Shown here: positions 1 to 64,000 of the stretch, piece after piece
How the letters are laid out: every line of letters starts with the position of its first letter
Position numbering within the stretch: position 1 is the first letter of the stretch
Origin: Clostridium rhizosphaerae
GTDB lineage: Bacteria; Bacillota; Clostridia; Clostridiales; Clostridiaceae
Assembly: GCF_016765585.1 (NCBI RefSeq)
Contig: NZ_JAESWC010000018.1
Coordinates: 558,001 to 622,000, forward strand
Length of the DNA stretch: 64,000 bases
Direction: 5' to 3'
Made by a program: the position numbers and the translations under genes
The notes under the pieces: model-generated
Database searches by the model: none
Told to the model about the DNA's origin: nothing
The model's input: the letters and a program-made list of their open reading frames with translations, nothing else

Positions 1-991
1 CTACGTTGGATATTTCATAAGGTCCTGCAGCATGCACAGCTGCCTTTCTGAGCACATTCATACCCCAGGAACAATAGGCTCCCGTATCACCGTATATTCT
101 TGCCTTTAGAGCACAAAGCTTCCCATTTTCATCTACCCCGGTTTTATAATACATTTTTATAGAATGTCTTTTGCAGTGAGTTATGGTTGATTCTTCTCTA
201 GAGTAAACAACTTTTACAGGTTTTTTAGTATAATAAGAAGCTAAGGCAGCATGACACTGCACTGTTATATCTTCTCTTACTCCAAAAGCTCCGCCTATAG
301 TCATATTGATAATTTTAACCTTTTCTTCATTAAGTCCTAAACACCTTGATACATCTTCTCTGTCATAATGAGGATATTGAGTAGCCACATATAATTCTAG
401 GTTACCTTCTTCATCATATCTGCTTACTGCTGCCTCAGGCTGGAGTACGGCATGATCTATGTGAGGGGTGGAATACCAGTTTTCGACTATATATTTTGCC
501 TTTTTAAAACCTTCATCTGCATCTCCTCTTTTTATTTTAAGATCATACAAAATGTTTGTTTTATCACTGATAACAGGAGCACCTTCCTTAAGTGCCTCTT
601 CAATTGTAAATACACCTTTATATTCTTCATATTCAATCTTAATTGAATCTATTGCTTTTTTCAAAACCTGTTTACTTACTGCTACAACTAATGTTATTGG
701 GTCTCCTACCCTTTTTATTAAATCATCTACAAGTATAGGTTGATCCTTTAATACAACTCCGTGTTTCTTCTCTCCAGGAATCATACTATGGTTTATTATC
801 ATAACAACGCCTTCCATGGCTGAAGCTTTGGAGCAGTCTATGCTTTTAACCCTGCCAAATGGTATGCTGCTTCTTACTGCTCCTGCATAAAGCATATCAT
901 CAAACTCAATATCATCTGGATAAAGAGCTCTACCAGTAACCTTCTCAAAGGAATCTTCTTTTTTTATATTTTTACCTACTGTGTTTAACAT
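1..991 (-). CDS. Molybdenum hydroxylase large (Mo-binding) subunit, C-terminus beyond window
   Basis: About 330 N-terminal residues of a xanthine-dehydrogenase-family molybdopterin subunit. The frame opens at ATG 989-991 (MLNTVGKNIKK) and stays open to base 1. It carries the a/b hammerhead region (VTGRALYPDDIEFDDMLYAG), then the family signatures QPEAAVSRYDEEG, IGGAFGVREDITVQ and YSREESTITHCKRH. It is the last visible gene of the operon, starting 4 bp after the stop of the 2Fe-2S subunit, so with that gene and the FAD gene it forms one enzyme. The conserved active-site Glu lies in the missing C-terminus. Family membership is certain; the substrate (purine, nicotinate, aldehyde or other) cannot be read. 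Confidence 0.93.
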   Translation of the reverse strand, partial: MLNTVGKNIKKEDSFEKVTGRALYPDDIEFDDMLYAGAVRSSIPFGRVKSIDCSKASAMEGVVMIINHSMIPGEKKHGVVLKDQPILVDDLIKRVGDPITLVVAVSKQVLKKAIDSIKIEYEEYKGVFTIEEALKEGAPVISDKTNILYDLKIKRGDADEGFKKAKYIVENWYSTPHIDHAVLQPEAAVSRYDEEGNLELYVATQYPHYDREDVSRCLGLNEEKVKIINMTIGGAFGVREDITVQCHAALASYYTKKPVKVVYSREESTITHCKRHSIKMYYKTGVDENGKLCALKARIYGDTGAYCSWGMNVLRKAAVHAAGPYEISNV

Positions 992-995
992 AGGA

Positions 996-1463
996 TTACC
1001 TGCCCCCCATATACTGCTTAGCTAAAGTCACGCCTTCAACTATCTTCTGATAACCGGTGCATCTGCATAAATTCCCTGAAATTCCTTCTCTTATTTCTTC
1101 TTCTGAAGCATTAAGGTTTTTATCCAGAATTGCCTTTGCACTTAGAAGCATGCCGGGTATGCAGTAACCGCATTGAACTGCTCCAACTTCCATAAACGCT
1201 TTTTGAAGAGGATGAAGTTCATCACTTCCTATACCCTCTATAGTTGTGATTTCAGCATTATTACATGAAGCTGCTAAAACTAAACAAGAGTTTACTGTTT
1301 TTCCATTAACAATAACAGTACAAGCGCCGCATTCTCCTTCGCTGCATCCTTCTTTTGTTCCTTTAAGCTTTAATTCATCTCTTAAAAAATCTATAAGTCT
1401 AAGGTTTGAAGAAATTTCTGTTTCGTGAGATTTTCCGTTAACCTTCAAACATATTTTATTCAT
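996..1463 (-). CDS. Molybdenum hydroxylase 2Fe-2S subunit
   Basis: Small iron-sulfur subunit (about 155 aa) carrying electrons between the Mo centre and FAD. The plant-type 2Fe-2S cluster motif CSEGECGACTV is followed by the helical-domain cysteines QCGYCIPGM and LCRCTGYQ, so both clusters are complete and length is normal for the family. I prefer ATG 1463 (MNKICLKV), about 9 nt after an AGGGGTG ribosome site; a GTG four codons upstream is the alternative. Its 5' end overlaps the FAD gene by 8 bp, implying translational coupling. Confidence 0.95.
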   Translation of the reverse strand: MNKICLKVNGKSHETEISSNLRLIDFLRDELKLKGTKEGCSEGECGACTVIVNGKTVNSCLVLAASCNNAEITTIEGIGSDELHPLQKAFMEVGAVQCGYCIPGMLLSAKAILDKNLNASEEEIREGISGNLCRCTGYQKIVEGVTLAKQYMGGR

Positions 1464-2319
1464 ATCTAATCTCACCCCTTGCTAATGCTCTTTTTACTGC
1501 TTCAGTATAAACTCCCTTAACAGCTTCCTTTTTAAATGGCATGGTTGGCCTGTTTTTAATACTCTCTTTAACTTTTTCCTCGAGAATAGCCAGTATTTCA
1601 TTTTTAAACAAATAACTTATATCTTTGTTTCTTGCTAAGTACTCAATTTCATAAACTCTAAAAGGAAATTTTCCAACTGCACCTAATGTTAATTTTAAAT
1701 CCCATACCTTATCCTGAACCATATTAAAGCTTACTGCAGCATTAAGTCTTGCTATAGAAAGTGAGTTTCTTTTCCCAAGCTTATAAAAGCTGCTTAAGGT
1801 ATTTTTATCATTTAATATAATTCCAACAAGTATTTCATCACTTTGTACCTTATATTTTTCATGCTTTATAAAATAGTCATCACACCTTACTAGTCTTCTT
1901 TCATACATACTTTCTATTATAAATACCGCTTCAAGACTCATTAAGCAGGGCACAATATCTGCAGCCGCTGCAGAATTTATTATATTTCCTCCAATGGTAG
2001 CCTTGTTTCTTATCTGCGGAGAACCCATCATCTCTGCACAGTCTCTAAGACAAGTAAATTTATCTCTAAAGATTTCATTTTCTAATATATCTGTAAAGGT
2101 CACCATGCTTCCAACTATGATGTGGTGAGCAAACTGTTTAATTTGACTCAATTCATTTATTCTATTTATATCAATAAGATAATCTGCCGAAAGCTTTTTC
2201 TTGTTTAAATCTATAATTAAATCTGTTCCGCCTGCTAAAATCCTGCTGTTTGATAAAGTATGGATAAGTTCTTTAGCTTCCTCTAAATCTTTAGGCTGCA
2301 TAACTGCTTTTAATTCCAT
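1456..2319 (-). CDS. Molybdenum hydroxylase FAD-binding subunit
   Basis: FAD-binding middle subunit (CoxM/XdhB type, 287 aa). It shows the two flavin-loop motifs of this family, an AGGTDL-type loop near residues 30-35 (ILAGGTDLIID) and IRNKATIGGNI near residues 103-113, followed by the CO dehydrogenase flavoprotein C-terminal domain. SD GGGAGGAA lies a few bases before ATG 2319, inside the end of the deaminase gene (10 bp overlap). With the 2Fe-2S gene and the truncated Mo gene it makes up the third hydroxylase of the operon. Confidence 0.94.
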   Translation of the reverse strand: MELKAVMQPKDLEEAKELIHTLSNSRILAGGTDLIIDLNKKKLSADYLIDINRINELSQIKQFAHHIIVGSMVTFTDILENEIFRDKFTCLRDCAEMMGSPQIRNKATIGGNIINSAAAADIVPCLMSLEAVFIIESMYERRLVRCDDYFIKHEKYKVQSDEILVGIILNDKNTLSSFYKLGKRNSLSIARLNAAVSFNMVQDKVWDLKLTLGAVGKFPFRVYEIEYLARNKDISYLFKNEILAILEEKVKESIKNRPTMPFKKEAVKGVYTEAVKRALARGEIRYE

Positions 2320-3647
2320 GAGATTCCTCCCCTATTCCAAACTCTTTCTATAGCTCTATTACAGTTTTTAATTATGTCTTCCTCATGCATGTACAAAAGC
2401 TTTCTTTCTTCCATGAGTATTTTACCATTAATTATAGTAGTATCAACGTTTTCAGCTTTTCCGGAGAAAACAATTTGACTTTCTACGTTGTCTTTAAAGC
2501 TTGGAGCATTATAAACTTTATTAAGGTCAAGTAAAATAATATCTGCTTTCTTTCCTTTCTCTATCGAACCAATCTCCTTTTCTTTTCCCATAACCTTAGC
2601 TCCACCCATAGTAGCCATGTATAAAACTGTATTGCAGTCCATAGCTTTAGGACCTAATCTAACCTTTTGAATAAGTGAACTCAACCTCATTTCCATAAAG
2701 GCATCTAAATTATTAGAGCAAGGAGGTCCATCGGAAGCCAAGCCAATATCAATTCCATAATTTAAAAGCTCTGGTATTTTAGCAACCCCTGAGGCAAGCT
2801 TTAGGTTTGAAGAAGGACAGTGAACAATTTTAGTTTTTGAATTTCTAATAAGTTCAATTTCCTCATCATAAAGCCATATGCAGTGAGCTAAAATCAAGTT
2901 TTCATCTAAAAGCCCTATCTTCTTTAAATAGGCTATATTTGTCATGCCTCTGTCTTGTTCAACAAACTCTATTTCTCCCCTGTTTTCTGAGGCGTGTGTA
3001 TGAACCTTTACACCATATTTCTTGGAAAGTCTGCTTACTTCTAGAAGTAAATCTTCTGAACACGAAACTACAAATCTTGGAGCAAATGCATACTCTATTC
3101 TTCCGTCGTCCTTTCCATGCCACTTTTTAAGAAGCTCGGTGCTTTCATAAACTGAACTTTGCCAGTTTTCCATTAAGGATTTAGGAACATCACTGCCATA
3201 GTCCATCATAACCTTTCCAGTTAAGGCTCTTATACCACTTTCATAAATAGCCTGTATTGCATTGTCTGTATGATGAACTGTTTCCATATCCACAATAGAA
3301 GTAGTTCCGCTTTTTATAAGCTCACTTAGTCCAAGCTTAGCTGAGTAATAAATACTTTCTTCATCATGTGCTCCCTCTAGCGGCCATATTCTGTATTTGA
3401 GCCAATCCATAAGCTCCATATCATCTGCAAGTCCTCTAAATAGTGTTTGGCAAAGGTGAATATGCGGCTGTACAAAGCCCGGCATAGCCACCTTTCCTTC
3501 TGCATCTATTACCTTATCAAATATTCCTTCAATTTCACTTTTGCTTATCTTTTCAATTTTATCTTCCTTGATTGAGATATTTCCTTTAAACTTTGAAAGT
3601 TTTTCATCCATGGTTAAAATATAGGCATTTTTAATTAAAATCCTCAT
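2310..3647 (-). CDS. Amidohydrolase-family (deoxy)adenosine/guanine-type deaminase
   Basis: A 445-residue COG0402 metallohydrolase. Metal ligands are all present: HIHL near residue 63, HTHASE in the middle, LAHCIW, and the catalytic Asp in ASDGPP. The N-terminal PGFVQPHIHLCQTLFRGLAD stretch resembles the 5'-deoxyadenosine/S-adenosylhomocysteine deaminase and chlorohydrolase branch more than classic guanine deaminase. Lying between molybdenum hydroxylase sets, it probably deaminates an amino-purine or similar ring so that the hydroxylases can oxidise the product; this is inference from context. SD GAAGG precedes ATG 3647. Confidence 0.85.
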   Translation of the reverse strand: MRILIKNAYILTMDEKLSKFKGNISIKEDKIEKISKSEIEGIFDKVIDAEGKVAMPGFVQPHIHLCQTLFRGLADDMELMDWLKYRIWPLEGAHDEESIYYSAKLGLSELIKSGTTSIVDMETVHHTDNAIQAIYESGIRALTGKVMMDYGSDVPKSLMENWQSSVYESTELLKKWHGKDDGRIEYAFAPRFVVSCSEDLLLEVSRLSKKYGVKVHTHASENRGEIEFVEQDRGMTNIAYLKKIGLLDENLILAHCIWLYDEEIELIRNSKTKIVHCPSSNLKLASGVAKIPELLNYGIDIGLASDGPPCSNNLDAFMEMRLSSLIQKVRLGPKAMDCNTVLYMATMGGAKVMGKEKEIGSIEKGKKADIILLDLNKVYNAPSFKDNVESQIVFSGKAENVDTTIINGKILMEERKLLYMHEEDIIKNCNRAIERVWNRGGISWN

Positions 3648-3663
3648 TATTTAACCTTCCTTC

Positions 3664-4494
3664 TTAACGTTCAAGCAACCTTAATATAAGATTTTGGCAC
3701 ACCTTTCTTCTATATTCCGCAGAAGCTCTTAAGTCATCTATTGGAGATATAGCTTTTCCTATTATTTCTGAAGCTTCAAGCAAAGTAATTTCATTAAACT
3801 CTTTTCCCTTCAAATAATCTTCTGCAGCGCTTATTCTTAAAACCCTTGGAGATACAGCTCCAAAAGCAATTTTAATGTCGTTTATTTTGCCGTTTTCAAG
3901 CTTATATACTACTCCCATTGAGGCTACAGCTATAACCATGGCACCTCTTAGTCCCACTTTTTCAAAATAAGATTTATAGCCGCTGAACTTCTTGTTTAAA
4001 ACTATATATTTTATAAACTCATTGTTTTTCAAGCAGGTTTTCCCAACTCCAAATATAAAATCTTTCACTGATACTTCACTTTCACCTTCAATACTGGTAA
4101 GAATTAAGGAAGCTTCGAGCAAAGTAAGAGCTAAAATACCATCCCCGCTTGGAGATGCATTCTGAACATTACCTGACAGAGTTGCTCTATTTCTTATTTG
4201 AACAGAACCTATAGTTTTTAAAGCCTCTGCTAAAATTCTAAAATCTTCTTTAATTAACTTACTATCTATAATTTCACTTAGGGTTACATTACCGCCTATA
4301 TAAACCCTTCCCCTATCCTCAAATATTCTTTTGATCTCAGTGATGTTATTTATATTTATTACAGGCTTATATTGAAGCTTATTATTTCTAAGGGCTGGTA
4401 TTATATCAGTAAAACCGGCTGCCAGTCTCTTGTTTTTATTATCTATATTAGGCAGAAGCTCATCTAGGGTTTTAGGAATAAAAACCTCACTCAT
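3664..4494 (-). CDS. Molybdenum hydroxylase FAD-binding subunit
   Basis: Second of three FAD subunits (about 276 aa), with a shorter, diverged flavin loop (RLAAGFTDIIPAL rather than AGGTDL) and the IRNRATLSGNVQNASP loop. The changed first loop (GGT to GFT) could alter flavin handling, as in YagS/XdhB-like proteins. I choose ATG 4494 (MSEVFIP), 8 nt after GAAGGTG; an upstream TTG would extend it by seven residues. It overlaps the upstream 2Fe-2S gene by 8 bp. Confidence 0.93.
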   Translation of the reverse strand: MSEVFIPKTLDELLPNIDNKNKRLAAGFTDIIPALRNNKLQYKPVININNITEIKRIFEDRGRVYIGGNVTLSEIIDSKLIKEDFRILAEALKTIGSVQIRNRATLSGNVQNASPSGDGILALTLLEASLILTSIEGESEVSVKDFIFGVGKTCLKNNEFIKYIVLNKKFSGYKSYFEKVGLRGAMVIAVASMGVVYKLENGKINDIKIAFGAVSPRVLRISAAEDYLKGKEFNEITLLEASEIIGKAISPIDDLRASAEYRRKVCQNLILRLLER

Positions 4495-4972
4495 TGACTT
4501 TGCACCTTCTTTCAATAAGGCGTTTTGCTGAAAGCTCTACACCATCTACGATTTTAACGTAGCCAGTACATCTGCATAGATTTCCTTGAAGAGCTTCTCT
4601 AATTTCCTCTCTGCGTGGATTAATATTTTTATCAAGGAGAATCTTCGTAGCCATTACCATACCCGGAATACAAAAGCCGCACTGTACAGCTCCTGCATCT
4701 ACAAAAGCCTGCTGAATTACCTCAAGTTCTTCTAAGGCCTTTTTTCCTTCAATGGTATATAATTCTTTTCCATCAGCCTCATAAGCATAAACCAGACAGG
4801 ATGGGACAGTTTTGTTATCCATTATGATAGTACAGGCTCCGCATTCACCTTCACCGCAGCCTTCCTTTGTTCCCGTAAGATAAAGTTCCTCTCTTATAAA
4901 ATCTAAAAGCCTATCCTCTGCATTTACTTCTGCTGTTTTTTCCTCACCATTTATTTTAAATTTTATAAACAC
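4487..4972 (-). CDS. Molybdenum hydroxylase 2Fe-2S subunit
   Basis: 161-residue 2Fe-2S subunit with complete motifs: CGEGECGACTI for the plant-type cluster, then QCGFCIPGM and LCRCTGYVKI for the second cluster. Starts at GTG 4972 (VFIKFKING) behind AGGGGGG. It pairs naturally with the FAD subunit just downstream. A second 2Fe-2S gene lies immediately upstream, so the two electron-transfer subunits are adjacent while their Mo subunits are adjacent 2 kb away. Confidence 0.95.
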   Translation of the reverse strand: MFIKFKINGEEKTAEVNAEDRLLDFIREELYLTGTKEGCGEGECGACTIIMDNKTVPSCLVYAYEADGKELYTIEGKKALEELEVIQQAFVDAGAVQCGFCIPGMVMATKILLDKNINPRREEIREALQGNLCRCTGYVKIVDGVELSAKRLIERRCKVNE

Positions 4973-4983
4973 CCAAATCCCCC

Positions 4984-5451
4984 CTACTTTAGTACAACCT
5001 CACTAAGTCTTAATTCCTCAACGCTTTTAATTATCTGATTATATCCTGTGCATCTGCACAAATTCCCATCTATTGCTCTTCTTATCTCTTCAGCATCCGG
5101 TGCAGGATTTTCATATAAAAGTCCAAGTATGGCCATAATCATGCCCGGAGTGCAAAAGCCGCACTGTACGGCTCCTCCATTTAAAAGCTTTCCCTGGAGA
5201 GGAATAAGCACCTCGCCGCTTATTCCTTCAATAGTTAAAACTTCGCAGCCTTCTATCTGTCCAACCATAACCATACAAGAGTTTACAGCCTTTTTATTTA
5301 TAAGAACTGTGCAAGCACCACACTCACCTATTTCGCAGCCTTTTTTAGTTCCCGTAAGCTTCATATCATCTCTTAAAAAATCCAATAAGCTTTTTGCCGG
5401 CTCTGCTTCTACAGTTAAATCTCTTCCATTTAGCTTAAATTCCAGCCTCAT
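4984..5451 (-). CDS. Molybdenum hydroxylase 2Fe-2S subunit
   Basis: 155-residue 2Fe-2S subunit; motifs CEIGECGACTV, QCGFCTPGM and LCRCTGYNQI are intact. ATG 5451 follows a G-rich ribosome site and overlaps the upstream FAD gene by 17 bp, so it most likely belongs with that FAD subunit. It is clearly diverged from the neighbouring 2Fe-2S paralogue, arguing against a recent duplication. Confidence 0.95.
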   Translation of the reverse strand: MRLEFKLNGRDLTVEAEPAKSLLDFLRDDMKLTGTKKGCEIGECGACTVLINKKAVNSCMVMVGQIEGCEVLTIEGISGEVLIPLQGKLLNGGAVQCGFCTPGMIMAILGLLYENPAPDAEEIRRAIDGNLCRCTGYNQIIKSVEELRLSEVVLK

Positions 5452-6289
5452 GTTTTTGCCCCCATTTCTCTAAGGTTCTAATAATTAATCCTTTAAGCAC
5501 TGGCTCTTTATATTCAGAAGACCAGCGTTTTCCGCTTAACTCCTCCACTTCACAAGCAGCACTTTCTGCTATTTCATTAATACACTCTGCTAACTCCTTT
5601 CCTTTGAATTTATTTTCTGTATCATGAAGTCTGGCATGCTTTGAAAGCATTGCACCAGGGCATATTCTTAAATCCTCTATGACTCCATTTCTTTCCTTTA
5701 AAGCAATGGCTAAAGTTAATCTGGATATAGCAAGAGATTTTCTTCTTCCCACCTTAATCAAATCCCATTTATAGCCTTCCAGCTTTTTAGCGGTTAGACT
5801 ATATAAAACTTCTCCTTTTTCTATAGCGACCATACCATTCCTTTCTAAAAATTCATCTAATCTTATAATCCTGTCTCTTCCAAAATTCTTTAAACAAAGT
5901 ACAGTCTCACACAAAAGCAAAGGAGGTATGCTGTCAGCACAATTTGCATTATTAACAATATTTCCTCCTATTGTACCTCTGTTTCTTATCAGGCTTGATC
6001 CTACTAACCCGCAAGCCTTTGAAAGTATAGGCAGTTCTTTTTTAATAACCTCACTCTTTTCTACTTCACTATGCGTGGTTCCAGCCATTATAGTTATAGT
6101 ATCTCCGTAGTCCTTGATTCCTTTTAAAGCTTCAATTGTTGAAATATCTATAAGCTTTCCCTTTATCTCTTTTCCATTATGAAACTCTACCATTAAATCA
6201 GTTCCTCCTGCAATAATGGTATAATTATCATCCTTAATACTTTGGATAAGCTCCTGAATACCTTTAGGCTTTACAAAGTTTTTTATCAT
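5435..6289 (-). CDS. Molybdenum hydroxylase FAD-binding subunit
   Basis: 284-residue FAD subunit with canonical loops TIIAGGTDLMVEF and IRNRGTIGGNIVNNA. Start ATG 6289 sits inside the 3' end of the Mo subunit gene (26 bp overlap) behind GGAG, so the two are translationally coupled. This order (Mo, FAD, 2Fe-2S) makes the genes at 8519-4984 a full enzyme. Confidence 0.95.
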   Translation of the reverse strand: MIKNFVKPKGIQELIQSIKDDNYTIIAGGTDLMVEFHNGKEIKGKLIDISTIEALKGIKDYGDTITIMAGTTHSEVEKSEVIKKELPILSKACGLVGSSLIRNRGTIGGNIVNNANCADSIPPLLLCETVLCLKNFGRDRIIRLDEFLERNGMVAIEKGEVLYSLTAKKLEGYKWDLIKVGRRKSLAISRLTLAIALKERNGVIEDLRICPGAMLSKHARLHDTENKFKGKELAECINEIAESAACEVEELSGKRWSSEYKEPVLKGLIIRTLEKWGQKHEAGI

Positions 6290-8519
6290 ATTTGTTCAAC
6301 TCCTTACCAAGAACTATTTTTTCTAAGCTAAATGGCAGCGAGGTTATTCTCTTTCCTGTTGCAAATCTTATCGCATTTCCTATACAAGCTGGTACTGGAG
6401 TAAGCACAGGTTCTCCTGTTCCTTTTGCTCCAAAGGGACCTAAAGGCTCATTACTCTCATACGCCTCACTATATATTTCAGGTATATCCTCAGAGGTTGG
6501 AATAATATAACCGTCAAAATTATTGTTTTCAATTATTCCTTCATGAATCTCAAGATCTTCGGTTAAAGCATAGCCAATTCCTGTTGCTATTCCTCCATTT
6601 ATTTGTCCTTCCAGTGCTTTAGGATTAATAACCTTTCCTATATCATGAACAGCAAAATATTTATCAATACTTACCTGGCCTGTTATCATATCCACTGTTA
6701 CATAGCTTACATGGGCACCGTAGTGATATGCAACGTAAGGTATGCCTAAACCTGTATGCTCATTCCAATCAATATTCGGCATATTAAAACGCCCGTATGC
6801 CTTAACCTCCTTCTTTGAAGATAAGAGTCTGCAAAAATCAATTATGAATGCTCTTTTTTCACCATTTAAATAAAGGTAACCATCCTTAAAATCAGTTTTA
6901 CATTCACATATACCTTCATAAATACATAATTCTTTTCTAAGAAATTCGATTAAATTTTCACAAGCTGTCTGCACAGCTTTTCCTCCTACTGTTGTTCCTC
7001 TTGACGCTACAGTCGGTCCGCTGTTTAAAATCTTATTTGTATCGTAGTTATTAACTTCTATATAATTGGAGTCTATTCCTAATACTTCACTAGCTATTTG
7101 AGAAAATACAGTTCTAGAACCTTGGCCAAGCTCAGAAATACCACAGGTAACTAAAAGCTTTCTTTTATCAGCCATATAAATTACTTCTGATTGAGCAAAA
7201 TCCTCACCCTCTGCTCCAAGGCTTATGCCGTGATAGCCTAAGGAAACGCCAATCCCCTTCTTGAAATATTTATTATCTCTGTTAAACTTTTCAAACTCCC
7301 TTATAGTCCTGTCCCATTTTGACACTTCTCTAATTCTATTCAATACTGCTTCCACTGAAGGTTCCCAGTCTATCTTCTGATTTGTAGCTGTATTTTTTCC
7401 TGTCCTCCAAATATTTTTAAGTCTTAAATCAATAGGATCCATATCTAATTTATAGGCCATTTCATCTATAACCGTATCATAGAAATAACATGCTTGAAGT
7501 CCTCCGAAGCCTCTAAAAGCACCGCTGTAAACATTGTTAGTATAGTAAACCTCATTTTCTACATCTACAAAGTCATAAACATAAGGTCCTGCTGAATGAG
7601 TAGTATTTCTATACTGCACAAAGGTACTGACAGCAGCATAAGCTCCTCCATCCATCTTAGTTCTTACTTTTATCCCTTTAAAAACACCATTTTTATTTGC
7701 AGTTAATGCAATTTTGGTTTTCATTGGATGCCTTTTATAGCTTGACACTATGGATTCTTCTCTTGAAGCAATAAACTTGCAGGGTCTGCCTGTCTTATAG
7801 GTACCAAGAGCAGCAAAGCAGCACGCCTCATACACCACGTCATCCTTTCCACCAAAGGCACCTCCAACTGTAGATTGAATAACTCTCACTTCGTTTGCAC
7901 TTAGGCCTAGTACCTTAGCTACATAGTCTCTTGCTGATAAAGGGCTCTGCATAGGAGCATATACATTTAAAATCTCATTCTCATAAAAAGTAACTGCTCC
8001 CTCAGGCTCAATATACATGTGTTCCTGATGCTTTGTACAGAGTTCCATTTCCAGAACTACATCTTCCTCTGAGGAATTTTGTTTATCTATATCTTTCTTA
8101 ACAACTAATTTATTAAAAGATTTTTCAGCCCTATCAACTTCGAAAATAGGTTTATACTTCTCATACTCAACCTTAATTAATTTTGCTGCTTTATCAGCTA
8201 CAGCCTTACTTTCAGCACATACTACTGCTATGGCATCACCAATATATCTAACTTCTCCTTTAGAAAGTATTTGATTATCGCAAATAGGAAAACCATAACT
8301 GTTATCACCCGGGAAATCTTTTGCTGTAAATATATAAATATTTTTTTCTACAAAAGCTTCACTAGTATCAATTAAAGTTATCTTCCCATAAGGTATAGTA
8401 CTTCTTACTATCGATATATAAAGCATATTATCAAATTTGTAATCGTCTACATACTTTGCTGTCCCGTTAACTTTTTCTTCTCCATCAACTCTTTTATAAT
8501 CCTTGCCTATATAATTCAT
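6264..8519 (-). CDS. Molybdenum hydroxylase large subunit
   Basis: Full-length (751 aa) Mo-cofactor subunit. Signatures: YIGKDYKRVDG at the N-terminus, VGGAFGGKDDVVYEA, SREESIVSSYKRHP, SGAFRGFGGLQ, GISELGQGSRTV, and GPFGAKGTGEPVLTP, which contains the conserved catalytic Glu. SD AAAGGAGG is six bases before ATG 8519. The neighbouring Mo gene ends 12 bp upstream. Members of this family hydroxylate xanthine, hypoxanthine, nicotinate or aldehydes; some clostridial ones carry a labile selenium that cannot be seen in sequence. Confidence 0.95.
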   Translation of the reverse strand: MNYIGKDYKRVDGEEKVNGTAKYVDDYKFDNMLYISIVRSTIPYGKITLIDTSEAFVEKNIYIFTAKDFPGDNSYGFPICDNQILSKGEVRYIGDAIAVVCAESKAVADKAAKLIKVEYEKYKPIFEVDRAEKSFNKLVVKKDIDKQNSSEEDVVLEMELCTKHQEHMYIEPEGAVTFYENEILNVYAPMQSPLSARDYVAKVLGLSANEVRVIQSTVGGAFGGKDDVVYEACCFAALGTYKTGRPCKFIASREESIVSSYKRHPMKTKIALTANKNGVFKGIKVRTKMDGGAYAAVSTFVQYRNTTHSAGPYVYDFVDVENEVYYTNNVYSGAFRGFGGLQACYFYDTVIDEMAYKLDMDPIDLRLKNIWRTGKNTATNQKIDWEPSVEAVLNRIREVSKWDRTIREFEKFNRDNKYFKKGIGVSLGYHGISLGAEGEDFAQSEVIYMADKRKLLVTCGISELGQGSRTVFSQIASEVLGIDSNYIEVNNYDTNKILNSGPTVASRGTTVGGKAVQTACENLIEFLRKELCIYEGICECKTDFKDGYLYLNGEKRAFIIDFCRLLSSKKEVKAYGRFNMPNIDWNEHTGLGIPYVAYHYGAHVSYVTVDMITGQVSIDKYFAVHDIGKVINPKALEGQINGGIATGIGYALTEDLEIHEGIIENNNFDGYIIPTSEDIPEIYSEAYESNEPLGPFGAKGTGEPVLTPVPACIGNAIRFATGKRITSLPFSLEKIVLGKELNKYDKKLCKA

Positions 8520-8530
8520 ACGAGCCTCCT

Positions 8531-10777
8531 TTAAAAGCTGCTGCTATCTCTTATTATTATTTTTTCTGCAGTTATCGGAAGGCTATAACATCTATAGCCT
8601 GAAGCATTGTATATTGCATTTGAAATAGCCGGTGCTGGTGCATCTATGCTTATTTCTCCTACACCTTTCATTCCAAAAGCACCCGTAGCCTCATAAGTCT
8701 CTACATGAAGCGTTTCAATTTCAGGTACATCCATAATACTCGGTATAATGTAGGTAGACATTTTATTGTTTAAAACTTTTGAATCCTTAAGCTTTAATCC
8801 TTCGTATAATGCATAGCCTATGCCTTGAGCTGCTCCTCCTTGTATTTGTCCTTTAAGTGATTGAGGGTTTATAACCTTACCACAGTCAGTAGCCGTTATA
8901 TATTTAATTAAGTCTACTTTTCCTGTTAATGTATCTACTTCAACTAAAGCCATATGAGCAGCATAGGAATATATGATGTGGGGAAGTCCATGACCTATTT
9001 CATGCTTATCTGCAGCAATAGGATTATCCACATAACATATAGCTGTTCTGTCTTCTTTAGACATATAATTATAAATATCACTAAAGGACATGCTCCAGGT
9101 TTTACCTGAAATTTCTTCATTATTAATTGTTAAGTTTTCCTTATCTTCATTTAATACAAAAGCTGCAGTGCTTAACATTTTATCCTTAAGTATTTTTGCA
9201 GCTCCTTCTAAGGCCTTTCCATATATATAGGTAGTTCTTGAAGCTGAAGCAGGACCTGAATCTAAAGTATATTTTGAATCCGGGGTAGTGTATCTAACCT
9301 TATTTTTATTCATATTAAAATACTCTGCTACAATTTGAACATAAGCTGTTGTGTTTCCTTGCCCCATATCAGATATTCCGCCATAAGCAATTAAACTGCC
9401 ATCTTCACAAAGCTCTATTTTTCCTTGAGCAAAATCAGGAATATTTACACCTAATCCTCCTCCCTGATAGGAGGCTGCTATTCCTAATCCTCTTGCTTTA
9501 TGCATTTTATCTATTTTTAAATATTTATCCTTATTTTTATAAAGCTCTGTATTTTCAAGAGCCTCTAAGCATTCTTTAAGTCCTGTGCTGTATATGAAGG
9601 TATGTCCTATACATGATGTGTCCCATTGTTTTACAACGTTTTTTTTGCGTATATAAAGAGGTGATATTTTTAACTTTTCAGCTGCTATATCCATTTGTGA
9701 TTCAAAAGCAAAGTTTACCTGAGGCACTCCAAAGCCTCTGAATGCTCCTCCTATTGGATTATTGGTATAAACTGCAAAGCCCTCTACATGAGTATTTTCT
9801 ATTTTGTATGGTCCTGCAAAGTGCTCTACGGCTAAATTTAAAACTTCAGCTCCAAGGCTTGCATAAGCCCCCTTATCGAAATATATCTTAGCATCACAGC
9901 CAAGTATTATACCATCTTTTCTTACAGCAGTTTTATATTCCATATAAGCAGCATGTCTATGGTAGCTTGAATTGATGGATTCTGATCTCTCTAGAAAAAT
10001 TCTTACTGGTTTTCTTAGTTTAATTACAGCAAGAGCAATTAATAGTTGAATTGTAATACCATCCTTTCTTCCAAACCCGCCACCAAAAAAGGGTGCAGAA
10101 ACTCTTATATTTTCCTTAGGGATATTTAGAGCATAGGAAATTTCTGCTATATCTCTGTATATCGTCTGAGTACCAGCCCAAATAGCAAGTTTTCCATCCT
10201 TATCAATCCTGCCAAAGCCTGCCTCAGTCTCAAGAGGCATATGATCCTGAAAAGGAACACTGTATTTATTCTGTATTAATATATCAGCTTCATCAAAAGC
10301 TTTCTCAATATTTCCTTTTGAAAGCTCAATATGATGCAGCAAATTTCCGCCCTCATGAACCTTTTCAGCATTTTCCTTAAGGCCTTCAAAGGGATTTCTG
10401 ATTACTTCCAAAAGTTCATATTCTATAACGATTTCTTTTATGGCCTGCTCAACGGCCTGTTTGCTTTCACCTGCAATCAGACATATAGGATCACCAATGC
10501 ATCGCACCTTGCTTTCAACTAATATTTCCTGGTCTTTATGCACAATACCGTATCTGTTTGTACCAGGTATGTCTTTAGCTGTAAATATGGCTGTTATTCC
10601 AGGTACTGCTTTAGCCTTTTCTAAGTCTATACTAATAATTTTAGCGTGAGCTGCTTCAGCTCTTTTTACGCCTAAAATTAAAGTATCCTTATCATACATA
10701 TCTGAAGGATACTTATGGGTTCCATCTGCTTTTATAATTCCGTCAACCCTGTTAAACTCTTTGCCTATATATTTCAA
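8531..10777 (-). CDS. Molybdenum hydroxylase large subunit, first gene of the operon
   Basis: Mo-cofactor subunit of about 748 aa, diverged from its neighbour. Shows KYIGKEFNRVDGI, GGGFGRKDGITIQ, ERSESINSSYHRH, GGAFRGFGVPQ, GGISDMGQGNTTA and GAFGMKGVGEISID (catalytic Glu). The preferred start is TTG 10777 (LKYIGKEF, as in the paralogue), with GGAGG and AGGGG just upstream; an in-frame TTG at 10795 lies in the ribosome site itself and is unlikely. It has no adjacent FAD or 2Fe-2S genes of its own; those at 4972-3664 are the best partners. Confidence 0.93.
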   Translation of the reverse strand: MKYIGKEFNRVDGIIKADGTHKYPSDMYDKDTLILGVKRAEAAHAKIISIDLEKAKAVPGITAIFTAKDIPGTNRYGIVHKDQEILVESKVRCIGDPICLIAGESKQAVEQAIKEIVIEYELLEVIRNPFEGLKENAEKVHEGGNLLHHIELSKGNIEKAFDEADILIQNKYSVPFQDHMPLETEAGFGRIDKDGKLAIWAGTQTIYRDIAEISYALNIPKENIRVSAPFFGGGFGRKDGITIQLLIALAVIKLRKPVRIFLERSESINSSYHRHAAYMEYKTAVRKDGIILGCDAKIYFDKGAYASLGAEVLNLAVEHFAGPYKIENTHVEGFAVYTNNPIGGAFRGFGVPQVNFAFESQMDIAAEKLKISPLYIRKKNVVKQWDTSCIGHTFIYSTGLKECLEALENTELYKNKDKYLKIDKMHKARGLGIAASYQGGGLGVNIPDFAQGKIELCEDGSLIAYGGISDMGQGNTTAYVQIVAEYFNMNKNKVRYTTPDSKYTLDSGPASASRTTYIYGKALEGAAKILKDKMLSTAAFVLNEDKENLTINNEEISGKTWSMSFSDIYNYMSKEDRTAICYVDNPIAADKHEIGHGLPHIIYSYAAHMALVEVDTLTGKVDLIKYITATDCGKVINPQSLKGQIQGGAAQGIGYALYEGLKLKDSKVLNNKMSTYIIPSIMDVPEIETLHVETYEATGAFGMKGVGEISIDAPAPAISNAIYNASGYRCYSLPITAEKIIIRDSSSF

Positions 10778-11002
10778 GGCATCCCCCTCCTCCAATTACC
10801 CTATTTCTTAAGTATATAATGCAATAAAGTTCTTGCATTATGGCTATAAACAATATCTAATCTTTATAGATTTTTGTTGAATCATAATGTATTAGAACTT
10901 TAGCATTGTATATTATTTTTTTGGTTAATTTATTTATATTATTTTTGCATAAATATATTACAACTTTTAAGGCTTCAAAAAAGCTTTAAGGCTGCGAAGT
11001 TT
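10778..11002 (-). promoter_or_regulatory. Leader of the molybdenum hydroxylase operon with an operator-like palindrome
   Basis: The 225 bp before the operon are very AT-rich and contain no gene. A perfect interrupted palindrome, AATGCAA-N8-TTGCATT, occupies 10818-10839, about 40 bp before the first start codon, and is a plausible operator. No purine riboswitch aptamer is recognisable. No clear TTGACA/TATAAT pair was identified. Confidence 0.5.
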
Positions 11003-11017
11003 TTACTCCGCAGCCTT
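10979..11017 (-). terminator. Terminator after RNase H-like gene
   Basis: Hairpin with arms 10988-10999 and 11006-11017 (AAGGCTGCGAAG / CTCCGCAGCCTT, one mismatch), followed on the minus strand by a run of six T. It overlaps the last codons of the RNase H-like gene and isolates the Mo operon. Confidence 0.85.
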
Positions 11018-11719
11018 ATTAATCTCATTATTATCAATTTCCAGTTCTTCAATCTCTGGTTCTTCAATTTTAATAACATTTTCCCAATTCATTATCATAT
11101 GGAATAAGCTTACTACATCCTGTTCATTGTAAAGAAGAATTTTTTCCTTCTTTTCCTCAGGCATTCTGTTCATATAATCATTATCCTTCATAATCTTATG
11201 AAAGGTTTTTGCTAAATTTGCTCCACTTATAAGTTCACTGTCTCTTATTATGCCGAATTCTTTTTCTAAAGCTTTTAACCCAATAGAGGTTTTCTTAATC
11301 TTTTCATACTCTTTTTGCATATCTATACTTATAAATTTATCTTCAATTTTAAAATCAAGCTTATACTTATCAAACAGATAATTTATAATAGTATAGTCAT
11401 TGTTGCCTGAAAAAGTAATCATATACTTTTTATCATTATTGAGCATATTGTTAAAATACTTTTTAGCAAGAATTAATATATCATAGGCTTCTTCCTTGTT
11501 TTCAATCATATATTGAGTAACCTTCAAACAACTTTCACTCACGTCAAAATATGAACAACCGAATACTCCAACACAAATTGGTTTTTTATACACATAATGC
11601 TCAAGATCAAAGAAAAGTGCATTCTTATATATATCTTTTCTTTCATCAAAAATCAGTGCATATTTAGTATCTAAATTATCAATATAAATTTTATTTTCTC
11701 TAGTAATCAATAATACCAC
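11003..11719 (-). CDS. RNase H-like (YprB-type) exonuclease-fold protein
   Basis: 238 residues of the ribonuclease-H-like YprB family. FFDLEHYVYKKP resembles the DxE start of a DEDD exonuclease, but with Leu between the acids as in DLE; the late motif YNEQDVVSLFHMI matches the family's YNxxDV(V/L)xL signature. A better-conserved paralogue lies at 21215. GTG 11719 is the likely start, 6 bp after the HAD gene stop, with only a weak ribosome site, suggesting coupling. The C-terminus is an acidic low-complexity tail. Specific substrate unknown. Confidence 0.7.
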   Translation of the reverse strand: MVLLITRENKIYIDNLDTKYALIFDERKDIYKNALFFDLEHYVYKKPICVGVFGCSYFDVSESCLKVTQYMIENKEEAYDILILAKKYFNNMLNNDKKYMITFSGNNDYTIINYLFDKYKLDFKIEDKFISIDMQKEYEKIKKTSIGLKALEKEFGIIRDSELISGANLAKTFHKIMKDNDYMNRMPEEKKEKILLYNEQDVVSLFHMIMNWENVIKIEEPEIEELEIDNNEINKAAE

Positions 11720-11725
11720 TCTTTT

Positions 11726-12457
11726 CTAATCAATCTGAATTAAATCTGGGGTCAACTTATAAATAACATCTTTTCTTTCAACAACAACTAGTGCTTTCAA
11801 TCTGGTTTCTTCATTATCTTGAACCTTTTTAATCAGCTCTCTAGTTGGGTTAACGCACACAGGATTTCCTACCATTTGAAACATTGAAAAATCTCCTGCT
11901 GTATCTCCATAGGCAAAGCTTTTGCTTAAATCTATGTCATATTTTTCTGTAAAATAGTCAATAGCCTCTTTCTTACTTTTACTATCCCACATAGGTGAAA
12001 CTTCACCTGTATAAAAGTTTTCATCATTGAGTATATACTCGGCTCCCTTATAATCATCAAACCCATGCTTCAAAGCCATTTCCTTTACAAGTTCAATAGG
12101 ACTTCCTGAAATAGTTATAAGCACATGTCCCTGCTCTTTATGCCATCTTATTCTGTCTCTTGTAAAGGTATATACTCTATCTCCCTTTTGATTTACTACA
12201 TTTCTTGCAATAAATTCAATTTGTGATTTGTGAAGTCCCTTAATCGCCTCAATATATATATCGGCCATTTTTAAAAGATAGTTATCATAGTTCCCCTGTC
12301 TTTTGTCCCACTTCTGATATTCTATCCTCACATCATTATACCATCTTTCAGACTCTATTATCTCATACTTTACAAGTTTTTTAAAAATTTCTGCTATAAG
12401 TCCTTCTCTATATAAGGTTCCATCTATATCATAAAATGCACCAATATTTTTACTCAT
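11726..12457 (-). CDS. HAD-superfamily (HAD-IB, SerB-like) phosphatase
   Basis: About 243 aa. HAD motif I is FYDIDGTL (DxDGT), motif II SGSP in the middle, and motif III/IV AYGDTAGDFSMF near the C-terminus, so the phosphohydrolase core is complete. The HAD-IB subgroup includes phosphoserine and other small-molecule phosphatases; the substrate is not evident. The start is ATG 12457 (MSKNIGAFYD) since GGAGG lies five bases upstream; the in-frame TTG at 12469 would fall on that ribosome site. It forms a two-gene unit with the RNase H-like gene. Confidence 0.85.
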   Translation of the reverse strand: MSKNIGAFYDIDGTLYREGLIAEIFKKLVKYEIIESERWYNDVRIEYQKWDKRQGNYDNYLLKMADIYIEAIKGLHKSQIEFIARNVVNQKGDRVYTFTRDRIRWHKEQGHVLITISGSPIELVKEMALKHGFDDYKGAEYILNDENFYTGEVSPMWDSKSKKEAIDYFTEKYDIDLSKSFAYGDTAGDFSMFQMVGNPVCVNPTRELIKKVQDNEETRLKALVVVERKDVIYKLTPDLIQID

Positions 12458-12555
12458 CTCAGCCTCCAAAGGATTCTTTACTATTATAATATTACAAGTT
12501 CATTAATAATGCTATTACTTAATACTAAGTATGCCCAAATTTGTCCAAAAATAAT

Positions 12556-12579
12556 AAAAGTAGACCAAGGTCTACTTTT
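12556..12579 (-). terminator. Terminator after metQ
   Basis: Perfect hairpin AAAAGTAGACC-AA-GGTCTACTTTT at 12556-12579; minus-strand readthrough meets ATTATTTTT. Ends the metNIQ transcript. Confidence 0.85.
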
Positions 12580-12596
12580 GTAATTAAGAATTAGTT

Positions 12597-13427
12597 TTAA
12601 AATGCTGGAACTATGCTTCCATTATATTTGTCTTCTATAAACTTTTTAATTTCAGGAGAATTTAATACCTCAGATAATGCTTTTATATAATCCTTGTCTT
12701 TGTCTTGTTTTCTAACAGCAAGTACATTTGCATATGGCGAATCCTTTGATTCTATTGCAAGTGCATCCTTTGATGGATTTAGTTTTGCTTCTAAAGCATA
12801 GTTTGTGTTTATAACTGCAGCATCAACATCATCAAGAGTTCTTGGAAGCTGAGCTGCTTCTAGTTCTTTTACTTTTATCTTTTTAGTATTGTCAGTAATG
12901 TCTAAAGCTGTAACTAAATCACCACTCTTAAGCTTTATGAGTCCTGCTGTTTCTAAAACTCTTAATGCTCTTGCTTCATTGGTTGCATCATTTGGAACAG
13001 CAATAGTTGATCCTTCTTTTAAATCCTTTAAGTCTTTAATCTTATGTGAATATACTCCCATTGGCTCTATGTGAATCTTAACTGTGTAATCCAAGTTAAG
13101 ATTTTTTTCTTTATTCATGTTTTGCAGATAAGGCACATGCTGGAAGAAGTTTGCATCAAGCTCACCATCATTTACTGCTAGATTTGGCTGAACATAGTCA
13201 GTAAACTCTCTAATTTCAAGCTTGTAACCTTTCTTCTCAAGTAACGGTACCGCAGCTTCTAATATTTCCTTATGAGGAACTGGAGTCGCACCAACCTTTA
13301 TTACTTTCTTTTCATTTCCGCCTGAAGCTGCCCCTGTATTTGCTGCTTCTGAATTATTCTTAACTCCGCAACCTGCTAAACCTATTGTTAATACCGCTGC
13401 TAATAAAATACTTAATGATTTTTTCAT
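12597..13427 (-). CDS. metQ: Methionine ABC transporter substrate-binding lipoprotein
   Basis: NlpA/MetQ family, 276 aa, with a type II signal peptide ending in the lipobox LAGC (Cys20) and a Gly/Ser-Ala-rich linker before the binding domain. KVGATPVPHKEILE, ANFFQHVPYL and DAAVINTNYAL are family signatures. Last gene of metN-metI-metQ, whose SAM-I riboswitch supports a role in (D/L-)methionine uptake. SD AAAAGGAGG precedes ATG 13427. Confidence 0.95.
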   Translation of the reverse strand: MKKSLSILLAAVLTIGLAGCGVKNNSEAANTGAASGGNEKKVIKVGATPVPHKEILEAAVPLLEKKGYKLEIREFTDYVQPNLAVNDGELDANFFQHVPYLQNMNKEKNLNLDYTVKIHIEPMGVYSHKIKDLKDLKEGSTIAVPNDATNEARALRVLETAGLIKLKSGDLVTALDITDNTKKIKVKELEAAQLPRTLDDVDAAVINTNYALEAKLNPSKDALAIESKDSPYANVLAVRKQDKDKDYIKALSEVLNSPEIKKFIEDKYNGSIVPAF

Positions 13428-13482
13428 TTATAAAGCCTCCTTTTAATGCAGAAGAATTTATCGCTTCTGCCCCCCTAAAAAT

Positions 13483-14139
13483 TTATTTACTTAATCTTTT
13501 ATAGGCAATATTGCCTATACTTTGCATTATTTGTACAACTAAAATAAGTATGATAACTGTGTAAATCATAATATCAGTTTTGAATCTTTGGTATCCATAT
13601 CGTACTGCTATATCACCAAGGCCGCCTGCTCCAACAGTGCCGGCCATTGCTGAATATCCTATAACGCTTATAACAGTTAATGTAATTCCTAAAACTATAG
13701 ACGGAAGTGCCTCTTTAAGCATAACCTTAAATATTATCTGCATTGTGCTTGCACCAAAAGCTTTTGCAGCTTCAATAATGCCTGAATCAACTTCTTTTAA
13801 CGCTGACTCTATCACCCTTGCTGCAAAAGGTGCCGCACCAATAGTTAATGGAACAATAGCTGCATTTTTTCCTATTGTAGTCCCTACTATAAGCTTTGTC
13901 AGCGGAAAAATTGCTATCATTAGTATAATGAAAGGAAATGATCTTAACAGGTTTATAATAAAGTCCAATATATTATTTACATATCTATTTGGCTTAAGTC
14001 CCTTTTCATCGGTAATGACCATAATAATTGCAGGTAAGAAGCCTATTATTACAGCAAACAAAGTTGATATAAGTACCATATATAAAGTATCCCAAAGTCC
14101 CGGCAGCAGTATTTGTAATATTAAATCGCTAATCTTCAT
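13483..14139 (-). CDS. metI: Methionine ABC transporter permease
   Basis: 218-residue MetI permease with about five hydrophobic helices and the ABC-permease EAA-type loop (EAAKAFGASTMQIIFKVMLKEALPS). Overlaps metN by 11 bp. SD GGGAGG lies before ATG 14139. Confidence 0.95.
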   Translation of the reverse strand: MKISDLILQILLPGLWDTLYMVLISTLFAVIIGFLPAIIMVITDEKGLKPNRYVNNILDFIINLLRSFPFIILMIAIFPLTKLIVGTTIGKNAAIVPLTIGAAPFAARVIESALKEVDSGIIEAAKAFGASTMQIIFKVMLKEALPSIVLGITLTVISVIGYSAMAGTVGAGGLGDIAVRYGYQRFKTDIMIYTVIILILVVQIMQSIGNIAYKRLSK

Positions 14140-15097
14140 TTTCTATAACCTCCCAGCTAATTGATTGCTTTTGCAAAAAGTCAAATATCTTTAACTGCTC
14201 TTTCTCCTCTGTATTGATAACAAGACTTCCTAAAACATCTTCTCTAAACCTTTCTAATTTGCCCCAAACAATAGAAAAGTCTATATCAAGCTCTCTTGCC
14301 ATAGAGGTTATAATAGTTTTTTGACTTTGATCCTTAGGGAAGAATATTTTTATGTTAACCCCCTCTTTAGGTAATATTTCTTCTTCTCCCATTAAATCTT
14401 TAAGCTCATTTGCTGGATTTAGGAACAGTTCCTCCACCTCTCCTAATGCTTTAATTTCACCTCCTTCCATAAGGGCTGCTCTCATGCAGACTTCTTTTAC
14501 AACTTCCATTTGATGAGTAACAATTATAATTGTAATGTTTAGCTTTTTGTTTATTTCTTCAATAAGCTTAAGTATTGATTTTGTTGTTTTAGGATCAAGT
14601 GCTGATGTAGCCTCATCACACAGCAGCACTTTTGGCTCAAGTGCTAAAGCTCTTGCAATAGCAACTCTCTGCTTTTGTCCCCCGCTAAGTTCTCTTGGAT
14701 AACTTGAAATCTTTTCCTCAAGTCCAACTAAATTTAATAATTTTTCTACCCTTTCTTTTATAGTGCTTTTATCAACACCCCAAAGTTCCATAGGCAGGGC
14801 AATATTGTCATAAACATTTGATCTATTTAAAAGATTGAAGCCTTGAAAAATCATCCCTAAATCTTTTCTAAACACTCGCAGTTCTTTATCACCTAAAGAT
14901 TTAATTTCTTTACCCATCACTAAGACATTTCCTTCATTATAACCTTCTAGGCCGTTAATACATCTTAAGAGTGTAGACTTACCTGCGCCACTATGGCCTA
15001 CTATCCCAAATATTTCTCCTTGCTGAATTTTTAAATTTACATTCTTTAAAACTTGCATTTTACCGAAACTTTTAGACACATTTTTAATTTCAATCAT
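14129..15097 (-). CDS. metN: Methionine ABC transporter ATP-binding protein
   Basis: MetN ATPase of about 322 aa. Walker A GHSGAGKST, signature LSGGQKQRVAIARAL, Walker B VLLCDEATSALD and the switch His (VTHQ) are all present. The last ~80 residues are the NIL substrate-sensing domain typical of MetN. I choose ATG 15097 (MIEIKNVSKSFG), about 10 nt after GGTGGGA; a TTG nine codons upstream is possible. First gene after the SAM-I riboswitch. Confidence 0.94.
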   Translation of the reverse strand: MIEIKNVSKSFGKMQVLKNVNLKIQQGEIFGIVGHSGAGKSTLLRCINGLEGYNEGNVLVMGKEIKSLGDKELRVFRKDLGMIFQGFNLLNRSNVYDNIALPMELWGVDKSTIKERVEKLLNLVGLEEKISSYPRELSGGQKQRVAIARALALEPKVLLCDEATSALDPKTTKSILKLIEEINKKLNITIIIVTHQMEVVKEVCMRAALMEGGEIKALGEVEELFLNPANELKDLMGEEEILPKEGVNIKIFFPKDQSQKTIITSMARELDIDFSIVWGKLERFREDVLGSLVINTEEKEQLKIFDFLQKQSISWEVIENED

Positions 15098-15173
15098 TAT
15101 TATACGTCCCACCATCCAATACAAAATTAATATGTAATATCAACTACTATTGATTACCATTCTAAATTAGATA

Positions 15174-15340
15174 AAAAAATAAAACCCGAGGAAACCTCGG
15201 ATTTTAATATCCCAATTTCCCTCATCTCTCAGTATCCATTACGATACCGCAGGAATTGGCACCATTGTATTATTTAATAATAATACCGGTTGCCGGGCTT
15301 CATAGGGCCAGTCCCTCCACCTCTCTAGATAAGTTAGTAT
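15174..15340 (-). promoter_or_regulatory. SAM-I (S-box) riboswitch with terminator, upstream of metNIQ
   Basis: On the minus strand the leader contains the invariant S-box core: CTTATCTAGAGAGGTGGAGG followed by GAAGCCCGGCAACC, then a variable arm and the closing P1 strand AGATGAG at about 15221-15228. Aptamer spans roughly 15221-15333. It is followed by the hairpin CCGAGG-TTT-CCTCGG (15185-15200) and a T-rich run, i.e. an intrinsic terminator used when SAM is bound. Expected outcome: metNIQ off at high SAM. Confidence 0.95.
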
Positions 15341-15394
15341 TCATTTTTATTACTTTAGTATTTTACAGCACTACAATGCCGTTGTATTGATTTT

Positions 15395-15423
15395 ATTATA
15401 TTAACATCTGGTGTATATGTCAA
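15395..15423 (-). promoter_or_regulatory. Sigma-A promoter of riboswitch-metNIQ
   Basis: Perfect consensus: TTGACA (15418-15423) and TATAAT (15395-15400) on the minus strand, 17-bp spacer. Transcription would start near 15388, about 55 nt before the aptamer. Confidence 0.9.
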
Positions 15424-15514
15424 TAGTATTTTTGCAAGTTTTTATTTTTTTACATTCAATTTATTATATTTTCAACCGTAAACGTTTTAAATTGTTAAAC
15501 TTAAATCAATTTCA

Positions 15515-16237
15515 CTAAGCATACCTTAAAAAATCATTTAATTGCTTTTCTAACTGCTTTGTATAATCTTTATCCATTGGTTCTATATTTTCTAATCTGT
15601 ATGGTATACCTAATTTTTCATACTTTTGAACGCCCAAAGTATGATATGGAAGTAATTCAACTTTTTCAACATTTTTTATTGTTTTAATTATTTCTTTAAG
15701 CTTTTCAATATGTTCTTCAGAATCAGTTATTCCTGGAACAACAACATGCCTGATCCAAACTTTTGTATTGGATCTTTCAAGTGCTTCTAAAAATTGATCC
15801 AAACCATGCTTGCTTTTGCCCGTAAGATTTTTGTAGCCTATATCATCAACGTGTTTTATATCAAGTAAAACTAAATCTGTATATTCAAGGATTTCATCAT
15901 ACTCTCCAAAGCCATATCCTGCTGTATCTAATGCTACATGTATTCCTTTTTCCTTACAGAGCTTAAGCATTTCAAGCAAAAATTCAGGTTGAAGAAGAGG
16001 ATCTCCGCCAGAAAAAGTTACACCGCCGCCGGAACGTTCAAAGTAAGGTTTAAATCTCATTATCTTCCTTAAAAGCTCTTCAGGAGTGTATTCCGTTCCC
16101 CCATCCATAGCCCAGGTATCCGGATTATGACAATAAGAACATCTTAACTTACAGCCTTGAAGAAAAACTACAGTTCTAACTCCAGGACCATCGACTAATC
16201 CCATACTTTCAATTGAGTGCACTCTGCCTTTTAACAT
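15515..16237 (-). CDS. pflA: Pyruvate formate-lyase activating enzyme
   Basis: 240-residue radical SAM activase. The CxxxCxxC cluster is Cys29-Cys33-Cys36 (CKLRCSYC) within the usual GPGVRTVVFLQGC context; SGGGVTFSGGDPLLQ is the SAM-binding region. It installs the glycyl radical on PflB. Downstream of pflB with a 155-bp gap that holds a hairpin repeat. SD AAGGAGGGG precedes ATG 16237. Confidence 0.96.
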   Translation of the reverse strand: MLKGRVHSIESMGLVDGPGVRTVVFLQGCKLRCSYCHNPDTWAMDGGTEYTPEELLRKIMRFKPYFERSGGGVTFSGGDPLLQPEFLLEMLKLCKEKGIHVALDTAGYGFGEYDEILEYTDLVLLDIKHVDDIGYKNLTGKSKHGLDQFLEALERSNTKVWIRHVVVPGITDSEEHIEKLKEIIKTIKNVEKVELLPYHTLGVQKYEKLGIPYRLENIEPMDKDYTKQLEKQLNDFLRYA

Positions 16238-16264
16238 AAAATCCCCTCCTTCAAATTAATTAAT

Positions 16265-16353
16265 AAACACGGAATTGTTGAGATTACACGGAGGACACGG
16301 AAATTTATAAATATTTCGCTGCGTCTTCGGTGCTCTCCGCCTATTCCGTGTTT
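16265..16353. repeat. Inverted repeat with CACGGA motifs between pflB and pflA
   Basis: Arms AAACACGGAAT (16265-16275) and ATTCCGTGTTT (16343-16353) are perfect complements; inner sequence also pairs imperfectly (GGAGGACACGGAA against TTCGGTGCTCTCC). The left arm holds three CACGGA copies. Its GC content is higher than the surroundings, so it looks like an inserted palindromic repeat unit. It could stabilise the pflB mRNA end or attenuate pflA. Confidence 0.7.
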
Positions 16354-16392
16354 AAATATTTCTACTTATTAGATGATGTTAATATCAACTAA

Positions 16393-18615
16393 TTACATTT
16401 TTTCGTGGAATGTTCTGTTTATAACTTCTTGTTGTTGACCTTTAGTTAATCTATTAAAGTTAACAGCGTATCCTGAAACTCTAATTGTTAATGTTGGGTA
16501 CTTTTCTGGATGTTCCATAGCGTCCATTAATGTTTCTCTGTTTAATACATTAACATTTAAGTGATGAGCATCCTGTCCAAAATATCCATCCATAACTGAT
16601 GCTAAGTTGTTTATTCTTGTTTCATGATCTTTTCCTAAAGCATCTGGAAGTATGGAGAATGTGTTTGATACTCCATCTTGGCAGCTTGAATATGGAACCT
16701 TAGCAACTGAGTTAAGTGATGCAAGAGCACCTTCTAAGTCTCTTCCGTGCATTGGGTTAGCTCCTGGTGCAAATGGTTCTCCAGCTTTTCTTCCGTCTGG
16801 TGTTGAACCTGTCTTCTTACCATAAACAACATTTGAAGTTATAGTTAATACTGATAATGTATGCTTAGCATTTCTATAAAGTGGGTGTTTCTTAAGCTCA
16901 GTTGAGAATCTTTCAGCTAATTCTACAGCTATGCTGTCAACTCTGTCATCGTCATTTCCGTATTTAGGGAATTCTCCTTCAATTTCAAAGTCAACAGTTA
17001 CTCCGTTTTCTCTTATTGGCTTAACTTTAGCATACTTTATAGCACTTAAAGAGTCTGCTGCAACTGAGAATCCTGCTATACCAAATGCCATTAATCTTCC
17101 TACGCTTGTATCATGTAATGCCATTTGTGATGCTTCATAAGCATATTTATCATGCATATAGTGGATTATATTCATTGAGTCAACATAGATTTTGCTAACA
17201 TATTCTAATACTTTATTGTAGTTAGCTACTACTTTATCATAATCTAATATTTCATCAGTAATTGGTTCAATTCCAGGAACAACTAGAATACCCTTCTTTT
17301 CATCTACTCCTCCGTTAATAGCTAGAAGTAATGATTTAGCTAGGTTGCATCTTGCTCCGAAGAATTGCATTTGCTTTCCAACTTGCATTGCAGATACGCA
17401 GCAAGCTATAGCATAGTCATCCCCGTAAGTTGGTCTCATAACATCGTCATTTTCATATTGAATTGAGTCAGTTAATATAGACATTTCTGCACAGAACTTT
17501 TTGAAGTTTTCTGGTAAGTTTTGAGACCATAAAACTGTCATATTTGGTTCTGGAGCTGTTCCAAGATTAATTAGTGTGTGTAAATATCTGTAAGATGTCT
17601 TTGTAACTAGTGGTCTTCCATCTTCACCAACACCACCGATTGACTCAGTAACCCAAGTTGGGTCTCCAGCAAATAAATCATTGTATTCTGGTGTTCTTAA
17701 ATGTCTAACAAGTCTTAACTTAATTATAAATTGGTCTATAATTTCTTGTGCTTCTTGTTCATTTATTAATCCTGCTTGTAAATCTCTTTCTAAATAAACG
17801 TCAACAAATGTACTTGTTCTTCCAAGTGACATTGCAGCACCATTATTTTCTTTAACAGCAGCAAGATATCCAAAGTATAAATATTGAACTGCTTCTTTAG
17901 CGTTAGAAGCTGGTTGTGATATATCAAAACCATAAGAAGCTGACATGTTCTTTATTTTAGCTAGAGCTCTTATTTGTTCATTAAGCTCTTCTCTTAATCT
18001 TACTAATTCATCAAGCATATCGCCTTTAAGATTCTTAAGATCTTTTTTCTTTTCTTCTATTAATCTATCTATACCATATAGAGCTATTCTTCTATAGTCG
18101 CCTATTATTCTACCTCTACCATAAGCATCTGGAAGTCCAGTAAGAACAGCAGTTGATCTTGCAGCTCTTATTTCTTCAGTATAAGCGTCAAATACACCTT
18201 GATTATGAGTTTTTCTATAATTTGAAAACACATCATGCATCTTATCGCTTATTTTGTATCCATAGGATTCAAGTGATTGTTCAGCCATTCTTATTCCGCC
18301 CCATGGGTTTGTTATTCTCTTTAATGGAGCATCAGTTTGAAGTCCAACTATAACTTCATTATCTTTATCTATATATCCAGGTGCAAAAACATCTATTCCT
18401 GAAACTGTCTCAGTATCAGCACCTAAAATACCTTTTTTAATTTCTTCTAATATTAATTCACTACATTTATCCCATACCTTCTTAGTCTTTTCAGTAGTAC
18501 CTGCTAAGAAGTTCTTATCGCCTTCATATACTGCATAGTTCTTTTGAATGAAGTCTCTAACATCGATATTATTCATCCAGTTTCCGTCTTTAAAACCATC
18601 CCATTGTTTAAACAT
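16393..18615 (-). CDS. pflB: Pyruvate formate-lyase (formate C-acetyltransferase)
   Basis: Glycyl-radical enzyme of 740 aa converting pyruvate and CoA to acetyl-CoA and formate. The catalytic Cys-Cys pair is in [14 protein letters not shown], and the glycyl-radical loop [10 protein letters not shown] is near the C-terminus. The start is ATG 18615 (MFKQWDGF), eight bases after AAGGAG; a GTG three codons upstream overlaps the spacer. Cytosolic, fermentative; activated by the next gene. Confidence 0.97.
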
Positions 18616-18650
18616 AACCTTCACTCCTTACTTCGTCTTATTACAGTTCT

Positions 18651-18679
18651 ATTATACAATTATTTTTCATCTGTATCAA
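18651..18679 (-). promoter_or_regulatory. pflBA promoter
   Basis: TTGATA (18674-18679) and TATAAT (18651-18656) on the minus strand with a 17-bp spacer, about 30 bp before the pflB start. Confidence 0.8.
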
Positions 18680-18914
18680 TAGTATTTTTTGCTGTTTTTA
18701 TGCCATTTTTTACTTCTACAGTGCAACAGTTCAGTTTTCTGTAGCATTTTTGTTGTATTTCTGTTATATACCTCCGTTTTCTATGCCATTCAATAATAGT
18801 TATTTGAAGATTTTTATTATGACACATTTTAAAATTATTTATTCATATTTTTTCCATTAAAGTTATATTATTTTAATTAGGATAAAAATATGTTAATTTT
18901 TTAACTCTTTTTCA

Positions 18915-18963
18915 TTGACATGTACACCTTTAAGTGGTATTATTTACTTGAGAATGATTTTCA
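18915..18963 (+). promoter_or_regulatory. feoAB promoter overlapped by a Fur-like box
   Basis: TTGACA (18915-18920), 17-bp spacer, TATTAT (18938-18943). Immediately downstream, TGAGAATGATTTTCA (18949-18963) matches 13 of 15 positions of the Fur 7-1-7 consensus TGATAATNATTATCA and covers the expected start site. Predicts iron repression of feo. Confidence 0.88.
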
Positions 18964-18979
18964 GTGCGAGGTGGTAATA

Positions 18980-19207
18980 ATGAGCATTTACGATTTAAGA
19001 CCAGGTCAAAAGGCTTTTGTAAGCAGTATTGTTGGAGATGAAAAGCTCGCCAAAAGGCTTTTAGCTTTAGGTGCTATTGAAGGAACAGAAATTCACGTAA
19101 AGGCAGCCGCTCCTCTTGGTGATCCCATTATAATAAATTTTAGAGGATTTGATTTAGCAATAAGAAAAAGAGATGCTAGAAACATCGTAGTAAAAAATGT
19201 AGTATAA
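18980..19207 (+). CDS. feoA: Ferrous iron transport protein A
   Basis: 75-residue SH3-like FeoA: MSIYDLRPGQKAFVSSIVG, then RLLALGAIEGTEI, a family hallmark, and a C-terminal GFDLAIRKRDARNIVV. The start ATG 18980 follows GAGGTGG; the longer open frame would run through the Fur box and promoter. Operon leader with feoB 12 bp downstream. Confidence 0.95.
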   Translation: MSIYDLRPGQKAFVSSIVGDEKLAKRLLALGAIEGTEIHVKAAAPLGDPIIINFRGFDLAIRKRDARNIVVKNVV

Positions 19208-19219
19208 AGGAGGCACAAT

Positions 19220-21025
19220 ATGATTACTGCAGCACTTCTAGGTAATCCTAACGTAGGCAAAACTACTCTTTTTAATCTTTTAACAGGTTCTAATCAACAT
19301 GTTGGAAATTGGGCTGGTGTAACCGTTGATAAGAAAGAGGGGTTTCTTAATAAGAGCGTTAATATTGTTGATTTACCCGGTATTTACGCTATGGATACCT
19401 ATTCAAATGAAGAAAAGGTAGCAAAGAATTTTTTGCTAAACGGAAATGTAGATGTAATTATAAATATAGTTGATGCCTCAAATTTGAACAGAAACTTATA
19501 TTTAACTACTCAACTTAAAGAATATAACAAACCTATAATCTTAGTATTAAATATGATAGATGCCGCCGACGCAAAGGGTATTAAAATTGATTATAAAAAG
19601 TTGTCAGAAGCTTTAGATGTCAATGTACTTCCTATAGTTGCATCAAAAGGCACTGGTATTGATGAATTAAAAAAGCTGCTTATTAGCGGTAATTTTTTAA
19701 GCCACTTTAATGATAACAATTATCATTTACAGAATAATGAACATAATAGTAAATACTGTTTTTCTTCAGAAAAAGAAGCCTATGAATATATAGAAGGTGT
19801 TTTAAAAATCTGTCTAACATACGCAAAAGAAAATAATATTACAACAACAGAAAAACTTGATAAAATATTTATAAATAAGTATTTAGCTTATCCTATATTT
19901 TTAGCAATCATAGCTTTCATATTTGAATTTACCTTCAGTTGGGTTGGCCAACCCCTTGCAGACTTACTTGATAAAGGAGTTAGCGATTGGTTTGTACCTT
20001 TGGTAGAAGGCTTACTTTCAAACAGCAGCGCCTGGTTTAAATCACTTATTATAGATGGAATTATAGGCGGTGTCGGCTCAGTAATAGTATTTTTACCAGT
20101 TATCTTAGTTTTATTTTTGTGTATATCCTTTCTTGAAGACAGCGGATATATGGCTAGAGTGGCATTTATAATGGACAGAATTATTAGAAAAATGGGTCTT
20201 TCGGGAAAAGCATTTATACCACTTATTATAGGATTCGGATGCTCAGTACCTGGAGTAATGTCAGCTAGAACACTTGAAAGCGAAAAGGATAGAAAGCTTG
20301 CAGCTCTTTTAGTACCACTAATGTCCTGTAACGCTAGACTTCCTGTTTATCTTGTTTTCGCAGCTGCTTTCTTTAGAGGACATGAGTCATTAATCGTAGC
20401 TTCATTATATGCTGTTGGTGTAGTAATTGCATTTTTTATTGGAATTCTATTTAAAAACACCATATTTAAGAAAGATGATGAACCATTCATCATAGAACTT
20501 CCAGAATATAAAATGCCAGAGATAAAAAGCTTAGCACTTCATACTTGGGAAAAAGGAAAAGGCTTTTTAAAGAAGGCTGGTACAATTATATTTTCCATAT
20601 CAGTAATAGTGTGGGTCTTATCAAATTTCAACTTTTCAGGTATGACAGATATAAATTCAAGCTTTATGGCTTCACTTGGAAGAATTATAAGCCCAATATT
20701 TATACCTCTTGGTTTTGCTTCATGGCAAAATTCAGTAGCACTGCTTGCAGGAATAATGGCTAAAGAAGTTGTTGTTGGAACAATGGGAGTTATTTACGGC
20801 AGTGACCTAACCACTATACTTCCTACAGTATTTAGTCCGCTTTCAGCTTACAGCTTCCTCTTATTTGTACTTTTATATACTCCATGTGTATCTTTAATAG
20901 CTACTATGAAAAAAGAGTATGGAGGAAAAATGGCAGCATTTTCTGTAAGTTATCAAGTGGTACTTGCTTGGATAGTTTCTTTCCTATTCTATAATATCGG
21001 AACTCTTGTAATGAGATTTATATAA
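19220..21025 (+). CDS. feoB: Ferrous iron transporter B (GTPase permease)
   Basis: 601 aa, short for FeoB (often 650-770) but with all parts. The N-terminal G domain shows GNPNVGKTTLFN, DLPGIY (G3) and NMID (G4). The membrane part has two Gate motifs, the CSVPGVMSARTLESEKDRK core and KAGTIIFSISVIVW. SD AGGAGG. Imports Fe2+ and is probably Fur-controlled. Confidence 0.96.
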   Translation: MITAALLGNPNVGKTTLFNLLTGSNQHVGNWAGVTVDKKEGFLNKSVNIVDLPGIYAMDTYSNEEKVAKNFLLNGNVDVIINIVDASNLNRNLYLTTQLKEYNKPIILVLNMIDAADAKGIKIDYKKLSEALDVNVLPIVASKGTGIDELKKLLISGNFLSHFNDNNYHLQNNEHNSKYCFSSEKEAYEYIEGVLKICLTYAKENNITTTEKLDKIFINKYLAYPIFLAIIAFIFEFTFSWVGQPLADLLDKGVSDWFVPLVEGLLSNSSAWFKSLIIDGIIGGVGSVIVFLPVILVLFLCISFLEDSGYMARVAFIMDRIIRKMGLSGKAFIPLIIGFGCSVPGVMSARTLESEKDRKLAALLVPLMSCNARLPVYLVFAAAFFRGHESLIVASLYAVGVVIAFFIGILFKNTIFKKDDEPFIIELPEYKMPEIKSLALHTWEKGKGFLKKAGTIIFSISVIVWVLSNFNFSGMTDINSSFMASLGRIISPIFIPLGFASWQNSVALLAGIMAKEVVVGTMGVIYGSDLTTILPTVFSPLSAYSFLLFVLLYTPCVSLIATMKKEYGGKMAAFSVSYQVVLAWIVSFLFYNIGTLVMRFI

Positions 21026-21041
21026 AAGGAGGCGAATACTC

Positions 21042-21194
21042 ATGCCTGTTGAAATAATTATAACAGCTGTAATACTAGCTGCTGCAGGTTATATTTTCTT
21101 TAAGAATACTAAAAAAAGTGCTTCTGGAGAATGCAACTGCGGCTCCTGCTCAAAGAGCTGTCCTAAATATAATATGGTAAAAGAAAAGAAGTAG
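21042..21194 (+). CDS. FeoB-associated Cys-rich small membrane protein
   Basis: 50-residue protein MPVEIIITAVILAAAGYIFF followed by a lysine-rich stretch and the cysteine cluster CNCGSCSKSCP. One N-terminal membrane helix plus four cysteines is the pattern of small proteins encoded right after feoB in Firmicutes; a metal or Fe-S role is inferred. SD AAAAGGAGG, 16 bp after feoB; terminator overlaps its stop. Confidence 0.88.
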   Translation: MPVEIIITAVILAAAGYIFFKNTKKSASGECNCGSCSKSCPKYNMVKEKK

Positions 21195-21217
21195 GGTCTT
21201 CCCTGCTTCTTTTTTTA
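21188..21217 (+). terminator. feo operon terminator
   Basis: Stem GAAGTAGGG-TCTT-CCCTGCTTC (21188-21209, one G-T pair) followed by eight T. Confidence 0.9.
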
Positions 21218-22012
21218 ATAACTATTATACAAAATATTATTTAGTCCTTCACCGCTTGTATTTCCATTTAAAATAGCATTGATTATTTTTGATGCGGACC
21301 TTTTTGATATCTTCTCTATATCAAAGGATAAGCTTATATTGTTTTTCTTAATAAGACTTTTTAAAAACTTAAGTTGTTTTTCTGTTATTGAATCCTCTCT
21401 TACTAATTCTGTGCTGCTTTCAACCTGATAAACGATATTAAAAATCTTAGGAAGATTTAATACATCCTCATAGTTATGAAGCATTATAATGTCTTTAATA
21501 TCCTCTTCCTTAGTTTCAAGATACTTGTAATAAAGCTCAACACTCATGCCACCGTCAATTTGGTCTTCTCTTTCTACTCCAATATATTTTTCTACTGTTT
21601 TAAGATTACATCTTTCCATGCCGAGCTGCTTATGAAATGGTCTTATTAATCTGTATAAATCTACATGTTCTGCTGGAGGAGTAAAATATATACTGTTTTT
21701 TTCCATCCTTCTAACTATAAAAGGCTCATCAAAGGCCATACCATTATAAGAACACCATCTGTTAAACTTGCTTAAATCGCTTCCAAAAGCATATAAGACT
21801 TCTTTCTCATCTTCAAGTTCTTCTGCATAATATTGCTTTAAATTCAGATCACTATCTTCATCAAAATATCCTAGAGTTATTAAGATTATATGATCCTTGT
21901 CCTTTTCAAAGCCAGTTGTTTCTATGTCAAAATAAGCAATACTTTTCATATCATATTTCTGAATTACATGCTTGCCTATATTAATCTTCTCTTTGTATTG
22001 TTTAGTAAACAT
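21215..22012 (-). CDS. YprB-type RNase H-like exonuclease-fold protein
   Basis: 265 aa. DEDD-exonuclease features: YFDIETTGF (DxE) near the N-terminus, NGMAFDEPFI in the middle and the C-terminal HNYEDVLNL. The start ATG 22012 (MFTKQYKEK) has CGGAGG seven bases upstream; a frame-open ATG 60 bp earlier lies inside the argS terminator and is not used. Single gene; paralogue at 11003. Nucleic-acid role inferred from family only. Confidence 0.82.
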   Translation of the reverse strand: MFTKQYKEKINIGKHVIQKYDMKSIAYFDIETTGFEKDKDHIILITLGYFDEDSDLNLKQYYAEELEDEKEVLYAFGSDLSKFNRWCSYNGMAFDEPFIVRRMEKNSIYFTPPAEHVDLYRLIRPFHKQLGMERCNLKTVEKYIGVEREDQIDGGMSVELYYKYLETKEEDIKDIIMLHNYEDVLNLPKIFNIVYQVESSTELVREDSITEKQLKFLKSLIKKNNISLSFDIEKISKRSASKIINAILNGNTSGEGLNNILYNSY

Positions 22013-22051
22013 TTTATCCTCCGATTTATTTATTCTGTTAAGATTATATAA

Positions 22052-22092
22052 CAAAAAAACAGAAAACTCCATAGAAAACTCTATGGAGTTTT
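22052..22092 (-). terminator. argS terminator
   Basis: Perfect 12-bp stem AAAACTCCATAG / CTATGGAGTTTT (22063-22074, 22081-22092) with a minus-strand seven-T run. Confidence 0.9.
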
Positions 22093-22095
22093 TTA

Positions 22096-23787
22096 CTACA
22101 TCTTTTCTACTACATCAAGCCCGATTAAATACAGGCCATTTTTAATAGACTGGCAAGTAGCTTCTACAAGTTTAAGCCTTGTATTTTTAACTTCCTCATC
22201 TTCAGCATTTAATATTCCATGAGCATTGTAGAATTTATTAAAAGCCTTTGCAATCTCTATAACATGTCTTGTTACGATGGAAGGCTCAAGTTTATCTATA
22301 GCAAGCAGTACTGCATCTTGTAACCTGGATATTGCCTTAACAAGTTCAAACTCTTCACTGCTTGTTACCTTGCTGTAATTTACAATTCCTTTTATTTCCC
22401 CAGCTTTTCTTAGAATACTCTTACCCCTTGCATAGGTGTATTGAACATAAGGACCTGTTTCACCTTCAAAGTTAAGCATTTCCTTCCAATCAAATATAAT
22501 ATCTTTTTCCCTGTTATTCTTAAGATAAGTAAACACTATGGAACCAATACCTATCTTTTTAGCCACCTCTTCTTTATTTTCAAGATTCGGATTTTTTTCA
22601 TTTATTACTTCTAAAGCCTTTACAACGGCTTCATTTAAAAGTTCTTCAAGATATATAGCGTTACCGCTTCTTGTAGAGAACTTGCCTTCTGCAAACTTAA
22701 CAAGACCAAAACCCACGTGCTTGCAGTCTTCAGCCCATTCATGTCCCATAAGCTTAATAGTTGTAAATACCTGCTTAAAATGAAGTGACTGCGAAGAACC
22801 AACTACATAAATATTCTCATAAAAGTCATAGGTTTTCTTTCTATACATAGCCGCAGCCAAGTCTCTTGTTGCATAAATAGTAGCTCCATCTGATTTTTTA
22901 ATTATGCATGGAGGCATATTATATTCATCTAGCATTACTACTTGCGCTCCATTGCTTTCAGTTAAAAGTCCCTTTTGTGCTATTTCTTCTACTACAGCAT
23001 CCATCTTGTCACTGTAGAAGCTTTCTCCGGCATAGGAGTCAAATTCAACTCCAAGCATATCGTAAACTCTTTTAAACTCTTTTAAGCTAAGTTCCTTAAA
23101 AGTATTCCAAAGCTTTACTTCTTCCTCGCAGCCATCTTCAAGATTTTTAAAATGTTTTCTTGCTATATCCTCTAGAGAAGGATCTTTTTCTGCCTCTTCA
23201 TAAAATTTAACATAGAGTCTTTCAAGTTCACGAATAGCATTTTTATTTAAAGCTTCTATATCTACCCATCTATGATAAGCAGCAATAAGCCTTCCATATT
23301 GAGTTCCCCAGTCTCCAAGATGATTAACTCCAATAGCATTATAGCCTTCAAAGCCCATCATTCTGTATAGCGCGTTTCCTATAACTGTTGTAGTCAAATG
23401 ACCTACATGGAAATTCTTAGCTATATTTGGTGAAGAATATTCTACTATAACATTTTTGCCTTCACCAATACTTGAAGCACCATATTTTTCTCCTTCGCTT
23501 AAAACCCTCTCCACATGATCCTTTATAAAGTTTCCCTTATCCATAAAGAAATTTAAATAAGGTCCTTGACTTTCTATCTTTTCAAAGCCTTCTTTATTTA
23601 TCTTTCCCTTAAGCTCATCTGCAATCATCACTGGAGCTTTTCTTAAAACCTTTGAAAGCTGAAAACAAGGAAAAGCAAAGTCTCCCATTTCAGGTCTTGG
23701 CGGAATTTCTATCAATCTTTCTATTAGATTAAGTTCAAGGTCAACATGTTCTTTTATTCTTTCAGCAACTAGCTTTTTGTAATCCAT
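22096..23787 (-). CDS. argS: Arginyl-tRNA synthetase
   Basis: Class I synthetase, 563 aa. HIGH motif HVGHL in [19 protein letters not shown]-equivalent region [11 protein letters not shown]; Arg-specific N-terminal domain and the DALR anticodon-binding C-terminus ([17 protein letters not shown]). Preceded by a T-box leader with its own promoter. SD AGGAG before ATG 23787. Confidence 0.97.
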
Positions 23788-23973
23788 AAAATCATCTCCT
23801 ATATAATATTAACTGTTAGTGCCTTGTCAAAGCCTTATATCTAGCAGAACTATATAAATATGTAAATATATAAGAAGTTATCTAGTTAAGAAGGTATCTT
23901 CTTATCGCGATAAATATTTATATATATTCTTAGCTTTTATGAACTTTTGTAAGCACAAAATTTGTTTATGTAT

Positions 23974-24327
23974 ATAAAAAGCCCGTCTCTAAAAATATAG
24001 AGACGGGCATAATAACCGTGGTACCACTCTAGTTGATGTAAATATTAAAAAAACTCACATCCACTCGAAACTTTAACGCAGTCAGCGGCTTACCTTACAC
24101 ATCTAGAAAAACAACTTCAACTAGAATTTATAAGCCGTCAAAAAGCGGTAAAGATTCGCTATTTTGTCATCTTATAAATTAAATTTACGTAGGTTTTCTA
24201 CACTTCAGGTAGCTTCTCAGAGGCTCTCTTCCTTTTTTATATTCTTCCGGTCTTTCACCAAACGCCGGCTCTCTTTGAGAATTCTAAAAAAGTACTCTTC
24301 TCGTCAAAGAATTTATAAATTTAATTG
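23974..24327 (-). promoter_or_regulatory. T-box leader of argS
   Basis: On the minus strand the 14-nt T-box core AGAGTGGTACCACGGT lies at 24015-24030, followed by the terminator GCCCGTCTCTA / TAGAGACGGGC (23981-24008) and a T run. Stem I motifs are recognisable upstream (AGAGAGCCGG with GGTGAAAGACCGG, then CTCTGAG). An AGA triplet within GGAAGAGAG could be the Arg specifier codon, but I could not place the specifier loop securely. About 190 nt lie between the terminator and the argS start. Confidence 0.93.
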
Positions 24328-24333
24328 CAATAT

Positions 24334-24363
24334 ATTATACTGCTGCAAGCCTGTAATTGTCAA
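24334..24363 (-). promoter_or_regulatory. argS promoter
   Basis: TTGACA (24358-24363), 18-bp spacer, TATAAT (24334-24339) on the minus strand, just upstream of T-box stem I. Confidence 0.85.
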
Positions 24364-24389
24364 TATGGTTATTAAATTTTGCTTTAAAC

Positions 24390-26447
24390 TTAAAATTTGT
24401 TCTTAAAGTCCAAAAGATTTTTGAATTCCTCCAAATCTGTAACAGGCTCACTGCAGGAATAGTTTTGACAAATATATGCGGCAGACTTAGCATCAACCAT
24501 TTTATATTGTGTATCATTTTCTTTTAATGCAAAGGTAGTAAATGGAAGATATCTATTGTCAATTTCATTTTTCATTGCTTTTATGCTCTCATCCTCTTTA
24601 CTGCCTGCTGCAGCTACAGACTTACCTCCTATGTCAGCATATAAAAATGCAGTCATAAATAAAGAATGAGCGCTTGGCATTCTTTGAACATCACGTCCAA
24701 ACACTTCAAACTGTTTTTCTGCCATTTCCTCAAGTTTTCTGCTTTCAGTAAGCCTTGAAAGCCGTATTAAATTAAGAACTGCTGCTGAATTTCCTGAAGG
24801 TATTGCTCCATCATATACTTCCTTAGGTCTTATAATAAGCTCTTCAGCATCTTTACTGTAAAGATAAAAGCCACCTTCTTTTTCATCCCAAAACTGCTTT
24901 ATCATTTCCTTATTAAAGCTTACTGCCTTATCTAAATAAGCTTTATCTAATGTATTCTCATACAGTTCAATAAGTCCCCAAATGAGAAAAGCATAATCCT
25001 CCAAGTAAGCTAAATGAGCACTTTCTTTATCCCTATATCTTGCAAGCAGTCTGCCCTCTGAATTAACAAGCTTTTCAAATATAAATCTAACAGCCCTCAT
25101 CGCAGCCTTAGTATATTCTTCTTTTGCAAATACTCTTCCAGCGTAAGCAAAAGCTGCAATCATAAGCCCATTCCATGAAGTAAGTATTTTGTCATCCTTA
25201 TGAGGATGAACCCTTTTCTCCCTATAGTTGAATAACTTTTCACTTGACTTATTCAATCTCTCTTTTAAGTCTTCATCCTTTTCCAATTCATAAATTTCTT
25301 GTGCAATTAGATTTGGAATACTCTTGCCCTCGAAGTTTCCTCTTTCGGTGATATTATAATAATCACAATAAATTTTGCCTTCTTCTTCTCCAAGCACGCT
25401 TAAAACTTCTTTTACATCCCATACATAGAATTTTCCTTCAACTCCTTCTGAATCCGCATCCTCTGCACAATAAAAGCCGCCTTCCTCGGAGGTCATAACT
25501 GTTAAAATATATTTAAATATCTTTTCTGCTGTTTCTTTATAAAGTTCTTTCTTGGTAATCTGATAAGCTTCTGTATATGCAAGAGCCAAAAGAGCATTAT
25601 CATATAACATTTTTTCAAAGTGAGGTACAAGCCATTTTCTATCTACAGAATACCTTGAAAAACCAAAGCCTACGTGATCAAATATGCCTCCCTTATACAT
25701 GTCCTCCAAGGTCCTTTCTACTATTTCCAAAGCTTTCTTATCCTCATAAAGATAATAATATCTCATCAAGAACAATAGGTTATGCGGTATAGGAAACTTT
25801 GGTGCTTCTCCAATTCCTCCATATACAGGATCAAAACTATCCTTAAGTTCCTTATAAGCTTCCTCTACAGAAGCCCTGCTTAACCTGTTTTTACTTTTTC
25901 CTTTATCTGATTTTCCTATAGCCTTAACTATCTCTTCACTTGAGCTGATAAGTTCACTTTTTTTAGTTCTCCAAGCCTCTTCTACTGAATATAAAATGTC
26001 CATTAAACCTGGCCTTCCATACTTGCTTTTCTTAGGAAAATATGTACCAGCATAAAAGGGTTTTTTATCAGGGGTCATAATTATGGTCATAGGCCATCCG
26101 CCACTGCCTGTCAAAGCTTGGCATATTGTCATATAAATGCTGTCTATATCAGGTCTTTCTTCTTTATCAACTTTTATTGCTATAAAATATTTATTTAGTG
26201 TTTCTGCTACTTCTTCATCCTCGAAGGATTCCCGTTCCATAACGTGGCACCAATGACAAGTCGTCTTGCTGCACAGTTACGAATACCCAATAGAAAGGAA
26301 TATTGGTTTGTCTTCTGATTTTGCTTTTGTAAAGGCTTCATCAGACCAAGGATACCAATCTACTGGGTTATATGCATGCTGTAATAGGTATGGTGACTTC
26401 TCATGAACCAATCTATTAGCCTTTTTATGCATATTTTCGTTCTGCAT
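24390..26447 (-). pseudogene. DUF255 / YyaL-type thioredoxin-fold protein interrupted by an 18-nt insertion with stop
   Basis: Reading from ATG 26447 ([28 protein letters not shown]) gives the normal N-terminus ending SIGYS, then an in-frame TAA at 26277-26279. After 18 extra bases (26262-26279, TAACTGTGCAGCAAGACG) the expected sequence resumes in the same frame: TCHWCHVMERES, the thioredoxin-like active site, then a complete six-hairpin-like domain to 24390. Everything else looks intact over about 680 codons. The downstream piece has an ATG in HVMERES that could only yield a protein lacking the CxxC. Family: YyaL/SSP411, function unclear. Either a recent lesion, a sequence error or an unusual bypass. 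Confidence 0.85.
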
Positions 26448-26652
26448 AATATCACTCTCCTCTCATATATTTTTCTTAGTATTCCCTTTATGTAAAAACA
26501 TATGATGTTAACCAACCTTATTGAACATATAAACATCCACAAGCTATAAAGCCAAACTAATTTAAAAGAAGGTCTATAAAAAATAAGGCATCCTTTAAGC
26601 TTTATAATAAATCTGGGGCTCCTCTTTTTTATATCTTACCTATCATTTCTCT

Positions 26653-27021
26653 TCATTCCACTTTACCCAAGATAAAACTAACTATCAGAATTAGAAAAAC
26701 AAATGAGGTAATTTTAACATACAAAAAATCTTTTTCCTTTATAAATACTAAAATTGACACGCCAACTCTAAACACTGGTGTCAATATTAATATTATTAAA
26801 CCTAAAAGTATAATAGCATACGGTTTTAAAAGAAGTACTCCATTAAATATTTCTGTTGGTGTGGTTGGAAAGTAATTTCCGCTATATCCACTGTTTCCCG
26901 AAACCAGAAACATTAAAAGACCAGCAAAAACAATGATGGCACTCAAAACAACGCCTATTCTAAGAAAGTTACTTATAACTATTTCCATCTCTTCTATTTT
27001 ACTATTATTTTCTTCAGTCAT
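26653..27021 (-). CDS. DUF1634 membrane protein
   Basis: About 122 aa with three hydrophobic helices (VVLSAIIVFAGLLMFLVSG, YAIILLGLIILILTPVFRVG and SFVFLILIVSFILG). DUF1634 proteins are typically encoded beside TauE/SafE transporters, as here (42 bp downstream of one). Start ATG 27021 (MTEENNSK) is six bases after AGGAGG; an upstream ATG at 27042 lies before that site. Probably an accessory subunit; function unknown. Confidence 0.85.
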   Translation of the reverse strand: MTEENNSKIEEMEIVISNFLRIGVVLSAIIVFAGLLMFLVSGNSGYSGNYFPTTPTEIFNGVLLLKPYAIILLGLIILILTPVFRVGVSILVFIKEKDFLYVKITSFVFLILIVSFILGKVE

Positions 27022-27062
27022 TATATCCCTCCTAAAATTCATTATGATGTATCTGCATTGAT

Positions 27063-27896
27063 TTATAATTTGAAACCTTTTACAATCATCTGTATTGATA
27101 CAAACACCAATACAGGTATGAAAATCATTCTAATAGTCTTACTTCTTAAATTCTGCATAATTTTTGTACCTATCGTAGCACCTATTAATACACCTAAAGC
27201 TACCGGAGCAGCTATTTTAGGATCTATATTTCCTCTTAATAAATAAACTCCTGCACTTGCCGCAGCTGTAACGCCTATCATAAAATTACTAGTAGCACTA
27301 GAGACCTTAAGAGGAAGTTTCATAAACAAATCCATAGCCATAACTTTAAATATACCGCTGCCTATTCCAAGAAGTCCTGATATTACGCCGGCAACATACA
27401 TCATACTGAATCCGCCATATACTCCATCAACATTATAGCTTACCTTTTGTTTTAGTACCTTATCATAATACTCCCCATTTAAGCTTAACTTTTCTGCCAT
27501 TGGGTGCGTTTTTACATCTTTAGGCAGTTCCTGTCCCTTCTTTTTAAGCATTGCAACTGCGGAATAAAGAAGAAGAACTCCAAATATAACATAAAGATAT
27601 TTTGAATCTATTAAGCCGCTTATAAACGCACCTGTAATAGCACCAATAGTGGTTGCTATCTCTAAAAACATTCCAATTCTTATATTTGTTATTTTATCTT
27701 TTATATATGCTATTGCTGCACCGCTGGAAGTAGCAATTACTGAAACTATGCTGGCACCAATTGCGTATTTAATATCAATTCCAAATAATAATGTTAGGGC
27801 TGGAGTAATAATAATTCCACCGCCTAAGCCTAAAATTGAGCCAAAAATCCCTGCTGCTATAGATAAAATTAATATTTGTATAGTTAATAATGTCAT
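27063..27896 (-). CDS. TauE/SafE family sulfite/organic-anion exporter
   Basis: 277-residue permease with the two TauE repeats: GSILGLGGGIIITPAL near the N-terminus and SGLLGIGSGIFKV in the second half, about eight helices. Members export sulfite, sulfoacetate or similar anions. It overlaps the ROK regulator stop by 4 bp and is followed by DUF1634, so all three are probably one transcript. The SD AAAGGAG is inside the regulator's 3' end. Confidence 0.88.
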   Translation of the reverse strand: MTLLTIQILILSIAAGIFGSILGLGGGIIITPALTLLFGIDIKYAIGASIVSVIATSSGAAIAYIKDKITNIRIGMFLEIATTIGAITGAFISGLIDSKYLYVIFGVLLLYSAVAMLKKKGQELPKDVKTHPMAEKLSLNGEYYDKVLKQKVSYNVDGVYGGFSMMYVAGVISGLLGIGSGIFKVMAMDLFMKLPLKVSSATSNFMIGVTAAASAGVYLLRGNIDPKIAAPVALGVLIGATIGTKIMQNLRSKTIRMIFIPVLVFVSIQMIVKGFKL

Positions 27897-29104
27897 TGTT
27901 GTCTCCTTTCTGCTCCGAGTGAAATTTTAGATTCTATTACCATCGCGGCTGCCCCGACGGCCATAGTATATTCCTTAAAATATCCACCCTTACTAAATTT
28001 AATATTTGCATTTGATGCATTAATTTTTTTAATAGCCACTTCTGTAGAAAGCTTATAAAAAATATCTGAGTTATATATTGTTGGTCCGCTTAAAATCACT
28101 AATTGCGGATTAAGAAGGTTTATATAATTTGTAAGCGCCGTTCCAAAAACAATAGCCGAATTACTTACTACTGCTTTCGATATTGGCTCACCTTTATTAG
28201 CTAAATTAAAAACATCTTTATAGTCAATAGAATCCAAGTAATTTTCTGTGCAGCTTTTATTTTCTTTTTTAAATTTACTTTTAAATTCCTTTACAATTGA
28301 ATATATGGACGAATAGCTTTCCACGCATCCACAGTTTCCACAATAGCATTCCCTTCCATCAATACTTATAACCATGTGCCCAAATGCATCTTCTCTATCA
28401 TTTATAGCCCTAATTATTTTTCCTGAAGTTATAACTCCTGTTCTTATACCCATTCCACAATTAAAATAAGCAATATTGTCATATCCTTTTCCAAATCCAT
28501 AGAAATACTCTCCTAATACTGCACAATTAGCACCGTTATCAATAATTACAGGTAGTCCTAGTCTGCTTTCTAAACTCTCTTTTATAAGTTTAGATTTAAA
28601 ACTTGATTTTCCCATATTTGTAGAGCTTGTTTTCGTTTCTTTTTCTCTTTCTAACGGCCCTATTACTCCCACACCAACTCCTAACAAATAGTCGCTTGTT
28701 ATATTGATTCCATATAAGAGTCCCTTAACAGCTTCTACAATACGTTCTACTAAATCTTCAGACGAATACCAATCTTCTCCTGAAAATCTTTTCTCTTTTA
28801 TAATCTGCATCTTTAAATTTGTAAGTACAATTTGGGTATAAGTTCTTGATATGTCAATACCGATGCTATAAAACTTTGATGAGTTTACATTGTATAGTGC
28901 AGGTTTTCTGCCACCAGTAGATTCTCCCACAGACTCTTCAATAATTAGTTCTTTAAAAATTAAATCGCTTATTATTCTGTTTAATGTGGTAAGTTTTATG
29001 TTAGTTAAATTTTGAATTGCCCGTTTAGTTAATGGTCCCTTCTTCTGAATCAAGCTAAAAATCATTTTTCTATCTTGCTGAAGTTCTTCTATTATCTTAG
29101 ACAT
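27893..29104 (-). CDS. ROK-family transcriptional regulator
   Basis: 403 aa: N-terminal winged helix (GPLTKRAIQNLTNIKLTTLNRIISDL), then a ROK domain with IGIDISRTYTQ, VGVGVIGPL and the zinc-binding CYCGNCGCVES. Normally sugar-responsive, here encoded with a TauE exporter, so the ligand is uncertain. A 39-bp palindrome directly upstream (29148-29186) is a likely autoregulatory operator. SD GAGG before ATG 29104. Confidence 0.9.
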   Translation of the reverse strand: MSKIIEELQQDRKMIFSLIQKKGPLTKRAIQNLTNIKLTTLNRIISDLIFKELIIEESVGESTGGRKPALYNVNSSKFYSIGIDISRTYTQIVLTNLKMQIIKEKRFSGEDWYSSEDLVERIVEAVKGLLYGINITSDYLLGVGVGVIGPLEREKETKTSSTNMGKSSFKSKLIKESLESRLGLPVIIDNGANCAVLGEYFYGFGKGYDNIAYFNCGMGIRTGVITSGKIIRAINDREDAFGHMVISIDGRECYCGNCGCVESYSSIYSIVKEFKSKFKKENKSCTENYLDSIDYKDVFNLANKGEPISKAVVSNSAIVFGTALTNYINLLNPQLVILSGPTIYNSDIFYKLSTEVAIKKINASNANIKFSKGGYFKEYTMAVGAAAMVIESKISLGAERRQQ

Positions 29105-29147
29105 TACAGTTATACCTCAATTTTTAAATCATTTGTTTTATAAGAGG

Positions 29148-29186
29148 TATGATAACTTATAACCAAATTGGTCATAAGTTATCATA
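29148..29186. promoter_or_regulatory. 39-bp palindrome, probable ROK operator
   Basis: TATGATAACTTAT (29148-29160) and ATAAGTTATCATA (29174-29186) are perfect arms around the inner palindrome ACCAAATTGGT (29162-29172). It lies 44 bp upstream of the ROK start and just after the lgt stop. It lacks a downstream T run on the minus strand, so it fits an operator better than a terminator. Confidence 0.65.
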
Positions 29187-29192
29187 AAAAAA

Positions 29193-29966
29193 TTAATTGG
29201 TTTGTTTTATTTTGTTTTTAAAATAGTAAAAGGCTAATGCTAGAAGCCACAATACAACTCCCGATAAGCTGACAAGCTGGGCTATTCTTATATTTCCAAG
29301 CATTAAGCTGTCAGTTCTTAGTCCTTCTATAAAAAACCTACCCATAGAATATAGACCGACATATGTGAAAAATACTAATCCTATTTTCTTGCTTTTCTTT
29401 AAGATTACGAGAAGAATAACAAACACACAAATATTCCATATAGACTCATATAGGAAAGTTGGCTGATAATAGATACCCTCTATAAACATTCCCTTTTGAA
29501 TAAACTGAGGAAAATGTTTTATAAAATCATAGCTTACTGGTCCCCCGTGGGCCTCTTGATTAAAAAAGTTCCCCCATCTTCCCATTGCTTGAGCAAGTAT
29601 AATAGATGGAACAGCAACATCACCTAATTTAAAAAAATTTATTTTTTTATGTTTTAGGTAGAGAAATGCAGTTAGTACACCAGCTATTAAACCTCCGTGT
29701 ATAGCCAAACCACCTTGTCTGGTGTTTAGAATTTGGCTTATATTATTTTTGTAATAGTCAAATTCAAATAATACATAATATAATCTTGCACCAATAATAC
29801 CTAATGGCAGTGCTAATAAGATAGTATTTATGAATGTATCATAATCAATTTCTCTATACTTGCAGGTGTACTGTGCTAGTATCATTCCAAGCATCATACC
29901 GCTTGCAATAAGTATTCCATACCATCTTATAGGCAAACCAAATAAATTAAATGCTGTTGGATTCAA
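29193..29966 (-). CDS. lgt: Prolipoprotein diacylglyceryl transferase
   Basis: 257-residue integral membrane enzyme that lipidates the lipobox Cys. Signatures: [20 protein letters not shown], the Lgt motif [14 protein letters not shown] and [13 protein letters not shown]. Start is TTG 29966 (LNPTAFNLF) behind AAAGGGGTGG. Several lipoproteins in this window (MetQ, 51059, 55088) are its substrates in principle. Confidence 0.96.
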
Positions 29967-30139
29967 CTTACCACCCCTTTGAAAATTTTTACATTCATAT
30001 TATAACTTATAAAGCTAAAAATGCCTAATTAAGCAGAAAAGTAATAAATTTTTGTTTTCTTATTATACTATTCAAACCTGTTTCTAATTATTTTATAGCA
30101 ATAACAGTGCATAATGAATTGACACTCTCTTAGAAAATA

Positions 30140-30184
30140 GAATAACAAAAAATCGGAAACATTATTTGTATGTTACCGATTTTT
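30140..30184 (-). terminator. Terminator after the thioredoxin reductase homologue
   Basis: Arms 30148-30162 and 30170-30184 pair over 15 bp with one mismatch (AAAAATCGG...CCGATTTTT), then T-rich sequence on the minus strand. Confidence 0.85.
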
Positions 30185-30202
30185 GATAGAAAAGATATAG
30201 TA

Positions 30203-31072
30203 TTATTTTTGTCGAGATAATCTATCTAAATACGAAACTGCATTTAAAGCTGCTACCTGCCCTTCACCCATGGACTTTAGATACTGATAAGGCTTTCCTA
30301 CAACATCACCTGCTGCATAGCATCCTGAAAGATTGGTTTCCATATCTCTATTTACCTTAATATGACCATCTTCAACTAAAAGTCCAGGTACAAGCTGATC
30401 TGGTGATATATTATCTCTTAAAATAAATACTCCATCTGTTTCTAGTTCAATATTTTTTAATATAACTTTATCGACATGATTATCGCCAATTATTTCTACA
30501 GGTCTATCATTTATAATCTCTATATTCTCATTTAAATCATATTCACCCTTAAACATGGGTATGAAATAAACCTTTGAAGCCAGTTCGCTAACATAGTTCG
30601 CTTCTTCCATTGATTCCTTATTGTAACCAATTATAGTAACTACTTTATTCTTATATAATGGAGCATCGCAGGTTGCACAATATCCAACCCCTCTTCCAAG
30701 AAACTCACTTTCGCCTTTAAATGGCTTTCCAAAGGAAACTCCTGTAGCTAAAATTAAAGATGAAGCCTCATAAATTTTATCGTTAACCATTAAAGCATAA
30801 TATTCTCCCATGGCATATATGCTGTCTACTCTTTCATATGCTATCTGAATATCCATTTCAGTTAAATGTTCCTTAAACTTTTCAGTTAGAACCTTGCCGC
30901 TGATTCCATAAAAACCAACATAATTATTTATCTTAGGTGCAAGGTATAACTTATTGCTTAAGTTTTCATAACCAAAAATTATTATGTTTTTATTTCGGAT
31001 TTTTGCATTGATTGCTGCTGTGATTCCTGCAGGTCCACTTCCTACAATAGCTATATCATATCTTTCGCCCAT
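30203..31072 (-). CDS. Thioredoxin reductase homologue lacking NADPH motifs (possible ferredoxin-dependent FFTR)
   Basis: 289 aa. N-terminal FAD site IVGSGPAGITAA, redox disulfide Cys132-Cys135 (CATC), C-terminal GCYAAGDVVG. The second nucleotide domain reads VVTIIGYNKESMEEANYV: the GxGxxA/S dinucleotide motif seen in the window's other reductase (GVVGGGNSALEE) is gone, and no HRRxxxR-like motif follows. This matches clostridial ferredoxin-linked flavin thioredoxin reductases, which are independent of pyridine nucleotides; assignment is inference. It follows trxA by 66 bp. Start ATG 31072 (MGERYD) with GAGGTGGA; a GTG 12 bp upstream overlaps that site. Confidence 0.82.
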   Translation of the reverse strand: MGERYDIAIVGSGPAGITAAINAKIRNKNIIIFGYENLSNKLYLAPKINNYVGFYGISGKVLTEKFKEHLTEMDIQIAYERVDSIYAMGEYYALMVNDKIYEASSLILATGVSFGKPFKGESEFLGRGVGYCATCDAPLYKNKVVTIIGYNKESMEEANYVSELASKVYFIPMFKGEYDLNENIEIINDRPVEIIGDNHVDKVILKNIELETDGVFILRDNISPDQLVPGLLVEDGHIKVNRDMETNLSGCYAAGDVVGKPYQYLKSMGEGQVAALNAVSYLDRLSRQK

Positions 31073-31138
31073 CTTATCATCCACCTCTTAAGAGTAATGC
31101 TATATTAAACTAAATATATTTGACTCTTTCAATTATAG

Positions 31139-31453
31139 TTATATGTGTTTTTCAAGTTTATCCATAATAGCAGCTTTTGGCATAAATCCAACAAATTGAT
31201 CAATAACCTGTCCGTTATTAAATACTAAAACTGTCGGAATGCTAAACACTTTATATTTCATTGCTATATCTTGATTTTCATCAACATTTACCTTCCCAAC
31301 CACAGCTTTGCCTTCTAATTCATCTGCTATCTCCTCTATAACTGGTCCTAGCATTTTACAAGGTCCGCACCATGCTGCCCAAAAATCTACCACTACAGGT
31401 ATGTCTCTGTTTATTACCTCGTTGAAATTTGATTGATTAATACTCATTGCCAT
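31139..31453 (-). CDS. trxA: Thioredoxin
   Basis: 104-residue canonical thioredoxin with WCGPC (Cys29, Cys32), cis-Pro in FSIPTVLVF and normal length. Cytosolic dithiol reductant, reduced presumably by the neighbouring flavoprotein. SD AAGGAGG before ATG 31453. Its promoter carries a CsoR/CstR-like inverted repeat. Confidence 0.96.
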   Translation of the reverse strand: MAMSINQSNFNEVINRDIPVVVDFWAAWCGPCKMLGPVIEEIADELEGKAVVGKVNVDENQDIAMKYKVFSIPTVLVFNNGQVIDQFVGFMPKAAIMDKLEKHI

Positions 31454-31517
31454 AATCTTTTCCTCCTTATATTTAGAAACATGAAGTTCACTTTAAATGT
31501 TTGTTTGCGCAAAACTC

Positions 31518-31571
31518 ATATACCCCTACCTGGTATATATGTATAATACTACTATATTCGAAATTCGTCAA
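31518..31571 (-). promoter_or_regulatory. trxA promoter with CsoR/CstR-like operator
   Basis: TTGACG (31566-31571), 17-bp spacer, TATTAT (31543-31548). Covering the start site is ATATACC-N7-GGTATAT (31518-31538) with a C-rich centre (CCCCTACC), the form bound by CsoR-family repressors, including persulfide-sensing CstR. Confidence 0.65.
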
Positions 31572-31730
31572 TGCCTTTACAAAGATGATCTGTTTTTAGG
31601 GTAATAGTACGTATGAGCATTTCTTCCATAGTTCAAATATTTTTTTCATGCCCACCCTTCCTCAAATTTCTTAAAAGCGCAAAAGATTATTAATCTTTTA
31701 CTTCAACCCATTTCATGATATCATATCCTC

Positions 31731-31775
31731 ATATCTAGATATCGCAATATAATAATATGAATATTGTGGTATAAT
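31731..31775 (+). promoter_or_regulatory. ccdA promoter region with shared AT-rich operator-like motif
   Basis: ATATCTAGATATCGCAATAT (31731-31750) matches a site at 36312-36331 in 18 of 20 positions. An extended -10 element TGGTATAAT ends at 31775. The motif would overlap the -35 region, which suits repressor binding. Confidence 0.5.
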
Positions 31776-31844
31776 GTGACTATAATACTTAATATCATTT
31801 AATATAAAGTATTATTAGATGCGGGTCAAAAGGATGGTGACATA

Positions 31845-32549
31845 ATGAACAGTGTATCTTTTATATTGGCGTTTTCCGCAGGGTTATTGTCTTTTCTTTC
31901 TCCATGTGTTTTGCCGCTTGTTCCTGCTTATGTAAGTTATATTACGGGCACAGCCATTGGGGAAACGAAAAACAAAAAATCTAATCTATATGTTCTTTAC
32001 AAATCATTTGGATTTGTTATTGGTTTCTCACTAATATTTATCATAATGGGAGCTTCAATTACCTCGCTTGGGAAAATTTTTATTAAGAATCAAGAAATAT
32101 TCAGAAAGGTTTCTGGAATTTTAATATTTATTTTCGGGTTACATACAACAGGAATATTTAAAATTTCATTGCTTTACCGTGAAAAAAGATTTCTTACGTT
32201 TAGAAGAACAAATGGTACTTTTGGTTCTTTCTTGATAGGCATGGCTTTTGCTGCCGGATGGACACCATGTGTTGGACCAATATTATCATCAATTCTTGTT
32301 TATGCAAGCAGTATGGAAACCATAAGTAGGGGAATTTTTCTTCTAGTATTCTATTCTTTAGGTCTTGCTGTGCCATTTATTCTAACAGCCTTAGCTATTG
32401 ACAGCTTATCAGTAAGGCTAAGAAATTTAGGAAAATACTTAAAGATAATTTCTGTGATAAGTGGAGTACTAATGATTGCAATGGGAGTTTTAATATTTAC
32501 GAATAAGATAGGTATTTTAAGCCAATACTTAAATTTTATCAACTTCTAG
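31845..32549 (+). CDS. ccdA: CcdA-type thiol:disulfide transmembrane electron carrier
   Basis: 234-residue, six-helix DsbD-beta/CcdA protein. The redox Cys pair is in SFLSPCVLPLVPAYVSY and GWTPCVGPIL, both classic. It passes electrons from cytoplasmic thioredoxin across the membrane, here evidently to the TlpA-like protein encoded 18 bp downstream. ATG 31845 follows AAAGGATGGTGA. Confidence 0.94.
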   Translation: MNSVSFILAFSAGLLSFLSPCVLPLVPAYVSYITGTAIGETKNKKSNLYVLYKSFGFVIGFSLIFIIMGASITSLGKIFIKNQEIFRKVSGILIFIFGLHTTGIFKISLLYREKRFLTFRRTNGTFGSFLIGMAFAAGWTPCVGPILSSILVYASSMETISRGIFLLVFYSLGLAVPFILTALAIDSLSVRLRNLGKYLKIISVISGVLMIAMGVLIFTNKIGILSQYLNFINF

Positions 32550-32567
32550 TAAAAAGGAGAGATTTAC

Positions 32568-33197
32568 ATGAAAAGGACATTAATAGTTTTAGGTATATTA
32601 TTTCTCATATGCGGTTCTACATATACAGTTTACAATTATAATAAATCACTCAGCAAGAGTCCTGCAGCTATAACTTCTAAGCAGAACTCTGACTCTACTC
32701 AAAATCAAATTTCAACTAATAACAGTCCTGTATCAGAACAGAATAATAGCAATACTGCTTCTAACAATAAAACTACCTTTAAGAATGCTAAGGTAAAAGC
32801 TGCTGATTTTAAACTCAAAGATTTAAATGGTAAAGAAGTTTCATTAAGTGACTTCAAAGGAAAAAAAGTATTCTTGAACTTCTGGGCAAGTTGGTGCCCT
32901 CCATGTAAAGCTGAGATGCCTGATATTCAAAAGCTTTATCAGGAAACCAAAGATTCTGATTTAGTCATATTAGCTGTTAACTTAGATACAGATAATACTA
33001 CTGCGCAAAACTTTGTAAAAAACAACAAATATACTTTCCCCGTATTATTAGATTCAGATAATGATGCTGCAATCAAATATCAAATTGTATCAATACCTAC
33101 TTCATATTTTATAGATAAAGAAGGAAATATTGTAGATAAACATATTGGTTCAATGACATTAGAAAACATGAAAAGTTATATAGACAATATAAAATAA
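32568..33197 (+). CDS. Membrane-anchored TlpA/ResA-like thiol-disulfide oxidoreductase
   Basis: 209 aa: one N-terminal signal anchor (TLIVLGILFLICGSTYTVY), a Ser/Asn/Gln-rich linker of about 45 residues, then a thioredoxin fold with WASWCPPC and cis-Pro SIPTSYF. Extracytoplasmic partner of CcdA. Since no c-type cytochrome maturation gene is adjacent, the target may be general thiol repair. SD AAAGGAG. Confidence 0.93.
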   Translation: MKRTLIVLGILFLICGSTYTVYNYNKSLSKSPAAITSKQNSDSTQNQISTNNSPVSEQNNSNTASNNKTTFKNAKVKAADFKLKDLNGKEVSLSDFKGKKVFLNFWASWCPPCKAEMPDIQKLYQETKDSDLVILAVNLDTDNTTAQNFVKNNKYTFPVLLDSDNDAAIKYQIVSIPTSYFIDKEGNIVDKHIGSMTLENMKSYIDNIK

Positions 33198-33459
33198 GAA
33201 TATCACATGCAATTTGCTTAAGATGAAGAAAGCCTTATAAAAATAACTTATAACCCTTTATGAGGCATTAACCTCACATTAAAATAACTTATTATCCTAA
33301 TAAGTTTCTACTATCAATAGTTATTTTAATTAGGGTATATAAGCTATTTTGTTTTTTTCTCAACCAATTTTCCCGAAGACATAATGCACAATCTATTACC
33401 TAATCTCGTAATATCTTACCGTAGTCATTCACTCTTTATATACCATTAGAGCTTTACTA
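33198..33459. other. Gene-free spacer with small hairpins
   Basis: No coding potential found. Two hairpins are visible: GCCTTATAAA / TTTATGAGGC (33232-33241, 33257-33266) and TGAGG-N6-CCTCA beside it, plus AAAATAACT...AGTTATTTT near 33281-33328. None has a strong T run, so the terminator of the ccdA-tlpA operon is not certain. Confidence 0.5.
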
Positions 33460-33511
33460 TAAAAAAAATTAGATAGAGGCGTCACTAGAAATTCTAATGA
33501 TACTCTATCTA
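33460..33511 (-). terminator. Terminator after rhodanese gene
   Basis: Arms TAGATAGAG (33470-33478) and CTCTATCTA (33503-33511) with further inner pairing, followed on the minus strand by eight T. Confidence 0.85.
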
Positions 33512-33517
33512 TATGGT

Positions 33518-33838
33518 TTATCTCTCAAGTTTTCCTCTATATCTTCCTGTACCGCCAGCTATGTTAACTATATTGAATCCGTGTTCCTTTAAAATTCCAC
33601 AGGTCATTGAGCTTCTTGAACCAGAATGACATATAACATGATATTCCTTTGACTTATCAAGATATCTTTCAGGTGCTTCTAATATTGTATCCATTGGAAT
33701 GTTCTTAGCTGTTGGTAAATGTCCACCTTTATATTCATAAGGTTCTCTTATATCTATTAGATCTATTTTACCTATTAAGCTATCTATTTCATTAACATCG
33801 ATTGATTTTACTATAGGCCTTTGCATAAATGGAAACAT
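33518..33838 (-). CDS. Single-domain rhodanese sulfurtransferase
   Basis: 106 aa. Rhodanese core LIDIREPYEYKGGHLPTAKNIP and the active-site loop CHSGSRS with Cys70 that would carry a persulfide. Cytosolic. Start ATG 33838 (MFPFMQRP) follows AAAGGAGG; that ribosome site is the 3' end of an 86-nt structured repeat also found before copA. An upstream GTG is therefore rejected. Its promoter resembles that of the thioredoxin-like gene at 34360. Confidence 0.92.
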   Translation of the reverse strand: MFPFMQRPIVKSIDVNEIDSLIGKIDLIDIREPYEYKGGHLPTAKNIPMDTILEAPERYLDKSKEYHVICHSGSRSSMTCGILKEHGFNIVNIAGGTGRYRGKLER

Positions 33839-33845
33839 AAAACTT

Positions 33846-33931
33846 CCTCCTTTTACTCGTAACACGTGGCAATCTATACTTGCCCGTTCCCACTCGCAGA
33901 TTGCCCGTAAAAGGTCATTTAGACCTTTTAC
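33846..33931 (-). repeat. Structured SD-bearing leader element (diverged copy)
   Basis: 86-nt element in the rhodanese 5' UTR. In the mRNA: hairpin A GTAAAAGGTC-TAAAT-GACCTTTTAC, hairpin B GGCAATCT...AGATTGCC, then ACGAGTAAAAGGAGG with the ribosome site at its end. Same architecture, same loop TAAAT, and near-equal length as the two tandem units before copA (49777-49946). Confidence 0.75.
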
Positions 33932-33973
33932 TTCCTTTAACTTACTATAATATTAGTATCTTCTTATATACTT

Positions 33974-34002
33974 ATATTATGCTTATAATTTTATTTTGTC
34001 AA
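33974..34002 (-). promoter_or_regulatory. Rhodanese promoter
   Basis: TTGACA (33997-34002), 17-bp spacer, TAATAT (33974-33979) on the minus strand. Three CTTATA half-sites flank the -10 (33963-33987), resembling the motif at the 34360 and arsR promoters. Confidence 0.8.
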
Positions 34003-34030
34003 TACTAAAAAATAAATATTATTATTTTAT

Positions 34031-34360
34031 CTATTCCTCAAATATCATGTTATAGAATCTATTTATCTTACTATCTATATCCTGCATGCTGATATGTCTT
34101 GCTTCTCTAATAATTTCCTTACCCTCAATAAAAACAAGAACAGCCGGAATAGTAAATATATTGTATGCTGCTGAAATTTCCAATGATTTCTCTACATCTA
34201 CTTGATAACTTTTAATTTTAGGATAATCCTTTAATAATTCTTCAACCTTCGGTTTCATAACATTACATACATTGCAGCTGTTACTTCCAAAATATAAAAG
34301 TACCATTTTATTATTATTTATTAATTCTTCAATAGTTTCCTTTGAATCTATGAAATCCAT
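34031..34360 (-). CDS. Thioredoxin-like protein with CNVC active site
   Basis: 109 aa thioredoxin fold. The active site is FGSNSCNVCNVM (Cys29, Cys32), lacking the usual Trp and Gly-Pro; cis-Pro is in FTIPAVLVF. The CxVC motif recurs in thioredoxin-like proteins from anaerobes that are thought to serve sulfur or metal-thiol chemistry. Monocistronic; promoter carries the ATATAAG-N14-CTTATAT motif shared with arsR. Confidence 0.88.
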   Translation of the reverse strand: MDFIDSKETIEELINNNKMVLLYFGSNSCNVCNVMKPKVEELLKDYPKIKSYQVDVEKSLEISAAYNIFTIPAVLVFIEGKEIIREARHISMQDIDSKINRFYNMIFEE

Positions 34361-34380
34361 AATATATCAACTCCAATTTA

Positions 34381-34433
34381 ATATAAGAATTTAATTATAT
34401 GCTTATATTAATTCTAGATTTAACTTTTGTCAA
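34381..34433 (-). promoter_or_regulatory. Promoter and shared ATATAAG/CTTATAT operator
   Basis: TTGACA (34428-34433), 17 bp, TAATAT (34405-34410). The interrupted palindrome ATATAAG-N14-CTTATAT (34381-34408) begins in the -10 and covers the start site. Nearly the same sequence with the same promoter geometry is at 56649-56676. Confidence 0.72.
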
Positions 34434-34557
34434 CATCATGTCTTTGAAAGAAGTAAAAGCTGTTTAATAAAGGTATAGCAAAAACTTAAGTGAACATAAA
34501 TAGTAACCTAAAATTAAAAGGAAAGCTAAAAAAATCAACCTTCCTTTATGGACCATT

Positions 34558-34788
34558 CTATAATCCTAATATTTTATCAATGCCCTCTTGATCAAATCCA
34601 ACAACAATATTCCCATTAATATCTATTACGGGTACTCCTCTTTGGCCTGACTTATTAATCATTTCCTTAGCTGCTGTTTCATCTCTAGAAACATCTTTTT
34701 CAGTAAATGATACATTATTTGACTTTAGGTAATCCTTTACCACTCTGCACCATGGTCAGGTTGGTGTTGTATAAACTATAGCATTCAT
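34558..34788 (-). CDS. Selenocysteine-containing glutaredoxin-like protein
   Basis: Reading from ATG 34788 (SD AGGAGG) gives MNAIVYTTPT, then TGA (34756-34758), then PWCRVVKDYLKSNNV and a normal glutaredoxin/NrdH tail with the cis-Pro GVPVIDINGNIVVGF. TGA falls exactly at the first Cys of the family's TPTCPWC site, giving U11-P-W-C14. A hairpin GGTAA-AGGA-TTACC starts 14 nt after TGA with G in the loop, as bacterial SECIS elements require. Full length is 76 aa, typical for the family. A start at the first Met-like codon after TGA would delete the active site. Selenoprotein glutaredoxins are known from related clostridia; use of TGA here is a strong inference. Confidence 0.9.
34728..34741 (-). 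promoter_or_regulatory. Candidate bacterial SECIS hairpin
   Basis: Perfect 5-bp stem GGTAA/TTACC with tetraloop AGGA. The loop begins 20 nt after the TGA, inside the 16-37 nt window typical of bacterial SECIS elements, and holds G at loop position 2. Confidence 0.75.
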
Positions 34789-34907
34789 TGTTTTTCCTCC
34801 TAGATTATATAATTCTCACTAATTATATTGTACTAACCACTTTAATTTATACTTATATTGCTAATAATCTCATTACTTTTTATAGTGTTTTCTTTAAATA
34901 ATTATAT

Positions 34908-35261
34908 TTATGGCTTAATGTAGGCATATCCTTCAGACTGCTTTTTAATAAGTTCACTAACACCTGATGGAACTACTGTAACAAAACTCAGAAGCGACTC
35001 TTCATCAACTTTATTTCCAACTAATGAATTTCTGCAAGCTATAAAGCGCACTCCTAACTTGTAAGTTGATGTCATTTTATTTATAGTTTCATTGTATTCA
35101 TTATCCTCCAACACATAATCAATAACTGCATAGCCATTAGCAACTATCTCAACAATTACATTATCTCTTCCCAAATCTTTAATTAAATTATTTACATTGG
35201 CCAATACTGTACTCCGTTTTTCAGATTCATTTATATGAAATATAACCTTATATCCTTCCAT
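34908..35261 (-). CDS. DsrE-family small protein
   Basis: 117 aa with the DsrE/YchN fold pattern: KVIFHINESEKRSTVLANVNNLI, a central VIVEIVANGYAVIDYV, and a single cysteine in GVRFIACRNSL at the family's sulfur-carrying position. Probably binds or transfers sulfane sulfur; exact partner unknown. SD AAAGGAG before ATG 35261. Sits among rhodanese, thioredoxin and glutaredoxin genes. Confidence 0.85.
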   Translation of the reverse strand: MEGYKVIFHINESEKRSTVLANVNNLIKDLGRDNVIVEIVANGYAVIDYVLEDNEYNETINKMTSTYKLGVRFIACRNSLVGNKVDEESLLSFVTVVPSGVSELIKKQSEGYAYIKP

Positions 35262-35449
35262 AATAACTTCTCCTTTTTTTAATATACTTTTCTTTATTAT
35301 GATTAAAATATATCTTTATATAATTTTCAAATCAAGACTAATATTCACCCTACTGCATTTTCCTAATTATATTTGAAGAATACAAATAATACACTAAGGA
35401 AACTACTAATAATCAATCACTATACTATACCAAATTTTCAATTAACATT

Positions 35450-35511
35450 ATACCCTCCAGGGGTTTACTCTTGCTTTATTATATGTTACTATTATATCGT
35501 AATATATAAAT
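35450..35511 (+). promoter_or_regulatory. Rhodanese (35539) upstream sites
   Basis: ATACCC-TCCA-GGGGTTT (35450-35465) is CsoR/CstR-like. Further on, ATATCGTAATATATAAAT (35494-35511) resembles sites at 31739 and 36320. The promoter itself is not clear. Confidence 0.45.
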
Positions 35512-35538
35512 ATATAAATTAGGCGTAGAGGTGATATT

Positions 35539-35934
35539 TTGCAAAACGTAATATGGTGGTTATTAGCCGCTTTCATTATTTTCACATTGCTTAGAAAAAG
35601 ATTTTTTATGTTTAATAATAAAAATGTAAAGAATATTAATGCTGATGAAGGTTATAAATTAATAAATGAAAATAAAAATATGATTATTCTTGATGTAAGA
35701 ACCAAGGGTGAATTTGAGTCAGGTCATATACCTAAAGCTAAGAACATACCCGTTCAACAGTTATCTACAAGGATTAAAGAATTAGAAAAATATAAAGATG
35801 TACCTATTCTTGTACACTGTGCATCAGGTGGAAGAAGTCCATCTGCTGTAAGAGCACTTGCAAAAAATAATTTTACACAAGTTTATCATCTTAACAAAGG
35901 TCTTATGTCCTGGAAACATCAGTTAAAAAAATAG
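35539..35934 (+). CDS. Membrane-anchored rhodanese
   Basis: 131 aa. One N-terminal helix (VIWWLLAAFIIFTLL) followed by a cytoplasm-facing basic stretch and a rhodanese domain: MIILDVRTKGEFESGHIP and active-site HCASGGRS with Cys94. TTG 35539 is the start, preceded by GAGGTGAT. Likely a sulfurtransferase at the membrane. Confidence 0.9.
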   Translation: MQNVIWWLLAAFIIFTLLRKRFFMFNNKNVKNINADEGYKLINENKNMIILDVRTKGEFESGHIPKAKNIPVQQLSTRIKELEKYKDVPILVHCASGGRSPSAVRALAKNNFTQVYHLNKGLMSWKHQLKK

Positions 35935-35943
35935 CTTAGAAGT

Positions 35944-35993
35944 AAAGAAACTACAGCAATGAAATTATACGCTTTCATAGTTGTAATTTCTTT
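35944..35993 (+). terminator. Terminator after membrane rhodanese
   Basis: Long 21-nt arms (35944-35964 and 35973-35993) pair with internal mismatches (AAAGAAA...TTTCTTT ends), followed by ATTTTAA. Confidence 0.7.
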
Positions 35994-36082
35994 ATTTTAA
36001 TCCTACATAAAATTAGTCCTTTATGACTAACATCTATCCACTTGCACTTACAAATCCAAAGCCTTGGATTTTATCCTAAACT

Positions 36083-36277
36083 TCACCCACTTTGACTATT
36101 ACAGGTGTTTCCTCTGTTTTTGCGATGATGAGTTTTTTTCTTTCCATTCCCATTATTAAGAAAATTAAATCCTATATTTTTCTCAGATCCTAAAACTAAA
36201 AACAGAATAAGTATACCTAGTATAATATTCTTAGATTTACCATCTGCTCCATCTATAAATCCATTTAAAATATCCAT
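36083..36277 (-). CDS. Small membrane protein of unknown function
   Basis: 64 residues from ATG 36277 (MDILNGFIDGADGK; SD TTGGAGGAG): a single helix NIILGILILFLVLG, then a basic His/Arg/Asn-rich tail KKKTHHRKNRGNTCNSQSG with one Cys. I do not recognise a family. The stop is TGA (36083-36085), followed after 11 nt by an 8-bp hairpin with loop GGCT and then TAA three codons later; see findings. Upstream motif is shared with ccdA. Confidence 0.65.
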   Translation of the reverse strand: MDILNGFIDGADGKSKNIILGILILFLVLGSEKNIGFNFLNNGNGKKKTHHRKNRGNTCNSQSG

Positions 36278-36311
36278 TTTTTCTCCTCCAATTTGTATTA
36301 TTTTAAACAAT

Positions 36312-36337
36312 ATATCTATATATCGTAATATTATAAT
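36312..36337 (-). promoter_or_regulatory. Shared AT-rich motif upstream of the small membrane protein
   Basis: ATATCTATATATCGTAATAT (36312-36331) matches the ccdA site at 31731 in 18 of 20 positions; a near-palindrome around ATTATAAT follows. Probably an operator or promoter element. Confidence 0.45.
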
Positions 36338-36466
36338 ACGGATACTGCTCTGCAACTGTGCACAAATAATTTCAAAAGCAAAGTATTTATAAAACATAAC
36401 ATTAGATCAAATTTTATCTTTTAAATATAATGTTCTTTATAAGTCTTAAATTTGTTAGAAGGAAAT

Positions 36467-36608
36467 ATGGATAATGCTAATATTAGTGAAAAATTAAACC
36501 TTTTTAATGAATATTGGAATCCTAAAATTGTGAGTGAACTAAATGACTCATACATCAAATTGGCTAAACTTAAATGAAAAGACCGTTGAGAACTTAGAAA
36601 AAATATAA
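36467..36608 (+). pseudogene. Cupin-domain protein remnant with internal deletion
   Basis: From ATG 36467 the frame reads MDNANISEKLNLFNEYWNPK followed by IVSELNDSYIKLAKLK and TGA, the start of a small clostridial cupin. In another frame, KTVENLEKI and TAA (36582-36608), the usual C-terminus of such proteins, follow directly. The metal-binding core between is missing, so this is a deletion relic. An antisense ORF over it is spurious. Confidence 0.7.
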
Positions 36609-36697
36609 TTTTAATTTCTTCATAATTGCTCCACAATCACTCATTATAATTAATTACATAGAAATAAATTTCACTATTAAAAAGGAGGATTTTATTT

Positions 36698-36961
36698 ATG
36701 TTTTGTGGTGGTTTTGGAGGTTTCAGAGGATACGGCTTAGGACCATCAGGTTCCATAGGATATGGATGGATGTTCTTAGCAATGGGCTTTAGGCTATTAA
36801 TATTTATAGGGCTAATAGTCCTGGCTTTTAAACTATTTAAAAATTATTCTAATAAAAAATCTAGTGACAGCATGAGAATACTTGATGAAAAATTCGCTAG
36901 AGGAGAAATGAGTGAAGAAGAATATTTGAGAAGAAAAACTATTCTTTTACAAAAAAACTAG
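36698..36961 (+). CDS. SHOCT-domain small membrane protein
   Basis: 87 aa: a Gly/Phe-rich N-terminus (FCGGFGGFRGYGLG), one helix (LLIFIGLIVLAFKLFKNY), and a C-terminal SHOCT motif ILDEKFARGEMSEEEYLRRK. Such proteins often accompany two-component systems and metal-stress genes, as here; function unknown. SD AAGGAGG. Confidence 0.88.
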   Translation: MFCGGFGGFRGYGLGPSGSIGYGWMFLAMGFRLLIFIGLIVLAFKLFKNYSNKKSSDSMRILDEKFARGEMSEEEYLRRKTILLQKN

Positions 36962-36984
36962 AGAGCAAGCTCCCTAGTTTTTTT
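36957..36984 (+). terminator. Terminator after SHOCT gene
   Basis: Stem ACTAGAGAGC / GCTCCCTAGT (36957-36966, 36969-36978, one mismatch) and seven T. Confidence 0.85.
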
Positions 36985-37038
36985 AACATATATAAATTAT
37001 AATATAATCGCAATTATAAAGGTTTTGAGGTGATATAC

Positions 37039-37749
37039 ATGAATAATGTATTTAAAATATTAGTTATAGATGATGAGCAGAACATAGTTGACGTAGTTAA
37101 AGCTTATCTTGAAAAAGAAGGTTTTGAAGTAATTACAGCTATGGACGGCAATACTGCACTTAAAATATTTAATAAAGAGACTATACATCTTATAGTTCTA
37201 GATTTAATGCTTCCGAAGGTCGCTGGCGAGGAAGTATGCCGCAAAATCAGAGCTGTCTCAAGCGTACCAATCATTATGCTTACTGCAAAAGTAGACGAAG
37301 ATAATAAAATAGAAGGAATATCTATAGGTGCAGATGACTATTTAACTAAACCTTTCAGTGTTCGAGAACTTGTAGTAAGAGTTAGGGCCTTGCTTAGAAG
37401 ATCCTATAGAGATGTTACCCCTATGGCTGATATTTTAACCTTTAATAATGGAGATTTGGAGATAGATATTAATAAAATGATAGTTAAAAAACAAGGTACG
37501 CCAGTAAGCTTAACAACTAACGAATTTAAAGTTTTAACTATACTCCTAACTAATCCAAGGCAAGTGTTTTCCAGAGAGCAATTGGTAGATAAAGCTTTTG
37601 GAATAGATTATGAAGGCTTTGATCGAACAGTTGACACATATATAAAAAATATCCGTCAAAAAATAGAAGATAATCCTAAGGAACCAAAATATATAATAAC
37701 CGTCTATGGAATGGGTTATAAATTCATGTCGGGTTTATTTGAGGTTTAA
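37039..37749 (+). CDS. OmpR/PhoB-family response regulator
   Basis: 236 aa. Receiver domain with DDE (VIDDEQN), phospho-Asp in VLDLMLPK, Thr in MLTAK, Lys in TKPF; C-terminal winged helix with FDRTVDTYIKNIRQKIEDNP and VYGMGYKF. ATG 37039 follows GAGGTG by six bases; a GTG three codons upstream overlaps the ribosome site. Cotranscribed with the kinase 20 bp downstream. Confidence 0.95.
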   Translation: MNNVFKILVIDDEQNIVDVVKAYLEKEGFEVITAMDGNTALKIFNKETIHLIVLDLMLPKVAGEEVCRKIRAVSSVPIIMLTAKVDEDNKIEGISIGADDYLTKPFSVRELVVRVRALLRRSYRDVTPMADILTFNNGDLEIDINKMIVKKQGTPVSLTTNEFKVLTILLTNPRQVFSREQLVDKAFGIDYEGFDRTVDTYIKNIRQKIEDNPKEPKYIITVYGMGYKFMSGLFEV

Positions 37750-37769
37750 AGCCTGTAAAGGAGGAAAAA

Positions 37770-39176
37770 ATGAAATTATCTTTGATGAAAAAGTTATCCC
37801 TAGGCTTTCTTTCTGCAGTTCTAGGTTCCATTATTTTAGCAAGCCTTATATCAAATTACACTGTAGGAAAAGAGTTTAAAAAATATTTAGTTGATGAACA
37901 TAAAACAAAAGTAGATAATGCCATAAAAATTATTAATGAGTTATATAGTACTGAACAAGACCCTTCAAGTATAAGTACTCAAGAAATTCAAAGATATGCT
38001 CAGCTTCAAGAATTATATATAGAAGTACATGATTTAAACAACAACATCTTATATTCATCCGGAAATTCTTATTTGCAGCACAGCAGTATGATGGGTAACA
38101 TGATGGGTGGTATGATGAATGGCTTTTCTGGAATGAATATAGGAGAATATACCGAAAACAAATATCCTTTAGTTGCTAATAATAAAAATATAGGAACTAT
38201 AGTAATAGGCTACTTTGGAGCCTCTTATCTATCTTCTGCTTCAGTTACTTTTTTAAGAACTCTCAATCACTCTTTTATGTTATCAGCTATTGCAGCGTTA
38301 TTTTTTGGATTTATTATTAGCGCCATTATCTCAAGACAGCTTTCAAAACCTCTTGTTAAAATAACTGAGACGGCAAATAAGATGAGAACTGGAGATTTAG
38401 AGGTAAGAGCAAATATAAATACCTCTACAAAAGAGATAGATGAACTTTCTAATTCTATTAATTACTTAGCAGAAACCTTAAATAATCAAGAGATGCTTAG
38501 GAAAAGATTGACTTCAGATATGGCTCATGAACTCAGAACTCCCCTAACTACATTAAAAACACATGTAGAAGCATTTATGGACGGGATTTGGGAGCCTACC
38601 AACGAACGATTTGAAACTTTTTATGAAGAAATTGAACGGATGACAAAGATGGTTGATACCCTTCGCAACCTGGCAAAGCTGGAACAGAGTAATCTTAACT
38701 TAACCAAAAGCACTATCAATTTATCAGACGAATTAGAAAAGATTATCGACACATTTAAGCCGCTTTACATTAAGAAAAACTATGAATTATCTAGCAGCAT
38801 AGCACCGGGAATAACAGCAATAATTGATAAAGATAAATTCAAGCAAATCATGAATAACCTGATTTCAAATTCTTACAAATATCTCAAACCTAATGGACAA
38901 GTTCATGTAGTACTAGAAAAGGAAAAACAAAATATTATAATTAAGGTTATTGATAATGGTATAGGAATACCTGAAAAGGATTTGCCTTATATTTTTGAAC
39001 GTTTTTATCGGACTGATTTATCTCGTAATAAAAATACAGGTGGTTCTGGTATTGGGCTTACGATAACAAAAGCTTTTGTTGAGGCTCATGGAGGAAAAAT
39101 ATATGTAGAAAGTAAAGTTAATGAAGGGACTACTTTTATCGTTGTACTTCCAAATAATGCTACTGATAACAAATAA
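37770..39176 (+). CDS. Sensor histidine kinase with Met-rich extracytoplasmic segment
   Basis: 468 aa: TM1 near residues 10-30, an extracytoplasmic region with a Met-rich run MMGNMMGGMMNGFSGMN (about 107-123), TM2 near 168-188, HAMP, HisKA with MAHELRTPLT, and HATPase with N-box NNLISNSYKY and G-boxes DNGIGIP and GGSGIGLT. The Met cluster could bind Cu(I) or Ag(I), fitting copper genes 8 kb away; this is inference. SD AAGGAGG. Confidence 0.93.
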   Translation: MKLSLMKKLSLGFLSAVLGSIILASLISNYTVGKEFKKYLVDEHKTKVDNAIKIINELYSTEQDPSSISTQEIQRYAQLQELYIEVHDLNNNILYSSGNSYLQHSSMMGNMMGGMMNGFSGMNIGEYTENKYPLVANNKNIGTIVIGYFGASYLSSASVTFLRTLNHSFMLSAIAALFFGFIISAIISRQLSKPLVKITETANKMRTGDLEVRANINTSTKEIDELSNSINYLAETLNNQEMLRKRLTSDMAHELRTPLTTLKTHVEAFMDGIWEPTNERFETFYEEIERMTKMVDTLRNLAKLEQSNLNLTKSTINLSDELEKIIDTFKPLYIKKNYELSSSIAPGITAIIDKDKFKQIMNNLISNSYKYLKPNGQVHVVLEKEKQNIIIKVIDNGIGIPEKDLPYIFERFYRTDLSRNKNTGGSGIGLTITKAFVEAHGGKIYVESKVNEGTTFIVVLPNNATDNK

Positions 39177-39203
39177 GAACTAGTATAAATCAGACTAGTT
39201 CTT
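39175..39203 (+). terminator. Terminator after two-component operon
   Basis: Perfect stem AAGAACTAGT / ACTAGTTCTT (39175-39184, 39194-39203) followed by ATTT. Confidence 0.8.
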
Positions 39204-39247
39204 ATTTCCCATAAACTGTATTTGTTATTTTTTATACCGCTCATTAT

Positions 39248-40498
39248 TTATAAAATTGAACTCATAATTTGGTAGTCTTCTTCTCCTACTCCTCCGCACA
39301 TGCATCTTAAACCTGAATTTACGAAGCAAGACCTATAAACTGCATCCCTACCGTATTTTAGCCTTATATCGTCAATTGCTTTATTTATTCTTCTGTCTTT
39401 ATCATAATCAAAAGTATCTAATAGAGAGTACTGGTAGTAGTCATTATTACAAAGATCAGTAACATGAACTCCAAGGTGTCTTAACGGCAATCCTCTCCAT
39501 ACATCATCAAACAAATAAGTACACATTTCGTATATTTTTCTTGTGGAATCTGTTGGTGAATCTAGCTTCTTTTGCCTTGAGTAAAACCCCATATCTGTAC
39601 CTCTAAGTGAAATACTTATTACTTTACAGCAATTTTTAGAATCCCTAAGTCTCATTCCAACAGTTTCACATAAAGATAATAATACTTTATAAGCTGTCTC
39701 CTTATCCTCAACATTAAAAGCTGTAGTAGTTGAATTTCCCATACCTTTCATCTCTATATAATTGCTTTTTCTGACTTCTGAATTATCGATTCCATTGGCA
39801 TAGTTCCATATAAGCACACCATGACTTTTCAAGCTTTTCTTTAAAGCATTTATATCGTAGTTTGCCAAATCTCCAATAGTGAATATATTTAAATTATGTA
39901 GTTTAGGTACTGTGGCTCTTCCAACCATAAATAGATCCTCTACAGGAAGTACCCACATTTTTTCCTTTATCTCATTAGGGAATAAAGTATGTATCCTATC
40001 AGGCTTTTTTAAGTCTGAAGCAACCTTTGCTAATAATTTATTATTTGAAATACCTATGTTTACAGTGAAGCCTAGTTCCTTCTTTATCCTTTCTTTTATT
40101 TTTTCAGCTAAAACCATATAATCTGGATATAAGCTTTCCATATTAGAGAAGTCTAAAAAACTCTCATCTACTGAAAACCTTTGGATGTTGGGTGTGTACT
40201 CCTGAAGTATATTGTTCAATGCATTGCTGCACTGCATATAAAGCCAGTACCTAGGAGGTACTATCACAATGTCAGGACACTTTATTCTGGCATTATAAAG
40301 AGTCTCGCCTGTTTGAATTTTATATTTTTTTGCCGGTATTGATTTTGCCAGGACTATGCCATGTCTGCTTTCTTCATCTCCCCCAACTATGGAAGGAATT
40401 TCTCTTAAATCAATTTTTTCACCCTGCTGCAGCCTATAGGCAGCTTCCCAAGATAAATACGCACTATTAACATCAATATGAAATATTAATCTACCCAT
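39248..40498 (-). CDS. Y-family DNA polymerase (DinB/UmuC-like)
   Basis: 416 aa translesion polymerase. Catalytic acids are in FHIDVNSAYLSWEA and FSVDESFLD; the palm/fingers region AKSIPAKKYKIQTGE and the thumb HhH region are present. A LexA-type box lies 40 bp upstream, so it is probably SOS-induced. Sequence is closer to the YqjW/UvrX-type branch than to housekeeping Pol IV. ATG 40498. Confidence 0.9.
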   Translation of the reverse strand: MGRLIFHIDVNSAYLSWEAAYRLQQGEKIDLREIPSIVGGDEESRHGIVLAKSIPAKKYKIQTGETLYNARIKCPDIVIVPPRYWLYMQCSNALNNILQEYTPNIQRFSVDESFLDFSNMESLYPDYMVLAEKIKERIKKELGFTVNIGISNNKLLAKVASDLKKPDRIHTLFPNEIKEKMWVLPVEDLFMVGRATVPKLHNLNIFTIGDLANYDINALKKSLKSHGVLIWNYANGIDNSEVRKSNYIEMKGMGNSTTTAFNVEDKETAYKVLLSLCETVGMRLRDSKNCCKVISISLRGTDMGFYSRQKKLDSPTDSTRKIYEMCTYLFDDVWRGLPLRHLGVHVTDLCNNDYYQYSLLDTFDYDKDRRINKAIDDIRLKYGRDAVYRSCFVNSGLRCMCGGVGEEDYQIMSSIL

Positions 40499-40537
40499 AA
40501 AACATCATCCCTACAAAAGAATTATTTTCCCTACTCA

Positions 40538-40549
40538 GAACATTAGTTC
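40538..40549 (-). promoter_or_regulatory. LexA (SOS) box
   Basis: GAAC-ATTA-GTTC, flanked by A and G, matches the Gram-positive LexA consensus GAAC-N4-GTTC and sits 40 bp before the polymerase start, next to a TATATTATA promoter-like stretch. Confidence 0.75.
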
Positions 40550-40646
40550 GTATATATTATATCTCCTATTCCTTATTTTTAGAAGTAATTTTTTTAATTT
40601 TTCAGATTAATTTAGCAAGATACTGCTTATAAGGTTTAATCATATA

Positions 40647-40680
40647 ATAGAAAAAGCGATACCTATTAAGATATCACTTT
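40647..40680 (-). terminator. Terminator after activase gene
   Basis: Arms AAAGCGATACC (40653-40663) and GATATCACTTT (40670-40680) pair with G-T wobbles; minus-strand T run follows. Confidence 0.75.
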
Positions 40681-40705
40681 ATCTAGACGTCCAGGATATT
40701 AATTT

Positions 40706-41662
40706 TTAGATTGCAATCTTGCTGCTCCACTTTCCGCATCTGTCTCCAAAACAACCAACTTCATTATCATTCTCATGAATTTTAACTACTTCGCATTTAT
40801 TTGAGCAGCCTTCGCATTCAAAGCTTTTAGACACAAATTTACTATCCGCCAAATTAAAGCCTTTAAAATTAGTTTTTCCTGTCTTTTCTGCTGCTGACTT
40901 TGCAATAATTGCAGCGCCTATAGCACCCATCATATTATAATGCTCCGGCACTATTACTTCAAAACCTAAAGCACTTTCAAAAGCAGCTTTCATACCTTGA
41001 TTTGCTGCCACCCCGCCTTGAAAGAAAACCTTGGGCACTATATTCTTGCCTTTTCCTATATTATTAAGATAATTTCTAACCAAAGCATCGCAAAGTCCTC
41101 TTATTATATCAGCCTCATTATAACCAAGCTGTTGCTTATGTATCATATCAGATTCAGCAAATACTGCACATCGCCCTGCAATTCTTACAGAAGTACTAGC
41201 ATTTAACGCGTAATCACCAAATTCTTCTATAGGAATATCTAACCTTTCAGCCTGCCTGTCAAGAAATGATCCGGTGCCCGCTGCGCAAACAGTATTCATT
41301 GCAAAGTCGGTAACCACCCCGTTATTTAAAATTATGATTTTAGAGTCCTGACCTCCAATTTCAATAATAGTTCTAACTTCTTTATCAATTTCAAGAGCTG
41401 CCACTGCATGGGCCGTTATCTCATTTTTAACTGCATCTCCTCCAATTAAAGTTGAAGCAATGTGTCTTCCGCTTCCAGTAGTACCAGCGGCACCGATTTC
41501 TATTCCTTCATACTTGGTTTTTAAAATCTTAAAACCTTCTTGAATAGCTCTTATAGGTCTTCCTTTTGTTCTTAAATAAAGTTTTTCAGCTACATTCATT
41601 TTCTCATCTAAAAGTACAAGGTCAGTGCTTACTGAACCTACATCAACACCTAGATAATGCAT
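40706..41662 (-). CDS. BadF/HgdC-type acyl-CoA dehydratase activase ATPase
   Basis: 318 aa. ASKHA ATPase motifs YLGVDVGSVSTDLVLLDE and IIEIGGQDSKII, TVCAAGTGSFLD with the Cys that binds the inter-subunit 4Fe-4S cluster, and GRCAVFAESDM. A C-terminal extra Cys cluster (CEGCSNKCEV... CFGDRC) is present. ATG 41662 (MHYLGVDVG) follows AGAGGAG; an upstream TTG is rejected. Uses ATP to drive low-potential electrons into the dehydratase component. Confidence 0.9.
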   Translation of the reverse strand: MHYLGVDVGSVSTDLVLLDEKMNVAEKLYLRTKGRPIRAIQEGFKILKTKYEGIEIGAAGTTGSGRHIASTLIGGDAVKNEITAHAVAALEIDKEVRTIIEIGGQDSKIIILNNGVVTDFAMNTVCAAGTGSFLDRQAERLDIPIEEFGDYALNASTSVRIAGRCAVFAESDMIHKQQLGYNEADIIRGLCDALVRNYLNNIGKGKNIVPKVFFQGGVAANQGMKAAFESALGFEVIVPEHYNMMGAIGAAIIAKSAAEKTGKTNFKGFNLADSKFVSKSFECEGCSNKCEVVKIHENDNEVGCFGDRCGKWSSKIAI

Positions 41663-42740
41663 TGTATCGTCTCCTCTCAAGTAAGTCTACAAAGGCTTCT
41701 ATCCTTGTAACATAACCGGCTTCACCTGTCATCTCATCTACAACAAGAGACATAATAGGAAAATCTTTATCCTTGGAAACTTGCGGAAGAATAGCCTTAG
41801 AAACAATTTCAGGCATACATCCCATAGGGAAAATTTGAATAGCTCCATCAAAGCCTTCTTCATAGGCTAAAACAGCTTCCCCTACACATTCTCTTGCATG
41901 ACCTCCGATTTGATGGGAAAGATATTCTTTTGCTCCCCTTTTTATGTCAAGTGAATTTAGCTTAGTGGGTACTAAAGCAGTATTTTTTACCCACCAGCTT
42001 GGAGTTAGTCTTCTTTTTGTTGAAACCCCATAGTCCATAAGCTTTTCTTCAATATATAAATTTGAAAAAGGTTCAATTATAGTATATATTTCACCTATTA
42101 TAGCAATTTTTATTGGATTTATATTTGTATTTACTTCTATACCATTTATCTTGTTTTTATAGTTAGTTAGCAGCTTAATCATAGCTGTAGGATTATTACA
42201 GTTTAATGCATCTCGTTTAGCGCTGTTTAATATTATTTTACATTCACCTTTTATTTTTTCGTATCCAGCAAGATAATGCGCTCTTGCTTCAATTTCATCT
42301 ATTAGGTTCATAACCTTTACAGCATTAAATAAAGCTTTTATCTGCTCGTACTTAGTCAGATTACTGCTTAATGATATTTTATTTATTCTATTATATAATT
42401 CCTTAATACCTATATCTCCCGGTGAATCTATTACTATAAATTGTAGCTCATGACCCAGCTTTTTCAATAAATTCATCTGCATTTCACAGTATTCTCCAAA
42501 CCTGCAGGGTCCACAGCTTCCTGTAAGAATTACAGTGTCAGCACCTTGCTCAATTGCCTGAATATAATTTCCTATCATTATTTTAAAAGGAAGGCATATT
42601 TCTTCCGGTGAATAAAAAGAACCGATTTCCAGTGAAGAATTGCTGTTTAATGGCGGTATAACATAGTCTATATTGAGTCCATCAAATAACGCCTTTGCAG
42701 CTAAATATACATTACCCAAGTGAGGAAGTGTTATTTTCAA
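41643..42740 (-). CDS. 2-hydroxyacyl-CoA dehydratase-like (HgdB/COG3581) protein
   Basis: 365 aa. Cysteine-containing motifs TGSCGPCRFGEYCEMQMN and FPMGCMPEIVSKAI fit a cluster-binding dehydratase/activase-partner family; EMTGEAGYVTRIEAFVDLLERR ends it. TTG 42740 is the start behind GGAGGG. Overlaps the downstream activase by 20 bp and the upstream gene by 29 bp. Substrate unknown. Confidence 0.85.
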   Translation of the reverse strand: MKITLPHLGNVYLAAKALFDGLNIDYVIPPLNSNSSLEIGSFYSPEEICLPFKIMIGNYIQAIEQGADTVILTGSCGPCRFGEYCEMQMNLLKKLGHELQFIVIDSPGDIGIKELYNRINKISLSSNLTKYEQIKALFNAVKVMNLIDEIEARAHYLAGYEKIKGECKIILNSAKRDALNCNNPTAMIKLLTNYKNKINGIEVNTNINPIKIAIIGEIYTIIEPFSNLYIEEKLMDYGVSTKRRLTPSWWVKNTALVPTKLNSLDIKRGAKEYLSHQIGGHARECVGEAVLAYEEGFDGAIQIFPMGCMPEIVSKAILPQVSKDKDFPIMSLVVDEMTGEAGYVTRIEAFVDLLERRRYNALSRC

Positions 42741-43632
42741 TTAAAACCCTCCTTTCAATCATATCCACAAAAGCTTCTATTCTTGTATCAAGACCAGCCT
42801 CTCCTGTATGCTCATCAACCTTTAATATCATAAATGGAGACTCACCTATGTTATCCTTTATAAGCTCTACTATTACAGAGTCTATTCCGCAGGCAAAGGA
42901 AGATACATAAATAATTCCATCAACTAATTTATTTTTATGTGAATGAACCGCAAAGCCGTAAGAATTTCTTGCAAAAGTCCAAAAAGGCCTTTTATAAAGC
43001 TTTTTTACTTCATTGTCTATTAGTTCATCATTAATGCTTTCCTCTGTTATTACCCCAACACCAAGATTGTTTAGTTTTTTTACTAAATTCATATTAATAA
43101 AATTGTCATAAAGATTATACGGATGTCCTACTAAGGCAACATTGATACTATAATTCTCATTTTTTATTCCTGTTTTAAATTTATTTTGTTCAAATATTGC
43201 TGTTTTGAAGGCTCTTTTAATTGCTGTCCTGCTGTTAGTAATTTCTTTACCAGCTTCCATTGCAAAGCTATATAATTTACTTTCTGAAACAGCATAAAAA
43301 GGAGCCGTTATTGCTCTCGGCACATCAGGTATAGTATTTAAAATCATTTCAGGAAGCCCGCAAAACTTGGGACATATGTACTCTCTTTTTCTGATTTGCA
43401 TTATTCTGGGTATTAACATAACATCACACTTATCTCTTAACGAAGCAACATGTCCATGAAATATTTTAATAGGAAGGCAAGCTTCATCCACACAGTATTT
43501 AACGCCTTCATCTAATATTTTCTTGTTTGTATCCTCCGAAACAATAATTTCAGCTCCAAGTTCATTAAAAAAGCTCTTAAAAAAAGGATAATACTTAAAG
43601 TATAAAAGTCCCTTTGGAAATCCTACTTTCAT
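42712..43632 (-). CDS. Activase-associated DUF2229/COG3580-type protein
   Basis: 306 aa: KVGFPKGLLYFKYYPFFKSF N-terminus, CVDEACLPIKIFHGHV, CPKFCGLPEM and SSFACGIDSV cysteines, and a C-terminal DEHTGEAGLDTRIEAFVDMIERR that closely echoes the end of the next gene. In many Firmicutes this module, COG3581 and the activase are fused into one ~1400-residue protein; here they are three overlapping genes. Start ATG 43632 (MKVGFPKG) with GGAGG five bases upstream. Confidence 0.85.
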   Translation of the reverse strand: MKVGFPKGLLYFKYYPFFKSFFNELGAEIIVSEDTNKKILDEGVKYCVDEACLPIKIFHGHVASLRDKCDVMLIPRIMQIRKREYICPKFCGLPEMILNTIPDVPRAITAPFYAVSESKLYSFAMEAGKEITNSRTAIKRAFKTAIFEQNKFKTGIKNENYSINVALVGHPYNLYDNFINMNLVKKLNNLGVGVITEESINDELIDNEVKKLYKRPFWTFARNSYGFAVHSHKNKLVDGIIYVSSFACGIDSVIVELIKDNIGESPFMILKVDEHTGEAGLDTRIEAFVDMIERRVLIENNTSSLG

Positions 43633-43730
43633 ATTTGCCTCCATATAAAAATTTACGTACCATTCAAATATTTTTACCTTAATTTATGTAAATATTCCAT
43701 TATCTAATAAAATCAAGATTTTATGCTTAT

Positions 43731-43762
43731 AACAAAAAGAAGGCTGGAATAGTAAGCCTTCT
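43731..43762 (-). terminator. Terminator after mltG
   Basis: Stem AGAAGGCT / AGCCTTCT (43739-43746, 43755-43762) with a TTTTTGTT tail on the minus strand. Confidence 0.85.
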
Positions 43763-43764
43763 TT

Positions 43765-44772
43765 CTATTTTATATATTTTTTTACATTGCTCATGTGTTC
43801 TTCATAAGTTTTACTAAAAACATGTCCTTTTCCATTAGCCACATAATACAAATAGTCATTTTCTTCAGGATATAATGCAGCTTCTATTGATGGCTTTCCT
43901 GGTGAAGCAATTGGCCCTGGTGGGAATCCTTTATACAAGTAGGTATTATATACATCCTGTATTTTTAAATCATCATAAGTAACCTTTTGAATTGTACCTT
44001 TACCTTTAGTAATAGCATATATAACTGCTGCATCAATTTGGAGAGGCATACCTTTTTTTATCCTATTATAAATAACACCTGCAATTCTGCTTCTTTCATT
44101 ATCATTCGCAGCTTCCTTTTCGATTAAAGAAGCTATAGTTATAACTTGATTAATACTTAATCCAAGTTCCTTTGTTCGAATAATATATTTATCAGAAAAC
44201 ACACTTTTGAATCTATTAAACATTAGATTTGCAGCATCTTTCTCAGTATATCCCACTGGTATGTAATATGTATCTGGGTATAAAAAACCCTCCAAATCAA
44301 AATGGGTATTATCTCTTTTTGAAATCAAATCATTATAGGTCAAATCACTAATTGTTATATTTAAGAAATTATCCTTGTTTAGTGATAAATTCTTTTGCAA
44401 TCTTTCACTGATTTGGTAAAGTGTAAAACCTTCCGGTATAGTTACTACTGCAAAATCTGATTGTCCATTTTGTAATTTTAATATCAATTCTTTATAGTTC
44501 ATATTTGGCTTTATAATAAGTTTACTTTCTTTTATGCCGCTGCCCATTCCAAACAATCTTGCATACACAAGAAAGCTATTATTAGGTTTTATAATGCCCC
44601 TACTCTTAAATTGTTTTGCTACCTCGCTTAGAGAAGACTCATTTTTTATAATTATGTATGAGTTTTCCTTATTAATAGTATGCAGGCTGTGAAAGTATGA
44701 ATATATTACACTTATTACTAAAACTGAAACAATTACAATACTAAATACTGCTATAGATTTCTTATATTTCAA
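43765..44772 (-). CDS. mltG: Endolytic peptidoglycan transglycosylase MltG (YceG-like)
   Basis: About 335 aa, N-terminal membrane helix (IAVFSIVIVSVLVISVIYS), LysM-like region, then the YceG catalytic domain: EGFTLYQISERL, LEGFLYPDTYYI, ASLIEKEA with the catalytic Glu, and PGPIASPGKPSIEAALYP. The likely start is TTG 44772 (LKYKKSIAVF), eight bases after GGAGGTGG; an ATG at 44790 overlaps that site. Cleaves nascent glycan strands. Confidence 0.93.
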   Translation of the reverse strand: MKYKKSIAVFSIVIVSVLVISVIYSYFHSLHTINKENSYIIIKNESSLSEVAKQFKSRGIIKPNNSFLVYARLFGMGSGIKESKLIIKPNMNYKELILKLQNGQSDFAVVTIPEGFTLYQISERLQKNLSLNKDNFLNITISDLTYNDLISKRDNTHFDLEGFLYPDTYYIPVGYTEKDAANLMFNRFKSVFSDKYIIRTKELGLSINQVITIASLIEKEAANDNERSRIAGVIYNRIKKGMPLQIDAAVIYAITKGKGTIQKVTYDDLKIQDVYNTYLYKGFPPGPIASPGKPSIEAALYPEENDYLYYVANGKGHVFSKTYEEHMSNVKKYIK

Positions 44773-45123
44773 ATCAACTACCACCTCCATAGTTTGACAA
44801 ATTCATTTTACATATCTAAAACCTAATATGCCTAACGTAACACTTTTATTATTCTACTAATATATCAAAGTATTAGAGTTTTCTCCACATTTTTGTTTTT
44901 TACCTTTACTTTTATTTTAATATCGAATCACAAATCATGTTTTCCATTTTATGTTAATTATTTGTTCATTTTATTTCGTCTAATCTTCATAAAATCCACA
45001 CAATTATTTTATATACTTTATTTTATGATAAAAGGCACTAAAATGAGGCAAGCTTATAAATTGCTGCTGTTAATTAGTATTGAAATCATATAGTGTCTAG
45101 ATTGAAAGCGAAAGGAGTAATTT
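44773..45123. other. Divergent mltG / HMA-TauE intergenic region
   Basis: 351 bp of AT-rich sequence. Holds a period-11 box CTTCATA-N4-CCACACA (44985-45002) upstream of the plus-strand gene, followed by a TTTTATATAC promoter-like stretch. The short open frame at 44893-45093 lacks a ribosome site and looks non-coding. Confidence 0.5.
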
Positions 45124-46953
45124 ATGAGTATTAAAACTGAAAAAATTAAAGTTTATGAAATGACCTGCGGTTCTTGTGAAAATCGAGTTGAAAGAGCCAT
45201 AAAGAAATTGGATGGAGTATTAAATGTTAAAGCAAGCTTTTCCGGTCAGTTTGCTGAAGTTGAATATGATGATGAATTATGCAGCATAAACAAAATTAAA
45301 GCTGTCATAAAAGAGGCAGGCTACAGCACACAAAGTTCAAACGACTACAAGTTCATGGGTATCCTAATAGTTGTAGCCGCGGTTGTGCTGCTTGGATTAA
45401 AAACCAGTGGTTTTGATATGGAATCTAAGCTTACTAATGCTTCCTATGCTGTTCTTTTTGTAGTAGGAATTCTGACTTCCATACACTGTGTTGGTATGTG
45501 CGGTGGAATAATGCTTTCTCAAACCCTATCAAAAGAAAGTACTAATAAGTTTGAAGCTATGAAACCGGCTCTTTTTTACAACATAGGAAGAGTTGTTTCC
45601 TATACTATCCTTGGTGGAATTATTGGAGCTCTTGGTTCAGTATTTTCACTTTCACTTACCGCAAAGGCTGGTCTTCAAATATTTGCTGGTCTTTTCATGA
45701 TTATGATGGGTTTTAATATGGCTGGTTTTAAGACCTTTAGAAAATTTCAAATAAGATTGCCTCATGCAGCCTGCAAAGCTAAGAACAAATCCGGTTCTCC
45801 ATTTATTGTAGGTCTCTTAAATGGGCTTATGCCCTGCGGTCCGCTGCAAACAATGCAGCTATTTGCCCTTGGAACCGGAAGTGCTGCAAAAGGTGCATTA
45901 TCCATGTTTATGTTCTCAATCGGAACTGTTCCTCTTATGTTAACCTTCGGTGCAGTTTCTGGTATATTAAGCAAAGGTTATACTAAGAAAATACTTAAAT
46001 TCAGTGGCGTCTTAATAATCGTTTTAGGTCTTATAATGGGAAACAGAGGTCTTGCACTAGCAGGCATAAATATTAATCCAATGACAGCTCTAGCAAGTTC
46101 AAAGAGCCTTCTAGGAAGTAATTCAAGCGGAACCTCTAATTCAAACATTGCTAAGGCAACAATTAAAGATGGGGTTCAAACAATAACTATGACTGCCAAC
46201 AATAATGGCTATACCCCTAACGCTTTTTACGTTCAAAAGGGAGTTCCTGTTAAATGGATAATAAATGGGGATCAAATTACCTCTTGTAATAATGCTATTG
46301 TAATTCCTTCTTTAAACAAACAACAGAAATTAAAGAAAGGTGAAAATATTATTGAATTTACACCTGGAGATAAAGACTTAAGTTTTAGCTGCTGGATGGG
46401 AATGATAAGAGGTGTAATAAAAGTAACTGACAAGCTTGATACAGTTGATACATCAAAATCTGATTCCTCTATACCTCCAGCAAGTACTGGTCCTAGCTGC
46501 TGTGCAGGTCCTGTAGCAGATGATGGCTCAGGTTCTGGAGCATCTACTCAGTCCAGCATTTATGGCAGTGATTTAACAAAGGTTCCTACAGATGTATTAG
46601 TTAATAAAGCATTATCAGCCGGAAAAATCCAGAGCGCCACTTTCAAGGGAAAAGGCTACGAGCTTCAGCCGCTCATTATCGTAACTGGCAGCAGCACAAG
46701 TACTAAATTAACCTTTGATCTAAATGCCTTTGACAACCCTGAAGGCGAATATACAATAGTAGATGCAAATACAGGAGATAAAGTTTCCTCCTTTACTGCT
46801 AAAAAAGGTATAAATGAGGTTGAATTTAGTCCTAAGAAATCAGGCGGCTATGCTATTGTTAAAGACAATAGTGTTCTTGGTATAGTTGAGGCCGTAGATA
46901 ATTTAAAAACCACCGACTTAGAAAAAATTAGAAGCAAATATCTTGGTCAATAA
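45124..46953 (+). CDS. HMA / TauE-SafE (DsbD_2-like) / cupredoxin fusion, probable copper handling
   Basis: 609 aa with four parts. Residues 1-70: heavy-metal-associated domain, MTCGSC (Cys15, Cys18). About 76-310: six-helix permease of the TauE/UreH/DsbD_2 group with SIHCVGMCGGIM and NGLMPCGPLQT. About 340-430: cupredoxin-like domain with candidate ligands in DQITSCNNAI and FSCWMGMIRG. After a Ser-rich linker with CCAGP, residues 490-600 look like a second beta-sandwich without obvious ligands. Adjacent convergent csoR-copA-copZ supports copper export or delivery. SD AAAGGAG. Confidence 0.85.
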   Translation: MSIKTEKIKVYEMTCGSCENRVERAIKKLDGVLNVKASFSGQFAEVEYDDELCSINKIKAVIKEAGYSTQSSNDYKFMGILIVVAAVVLLGLKTSGFDMESKLTNASYAVLFVVGILTSIHCVGMCGGIMLSQTLSKESTNKFEAMKPALFYNIGRVVSYTILGGIIGALGSVFSLSLTAKAGLQIFAGLFMIMMGFNMAGFKTFRKFQIRLPHAACKAKNKSGSPFIVGLLNGLMPCGPLQTMQLFALGTGSAAKGALSMFMFSIGTVPLMLTFGAVSGILSKGYTKKILKFSGVLIIVLGLIMGNRGLALAGININPMTALASSKSLLGSNSSGTSNSNIAKATIKDGVQTITMTANNNGYTPNAFYVQKGVPVKWIINGDQITSCNNAIVIPSLNKQQKLKKGENIIEFTPGDKDLSFSCWMGMIRGVIKVTDKLDTVDTSKSDSSIPPASTGPSCCAGPVADDGSGSGASTQSSIYGSDLTKVPTDVLVNKALSAGKIQSATFKGKGYELQPLIIVTGSSTSTKLTFDLNAFDNPEGEYTIVDANTGDKVSSFTAKKGINEVEFSPKKSGGYAIVKDNSVLGIVEAVDNLKTTDLEKIRSKYLGQ

Positions 46954-46967
46954 AAACAATAAAAAAA

Positions 46968-46999
46968 GCTTTGGCAAACCTAATGCCAAAGCCTTTTTT
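46968..46999. terminator. Bidirectional terminator between the fusion gene and copZ
   Basis: Perfect stem GCTTTGGCA / TGCCAAAGC (46968-46976, 46984-46992), A run before and T run after, so it works on both strands for the two converging transcripts. Confidence 0.92.
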
Positions 47000-47000
47000 A

Positions 47001-47216
47001 TTATAGTGTTTCTATACCAGCAACATCATATCCGGCGTCATCAATAGCAGCCTTTATATCTACATCACTGACTTCAACTGTTGCTTCAAGTATAGCTGTT
47101 TTAGAAGCTAAATTTACATCTACACTAGTTACTCCATTAAGTTCGCTAAGAGCCTCCTTAACATGATTAACGCAGTGTCCACAGCTCATGCCTTCAACTA
47201 ATATTTTCTTTTTCAT
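47001..47216 (-). CDS. copZ: Copper chaperone CopZ
   Basis: 71-residue HMA protein with MSCGHC Cu(I) site near residues 10-15 and the typical babbab pattern ending IDDAGYDV. Last gene of csoR-copA-copZ; delivers Cu(I) to CopA. SD GGAGG. Confidence 0.94.
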   Translation of the reverse strand: MKKKILVEGMSCGHCVNHVKEALSELNGVTSVDVNLASKTAILEATVEVSDVDIKAAIDDAGYDVAGIETL

Positions 47217-47255
47217 ATTTATTCTCCTCCATTATATTTATTATTTATAATTAGT

Positions 47256-47305
47256 AACTAGATAAGAAGATATATTCTTATCTAGTTATCTTCTTATCTT
47301 CTTTT
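47256..47305. repeat. Palindromic AT-rich spacer between copA and copZ
   Basis: AACTAGATAAGAA (47256-47268) and TTCTTATCTAGTT (47275-47287) form a perfect 13-bp stem, followed by further partial copies (ATCTTCTTATCTTC, TCTAGTTATCTAG). A related stretch, AAGAAGTTATCTAGTTAAG, occurs at 23874-23892 in the argS leader. Confidence 0.6.
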
Positions 47306-47309
47306 CTAG

Positions 47310-49769
47310 TTATCTAGCTGGCTTAAAGCCCTTTAATCTTAAAGCATTTAGTAGTACTGATACTGAACTAAAGCTCATAGCAGCAGCTGCTATTATTGGG
47401 TTTAATAGCGGTCCGCCAAAAATGTACAGTATTCCCATAGCAACTGGTATACCTAAAGTATTATACCCAAATGCCCAGAATAAGTTTTCCTTAATATTTG
47501 TAATAGTCTTCTTGCTTAACTGAATTGCTGTTGGTACATCCATTAAATCGCTTCTCATAAGAACAATGTCAGCTGATTCCATAGCAACGTCTGTACCTGA
47601 GCCTATCGCAATACCTATATCTGCTTGTGCAAGAGCTGGAGCATCATTTATACCGTCACCAACCATTGCAACTTTTTTACCTTCTGCCTGAAGTTTTTTG
47701 ACTTCATTTGCCTTATCCTGAGGAAGAACTTCTGCTAGTATTCTATCTATTCCAACTTGCTTAGCTATTGCTTCAGCAGTTCTCTTGTTGTCTCCAGTAA
47801 TCATTGCAACTTCTATTCCCATTTTATGAAGCTGTTCAATTGCCTTTTTACTGTTTTCTTTAACTGTATCTGCAACAGCAATAATTCCTGCTATTTTTTC
47901 ATCTACAGCTATATACATCGGAGTTTTACCTTCACCAGCTAGTTTATGTGAAGTCTCCTCCAAGTTTTCCAGTGAAATATTACTTTCAAGCATAAGCTTT
48001 CTGTTTCCAAGTAAAACATCTTTACCATCTATCTTAACTTCTATTCCGTGTCCTGGAATAGCTTTGAAGAAATCTAGTTTCTTAAATTCTAAACCTTTAT
48101 CTTCAGCTCCCTTTACTATTGCTTCACCAAGCGGATGTTCTGAACCCTTTTCTGCTGATGCAGCAATCTGCAATAACTCGTCTTCTGTTATTCCATTGAC
48201 AGTTACAACATCTGTAACCTTAGGCTTTCCCTCTGTTATAGTACCAGTTTTATCAAATACTATAGTTTTAATTTTATGAGCTGTTTCAAGTGCTACACCA
48301 CTTTTTATTAGAACACCATATTCTGCACCTTTTCCTGTACCAACCATTATTGCAGTTGGAGTAGCTAACCCTAACGCGCATGGACATGCAATAACAAGAA
48401 CTGATATAAATATGGTAAGAGCAAATACTCCTGTCTCGCTTCCAATAAAATACCATCCTAAAGCTGAAAGAAGTGCAATAGACATAACAACAGGAACAAA
48501 ATAACCTGATATAATGTCAGCCATTTTAGCGATTGGAGCCTTGGAGCCCTGAGCATCCTCTACTAACTTTATAATTTGAGCTAAAGCTGTATCTTTTCCA
48601 ACTCTAGTAGCTTTGTATTTAATAGCACCATTTTTATTTATGCTTGCTCCTATTATTTTGTCTCCGATAGTTTTTTCTACTGGAATACTTTCTCCTGTCA
48701 GCATAGATTCATCAACTGATGTCATTCCTTCAACTACTTCGCCGTCTACAGGCATTTTCTCTCCCGGCTTAACTACTATAATATCTCCAACTTCAACTTC
48801 ATCAATAGAGATTTCTATTTCTTGATTATCTCTAATAATAATAGCTGTCTTAGGAGCAAGGCCCATAAGCTTTTTAATAGCTTCGGAGGTTTTACCTTTT
48901 GTAACAGACTCCAGGTATTTTCCTAAAGTTATGAGAGTTATAATAACCCCAGCCGATTCAAAATATAAATCATAGGCATAATCAATGTTGCCGCTGAATA
49001 TCTGTACTATAGCAAATATTCCATATAGAAATGCAGCTGAAGTACCTACTGCAATTAAGGAATCCATATTAGGACTTCTTCTTATGAGGGACTTAAAGCC
49101 CACTCTAAAGAATCTATTTCCTGCAATCATAACTGGTATGACTAAAGCCAGTTGAACTAGTGAAAATGTCCTAGGGCTCGTCATCGGATCTATAAAGCTT
49201 GGAAGACTATACCCAAGCTTTTCTCCAAGCATATGCCCCATGGAAATAGCAAGCAGAGGTATTGTAAATATCATTGAAATAATAAACTTTTTCCATAAAA
49301 GCTTTATCTCTTTTTCTTTCTTTTCCTTATCCTCATCTACTGTAACTTCTTCCTCTAAAGCCTTATAGCCTGCTTTTTCTATAACTCTCTTTATATCGGA
49401 AATCCTAACCTTAGAAGGCTCATAACTTATACTTAGTTTTTCTGTTGCAAAATTAACGTTAGATTCTATAACACCATCGAGTTTTTTAGTAACTCTTTCA
49501 ACGGTTTTGGCACATGCTGCACAGGTCATGCCTTCAATTTTTAAGGTATTGCTGCTTGCTTCAACAACCGCCTTATAGCCTGCTTTTTCAATAGCTGCCT
49601 GTATATCAGGTATGCCTACTTCTGTCTCATCAAAATTTATATTAAGTTTTTCAGTTGCAAAGTTGACACTTGCCTCAGAAACTCCCTGCAGCTTCTTAGA
49701 AGCTCTTTCTACAGCCTTTGCACAAGCTGCGCAGGTCATTCCTTCTATTTTTAATGACTTAGTTGCCAT
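47310..49769 (-). CDS. copA: Cu(I)-exporting P1B-type ATPase
   Basis: 819 aa. Two N-terminal HMA domains, each with MTCAAC; A-domain TGE loop ([11 protein letters not shown]); membrane CPC in [13 protein letters not shown]; phosphorylation [15 protein letters not shown]; hinge [10 protein letters not shown]. Exports Cu(I). Its 5' UTR/leader contains two tandem 84-86-nt structured units, each ending in AAAAGGAGG; the nearer provides the start-codon SD. Confidence 0.97.
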
Positions 49770-49776
49770 TTAATTT

Positions 49777-49946
49777 CCTCCTTTTAGTCGGAAGCACTGA
49801 GCAATTAAAGATTACTCGCTTCCGCTCACTAATTGCTCGTTAAAGTCCATTTAGGACTTTAACCTCCTTTTAGTCGGAAGCACTGAGCAATTTAAGACTC
49901 TCGCTCCGCTCGAAAATTACTCGTTAAAGGTCATTTAGACCTTTAA
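49777..49946 (-). repeat. Tandem pair of structured SD-bearing leader units before copA
   Basis: Unit 1 (49777-49862, 86 nt) and unit 2 (49863-49946, 84 nt). Each has, in mRNA order, hairpin A (TTAAAGTCC-TAAAT-GGACTTTAA; in unit 2 TTAAAGGTC-TAAAT-GACCTTTAA, a compensatory pair), hairpin B (GAGCAATTA...TAATTGCTC), a loop CGGAAGC complementary to downstream GCTTCCG (possible pseudoknot, weaker in unit 2), and AAAAGGAGG. They fill the csoR-copA gap completely. A third copy precedes the rhodanese gene at 33838. Confidence 0.8.
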
Positions 49947-49951
49947 CCTCC

Positions 49952-50218
49952 TCACCTATCTGTCATTTTTGATAAAATATCTATAACCTCATCAATTTTT
50001 TCGTCTGCATTGTCATGCTTAAATGCATCCTTTACACAATGATGTATATGCTGCTTTAAAATCAGTAAATTTGCTTTTTTAAGTAGAGCCTGAGCTGCAA
50101 TAATCTGATTAGAAACATCAACACAGTATCTTCCTTCTTCAATCATTTTTATAATGCCTTCAATTTGTCCCTTTGAAGTTTTTAATGACTGAAGTGCTTT
50201 TTTTTGTTCCTCGTTCAT
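49952..50218 (-). CDS. csoR: CsoR copper-sensing repressor
   Basis: 88 aa all-helical DUF156 protein. The Cu(I) ligands are Cys32, His57 and Cys61 (spacings 25 and 4, as in characterised CsoR), so it reads as a true copper sensor rather than persulfide-sensing CstR, which lacks the His. Start ATG 50218 (MNEEQKKA) after AGGAGGG; an upstream GTG falls in the operator. Operator palindrome is directly upstream. Confidence 0.94.
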   Translation of the reverse strand: MNEEQKKALQSLKTSKGQIEGIIKMIEEGRYCVDVSNQIIAAQALLKKANLLILKQHIHHCVKDAFKHDNADEKIDEVIDILSKMTDR

Positions 50219-50234
50219 AATAACCCTCCTAATC

Positions 50235-50293
50235 ACCCACCCGGGGTGGGTGGGGTATATTTATACTATAGTATATTTATAAACATTTTGCAA
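50235..50293 (-). promoter_or_regulatory. csoR-copA-copZ promoter and CsoR operator
   Basis: TTGCAA (50288-50293), 17 bp, TATAGT (50265-50270). Downstream, ACCCACCC-G-GGGTGGGT (50235-50251) is a GC-rich perfect palindrome of the CsoR type in an otherwise AT-rich region, placed between start site and ribosome site. Confidence 0.85.
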
Positions 50294-50310
50294 GAGTATT
50301 ATAAATAAAT

Positions 50311-50333
50311 TTACCCTCCCCATCCGAGGAGGG
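50311..50333. other. GC-rich inverted repeat near csoR
   Basis: CCCTCC-N8-GGAGGG-type inverted repeat (about 50312-50331) between the lipoprotein gene and the csoR promoter. Either a weak terminator of the lipoprotein gene (no T run) or a second metal-regulator site. Confidence 0.4.
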
Positions 50334-50348
50334 ACTTAATTATATAAA

Positions 50349-51059
50349 TCATTTGCTTATTTTGTATGATTTAACTATTTGATCTGGGTTTTCTCCCATA
50401 TCATCTTTACCAGCTTGCTTAAATATCCAGCCTGTTCCTTCAAGCTTATTTATATCTAATCCTGCTTTTATTAGGGGCTCTGCCTTAAGTATAAATGTCA
50501 TATCTGCATCATTTAACCCCAATTTCTCAGTCCATTGCACCTCATTACCATCCCCAATAATTAATCTATAGTGCTGCTCAGACTCATGATACTTTATTAA
50601 ACTCGGATCAGCCTTTAATATTCTTCTGAAAGCATCCTCTGAGCCGGTAGATTTAACTTTTTTATCACTAACATTATAAGGTTTAACCAGCCTATTTGGT
50701 GAATCCTGTCCCTCTTCCTTTGCTGCCGGACTATATAACCACTCATTTTTGTCAAGTTTATTAACGTCAAGTCCTGCCTTTACTAAAGGATCAGCAAGCA
50801 TTACCATTGCAAAATCCGCCTTGTTTGCAGACATGTCTTTTGTCCACTCAAACTTTTCTCCTGTAGGCAGCTTGAATCCCCAATGTTGAAGTGCATTATG
50901 AAAGCCTCTATTTTGTGGATAAGCCTTTACAATTTCATTAAAAGCTTTAAGTCCGTTATCCGACTCCTTACTACCAGTTACTGTTCTGCTGCAGCCTGCT
51001 AACGACAGTACTATTATGGAAGAAACAATTAAGGCTGTTGTTTTTTTAGTTTTATTCAT
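50349..51059 (-). CDS. Lipoprotein with two tandem ~95-residue repeats, function unknown
   Basis: 236 aa with lipobox SLAGC (Cys23). Two homologous repeats follow (about 37-135 and 141-236): each starts AF-(N/R)-E/R-I-x-KA-P, has KF/VQWT, an ADPLVKAGLDVNKL / AEPLIKAGLDINKL core, then EWLYSPAAK / GWIFKQAGK and a VKPYNVS / VKSYKIS end. Each repeat carries a histidine pair (FHNALQHWGF, YHESEQHYRL). No family recognised. Position beside csoR suggests, but does not prove, a metal link; upstream period-11 boxes suggest two-component control. Confidence 0.8.
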   Translation of the reverse strand: MNKTKKTTALIVSSIIVLSLAGCSRTVTGSKESDNGLKAFNEIVKAYPQNRGFHNALQHWGFKLPTGEKFEWTKDMSANKADFAMVMLADPLVKAGLDVNKLDKNEWLYSPAAKEEGQDSPNRLVKPYNVSDKKVKSTGSEDAFRRILKADPSLIKYHESEQHYRLIIGDGNEVQWTEKLGLNDADMTFILKAEPLIKAGLDINKLEGTGWIFKQAGKDDMGENPDQIVKSYKISK

Positions 51060-51133
51060 ATAGTTATGTCCTCCTTTGACTTTATGCCCACTTGAGCATT
51101 CTATTTATTTACAAATACATAATAATTAAATTT

Positions 51134-51151
51134 TATGAAGAATATATGAAG
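51134..51151 (-). promoter_or_regulatory. Period-11 direct repeat box
   Basis: TATGAAG at 51134 and again at 51145 (CTTCATA in gene sense), 75 bp upstream of the two-repeat lipoprotein. Same spacing recurs at 52379 and 55179; 11-bp-spaced direct repeats are typical of OmpR/PhoB-family regulators. Confidence 0.5.
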
Positions 51152-51164
51152 ATTTGATTATTTC

Positions 51165-51193
51165 ATAAAAAAAGAGACAGCATAGCTGTCTCT
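51165..51193 (-). terminator. Terminator after NlpC/P60 gene
   Basis: Stem AGAGACAG / CTGTCTCT (51173-51180, 51186-51193) with T runs on both sides. Confidence 0.9.
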
Positions 51194-51196
51194 TTT

Positions 51197-52297
51197 TTAC
51201 ATAACTCTTCTAGCAATAATATAATCTGCTCTATTATATGAAGAAATTTTTATAACATCACCTGTTCTTGGTGAATGTATATACATGCCGTTTCCTATAT
51301 ATATTCCCATGTGAGTTGGACTTCCTCCTCTTCCGTAGAAAACTAAATCTCCTGGTTGAAGTTCATCTCTTGAAACAGAATAACCATTTTTTATTTGATC
51401 ATAAGTAGTTCTTCCTAGAGAAATCCCAAAGTGCCTGTACACATATTGAGTGAACCCTGAACAGTCAAAACCTGATGGTGATGTTCCGCCCCACAAATAT
51501 GGCGTTCCTAGGAAATTAGAAGCATAAGCTACTACTGCATTGCTGGATGCCGGCACGGCTCCTCTAGAAGGAGTATATTTGGGAGTAGCTTGCCTTATAG
51601 CTTCAATTTGTTTTAAAGTTTCATTTAATTGCGCCTGCGATTCATTTACTGCAGATGCATATAAATTTTCTTGTTTTTTTGCTTCGTCAATTAATTTACT
51701 TTGTTGATCTTTGCTTGCTTTTAGTTTGTCCATCTTTTTAACATTTTCATCATTTAGTGCTAACAATTTAGTATTCTGATCATTTAAACTTTTTTTCTTA
51801 TTATTTAATTCTTCCTGCTTTGATCTAATATTTGAAGTTATTTTTTCATCTAATTCCACAATGCTTCTTAAGGTTTCCACTCTTGAAAGAAAATCATTAA
51901 AACCTTTTGACTCAAGTATTATGTTTAGATATCCATCAATACCATTTATGTAAATTGCACGTATTCTCTTATTAAATAAGTCTTGTTCTGCCTTTATATC
52001 TTGTTCTGATTTTTTCAATTCACTTTCAGAATTTTTTATTTCTTCCTGCGTTTTGTTAATTTGTTTCTTATTCTCTTGAATCTGGTTCATAGTATCTTCA
52101 ATCTGATTGTCCAAATTCTCTATATTCTGTTCTATATCAAATCTTTTATCTTGCGCATTTTTAAGTCTGTTTTTATCCTCTTGAAGTTGCTGTTTCTGAC
52201 TTTTCAGTTGTTCAGATGCTGGTGCTGCTGATACTGGACTACTAATTACCGCCATTAATGTAAAAACTAATACAAAAACTCCTGCTCTCTTTTTCAT
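51197..52297 (-). CDS. Secreted coiled-coil NlpC/P60 peptidoglycan hydrolase
   Basis: 366 aa: signal peptide (VFVLVFTLMAVISSPVSAAPA), a long coiled coil (about 30-240, PcsB/CwlO-like), then an NlpC/P60 domain with catalytic Cys in GFDCSGFTQYV, His in PTHMGIYIGN and a third polar residue in YIHSP. ATG 52297 follows AAGGAG by eight bases. D,L-endopeptidase, probably controlled by cell-wall signals; two period-11 boxes lie upstream. Confidence 0.93.
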   Translation of the reverse strand: MKKRAGVFVLVFTLMAVISSPVSAAPASEQLKSQKQQLQEDKNRLKNAQDKRFDIEQNIENLDNQIEDTMNQIQENKKQINKTQEEIKNSESELKKSEQDIKAEQDLFNKRIRAIYINGIDGYLNIILESKGFNDFLSRVETLRSIVELDEKITSNIRSKQEELNNKKKSLNDQNTKLLALNDENVKKMDKLKASKDQQSKLIDEAKKQENLYASAVNESQAQLNETLKQIEAIRQATPKYTPSRGAVPASSNAVVAYASNFLGTPYLWGGTSPSGFDCSGFTQYVYRHFGISLGRTTYDQIKNGYSVSRDELQPGDLVFYGRGGSPTHMGIYIGNGMYIHSPRTGDVIKISSYNRADYIIARRVM

Positions 52298-52635
52298 CAC
52301 CTTATCTCCTTACAATTTTTTCAAAATAGTTTTAGTTTGATTTATTGCCTCGCTTAGTTGTGGATTATATCAATAAAATATGAAGAACATATGAAGATTG
52401 TCTAGCAATAAATTTTTCTTTCAGTTTGCATCTTCTTCATAATTTCTACACAATTCGATATTATAATACAAATATAGTCAACTAGTCAAATTATCAAACA
52501 TCCCTCATATTGATTAGTTGGTAATTATTATTTATGGGTTAAAACCCAAATTTAAATTTATCCTTATATAAAAAGAAGTCTGTTCCCCTAAACAGACTTC
52601 TTTTGCTGTACTTTTTCAAGTATAAAACTACAATT
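52298..52635. other. Upstream region of the NlpC/P60 gene
   Basis: 338 bp without a gene. Holds the direct repeat TATGAAG at 52379 and 52390 (CTTCATA sense toward NlpC/P60), an oppositely oriented CTTCATA-N4-CTACACA (52435-52452), and the LysR-gene terminator (52571-52604). Confidence 0.6.
52571..52604 (-). terminator. Terminator after LysR regulator
   Basis: Perfect 14-bp stem with arms 52571-52584 and 52591-52604 (AAAAGAAGTCTGTT / AACAGACTTCTTTT), T-rich tail. Confidence 0.9.
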
Positions 52636-53520
52636 TTATGCATTCATATAACAAAATTTAATAAACTCATTGATAAATTTCTCATTGCTCCCCTTAAGAT
52701 AAATAAAGTTGAACTCTCTGTATATTTGCATTCCTTCAATTGGAACTATCTTTATACCACCTTGCTTAAGCTCTCTTTTTATTGTTTCTTTTGAAATTAT
52801 AGTATACCCTAAGTTCTCTTCTACTAGAGATTTTATTGCAGAGATACTTCCAAGTTCCATATATGGATTAAAACTATTTATATCATATCCTAATTCTTTC
52901 AGCATATTTTCAAATATTTCTCTTGTACCAGAACCTTTTTCCCTTATTATCAATTCACCTTTTAATATTTCTTCGATAGAAACCTTATCCTTTTTGGCAA
53001 ATTCATGTTTATCTGAAACAGCAAGTACCATTTCATCGTCTTTAAATTTCTTATAACTAAACTTATTTCTATCAAAATTACCTTCAACTAAAGCTAAATC
53101 AAGTTTTCTATTCAATAATTTACTTATTATTTCCTCAGTATTATTCACTTGAAGAAGCATATCTGTATTAGGATGTTCTCTTTTATATTCTGCTAAAATA
53201 TAAGGTAATACATACCCTCCTACTGTCATTGAAGCTCCAACTTTATATGACTTATGTATGCCGCTTTTATTTCTTATTTCGGTTTCTAAGTTTCTATATA
53301 GAATCTCCAATTCCTTAGCATATTTATATAAAATTAATCCTTCTTCTGTTAAATCAATTTCCTTTCCCGTCTTTTTAATTAAACCTACTCCATAATACTC
53401 TTCTAGATATTTTATATGCTGAGATACAGCTGGCTGAGTTAAATTTAATATTTCTGCTGCCTTGGTAAAGCTCTTAATCCTTGCAACAGTAATAAATGTT
53501 ATTAATCTTACATCAAGCAA
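52636..53520 (-). CDS. LysR-family transcriptional regulator
   Basis: About 294 aa: N-terminal helix-turn-helix (FTKAAEILNLTQPAVSQHIKYLEEYYG), then a LysR substrate domain (VGASMTVGGYVLPYIL, REKGSGTREIFEN as in CysL/CbbR-type regulators of sulfur and carbon). Start TTG 53520 (LDVRLITFIT) with CAGGAG eight bases upstream; an upstream TTG is less likely. Target unknown; the GSGTR motif is common in LysRs that sense anions. Confidence 0.9.
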   Translation of the reverse strand: MLDVRLITFITVARIKSFTKAAEILNLTQPAVSQHIKYLEEYYGVGLIKKTGKEIDLTEEGLILYKYAKELEILYRNLETEIRNKSGIHKSYKVGASMTVGGYVLPYILAEYKREHPNTDMLLQVNNTEEIISKLLNRKLDLALVEGNFDRNKFSYKKFKDDEMVLAVSDKHEFAKKDKVSIEEILKGELIIREKGSGTREIFENMLKELGYDINSFNPYMELGSISAIKSLVEENLGYTIISKETIKRELKQGGIKIVPIEGMQIYREFNFIYLKGSNEKFINEFIKFCYMNA

Positions 53521-53591
53521 AATATCAACTCCTGAAATACAACTTTTCAAGTATTATATTATCATAATAATAATGCTAAATCAGCAAAAAA

Positions 53592-53621
53592 CCGCAGACT
53601 AAAACTTTCTTAGTTCTGCGG
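53592..53621 (-). terminator. Terminator after AhpD-like gene
   Basis: CCGCAGACTAA (53592-53602) pairs with TTAGTTCTGCGG (53610-53621, one bulge); minus-strand tail is TTTTTTG. Confidence 0.85.
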
Positions 53622-53644
53622 CTCTTTATTAGAAATGCTATAAA

Positions 53645-54022
53645 TTAATGTGGTTTTATTATTGTTCCGTTATTAAAATGATTCATTGAACCTACAAGAT
53701 CAATTACAGATATTATCTCAACTATCTGCTTGTCAGTAAAACCAGCGTCTTTTAACTGCTTAGTATACATAGTTATGCACATCTCACAGTTATTCATTAC
53801 AGACACTGAAAAAGCTATTGCAAGTTTTGTTTTCTTATCGATTTCTTCAGATTCCATTACAGTTTTCATCTTTTCTAATACTATTTTCATATACTCAGGA
53901 TGATTAGCCATTGCCTGAAAAGTTAACGGTATTTCTTCTCCAAACATGTGCTTGATTTGTTCAAACATAGATTTTACTTCGCCTTCAGCTTCTTTTTCAG
54001 TAATCATTTTTATTGTTGCCAT
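53645..54022 (-). CDS. AhpD / carboxymuconolactone decarboxylase-family protein
   Basis: 125 aa, all-helical, with the CxxC of the peroxidase-linked subgroup (NNCEMCITMYTKQL, Cys79 and Cys82) and a downstream acidic/His position. Alkylhydroperoxidase-like thiol reductase activity is plausible. ATG 54022 (MATIKMIT) is behind AGGAGG; the upstream TTG is rejected. Confidence 0.88.
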   Translation of the reverse strand: MATIKMITEKEAEGEVKSMFEQIKHMFGEEIPLTFQAMANHPEYMKIVLEKMKTVMESEEIDKKTKLAIAFSVSVMNNCEMCITMYTKQLKDAGFTDKQIVEIISVIDLVGSMNHFNNGTIIKPH

Positions 54023-54116
54023 AAAAATCCTCCTAGACGTCAAAATTTAATTTGAATTATTAAGCTAACTATAGCTTGCTTAAGTTTAAGAATTATATCC
54101 TCTAATAGTTTTCGCA

Positions 54117-54150
54117 AAATAAAAACAAGCACTAAATTGATGCTTGTTTT
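54117..54150 (-). terminator. Terminator after membrane cytochrome b-like gene
   Basis: Arms AAAACAAGCA / TGCTTGTTTT (54122-54131, 54141-54150) with T run on the minus strand. Confidence 0.85.
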
Positions 54151-54176
54151 TAAATTTCAATTTATTAATTATGTTA

Positions 54177-54707
54177 TTATGTCAGAAGGTGAATAATCAT
54201 AGTTAATATAAAAATTATCCCTGTAATCATGTGAAACTTTACACCTATTTTTTTATACCTAAAGATTCCTGATAAAATTTGAACTGCTAAAACTCCTAAA
54301 GCCAAAAGTCCAGATATATAACGCAGGTTAAAAAATAATCCTCTTGATATCATAATATATGCATGAAGCAGTATTATGCCAAAAGCTATAATAGATATTG
54401 GAACATGCCATTCTCTCGTGATTCTGGCTAGAACTAAAAGCTTTTGTTTAATTTCCTTTGAACTTATTCTTTTAACAACTCTTCTTATCACATACATAGA
54501 TATTGAAAAGCCAAACCCATAAGCTGCTATCTCACCTATTGATCCACCCATCTTTCTCAGTGCTCTAGTGCTTATAAAACCTGATTGATTTCCAGTATGT
54601 GTAATAAGATAAATTAAAATTCCTGCGAATAATGCAAATATCCCCAGGGAATAAATCACTCTTATCCTTTCTTTTTTATTGCTAATCAAATGTTTATTAT
54701 TGTTCAT
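54177..54707 (-). CDS. Four-to-five-helix cytochrome b561/ferric-reductase-like membrane protein
   Basis: 176 aa with helices near 20-40, 50-75, 90-115, 120-145 and 150-172. Candidate heme ligands: His in REWHVPISI, His in ILLHAYIM, and two in the last helix region (KFHMITGI, MIIHLLT), spaced as in b-type cytochromes of the ferric reductase-like fold. Starts at ATG 54707 (MNNNKHLI) after AGGAGGG; 27 bp downstream of a cytochrome b5-like lipoprotein gene, probably its redox partner. Confidence 0.75.
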   Translation of the reverse strand: MNNNKHLISNKKERIRVIYSLGIFALFAGILIYLITHTGNQSGFISTRALRKMGGSIGEIAAYGFGFSISMYVIRRVVKRISSKEIKQKLLVLARITREWHVPISIIAFGIILLHAYIMISRGLFFNLRYISGLLALGVLAVQILSGIFRYKKIGVKFHMITGIIFILTMIIHLLT

Positions 54708-54734
54708 TATACCCTCCTTATACAATATTATAAA

Positions 54735-55088
54735 TTATTTAAGTTTTCCAACTATAGTCAAGCCATTAAGGACATCTTTTCCATGTGGAGATTTATTTAT
54801 AGCATCTGACAAGTCATTTCCTGCTGTTACTCCACCTTCATGTTTTCCGTTTCTCCAGCCTTTAGCATGGGTTACATCATAAACTACTCCATCTACTGCG
54901 ACATAAGCCGGATTTCCATTTTGACCATTATATTTCTTCAATTCATCTAATGTAAATTCTTTGTTTGATGAAGCTTCTGTGCTAATATTGCTTTCTGAAA
55001 CTGGCTTATTTTCAACGGCTGTTTTGTTAGAACAACCTCCAAGAATTATTAACGCGCCTAATATACAAGCTATAAAAACTTTTTTCAT
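54735..55088 (-). CDS. Cytochrome b5-like heme-binding lipoprotein
   Basis: 117 aa: lipobox ILGGC (Cys19), Ser/Asn-rich linker, then a cytochrome b5-like domain from FTLDELKKYNGQNGNPAYVAV through VYDVTHAKGW and SPHG. His in EGGV context and in SPHG are candidate ligands. Exposed outside the membrane; would exchange electrons with the membrane b-type protein next door. Upstream period-11 TATGAA boxes at 55179. Confidence 0.88.
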   Translation of the reverse strand: MKKVFIACILGALIILGGCSNKTAVENKPVSESNISTEASSNKEFTLDELKKYNGQNGNPAYVAVDGVVYDVTHAKGWRNGKHEGGVTAGNDLSDAINKSPHGKDVLNGLTIVGKLK

Positions 55089-55178
55089 ATTACCCTCCTA
55101 TAGATAACATTTATCCATTAATATACTTTATCGATAATTTAAGTTTAAATAGCTTATATGTAAATTAGGAGGCAATTT

Positions 55179-55195
55179 TATGAATTTTATATGAA
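55179..55195 (-). promoter_or_regulatory. Period-11 direct repeat box
   Basis: TATGAA at 55179 and 55190, 91 bp upstream of the cytochrome b5-like lipoprotein gene, matching those at 51134 and 52379. Confidence 0.45.
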
Positions 55196-55232
55196 CTAAA
55201 ACAAAGTTATATTTTGTAAACTATTAAAGTAT

Positions 55233-55273
55233 ATAAAAAAAATCGCCTATTATGAAATAATTTCATAGGCGAT
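55233..55273 (-). terminator. Terminator after trxB
   Basis: Arms 55242-55258 and 55260-55273 (ATCGCCTA...TAGGCGAT) with a minus-strand run of eight T. Confidence 0.88.
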
Positions 55274-55279
55274 CTTTTA

Positions 55280-56215
55280 TTATATTCTCTTTTCTGCGAT
55301 ATATTTTTCTGCCGTTAAGGCTGCTATCGTACCATCGGCCACAGCAGTTGTTATTTGTCTAAATTGCTTTTCTCGAACATCTCCTGCAGCAAATACTCCT
55401 TTTATATTTGTCTTCATGTTTTCATCTGTAATAACATATGCCTGTGGTGTAAGTTTTATAAAATCCTTGAATTTTTCTGTTTTAGGCTCAGTTCCAATAT
55501 ATCCAAATACTGCGCTGAGTTCTATCTGTTTTTCCTCTGATGTTTTTGTATTTTTTATAAAGGCTTTATTTACAAATTGATCACCATCAACATTTATTAA
55601 ATCCCAGTTATACATAACTTCAATTTTAGGATGATTTAAAACCTCATCAATAGTTGCTTTTTCACCTTTAAAATAATCATATCTCCTGATTAATATAACT
55701 TTTGAAGCAAACTTAGTTAAAAACAGTGCTTCTTCTAGAGCTGAATTTCCTCCACCTACAACTCCAACTACACTTCCCTCATACATAGCTCCATCACAGA
55801 CAGCACAATAGTGAACTCCTCTGCTTGAGAACTTTTCTTCATTAGGAACAGGAAGTTTTTTAGGTGTTGCACCTGTTGAAATTATAACAGCTTTAGGCTT
55901 ATATATAAACTTCTTGGTTTCAATAATTTTTTCGTCATCTTTAAGAACAACATTAAGTATTTTACTAAAGCTCTCTATCTTAGCTCCTAATTCCTTCGCT
56001 TGTTCTGACATTACATCTGAAAGTTCCCCGCCAGGTATGGTCTTGAATCCTGGATAATTTTCTATAGTATAGCTATTTCTAACCTGCCCTCCCAAAAGTT
56101 CACTTTCAAGTAGGGTCATGTTCATTTTAGCTCTTGCTGCATATATCGCTGCTGTAAGACCTGCCGGTCCTCCTCCTATAATCAGCAAATCTAATTCTTT
56201 AGTTTCTTTGTCCAT
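55280..56215 (-). CDS. trxB: Thioredoxin reductase
   Basis: 311 aa with both nucleotide motifs: FAD site IIGGGPAGLTAA and the pyridine-nucleotide motif VVGGGNSALEEA, redox pair Cys137-Cys140 (CAVC) and GVFAAGDVREK. The HRRxxxR-equivalent is IRRYDYFKG. Start between ATG 56221 and ATG 56215; the ribosome site GAGGAG is better spaced (9 nt) from 56215. Preceded by the ArsR repressor. Confidence 0.93.
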   Translation of the reverse strand: MDKETKELDLLIIGGGPAGLTAAIYAARAKMNMTLLESELLGGQVRNSYTIENYPGFKTIPGGELSDVMSEQAKELGAKIESFSKILNVVLKDDEKIIETKKFIYKPKAVIISTGATPKKLPVPNEEKFSSRGVHYCAVCDGAMYEGSVVGVVGGGNSALEEALFLTKFASKVILIRRYDYFKGEKATIDEVLNHPKIEVMYNWDLINVDGDQFVNKAFIKNTKTSEEKQIELSAVFGYIGTEPKTEKFKDFIKLTPQAYVITDENMKTNIKGVFAAGDVREKQFRQITTAVADGTIAALTAEKYIAEKRI

Positions 56216-56345
56216 TTTCATACACTCCTCGAGTTTGTAAATATAACTATATGTTTAGCAATATTCCTTTATTTATTAATAAAATTATTGTTTATGAGTT
56301 CTATAACAGCAGCCTTTAAATATAATGATATATTCAATTTATATT

Positions 56346-56627
56346 TTAATTACAGTAATTCGACTTTAAAGCTTCAATAATATTTATTATACGTTTGTCC
56401 TTAATGAAATAAGTAATATTAAGACCACTTTTATTAGAATCTAATATTCTATTCATTTTAAGTACAGCAAGATGCTGAGATAATGCAGGTTGAGTAACAT
56501 GACTTAGTCTTTCATGAAGCTCACCAACAGTCATAGGTTTTTCAATTAAGTGACATACTATTGCCAGTCTATTTTCATTTGAAATCACCTTTAGCAGTTC
56601 TGAGATTTCTTTTAATTTCTCTAACAT
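56346..56627 (-). CDS. ArsR-family repressor with two-cysteine (SqrR/BigR-type) pattern
   Basis: 93 aa winged helix: LKVISNENRLAIVCHLIEKP, recognition helix TQPALSQHLAVLK, and Cys92 next to the C-terminus. Cys25 and Cys92 are 67 apart, close to the 66 of BigR/SqrR, which form an intramolecular polysulfide bridge in response to persulfide. No CxC metal site is present. Divergent from the YeiH gene with several ATAAG/CTTAT half-sites between them. Sensing of persulfide is inferred from the pattern. Confidence 0.85.
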   Translation of the reverse strand: MLEKLKEISELLKVISNENRLAIVCHLIEKPMTVGELHERLSHVTQPALSQHLAVLKMNRILDSNKSGLNITYFIKDKRIINIIEALKSNYCN

Positions 56628-56648
56628 AAATTACCTTCCTTTAACAAT

Positions 56649-56765
56649 ATATAAGAGTTTAATTATGTACTTATACTACTTCTATGTATTTCTTATGTCA
56701 ATAAGAATTCCTTATATCTTGATAAGAATAACTAATTTGTAAATCACCTCGCTTTATACTATTAT
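56649..56765. promoter_or_regulatory. Divergent arsR / yeiH-family promoters with operator half-sites
   Basis: Toward arsR: TTGACA (56696-56701), 17 bp, TAGTAT (56673-56678), with ATATAAG-N14-CTTATAC (56649-56676) covering the start site. Between: CTTAT-N4-ATAAG (56692-56705), ATAAG-N5-CTTAT (56701-56715) and CTTAT-N6-ATAAG (56711-56726). Toward YeiH: TTGTAA (56737-56742), 17 bp, TATTAT (56760-56765). Confidence 0.75.
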
Positions 56766-56797
56766 TAATTTGTACTTTAAAGAAGGAGGTAATTCAA

Positions 56798-57805
56798 ATG
56801 AATTGGATTAAACAAAATTTATCAGGAGTTTTATTTGCTTTTATAATAGCACTCCTAGCAAATTGGCTAGGTTCAATATTCCCAATTATAGGCGGAGCAG
56901 TATTCGGAATAATTATAGGTATTATTATTAATAACTTTATAGGAAAGCCTAAAGCAGTAGAAAAAGGTGTTACCTTTACCTCAAAAAAGATACTTCAATG
57001 GGCCATAATAGTTTTAGGGGCAGGTTTGAGTCTTACACAGGTATGGAAGACTGGCTTAACTTCCTTTTCAGTTATGATATTTACTTTATCAGCTGCATTT
57101 ATAAGTGCTTACGGTTTTGGTAAGCTTTTAGGTATTTCAAGTAATTTAAAAACATTAATCGGTGTAGGTACTGCTATTTGCGGTGGTTCTGCTATTGCTG
57201 CTGTATCACCAATTATAGAAGCTGATGACATGGAAATTGCATACTCTGTTTCTACTATATTTTTATTCAATGTTATTGCTGTATTAATATTCCCGCCTTT
57301 AGGACATCTATTAGGTTTTTCTGATAAAGCTTTTGGACTTTGGGCAGGTACAGCCATTAATGATACTTCTTCGGTTGTAGCAGCAGGTTATGCTTACAGC
57401 AATGCTGCAGGTGCCTATGCAACAATAGTTAAGCTTACTAGAACTACAATGATTATTCCTATATCTTTAGTATTTTCATTTATAACTGCCTATAAAAAGA
57501 AAAAAGAGTCCATGGAAAATTCAAAAGTAAACTACAGTTTTAAAAAAATATTTCCTTGGTTTATTGTTTGGTTTTTAGTGGCATCTCTTTTAAATACACT
57601 AGGCATTTTTAGCGGCAATAGTATTCATTATATCAATATTGTTGGTAAATTCATGATAGTTATGGCTCTTACTGCAATCGGATTAAACTCAGATTTTAAG
57701 AAAATGCTTAAAACAGGAGCAAAACCTATGTTCTTAGGGGTTATTGTATGGTTTACTGTTGCTGTCGTAAGTATTATTGTTCAGCGTATTACTGGACAAA
57801 TTTAG
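56798..57805 (+). CDS. YeiH-family putative sulfate/anion exporter
   Basis: 335 aa, about ten helices (Cons_hypoth698/YeiH). Signatures GAGLSLTQVWKTG, VGVGTAICGGSAIAAVSPII and AINDTSSVVAAG. Family described as putative sulfate exporters; members are often next to ArsR/BigR-type sulfur regulators, as here. SD AAGGAGG. Substrate not established. Confidence 0.9.
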   Translation: MNWIKQNLSGVLFAFIIALLANWLGSIFPIIGGAVFGIIIGIIINNFIGKPKAVEKGVTFTSKKILQWAIIVLGAGLSLTQVWKTGLTSFSVMIFTLSAAFISAYGFGKLLGISSNLKTLIGVGTAICGGSAIAAVSPIIEADDMEIAYSVSTIFLFNVIAVLIFPPLGHLLGFSDKAFGLWAGTAINDTSSVVAAGYAYSNAAGAYATIVKLTRTTMIIPISLVFSFITAYKKKKESMENSKVNYSFKKIFPWFIVWFLVASLLNTLGIFSGNSIHYINIVGKFMIVMALTAIGLNSDFKKMLKTGAKPMFLGVIVWFTVAVVSIIVQRITGQI

Positions 57806-57853
57806 CTATAATTATAATTTAAAATTAAGATCTAAAATAATTTACACCAACAT

Positions 57854-57886
57854 AAAAATGGCAGCTAAAAAATAAGCTGCCATTTT
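57854..57886. terminator. Bidirectional terminator between YeiH and cytochrome b5-like genes
   Basis: AAAAATGGCAGCT (57854-57866) and AGCTGCCATTTTT (57874-57886) are perfectly complementary; A and T runs serve both strands. Confidence 0.92.
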
Positions 57887-57896
57887 TATGTTACCG

Positions 57897-58202
57897 CTAT
57901 CTCCATCTTTCAGTTTTTAATATTCCCACCTTTGGCAATGAACTAAGAATTTGAGTTGAGCTATGACATCCTTTGAACTGCTGTGTTAAATCTTTTCCGG
58001 CAATGAGTCCAAAATGTGATCCTCCTCCCCATGCTGGCTGAACACTTACATCATAAACTATGCCTTCCACTGCCACATAAGCTGGTTTTCCGCCACTGCC
58101 ATCGAAGTTCTTCAGTTCGTCCAGAGTAAGTTGTTTTTGTTCCCTATAATACTTGTCTCCTAACAGTTCTTTGATTGTTTCAATATCAAGATATATAGAC
58201 AT
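57897..58202 (-). CDS. Cytosolic cytochrome b5-like domain protein
   Basis: 101 aa. A 25-residue leader (no signal peptide) precedes LTLDELKNFDGSGGKPAYVAV, then VYDVSVQPAW, GGSHFGL and CHSSTQI. It resembles the 54735 lipoprotein but lacks export signals, and its second candidate His lies in GCHSS rather than SPHG. Role unknown; heme or other small-ligand binding possible. Confidence 0.8.
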   Translation of the reverse strand: MSIYLDIETIKELLGDKYYREQKQLTLDELKNFDGSGGKPAYVAVEGIVYDVSVQPAWGGGSHFGLIAGKDLTQQFKGCHSSTQILSSLPKVGILKTERWR

Positions 58203-58312
58203 GTATACCTCACAATTATTTATATCTATAAAATATATGAATTTTGTATTTATAATATTATGTTATAATTATGCTTATAATATAGACTTTAATGTTATAA
58301 GTGAGGCTGTAT

Positions 58313-58831
58313 ATGAAGAATTTTAAAACTATAAATAAGAATATTACTCTTATTGGAATGCCTGGCTCTGGAAAAACCAGCATAGGCAGAGAAATAGCTA
58401 AAATACTTTCTCTTCCCTTCTATGATATTGATGAGTATATTGAGAACAAAGAAAAAGAAACAGTAAGCACAATCTTTCTAAAAGGAGAAGATTATTTTAG
58501 AAAATTGGAAAGTGAAGCTATAGAAGCTGTGAGTAAAAATTGCCCTTCAATAATTTCAACAGGCGGAGGCTCAGTAAAAGTCTCATCAAATATGGAAGTT
58601 TTAAAAAGAAACTCAGTTATACTTTTTATTAATAGACCGCTTGAAAATATAATAAATGATATAGATATATCCGGAAGACCTCTTTTAGCAGATGGAACTT
58701 CAAGATTATATAAGCTTTATGAAGAAAGATATCATCTATACAAAAAGTACAGTGATATAGAAATTTTAAATGATCAAGATTTTAATATGACTGTTAATAA
58801 AATAATAGAACTGCTTCACATACTACTATGA
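58313..58831 (+). CDS. aroK: Shikimate kinase
   Basis: 172 aa. Walker A GMPGSGKTSIG, DIDEYIENKEKETVS with shikimate-binding Asp, GEDYFRKLE, STGGGSV and SGRPLL lid region. ATG 58313 (MKNFKTINK) with GTGAGG six bases upstream; the GTG at 58301 would start within that site. Overlaps convergent aroD by 16 bp at the 3' ends. Confidence 0.93.
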   Translation: MKNFKTINKNITLIGMPGSGKTSIGREIAKILSLPFYDIDEYIENKEKETVSTIFLKGEDYFRKLESEAIEAVSKNCPSIISTGGGSVKVSSNMEVLKRNSVILFINRPLENIINDIDISGRPLLADGTSRLYKLYEERYHLYKKYSDIEILNDQDFNMTVNKIIELLHILL

Positions 58832-59580
58832 AGCAGTTCTATTATTTCCCGTAGAGTTTCCACTTGAACCTGACCTGGAGCAGAGCTATTATTCGTCGCT
58901 CCAAAAGTAACTGCAGATCCGAAAAGTTCTCCAGATAGTCTGCTTATTACACCTTTTCCAGACATAGATATTGCAATTATTGGAGCATCAATATATTTTT
59001 CTTTTGCAATTCTTGATGCATCTATAAGTGTAATTACGTCTTCTGCAGTGTTTGGCATTACTGCAATTTTAGGAATATCCGCTCCAAGTTTATAAGCTTT
59101 AATCAGTCTGTTAATAATTTCTTCTTTGGATGGCGTTTTATAAAAGTCATGATTTGAAACTATAACAAATATATTATTTTTATGTGCCTCATCAATTAAC
59201 TTCTTAACATCTTTTTCATCATTGAACAGCTCAATATCAACAATATCAATTAACTTTGTTTCAATAACTTCTCTATTTATTTCCATATAGTATTTAGTGT
59301 CAATATCTTTTTTACCGCCCTCTTTAGAGGTTCGCAAAGTAAAAATTAATGGTTTATCACCTAATACTTTACTTATCTCTATTAAAGCTTCTTTAACTTT
59401 ATCTCTTTTCAAAGAATCATTAAAGAAATCAACACGCCATTCTACAATATCTATCCTTTGCTCTTTTAAAAACTCAGCTTCCACAATTAAATCTGATATG
59501 GTTTCACTTACCATTGAAACACAAATCTTAGGCATGCCTTCACCAATTACTGTATTTTTAACATTAACTATCTTACTCAT
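58816..59580 (-). CDS. aroD: Type I 3-dehydroquinate dehydratase
   Basis: About 254 aa TIM barrel. Catalytic His in IVSNHDFYKTP and the Schiff-base Lys in IPKIAVMPNTAED; the DIVEWRVDFF and TLRTSKEGG motifs bind substrate. Chorismate pathway, like aroK. ATG 59580 (MSKIVNVKN) is nine bases after AAGG; ATG 59589 is an alternative. Confidence 0.93.
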   Translation of the reverse strand: MSKIVNVKNTVIGEGMPKICVSMVSETISDLIVEAEFLKEQRIDIVEWRVDFFNDSLKRDKVKEALIEISKVLGDKPLIFTLRTSKEGGKKDIDTKYYMEINREVIETKLIDIVDIELFNDEKDVKKLIDEAHKNNIFVIVSNHDFYKTPSKEEIINRLIKAYKLGADIPKIAVMPNTAEDVITLIDASRIAKEKYIDAPIIAISMSGKGVISRLSGELFGSAVTFGATNNSSAPGQVQVETLREIIELLHSSM

Positions 59581-59663
59581 TTGCTTCATCCTTTATTTAT
59601 TCAAAAGATATGTTATATAGTCTTAGAATATCTTTTGTTTTGATTAAGTTCAAGCATTATTTA

Positions 59664-59747
59664 TTAAGCTGAGTATTTATATTTCTCATACATTTCTCTA
59701 AATAGCTTAAGATGAAGTTCTTCATCAAGAATTATTCTAAACTGGTA
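59664..59747 (-). pseudogene. C-terminal remnant of a rubrerythrin/ferritin-like protein
   Basis: A short minus-strand frame reads YQFRIILDEELHLKLFREMY then EKYKYSA and TAA. DEELHLKLF is a typical last-helix iron-binding motif of ferritin-like proteins in clostridia. No start, and a stop lies 8 codons upstream, so only about 28 codons survive. Assignment is from pattern only. Confidence 0.45.
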
Positions 59748-59784
59748 TATTAATAACAAAATTTATAAAAGCTAATAAAAAAGG

Positions 59785-59813
59785 TTGACACTTAAATTAG
59801 TATATCATAATAT
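59785..59813 (+). promoter_or_regulatory. Promoter of the CoA-disulfide-reductase fusion gene
   Basis: TTGACA (59785-59790), 17 bp, TAATAT (59808-59813). A near-palindrome TATATCATA-ATA-TATGAATATA overlaps the -10 and is similar to sequence near 31750 at ccdA. Confidence 0.8.
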
Positions 59814-59859
59814 ATGAATATAGTAATTTATTTTTGACGAAGATTCAAGGAGGATTTGT

Positions 59860-62349
59860 ATGAGCAAAAAGGTTTTAATAGTTGGTGGAGTTGCAGGAGG
59901 TGCCTCTGCTGCGGCTAGACTTAGAAGATTGGATGAAAATGCAGAGATTATTATGTTTGAAAGAGATGAATATATATCTTTTGCAAACTGTGGTCTTCCT
60001 TATTACATTGGAGAAACTATAAAAGATAGAACTAAGCTTCTTGTTCAAACGCCTGAAGCTATGAAAGCTAGATTTAATATAGATGTAAGAAACAACAGTG
60101 AAGTTACTAATATAGATACAATAAATAAAAAAGTTACTGTTAAAAGCAAAACAAAGGGTGCTTATGAAGAAAGCTATGATTACTTAATATTGTCCCCTGG
60201 AGCTAAGGCACTAAGACCTAATATCCCAGGAATAAACAGCGATAAGATATTTACACTTAGAAATATTCCAGATACTGATGCAATAAAGGGATATGTGGAC
60301 AAAAAAGGCATAGATAGTGCTGTTGTTATAGGCGGCGGGTACGTTGGAGTTGAAATGGCTGAAAACTTAAGAGAAAGAGGATTAAGTGTAACTCTTGTTG
60401 AAGCGGCTCCTCACGTTCTTGCTCCTTTTGATTCTGACATGGTAGTTATGGCTGAAAAGGAGCTAGTTGAAAATGGAGTAAATCTAATACTAAATGATGG
60501 AGTAAAAGCTTTCAATGAGATTAATAATCAGATTGAAGTTACCTTAAACAGCGATACTAAATTAAATGCAGACATTATTATACTAGCTATTGGTGTTGCT
60601 CCAGATACAAGCTTTTTAAAAGACAGCGGTTTGGATTTTGGTCCAAGAGGTCATATTGTAGTTAATGAAAAAATGGAGACTAATATTGATGGAATTTATG
60701 CTGTAGGTGATGCTGTTGAAGTTATAGATTTTGTTACTAAACAAAAAACCGCAATTCCTCTGGCAGGGCCTGCCAACAAGCAGGGAAGAATAGCTGCTGA
60801 CAATGTTGCAGGTTTAAATTCAACCTATAAAGGAACACAAGGCACTTCAGTAATTAAAATTTTCGGTTTAACTGCCGCAGGTACTGGAGCTAATGAAAGA
60901 ACTCTTCAAAGATCTAATATTCCTTATAAGGTAATATATGTACATCCTGTTTCTCATGCTTCTTACTATCCTGGAGCTATGCCTATGTCACTTAAACTTA
61001 TTTTTAATGAAGAAGGCAAAATTTTAGGTGCACAAGCAATAGGCTATGATGGAGTAGATAAAAGGATAGATGTTATAGCAACTGTTATAAGACTTAATGG
61101 TACTGTTGATGATTTAACTGAATTGGAATTGTCCTATGCTCCTCCATTTTCTTCAGCTAAAGATCCTGTTAACATGGCTGGCTTTGTTGCTCAAAATGTA
61201 TTAGCCGGAAGAACTCATGTATTGACTTGGAAGGATATCGAGGAGTACAGTAGTGAAGACTATATTCTTGTAGATGTTCGTACTGGAGAAGAATTTAATA
61301 ACGGTCATATTGAGGGAGCTATAAATATTCCAGTAGACGACTTAAGAGAAAGACTTGGAGAACTAGATAAGAATAAGACTATAGTTGAATACTGCCAGGT
61401 AGGGTTAAGAGGATATATTGCAGACAGAATATTAAGTCAGCACGGCTTTAAAGTATTAAATGTTACTGGTGGATATAAAACCACTTCAACACTTAATTAT
61501 AATCCAGCTAAGATTAGTTCTAAAAACATAAACAAAAGTACTTCTAACTACGCTGCATTTACCATTGACCCTGATACTCAAGCAGTAAAAAAAGATAAAT
61601 TTTCAAATGGTGAATATGATAAAGAGCTGGATGCCTGCGGGCTTTGCTGCCCTGGACCTTTAATGCAAGTAAAGGCATCTATGGATGATTTAAAGGATGA
61701 TCAAATACTAAAAGTTTGTGCCTCTGACCCTGGTTTTTATGAAGATATTAAAGCCTGGTGCAAAAGGACTAATAATGAGCTTGTAGATATATCTAAAAAT
61801 GGCGGAAATATTACTGCCTTTATCAAAAAAAACACCAGCAGCGAAGCTGTGAATAAAAACATGTCAGCCTTTTCAGCAAAGGATAATAAAACAATGGTTG
61901 TATTTAGCGGCGATTTAGATAAGGCAATTGCTTCCTTTATTATCGCTAATGGAGCAGCTTCCATGGGTAAAAAAGTAACCATGTTCTTTACCTTCTGGGG
62001 ACTTAATATTTTAAGAAAACATGAAAAGATTAGTGTCCAAAAGGGATTAATGGATAAGATGTTTGGTATGATGATGCCTAGAGGCAGCAAAAGACTTAAG
62101 CTTTCAAACATGAATATGATGGGCATGGGCGGCAAGATGATCAGAAAGGTTATGAAAGATAAAAATATTTCTTCCCTTGAAGATTTAATCCAATCAGCTA
62201 TTGACAGTGGAATTGAAATTGTTGCCTGTCAAATGTCAATGGATGTTATGGGACTTAAAAAGGAAGAACTTATAGATGGAGTAAAAATCGGTGGAGTTGG
62301 CTATTATTTAGGCGAAGCTGAAGATTCTAATGTTAACTTATTTATATAA
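59860..62349 (+). CDS. CoA-disulfide reductase / rhodanese / TusA / DsrE four-domain fusion
   Basis: 829 aa. Residues 1-450: FAD and NAD(P) pyridine nucleotide-disulfide reductase of the CoADR/NSR class with GGVAGGASAAARLRR, the single active Cys44 in FANCGLPYYIG, and IGGGYVGVEMAE. About 455-550: rhodanese, active-site YCQVGLRGY. About 585-655: TusA-like, ACGLCCPGPLMQ. About 665-829: DsrE-like, MVVFSGDLDKAIASF to VACQMSMDVMG. Each module can hold a persulfide, so sulfane sulfur may be relayed within one chain; reduction of per/polysulfide or CoA persulfide is expected. SD AAGGAGG. Confidence 0.95.
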   Translation: MSKKVLIVGGVAGGASAAARLRRLDENAEIIMFERDEYISFANCGLPYYIGETIKDRTKLLVQTPEAMKARFNIDVRNNSEVTNIDTINKKVTVKSKTKGAYEESYDYLILSPGAKALRPNIPGINSDKIFTLRNIPDTDAIKGYVDKKGIDSAVVIGGGYVGVEMAENLRERGLSVTLVEAAPHVLAPFDSDMVVMAEKELVENGVNLILNDGVKAFNEINNQIEVTLNSDTKLNADIIILAIGVAPDTSFLKDSGLDFGPRGHIVVNEKMETNIDGIYAVGDAVEVIDFVTKQKTAIPLAGPANKQGRIAADNVAGLNSTYKGTQGTSVIKIFGLTAAGTGANERTLQRSNIPYKVIYVHPVSHASYYPGAMPMSLKLIFNEEGKILGAQAIGYDGVDKRIDVIATVIRLNGTVDDLTELELSYAPPFSSAKDPVNMAGFVAQNVLAGRTHVLTWKDIEEYSSEDYILVDVRTGEEFNNGHIEGAINIPVDDLRERLGELDKNKTIVEYCQVGLRGYIADRILSQHGFKVLNVTGGYKTTSTLNYNPAKISSKNINKSTSNYAAFTIDPDTQAVKKDKFSNGEYDKELDACGLCCPGPLMQVKASMDDLKDDQILKVCASDPGFYEDIKAWCKRTNNELVDISKNGGNITAFIKKNTSSEAVNKNMSAFSAKDNKTMVVFSGDLDKAIASFIIANGAASMGKKVTMFFTFWGLNILRKHEKISVQKGLMDKMFGMMMPRGSKRLKLSNMNMMGMGGKMIRKVMKDKNISSLEDLIQSAIDSGIEIVACQMSMDVMGLKKEELIDGVKIGGVGYYLGEAEDSNVNLFI

Positions 62350-62378
62350 ATAAATTCTCTGCTAAATTATTATAAAAT

Positions 62379-62421
62379 AAGGCAGTATCAGTAGATTATT
62401 CAAATCAATTGATACTGCCTT
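62379..62421. terminator. Terminator between fusion gene and EamA gene
   Basis: AAGGCAGTATCA (62379-62390) and TGATACTGCCTT (62410-62421) pair perfectly across a 19-nt loop, with T run on the plus strand. Confidence 0.85.
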
Positions 62422-62471
62422 TTCTCTAAGACACCTTGTCAATATATAAACTTAGGTGTTTACAGCATAAC

Positions 62472-62888
62472 TTATTTCCATATCATAACAAAAGTACCTG
62501 CAGTAATTAATAATCCGGCAATTAAAGTCTTAGCAGTAAATTTCTCTCCCAATATGATAAATGATAATATTAAGGTAAGAACAATACTTGACTTGTCAAT
62601 AGGTGCAACCTGAGATACTTTTCCTATTGCTATAGCTTTATAATAAAATACCCAGGATAATCCTGTAGCAAGTCCTGATAAGATTAGAAATACCCAGCTT
62701 TTCCTGCTTAAACTTGTAATACCGCTTTGAGCTCCAGTTGCAAAAACAATAGACCAAGCTAATATAATGATTACTACTGTGCGTATTGCTGTTGCCAAAT
62801 TAGAATCTACACCCTTTATTCCAATTTTCGCAAGAATTGAAGTTAATGCAGCAAATACTGCCGATAGTATTGCATACAATTTCCACAT
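62472..62888 (-). CDS. EamA-type small transporter (single repeat)
   Basis: 138 aa with four or five helices: one EamA half-repeat (AIRTVVIIILAWSIVFATG, FYYKAIAIGKVSQVAPIDKSS, TLILSFIILGEKFT). Full EamA transporters have two; single-repeat members work as dimers. Cargo unknown. SD GGGAGGAG. Confidence 0.88.
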   Translation of the reverse strand: MWKLYAILSAVFAALTSILAKIGIKGVDSNLATAIRTVVIIILAWSIVFATGAQSGITSLSRKSWVFLILSGLATGLSWVFYYKAIAIGKVSQVAPIDKSSIVLTLILSFIILGEKFTAKTLIAGLLITAGTFVMIWK

Positions 62889-62931
62889 ATTTATGCACTC
62901 CTCCCATATATACTCTTATCTATTATGTCAA

Positions 62932-64000
62932 TTACTTCTGAAATGTAACAATTACTTTTGTCCCTTCTCCTAAACTGCTTTGAACTTCTATGCCTGCACT
63001 ATGAAGGTTTATTATGTTTCTGACAATTGTTAAACCAATACCGCTGCCTTCTGTTTTATGTCTGCTTATGTCTCCTCTATAAAGCCTCTCATATATAAAA
63101 GGCAAGTCCCTTTCTTCTATCCCTATTCCATTATCAATTATTTCTGCCATGACTCTATTTTCTTTTTCATATATAGCTACTGTAACTTTTCCGCCTTCTC
63201 CAGTAAATTTTATAGCGTTTGATATCAAATTGATAAATACCTGCTTTAGCTTATCCTTGTCCCCAGTAATATAATAATGTTTATTATTCTGTAAATCACA
63301 TATTAAATCAATTTTTTTGTTTTCAGCCTCCATATAAAAATCGCTGCATACACCTTTTATGAGATCATCCAAAGCTATTTTTTCAAAATTCAGCTTTTCT
63401 GATTCTGCTTCAAACTGCTTTAAAACATTTAAATTATCTAAAAGTCTGCTGAACCTTATAACTTCTTCATTAAGACCATTTAATCTTTCTGTTGTTACAG
63501 GAAATATACCATCAATCATAGCTTCCAAATTATTTTGTAGTATGTTTAAAGGCGTTCTTATTTCGTGAGATATATCAGCAACCAACCTTTTCCTAAGCAT
63601 ATCCTGCTGTTTTAATTTTCCAGCCAATATATTAACATTTCTTCTAAGACTTTCAAGTTCTTCTATGTTGCTTCTTGTTTTTAATTTTGTATCAAAATCA
63701 CCTTTTGAAAGTTTAGAATACATATTTGCAACTTCTTTTATAGGCATAGAAAACTGCTTAGAAAAATAAAGGCTTATAGCAATTACAATAATTAAAGTTG
63801 TAAGACCGCTGGCAATTATACTTTTGTTTATAGAAGTTTTAAAATTAACATCCTCTTCAGACATTAATACCGAAGAATATTGTCCTATATTAACATATCC
63901 AACAACCTTATTATCTGTAACTATTTCAAAAGTTTTTGTAGAATACACTCCCTTATCATTGGTAATCATAGTTTTAAAATGAAGACTGTTTCTAATGTCA
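62932..64000 (-). CDS. Sensor histidine kinase, N-terminus beyond window
   Basis: About 356 visible residues; the frame remains open to base 64000, so the ATG at 63969 need not be the start. An extracytoplasmic piece, a helix (SIIASGLTTLIIVIAISLYF), HAMP, HisKA (DISHEIRTPLN) and HATPase (NLISNAIKFTG, DNGIGIEERD, GSGIGLT) are present. A companion response regulator likely lies to the right; it may bind the period-11 boxes near 51-55 kb. Confidence 0.93.
   Translation of the reverse strand, partial: DIRNSLHFKTMITNDKGVYSTKTFEIVTDNKVVGYVNIGQYSSVLMSEEDVNFKTSINKSIIASGLTTLIIVIAISLYFSKQFSMPIKEVANMYSKLSKGDFDTKLKTRSNIEELESLRRNVNILAGKLKQQDMLRKRLVADISHEIRTPLNILQNNLEAMIDGIFPVTTERLNGLNEEVIRFSRLLDNLNVLKQFEAESEKLNFEKIALDDLIKGVCSDFYMEAENKKIDLICDLQNNKHYYITGDKDKLKQVFINLISNAIKFTGEGGKVTVAIYEKENRVMAEIIDNGIGIEERDLPFIYERLYRGDISRHKTEGSGIGLTIVRNIINLHSAGIEVQSSLGEGTKVIVTFQK

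Follow-up and report, generated by a model that had tools for sequence, protein, structure and literature searches.

The window analysed here, a 64 kb stretch of DNA, carries on its minus strand a short gene of the YruB glutaredoxin family (34558–34788) that runs from an ATG at 34788–34786 through 76 codons to a TAG at 34560–34558. The frame contains a single TGA (34756–34758, minus strand) at codon 11, which would be read as selenocysteine (Sec) at the first position of a U-P-W-C active site; translation with TGA as U gives a product of 76 residues beginning MNAIVYTTPT-U-PWC, and the same codon is TGA in 11 other close copies of the gene. A ribosome-binding site, AGGAGG, recognised by eye at 34796–34801 (minus strand), lies 7 nt before the ATG, and a bacterial SECIS-type hairpin, GGTAA-AGGA-TTACC (34728–34741, minus strand), occupies positions +15 to +28 after the TGA. 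Re-reading of the sequence bore out what an earlier, sequence-only reading of this DNA had described with these coordinates, namely a TGA inside the UPWC motif of a minus-strand glutaredoxin frame introduced by AGGAGG and ATG, and a hairpin beginning 14 nt after the TGA with a G in its loop. Standard-code ORF finding lists only a 61-aa remnant of the gene (34558–34743) that starts from a GTG at 34743.

Just 3′ of the glutaredoxin stop codon lies a terminator-like stem-loop with a T-rich tail (34517–34547, minus strand), and five terminator-like sites were found between 33400 and 35600 against 0.3 expected from shuffles. A promoter scan around the gene gave 18 hits, no improvement on the 15.8 expected from shuffles. 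Upstream, a gap of 119 nt separates the gene from a DsrE-like gene. The sequence GGTAAAGGATTACCT has one exact occurrence in the 64 kb, and two matches against 0.21 expected when up to two mismatches are allowed. The whole window was also scanned for TGA-interrupted frames that continue for 45 codons or more beyond the TGA and are mostly free of other long ORFs. The glutaredoxin frame is one of the eight candidates obtained and, by our reading, the sole one in which the TGA falls on a catalytic residue; of the remaining seven, one is antisense to it.

Family assignment of the readthrough product

With C in place of U, the readthrough protein scored 99.5 bits against the YruB-family glutaredoxin model TIGR02196, over the NCBIfam cut-off of 88.55, and a six-frame search of the genome with this model gave the window gene 90.6 bits, again over the cut-off. 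Pfam reports a Glutaredoxin match (PF00462) for the same protein. The name “glutaredoxin/NrdH” proposed by the sequence-only reading can accordingly be kept in its first half and dropped in its second, as the score against the NrdH redoxin model TIGR02194 was 45.2 bits with a curated cut-off of 85.75. The Uxx-star glutaredoxin-like (seleno)protein model NF041212 was ruled out as well, in this case by a narrow miss (62.1 bits, cut-off 66). Among solved structures, the protein is closest in sequence to 7C10 (E 1e-19) and 7C12/7C13 (E 3e-18), 7C10 and 7C12 being entitled “Glutaredoxin”. The “Glutaredoxin 3” structures 4TR0 and 4TR1, which we take to come from Clostridium (Alkaliphilus) oremlandii, are distant matches (E 3e-7 and 9e-6).

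Selenocysteine machinery of the host genome

The genome from which the window derives (G000; 4.85 Mb in 27 contigs) encodes a full Sec system in a single cluster on contig C12, ordered selD-selA-selB-selC and lying entirely on the minus strand. The tRNA-Sec gene selC (C12:444602-444694, 65.5 bits) stood alone above the cut-off among 20 matches, and selB (C12:444891-446765, 387.6 bits), selA (C12:446802-448157, 642.6 bits) and selD (C12:448350-449267, 401.6 bits) all scored over their family cut-offs. The selD gene itself has one in-frame TGA, at codon 14. The glutaredoxin gene had been taken to imply selA to selD elsewhere in the genome, with a lack of Sec machinery named as the finding that would overturn the Sec interpretation; the search turned up all four genes, and the interpretation stood.

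Comparison of Sec and Cys copies

The window protein was searched against 98 genomes, its own included, of which 57 gave a match, against the 206 family genomes, where 109 had one at E 1e-18, and against further genome contigs (14 loci). From the fetched loci we assembled 70 distinct copies, among them every TGA-containing match of the 98- and 206-genome searches; the Cys copies are a part of the Cys-type matches of both searches and are biased to the closest ones. An alignment with U- and Cys-containing glutaredoxins had been suggested as a check, and it gave an active-site codon of TGA in 18 copies and of TGC or TGT in 52. The window gene thus shows a hallmark of bacterial selenoproteins, a UGA within the frame where a redox-active residue is expected and where homologues have Cys.

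In the 12 close Sec copies (at least 54.8% identity, window included), all five pairs of the hairpin are found at +15 to +28, with the loop AGGA in 11 and AGGC in one. The hairpin at this fixed place with its loop G is present in 12 of 18 Sec copies versus none of 52 Cys copies. The six distant Sec copies are without this hairpin at +15 to +28; other stems of five to six pairs occur in the scan range defined below in these six, and also in 3 of the 52 Cys copies.

Codon usage under the hairpin points the same way. Among 11 gap-free close Sec copies (L096 was omitted for an indel), a single codon is used for invariant residues in 3 of 3 columns under the hairpin (Val GTA, Lys AAG, Tyr TAC) versus 0 of 23 columns elsewhere in the gene. 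One of the 23 is a Leu column; the first base of its codon closes the stem, and its three codons all start with C. The matching codons are mixed in Cys copies (Lys AAG 26, AAA 26; Tyr TAT 37, TAC 12). Hairpin conservation is tied to the TGA state among close copies, and we speak of conservation rather than covariation because the stem does not vary among the close Sec copies.

Taken alone, the hairpin at 34728–34741 is weak evidence and does not go beyond chance. A bacterial SECIS has a stem of at least four pairs and a loop of 3–14 nt that has a G in its first two bases and lies 16–37 nt after the UGA; the window hairpin, with five pairs and a loop AGGA (G second) starting at +20, falls within this rule. 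We scanned for a Watson-Crick stem of at least five pairs with a loop G, the loop being of 3–8 nt and starting 17–31 nt after the TGA. Of 20,000 synonymous recodings of the window peptide, 23% gave a stem of at least five pairs and a loop G in this range, so that an equally long stem by itself says little, and 1.4% gave five pairs at the exact place of the hairpin. When the 42 nt that follow the window TGA are folded, the structure of lowest energy (−4.2 kcal/mol) lacks the hairpin, which folds in an 18-nt piece at −3.6 kcal/mol. It is the comparison between Sec and Cys copies that gives the hairpin its weight.

Sec copies and tRNA-Sec across genomes

A tRNA-Sec over the cut-off was found in 87 of the 206 family genomes. 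With matches taken at E 1e-18, it is present in 8/8 genomes with a Sec-form match versus 21/101 with only Cys-form matches, an association with a Fisher p of 1e-5, a statistic that ignores relatedness. When weaker and same-order hits are included, all 15 TGA-copy genomes of both searches have a tRNA-Sec over the cut-off; the 18th TGA copy, on a Nitrospirae contig (L022), falls outside this count. On the tree the Sec label requires 10 changes, four of them being forced by well-supported branches, and a tree-based sign test with only four independent pairs averages 2.3 in agreement, 0 opposed and 1.7 without difference, significance being out of reach with so few pairs.

The closest Cys orthologue (L089/L024), 76% identical, comes from genome G038 and is sister to the window copy on the tree (96/65). 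A tRNA-Sec search of G038, listed as 100% complete, gave no match. Its hairpin region reads GTGGTAAAGGATTATTTAAAATC, compared with GTGGTAAAGGATTACCTAAAGTC in the window, the difference lying in the 3′ arm. We read this region as a likely fossil SECIS that seems to be decaying. In the genus g25, G173 has TGA together with tRNA-Sec, and in G171 and G172 the copies are of the Cys type and the tRNA-Sec search gave no match; these Cys copies are not sisters of the G173 copy on the tree. Genome G061 combines a Cys copy with a tRNA-Sec, and 21 of the Cys-only family genomes keep tRNA-Sec, so that Sec is not obligatory at this position.

Alternative explanations for the in-frame TGA

The TGA of the glutaredoxin gene is very probably read as Sec, judging from these comparisons. 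A pseudogene, in which a point mutation has produced a real stop, or a sequencing error in a Cys codon would also place a TGA here, which is one base from TGC or TGT at a position that is Cys in 52 of the 70 copies. Such an event is difficult to reconcile with the recurrence of TGA at this codon across other genera in two families (f1 and f2), with tRNA-Sec in 15 of 15 genomes, and with a frame that is otherwise intact and shows similarity on both sides of the TGA. The frozen hairpin codons of the close TGA copies and the absence of the hairpin from every one of the 52 Cys copies also speak against it, and we give mutation or error very little credence. A misread TGC or TGT, in particular, is very unlikely because other genomes share both this TGA and the hairpin.

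It is still less probable, to the point of being scarcely credible, that the functional product is the 61-aa protein from GTG 34743 and the TGA merely an upstream stop with no Sec involved. An ORF finder does list this frame, but its product would be without the active site, the match to close homologues begins at query residues 1–5, before the TGA, and AGGAGG precedes the upstream ATG. Decoding of the TGA by near-cognate readthrough or by reassignment to an amino acid other than Sec appears just as implausible, given that the position is Cys in Cys-type relatives and that the genome has the full Sec system; nothing emerged in favour of such decoding.

Proposed function and possible reductant

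In bacteria, Sec is inserted with the help of SelB and Sec-tRNA where a UGA is followed closely by a hairpin, and in glutaredoxin chemistry attack by the selenolate is followed by resolution by Cys. Starting from the gene, its family, the Sec machinery and the TGA-linked conservation of the hairpin in close copies, all directly observed, we infer with high confidence a 76-residue YruB glutaredoxin that has Sec as the N-terminal residue of its U-P-W-C active site, inserted through SelB and the hairpin, and that would act as a thiol/selenol-disulfide oxidoreductase. SelB with Sec-tRNA(Sec) would bind the hairpin starting 14 nt after the UGA, and Sec would be inserted at codon 11 during translation. 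In the predicted product, the selenolate would attack a target disulfide or an oxidised residue and Cys14 would resolve the resulting adduct. The reductant would most likely be a thioredoxin-reductase-type flavoprotein and not glutathione.

In G050 and G038, the glutaredoxin gene is followed, as the next ORF of 70 aa or longer, by a thioredoxin-disulfide reductase gene (TIGR01292, over the cut-off), and in G001 such a gene lies 2.2 kb from the glutaredoxin gene. No thioredoxin reductase gene adjoins the glutaredoxin gene in the window. A thioredoxin (31139–31453) and a TrxR-like flavoprotein (30203–31084, minus strand) are encoded 3 kb from it, the latter scoring 207 bits, below the TIGR01292 cut-off of 343, and this reductase-like protein has no relative in 11 of 14 orthologue contexts. 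A possible extension of the proposal is that the UPWC protein carries a glutathione-free electron chain in which a TrxR-type flavoprotein reduces the selenenyl-sulfide, and that Sec gives way to Cys upon loss of Sec synthesis, as in G038. We put this forward tentatively and consider it rather doubtful; if true, it would provide natural pairs of Sec and Cys forms in which the benefit of selenium could be tested.

Other features of the neighbourhood were noted. The second nucleotide-binding motif of the flavoprotein encoded at 30203–31084 appears degenerate by eye, a feature reminiscent of the ferredoxin-linked, pyridine-nucleotide-independent type. The region 30203–35934 is a thiol/sulfur cluster that encodes TrxR-like, Trx, CcdA-like, ResA-like and DsrE-like proteins, two rhodanese-domain proteins and a thioredoxin-like protein with CNVC. 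Synteny is weak: the thioredoxin-like gene and one rhodanese gene have counterparts near the G001 orthologue (72–75% identity), the CcdA-like and ResA-like pair has counterparts near the G043 orthologue (56–67% identity), and the two-component neighbour genes have matches of only 27–42% identity.

Two further ideas were set aside. For a phage origin, matches were found in 48 phage records, all below 60% identity, and a search of viral contigs for the exact TGA-plus-hairpin pattern came back empty. Work on C. oremlandii had pointed to a possible selenoprotein MsrA partner, but a tandem Sec-MsrA/Sec-Grx scheme is unsupported here because neither of the two MsrA matches of the genome has an internal stop.

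A split yyaL gene and arrays of truncated yyaL copies

Elsewhere in the window, a yyaL/DUF255 thioredoxin-domain gene (24390–26501, minus strand) is split, with the junction near 26240–26283. Its 5′ frame ends in FLSIGYS at a TAA, followed by a short extra stretch and then by the codons for the active site, TCHWCH, and the frame of a 616-aa ORF. An insert of about 20 nt that also opens with a stop codon occupies the same place in two other genomes (G019 and G004), so that 3 of 11 readable loci have it (12 loci compared, window included), and splits of like kind occur in G194, G175, G173 and G161. Runs of truncated yyaL 5′ ends at the same site are found in six stretches from other Clostridiaceae, L150 to L155 (from G013, G212, G209, G173, G167 and G175, respectively). 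Most of these ends stop around TGTCATTGGTG, point in one direction and are usually 1–4 kb apart, with unrelated ordinary genes between them; the 3′ part of yyaL follows in five of the six stretches and is not within the L154 stretch.

A yyaL search of 225 genomes of the order gave a match in 118, and among the matches listed roughly 60, counted by eye, have open frames of less than 150 aa, some of which contig ends may explain. A Pfam scan of 20 proteins (one of them yyaL, two beyond yyaL, three with no match) found no recombinase. The core common to truncated yyaL copies, ACTTGTCATTGGTG, occurs once in the window with up to two mismatches allowed (26248–26261, minus strand), and no second insertion end is therefore visible there. 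The arrays resemble a cassette system of the integron or SCC kind in which yyaL would serve as attachment site, and a literature search found no paper on them by title. Together, the split gene and the arrays look more unusual than the selenoprotein glutaredoxin itself.

Relation to known selenoprotein glutaredoxins

The present analysis supports, from raw sequence, a selenoprotein at a locus where standard-code ORF finding leaves 61 residues without the active site. It also yields two close orthologues, the Sec copy of the window, whose genome has tRNA-Sec, and the Cys copy of G038, whose genome gave no match, a pair that should serve enzymology as well as the calibration of selenoprotein annotation. 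A selenoprotein glutaredoxin of Clostridium (Alkaliphilus) oremlandii was reportedly described by Kim in 2011 (cited in PMC4333827 and PMC9312934); judged by that title, it resembles the window protein in being a Sec-containing glutaredoxin from a member of the Clostridia.

A second glutaredoxin-like gene with an in-frame TGA is present in the same genome (G000:C12:757931-758149; L067, L104) and has relatives in G001 and G041. Its glutaredoxin domain is related to that of the window gene and its TGA lies at the same position, but it encodes U-P-H-C, has a C-terminal extension with two CxxC pairs and a different hairpin and, at 64.1 bits, stays under the TIGR02196 cut-off. The window protein exceeds that curated cut-off, although within the comparison set, of which not every copy was scored against TIGR02196, most copies have Cys where it has Sec.

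Glutaredoxin (Grx, UxxC, PF00462) appears in selenoproteome tables (PMC13188914, PMC9312934, PMC1794560) and, in reviews, among experimentally verified selenoproteins (PMC13188914, PMC9312934). The window protein shares the PF00462 match and the UxxC motif with these entries, which do not name the YruB subfamily in the available passages of the three papers. Literature searches for YruB as a selenoprotein and for “selenocysteine-containing glutaredoxin” gave no paper in the collection covered, where naming of the subfamily may therefore be unprinted. A 2006 survey lists selenoprotein glutaredoxins in Alkaliphilus metalliredigenes (two), Moorella thermoacetica and Geobacter sulfurreducens (PMC1794560), and in C. 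oremlandii glutaredoxin acts as the reductant of the Sec-containing MsrA (PMC4333827, citing Kim 2011). The sequence-only reading was thus right to recall a selenoprotein glutaredoxin in related clostridia, such proteins being tabulated in the 2006 survey and a paper on one of them being cited by title in PMC4333827. Because clostridial Sec glutaredoxins are in print, the window gene belongs to a known kind, and it is a well-supported further example rather than a new category.
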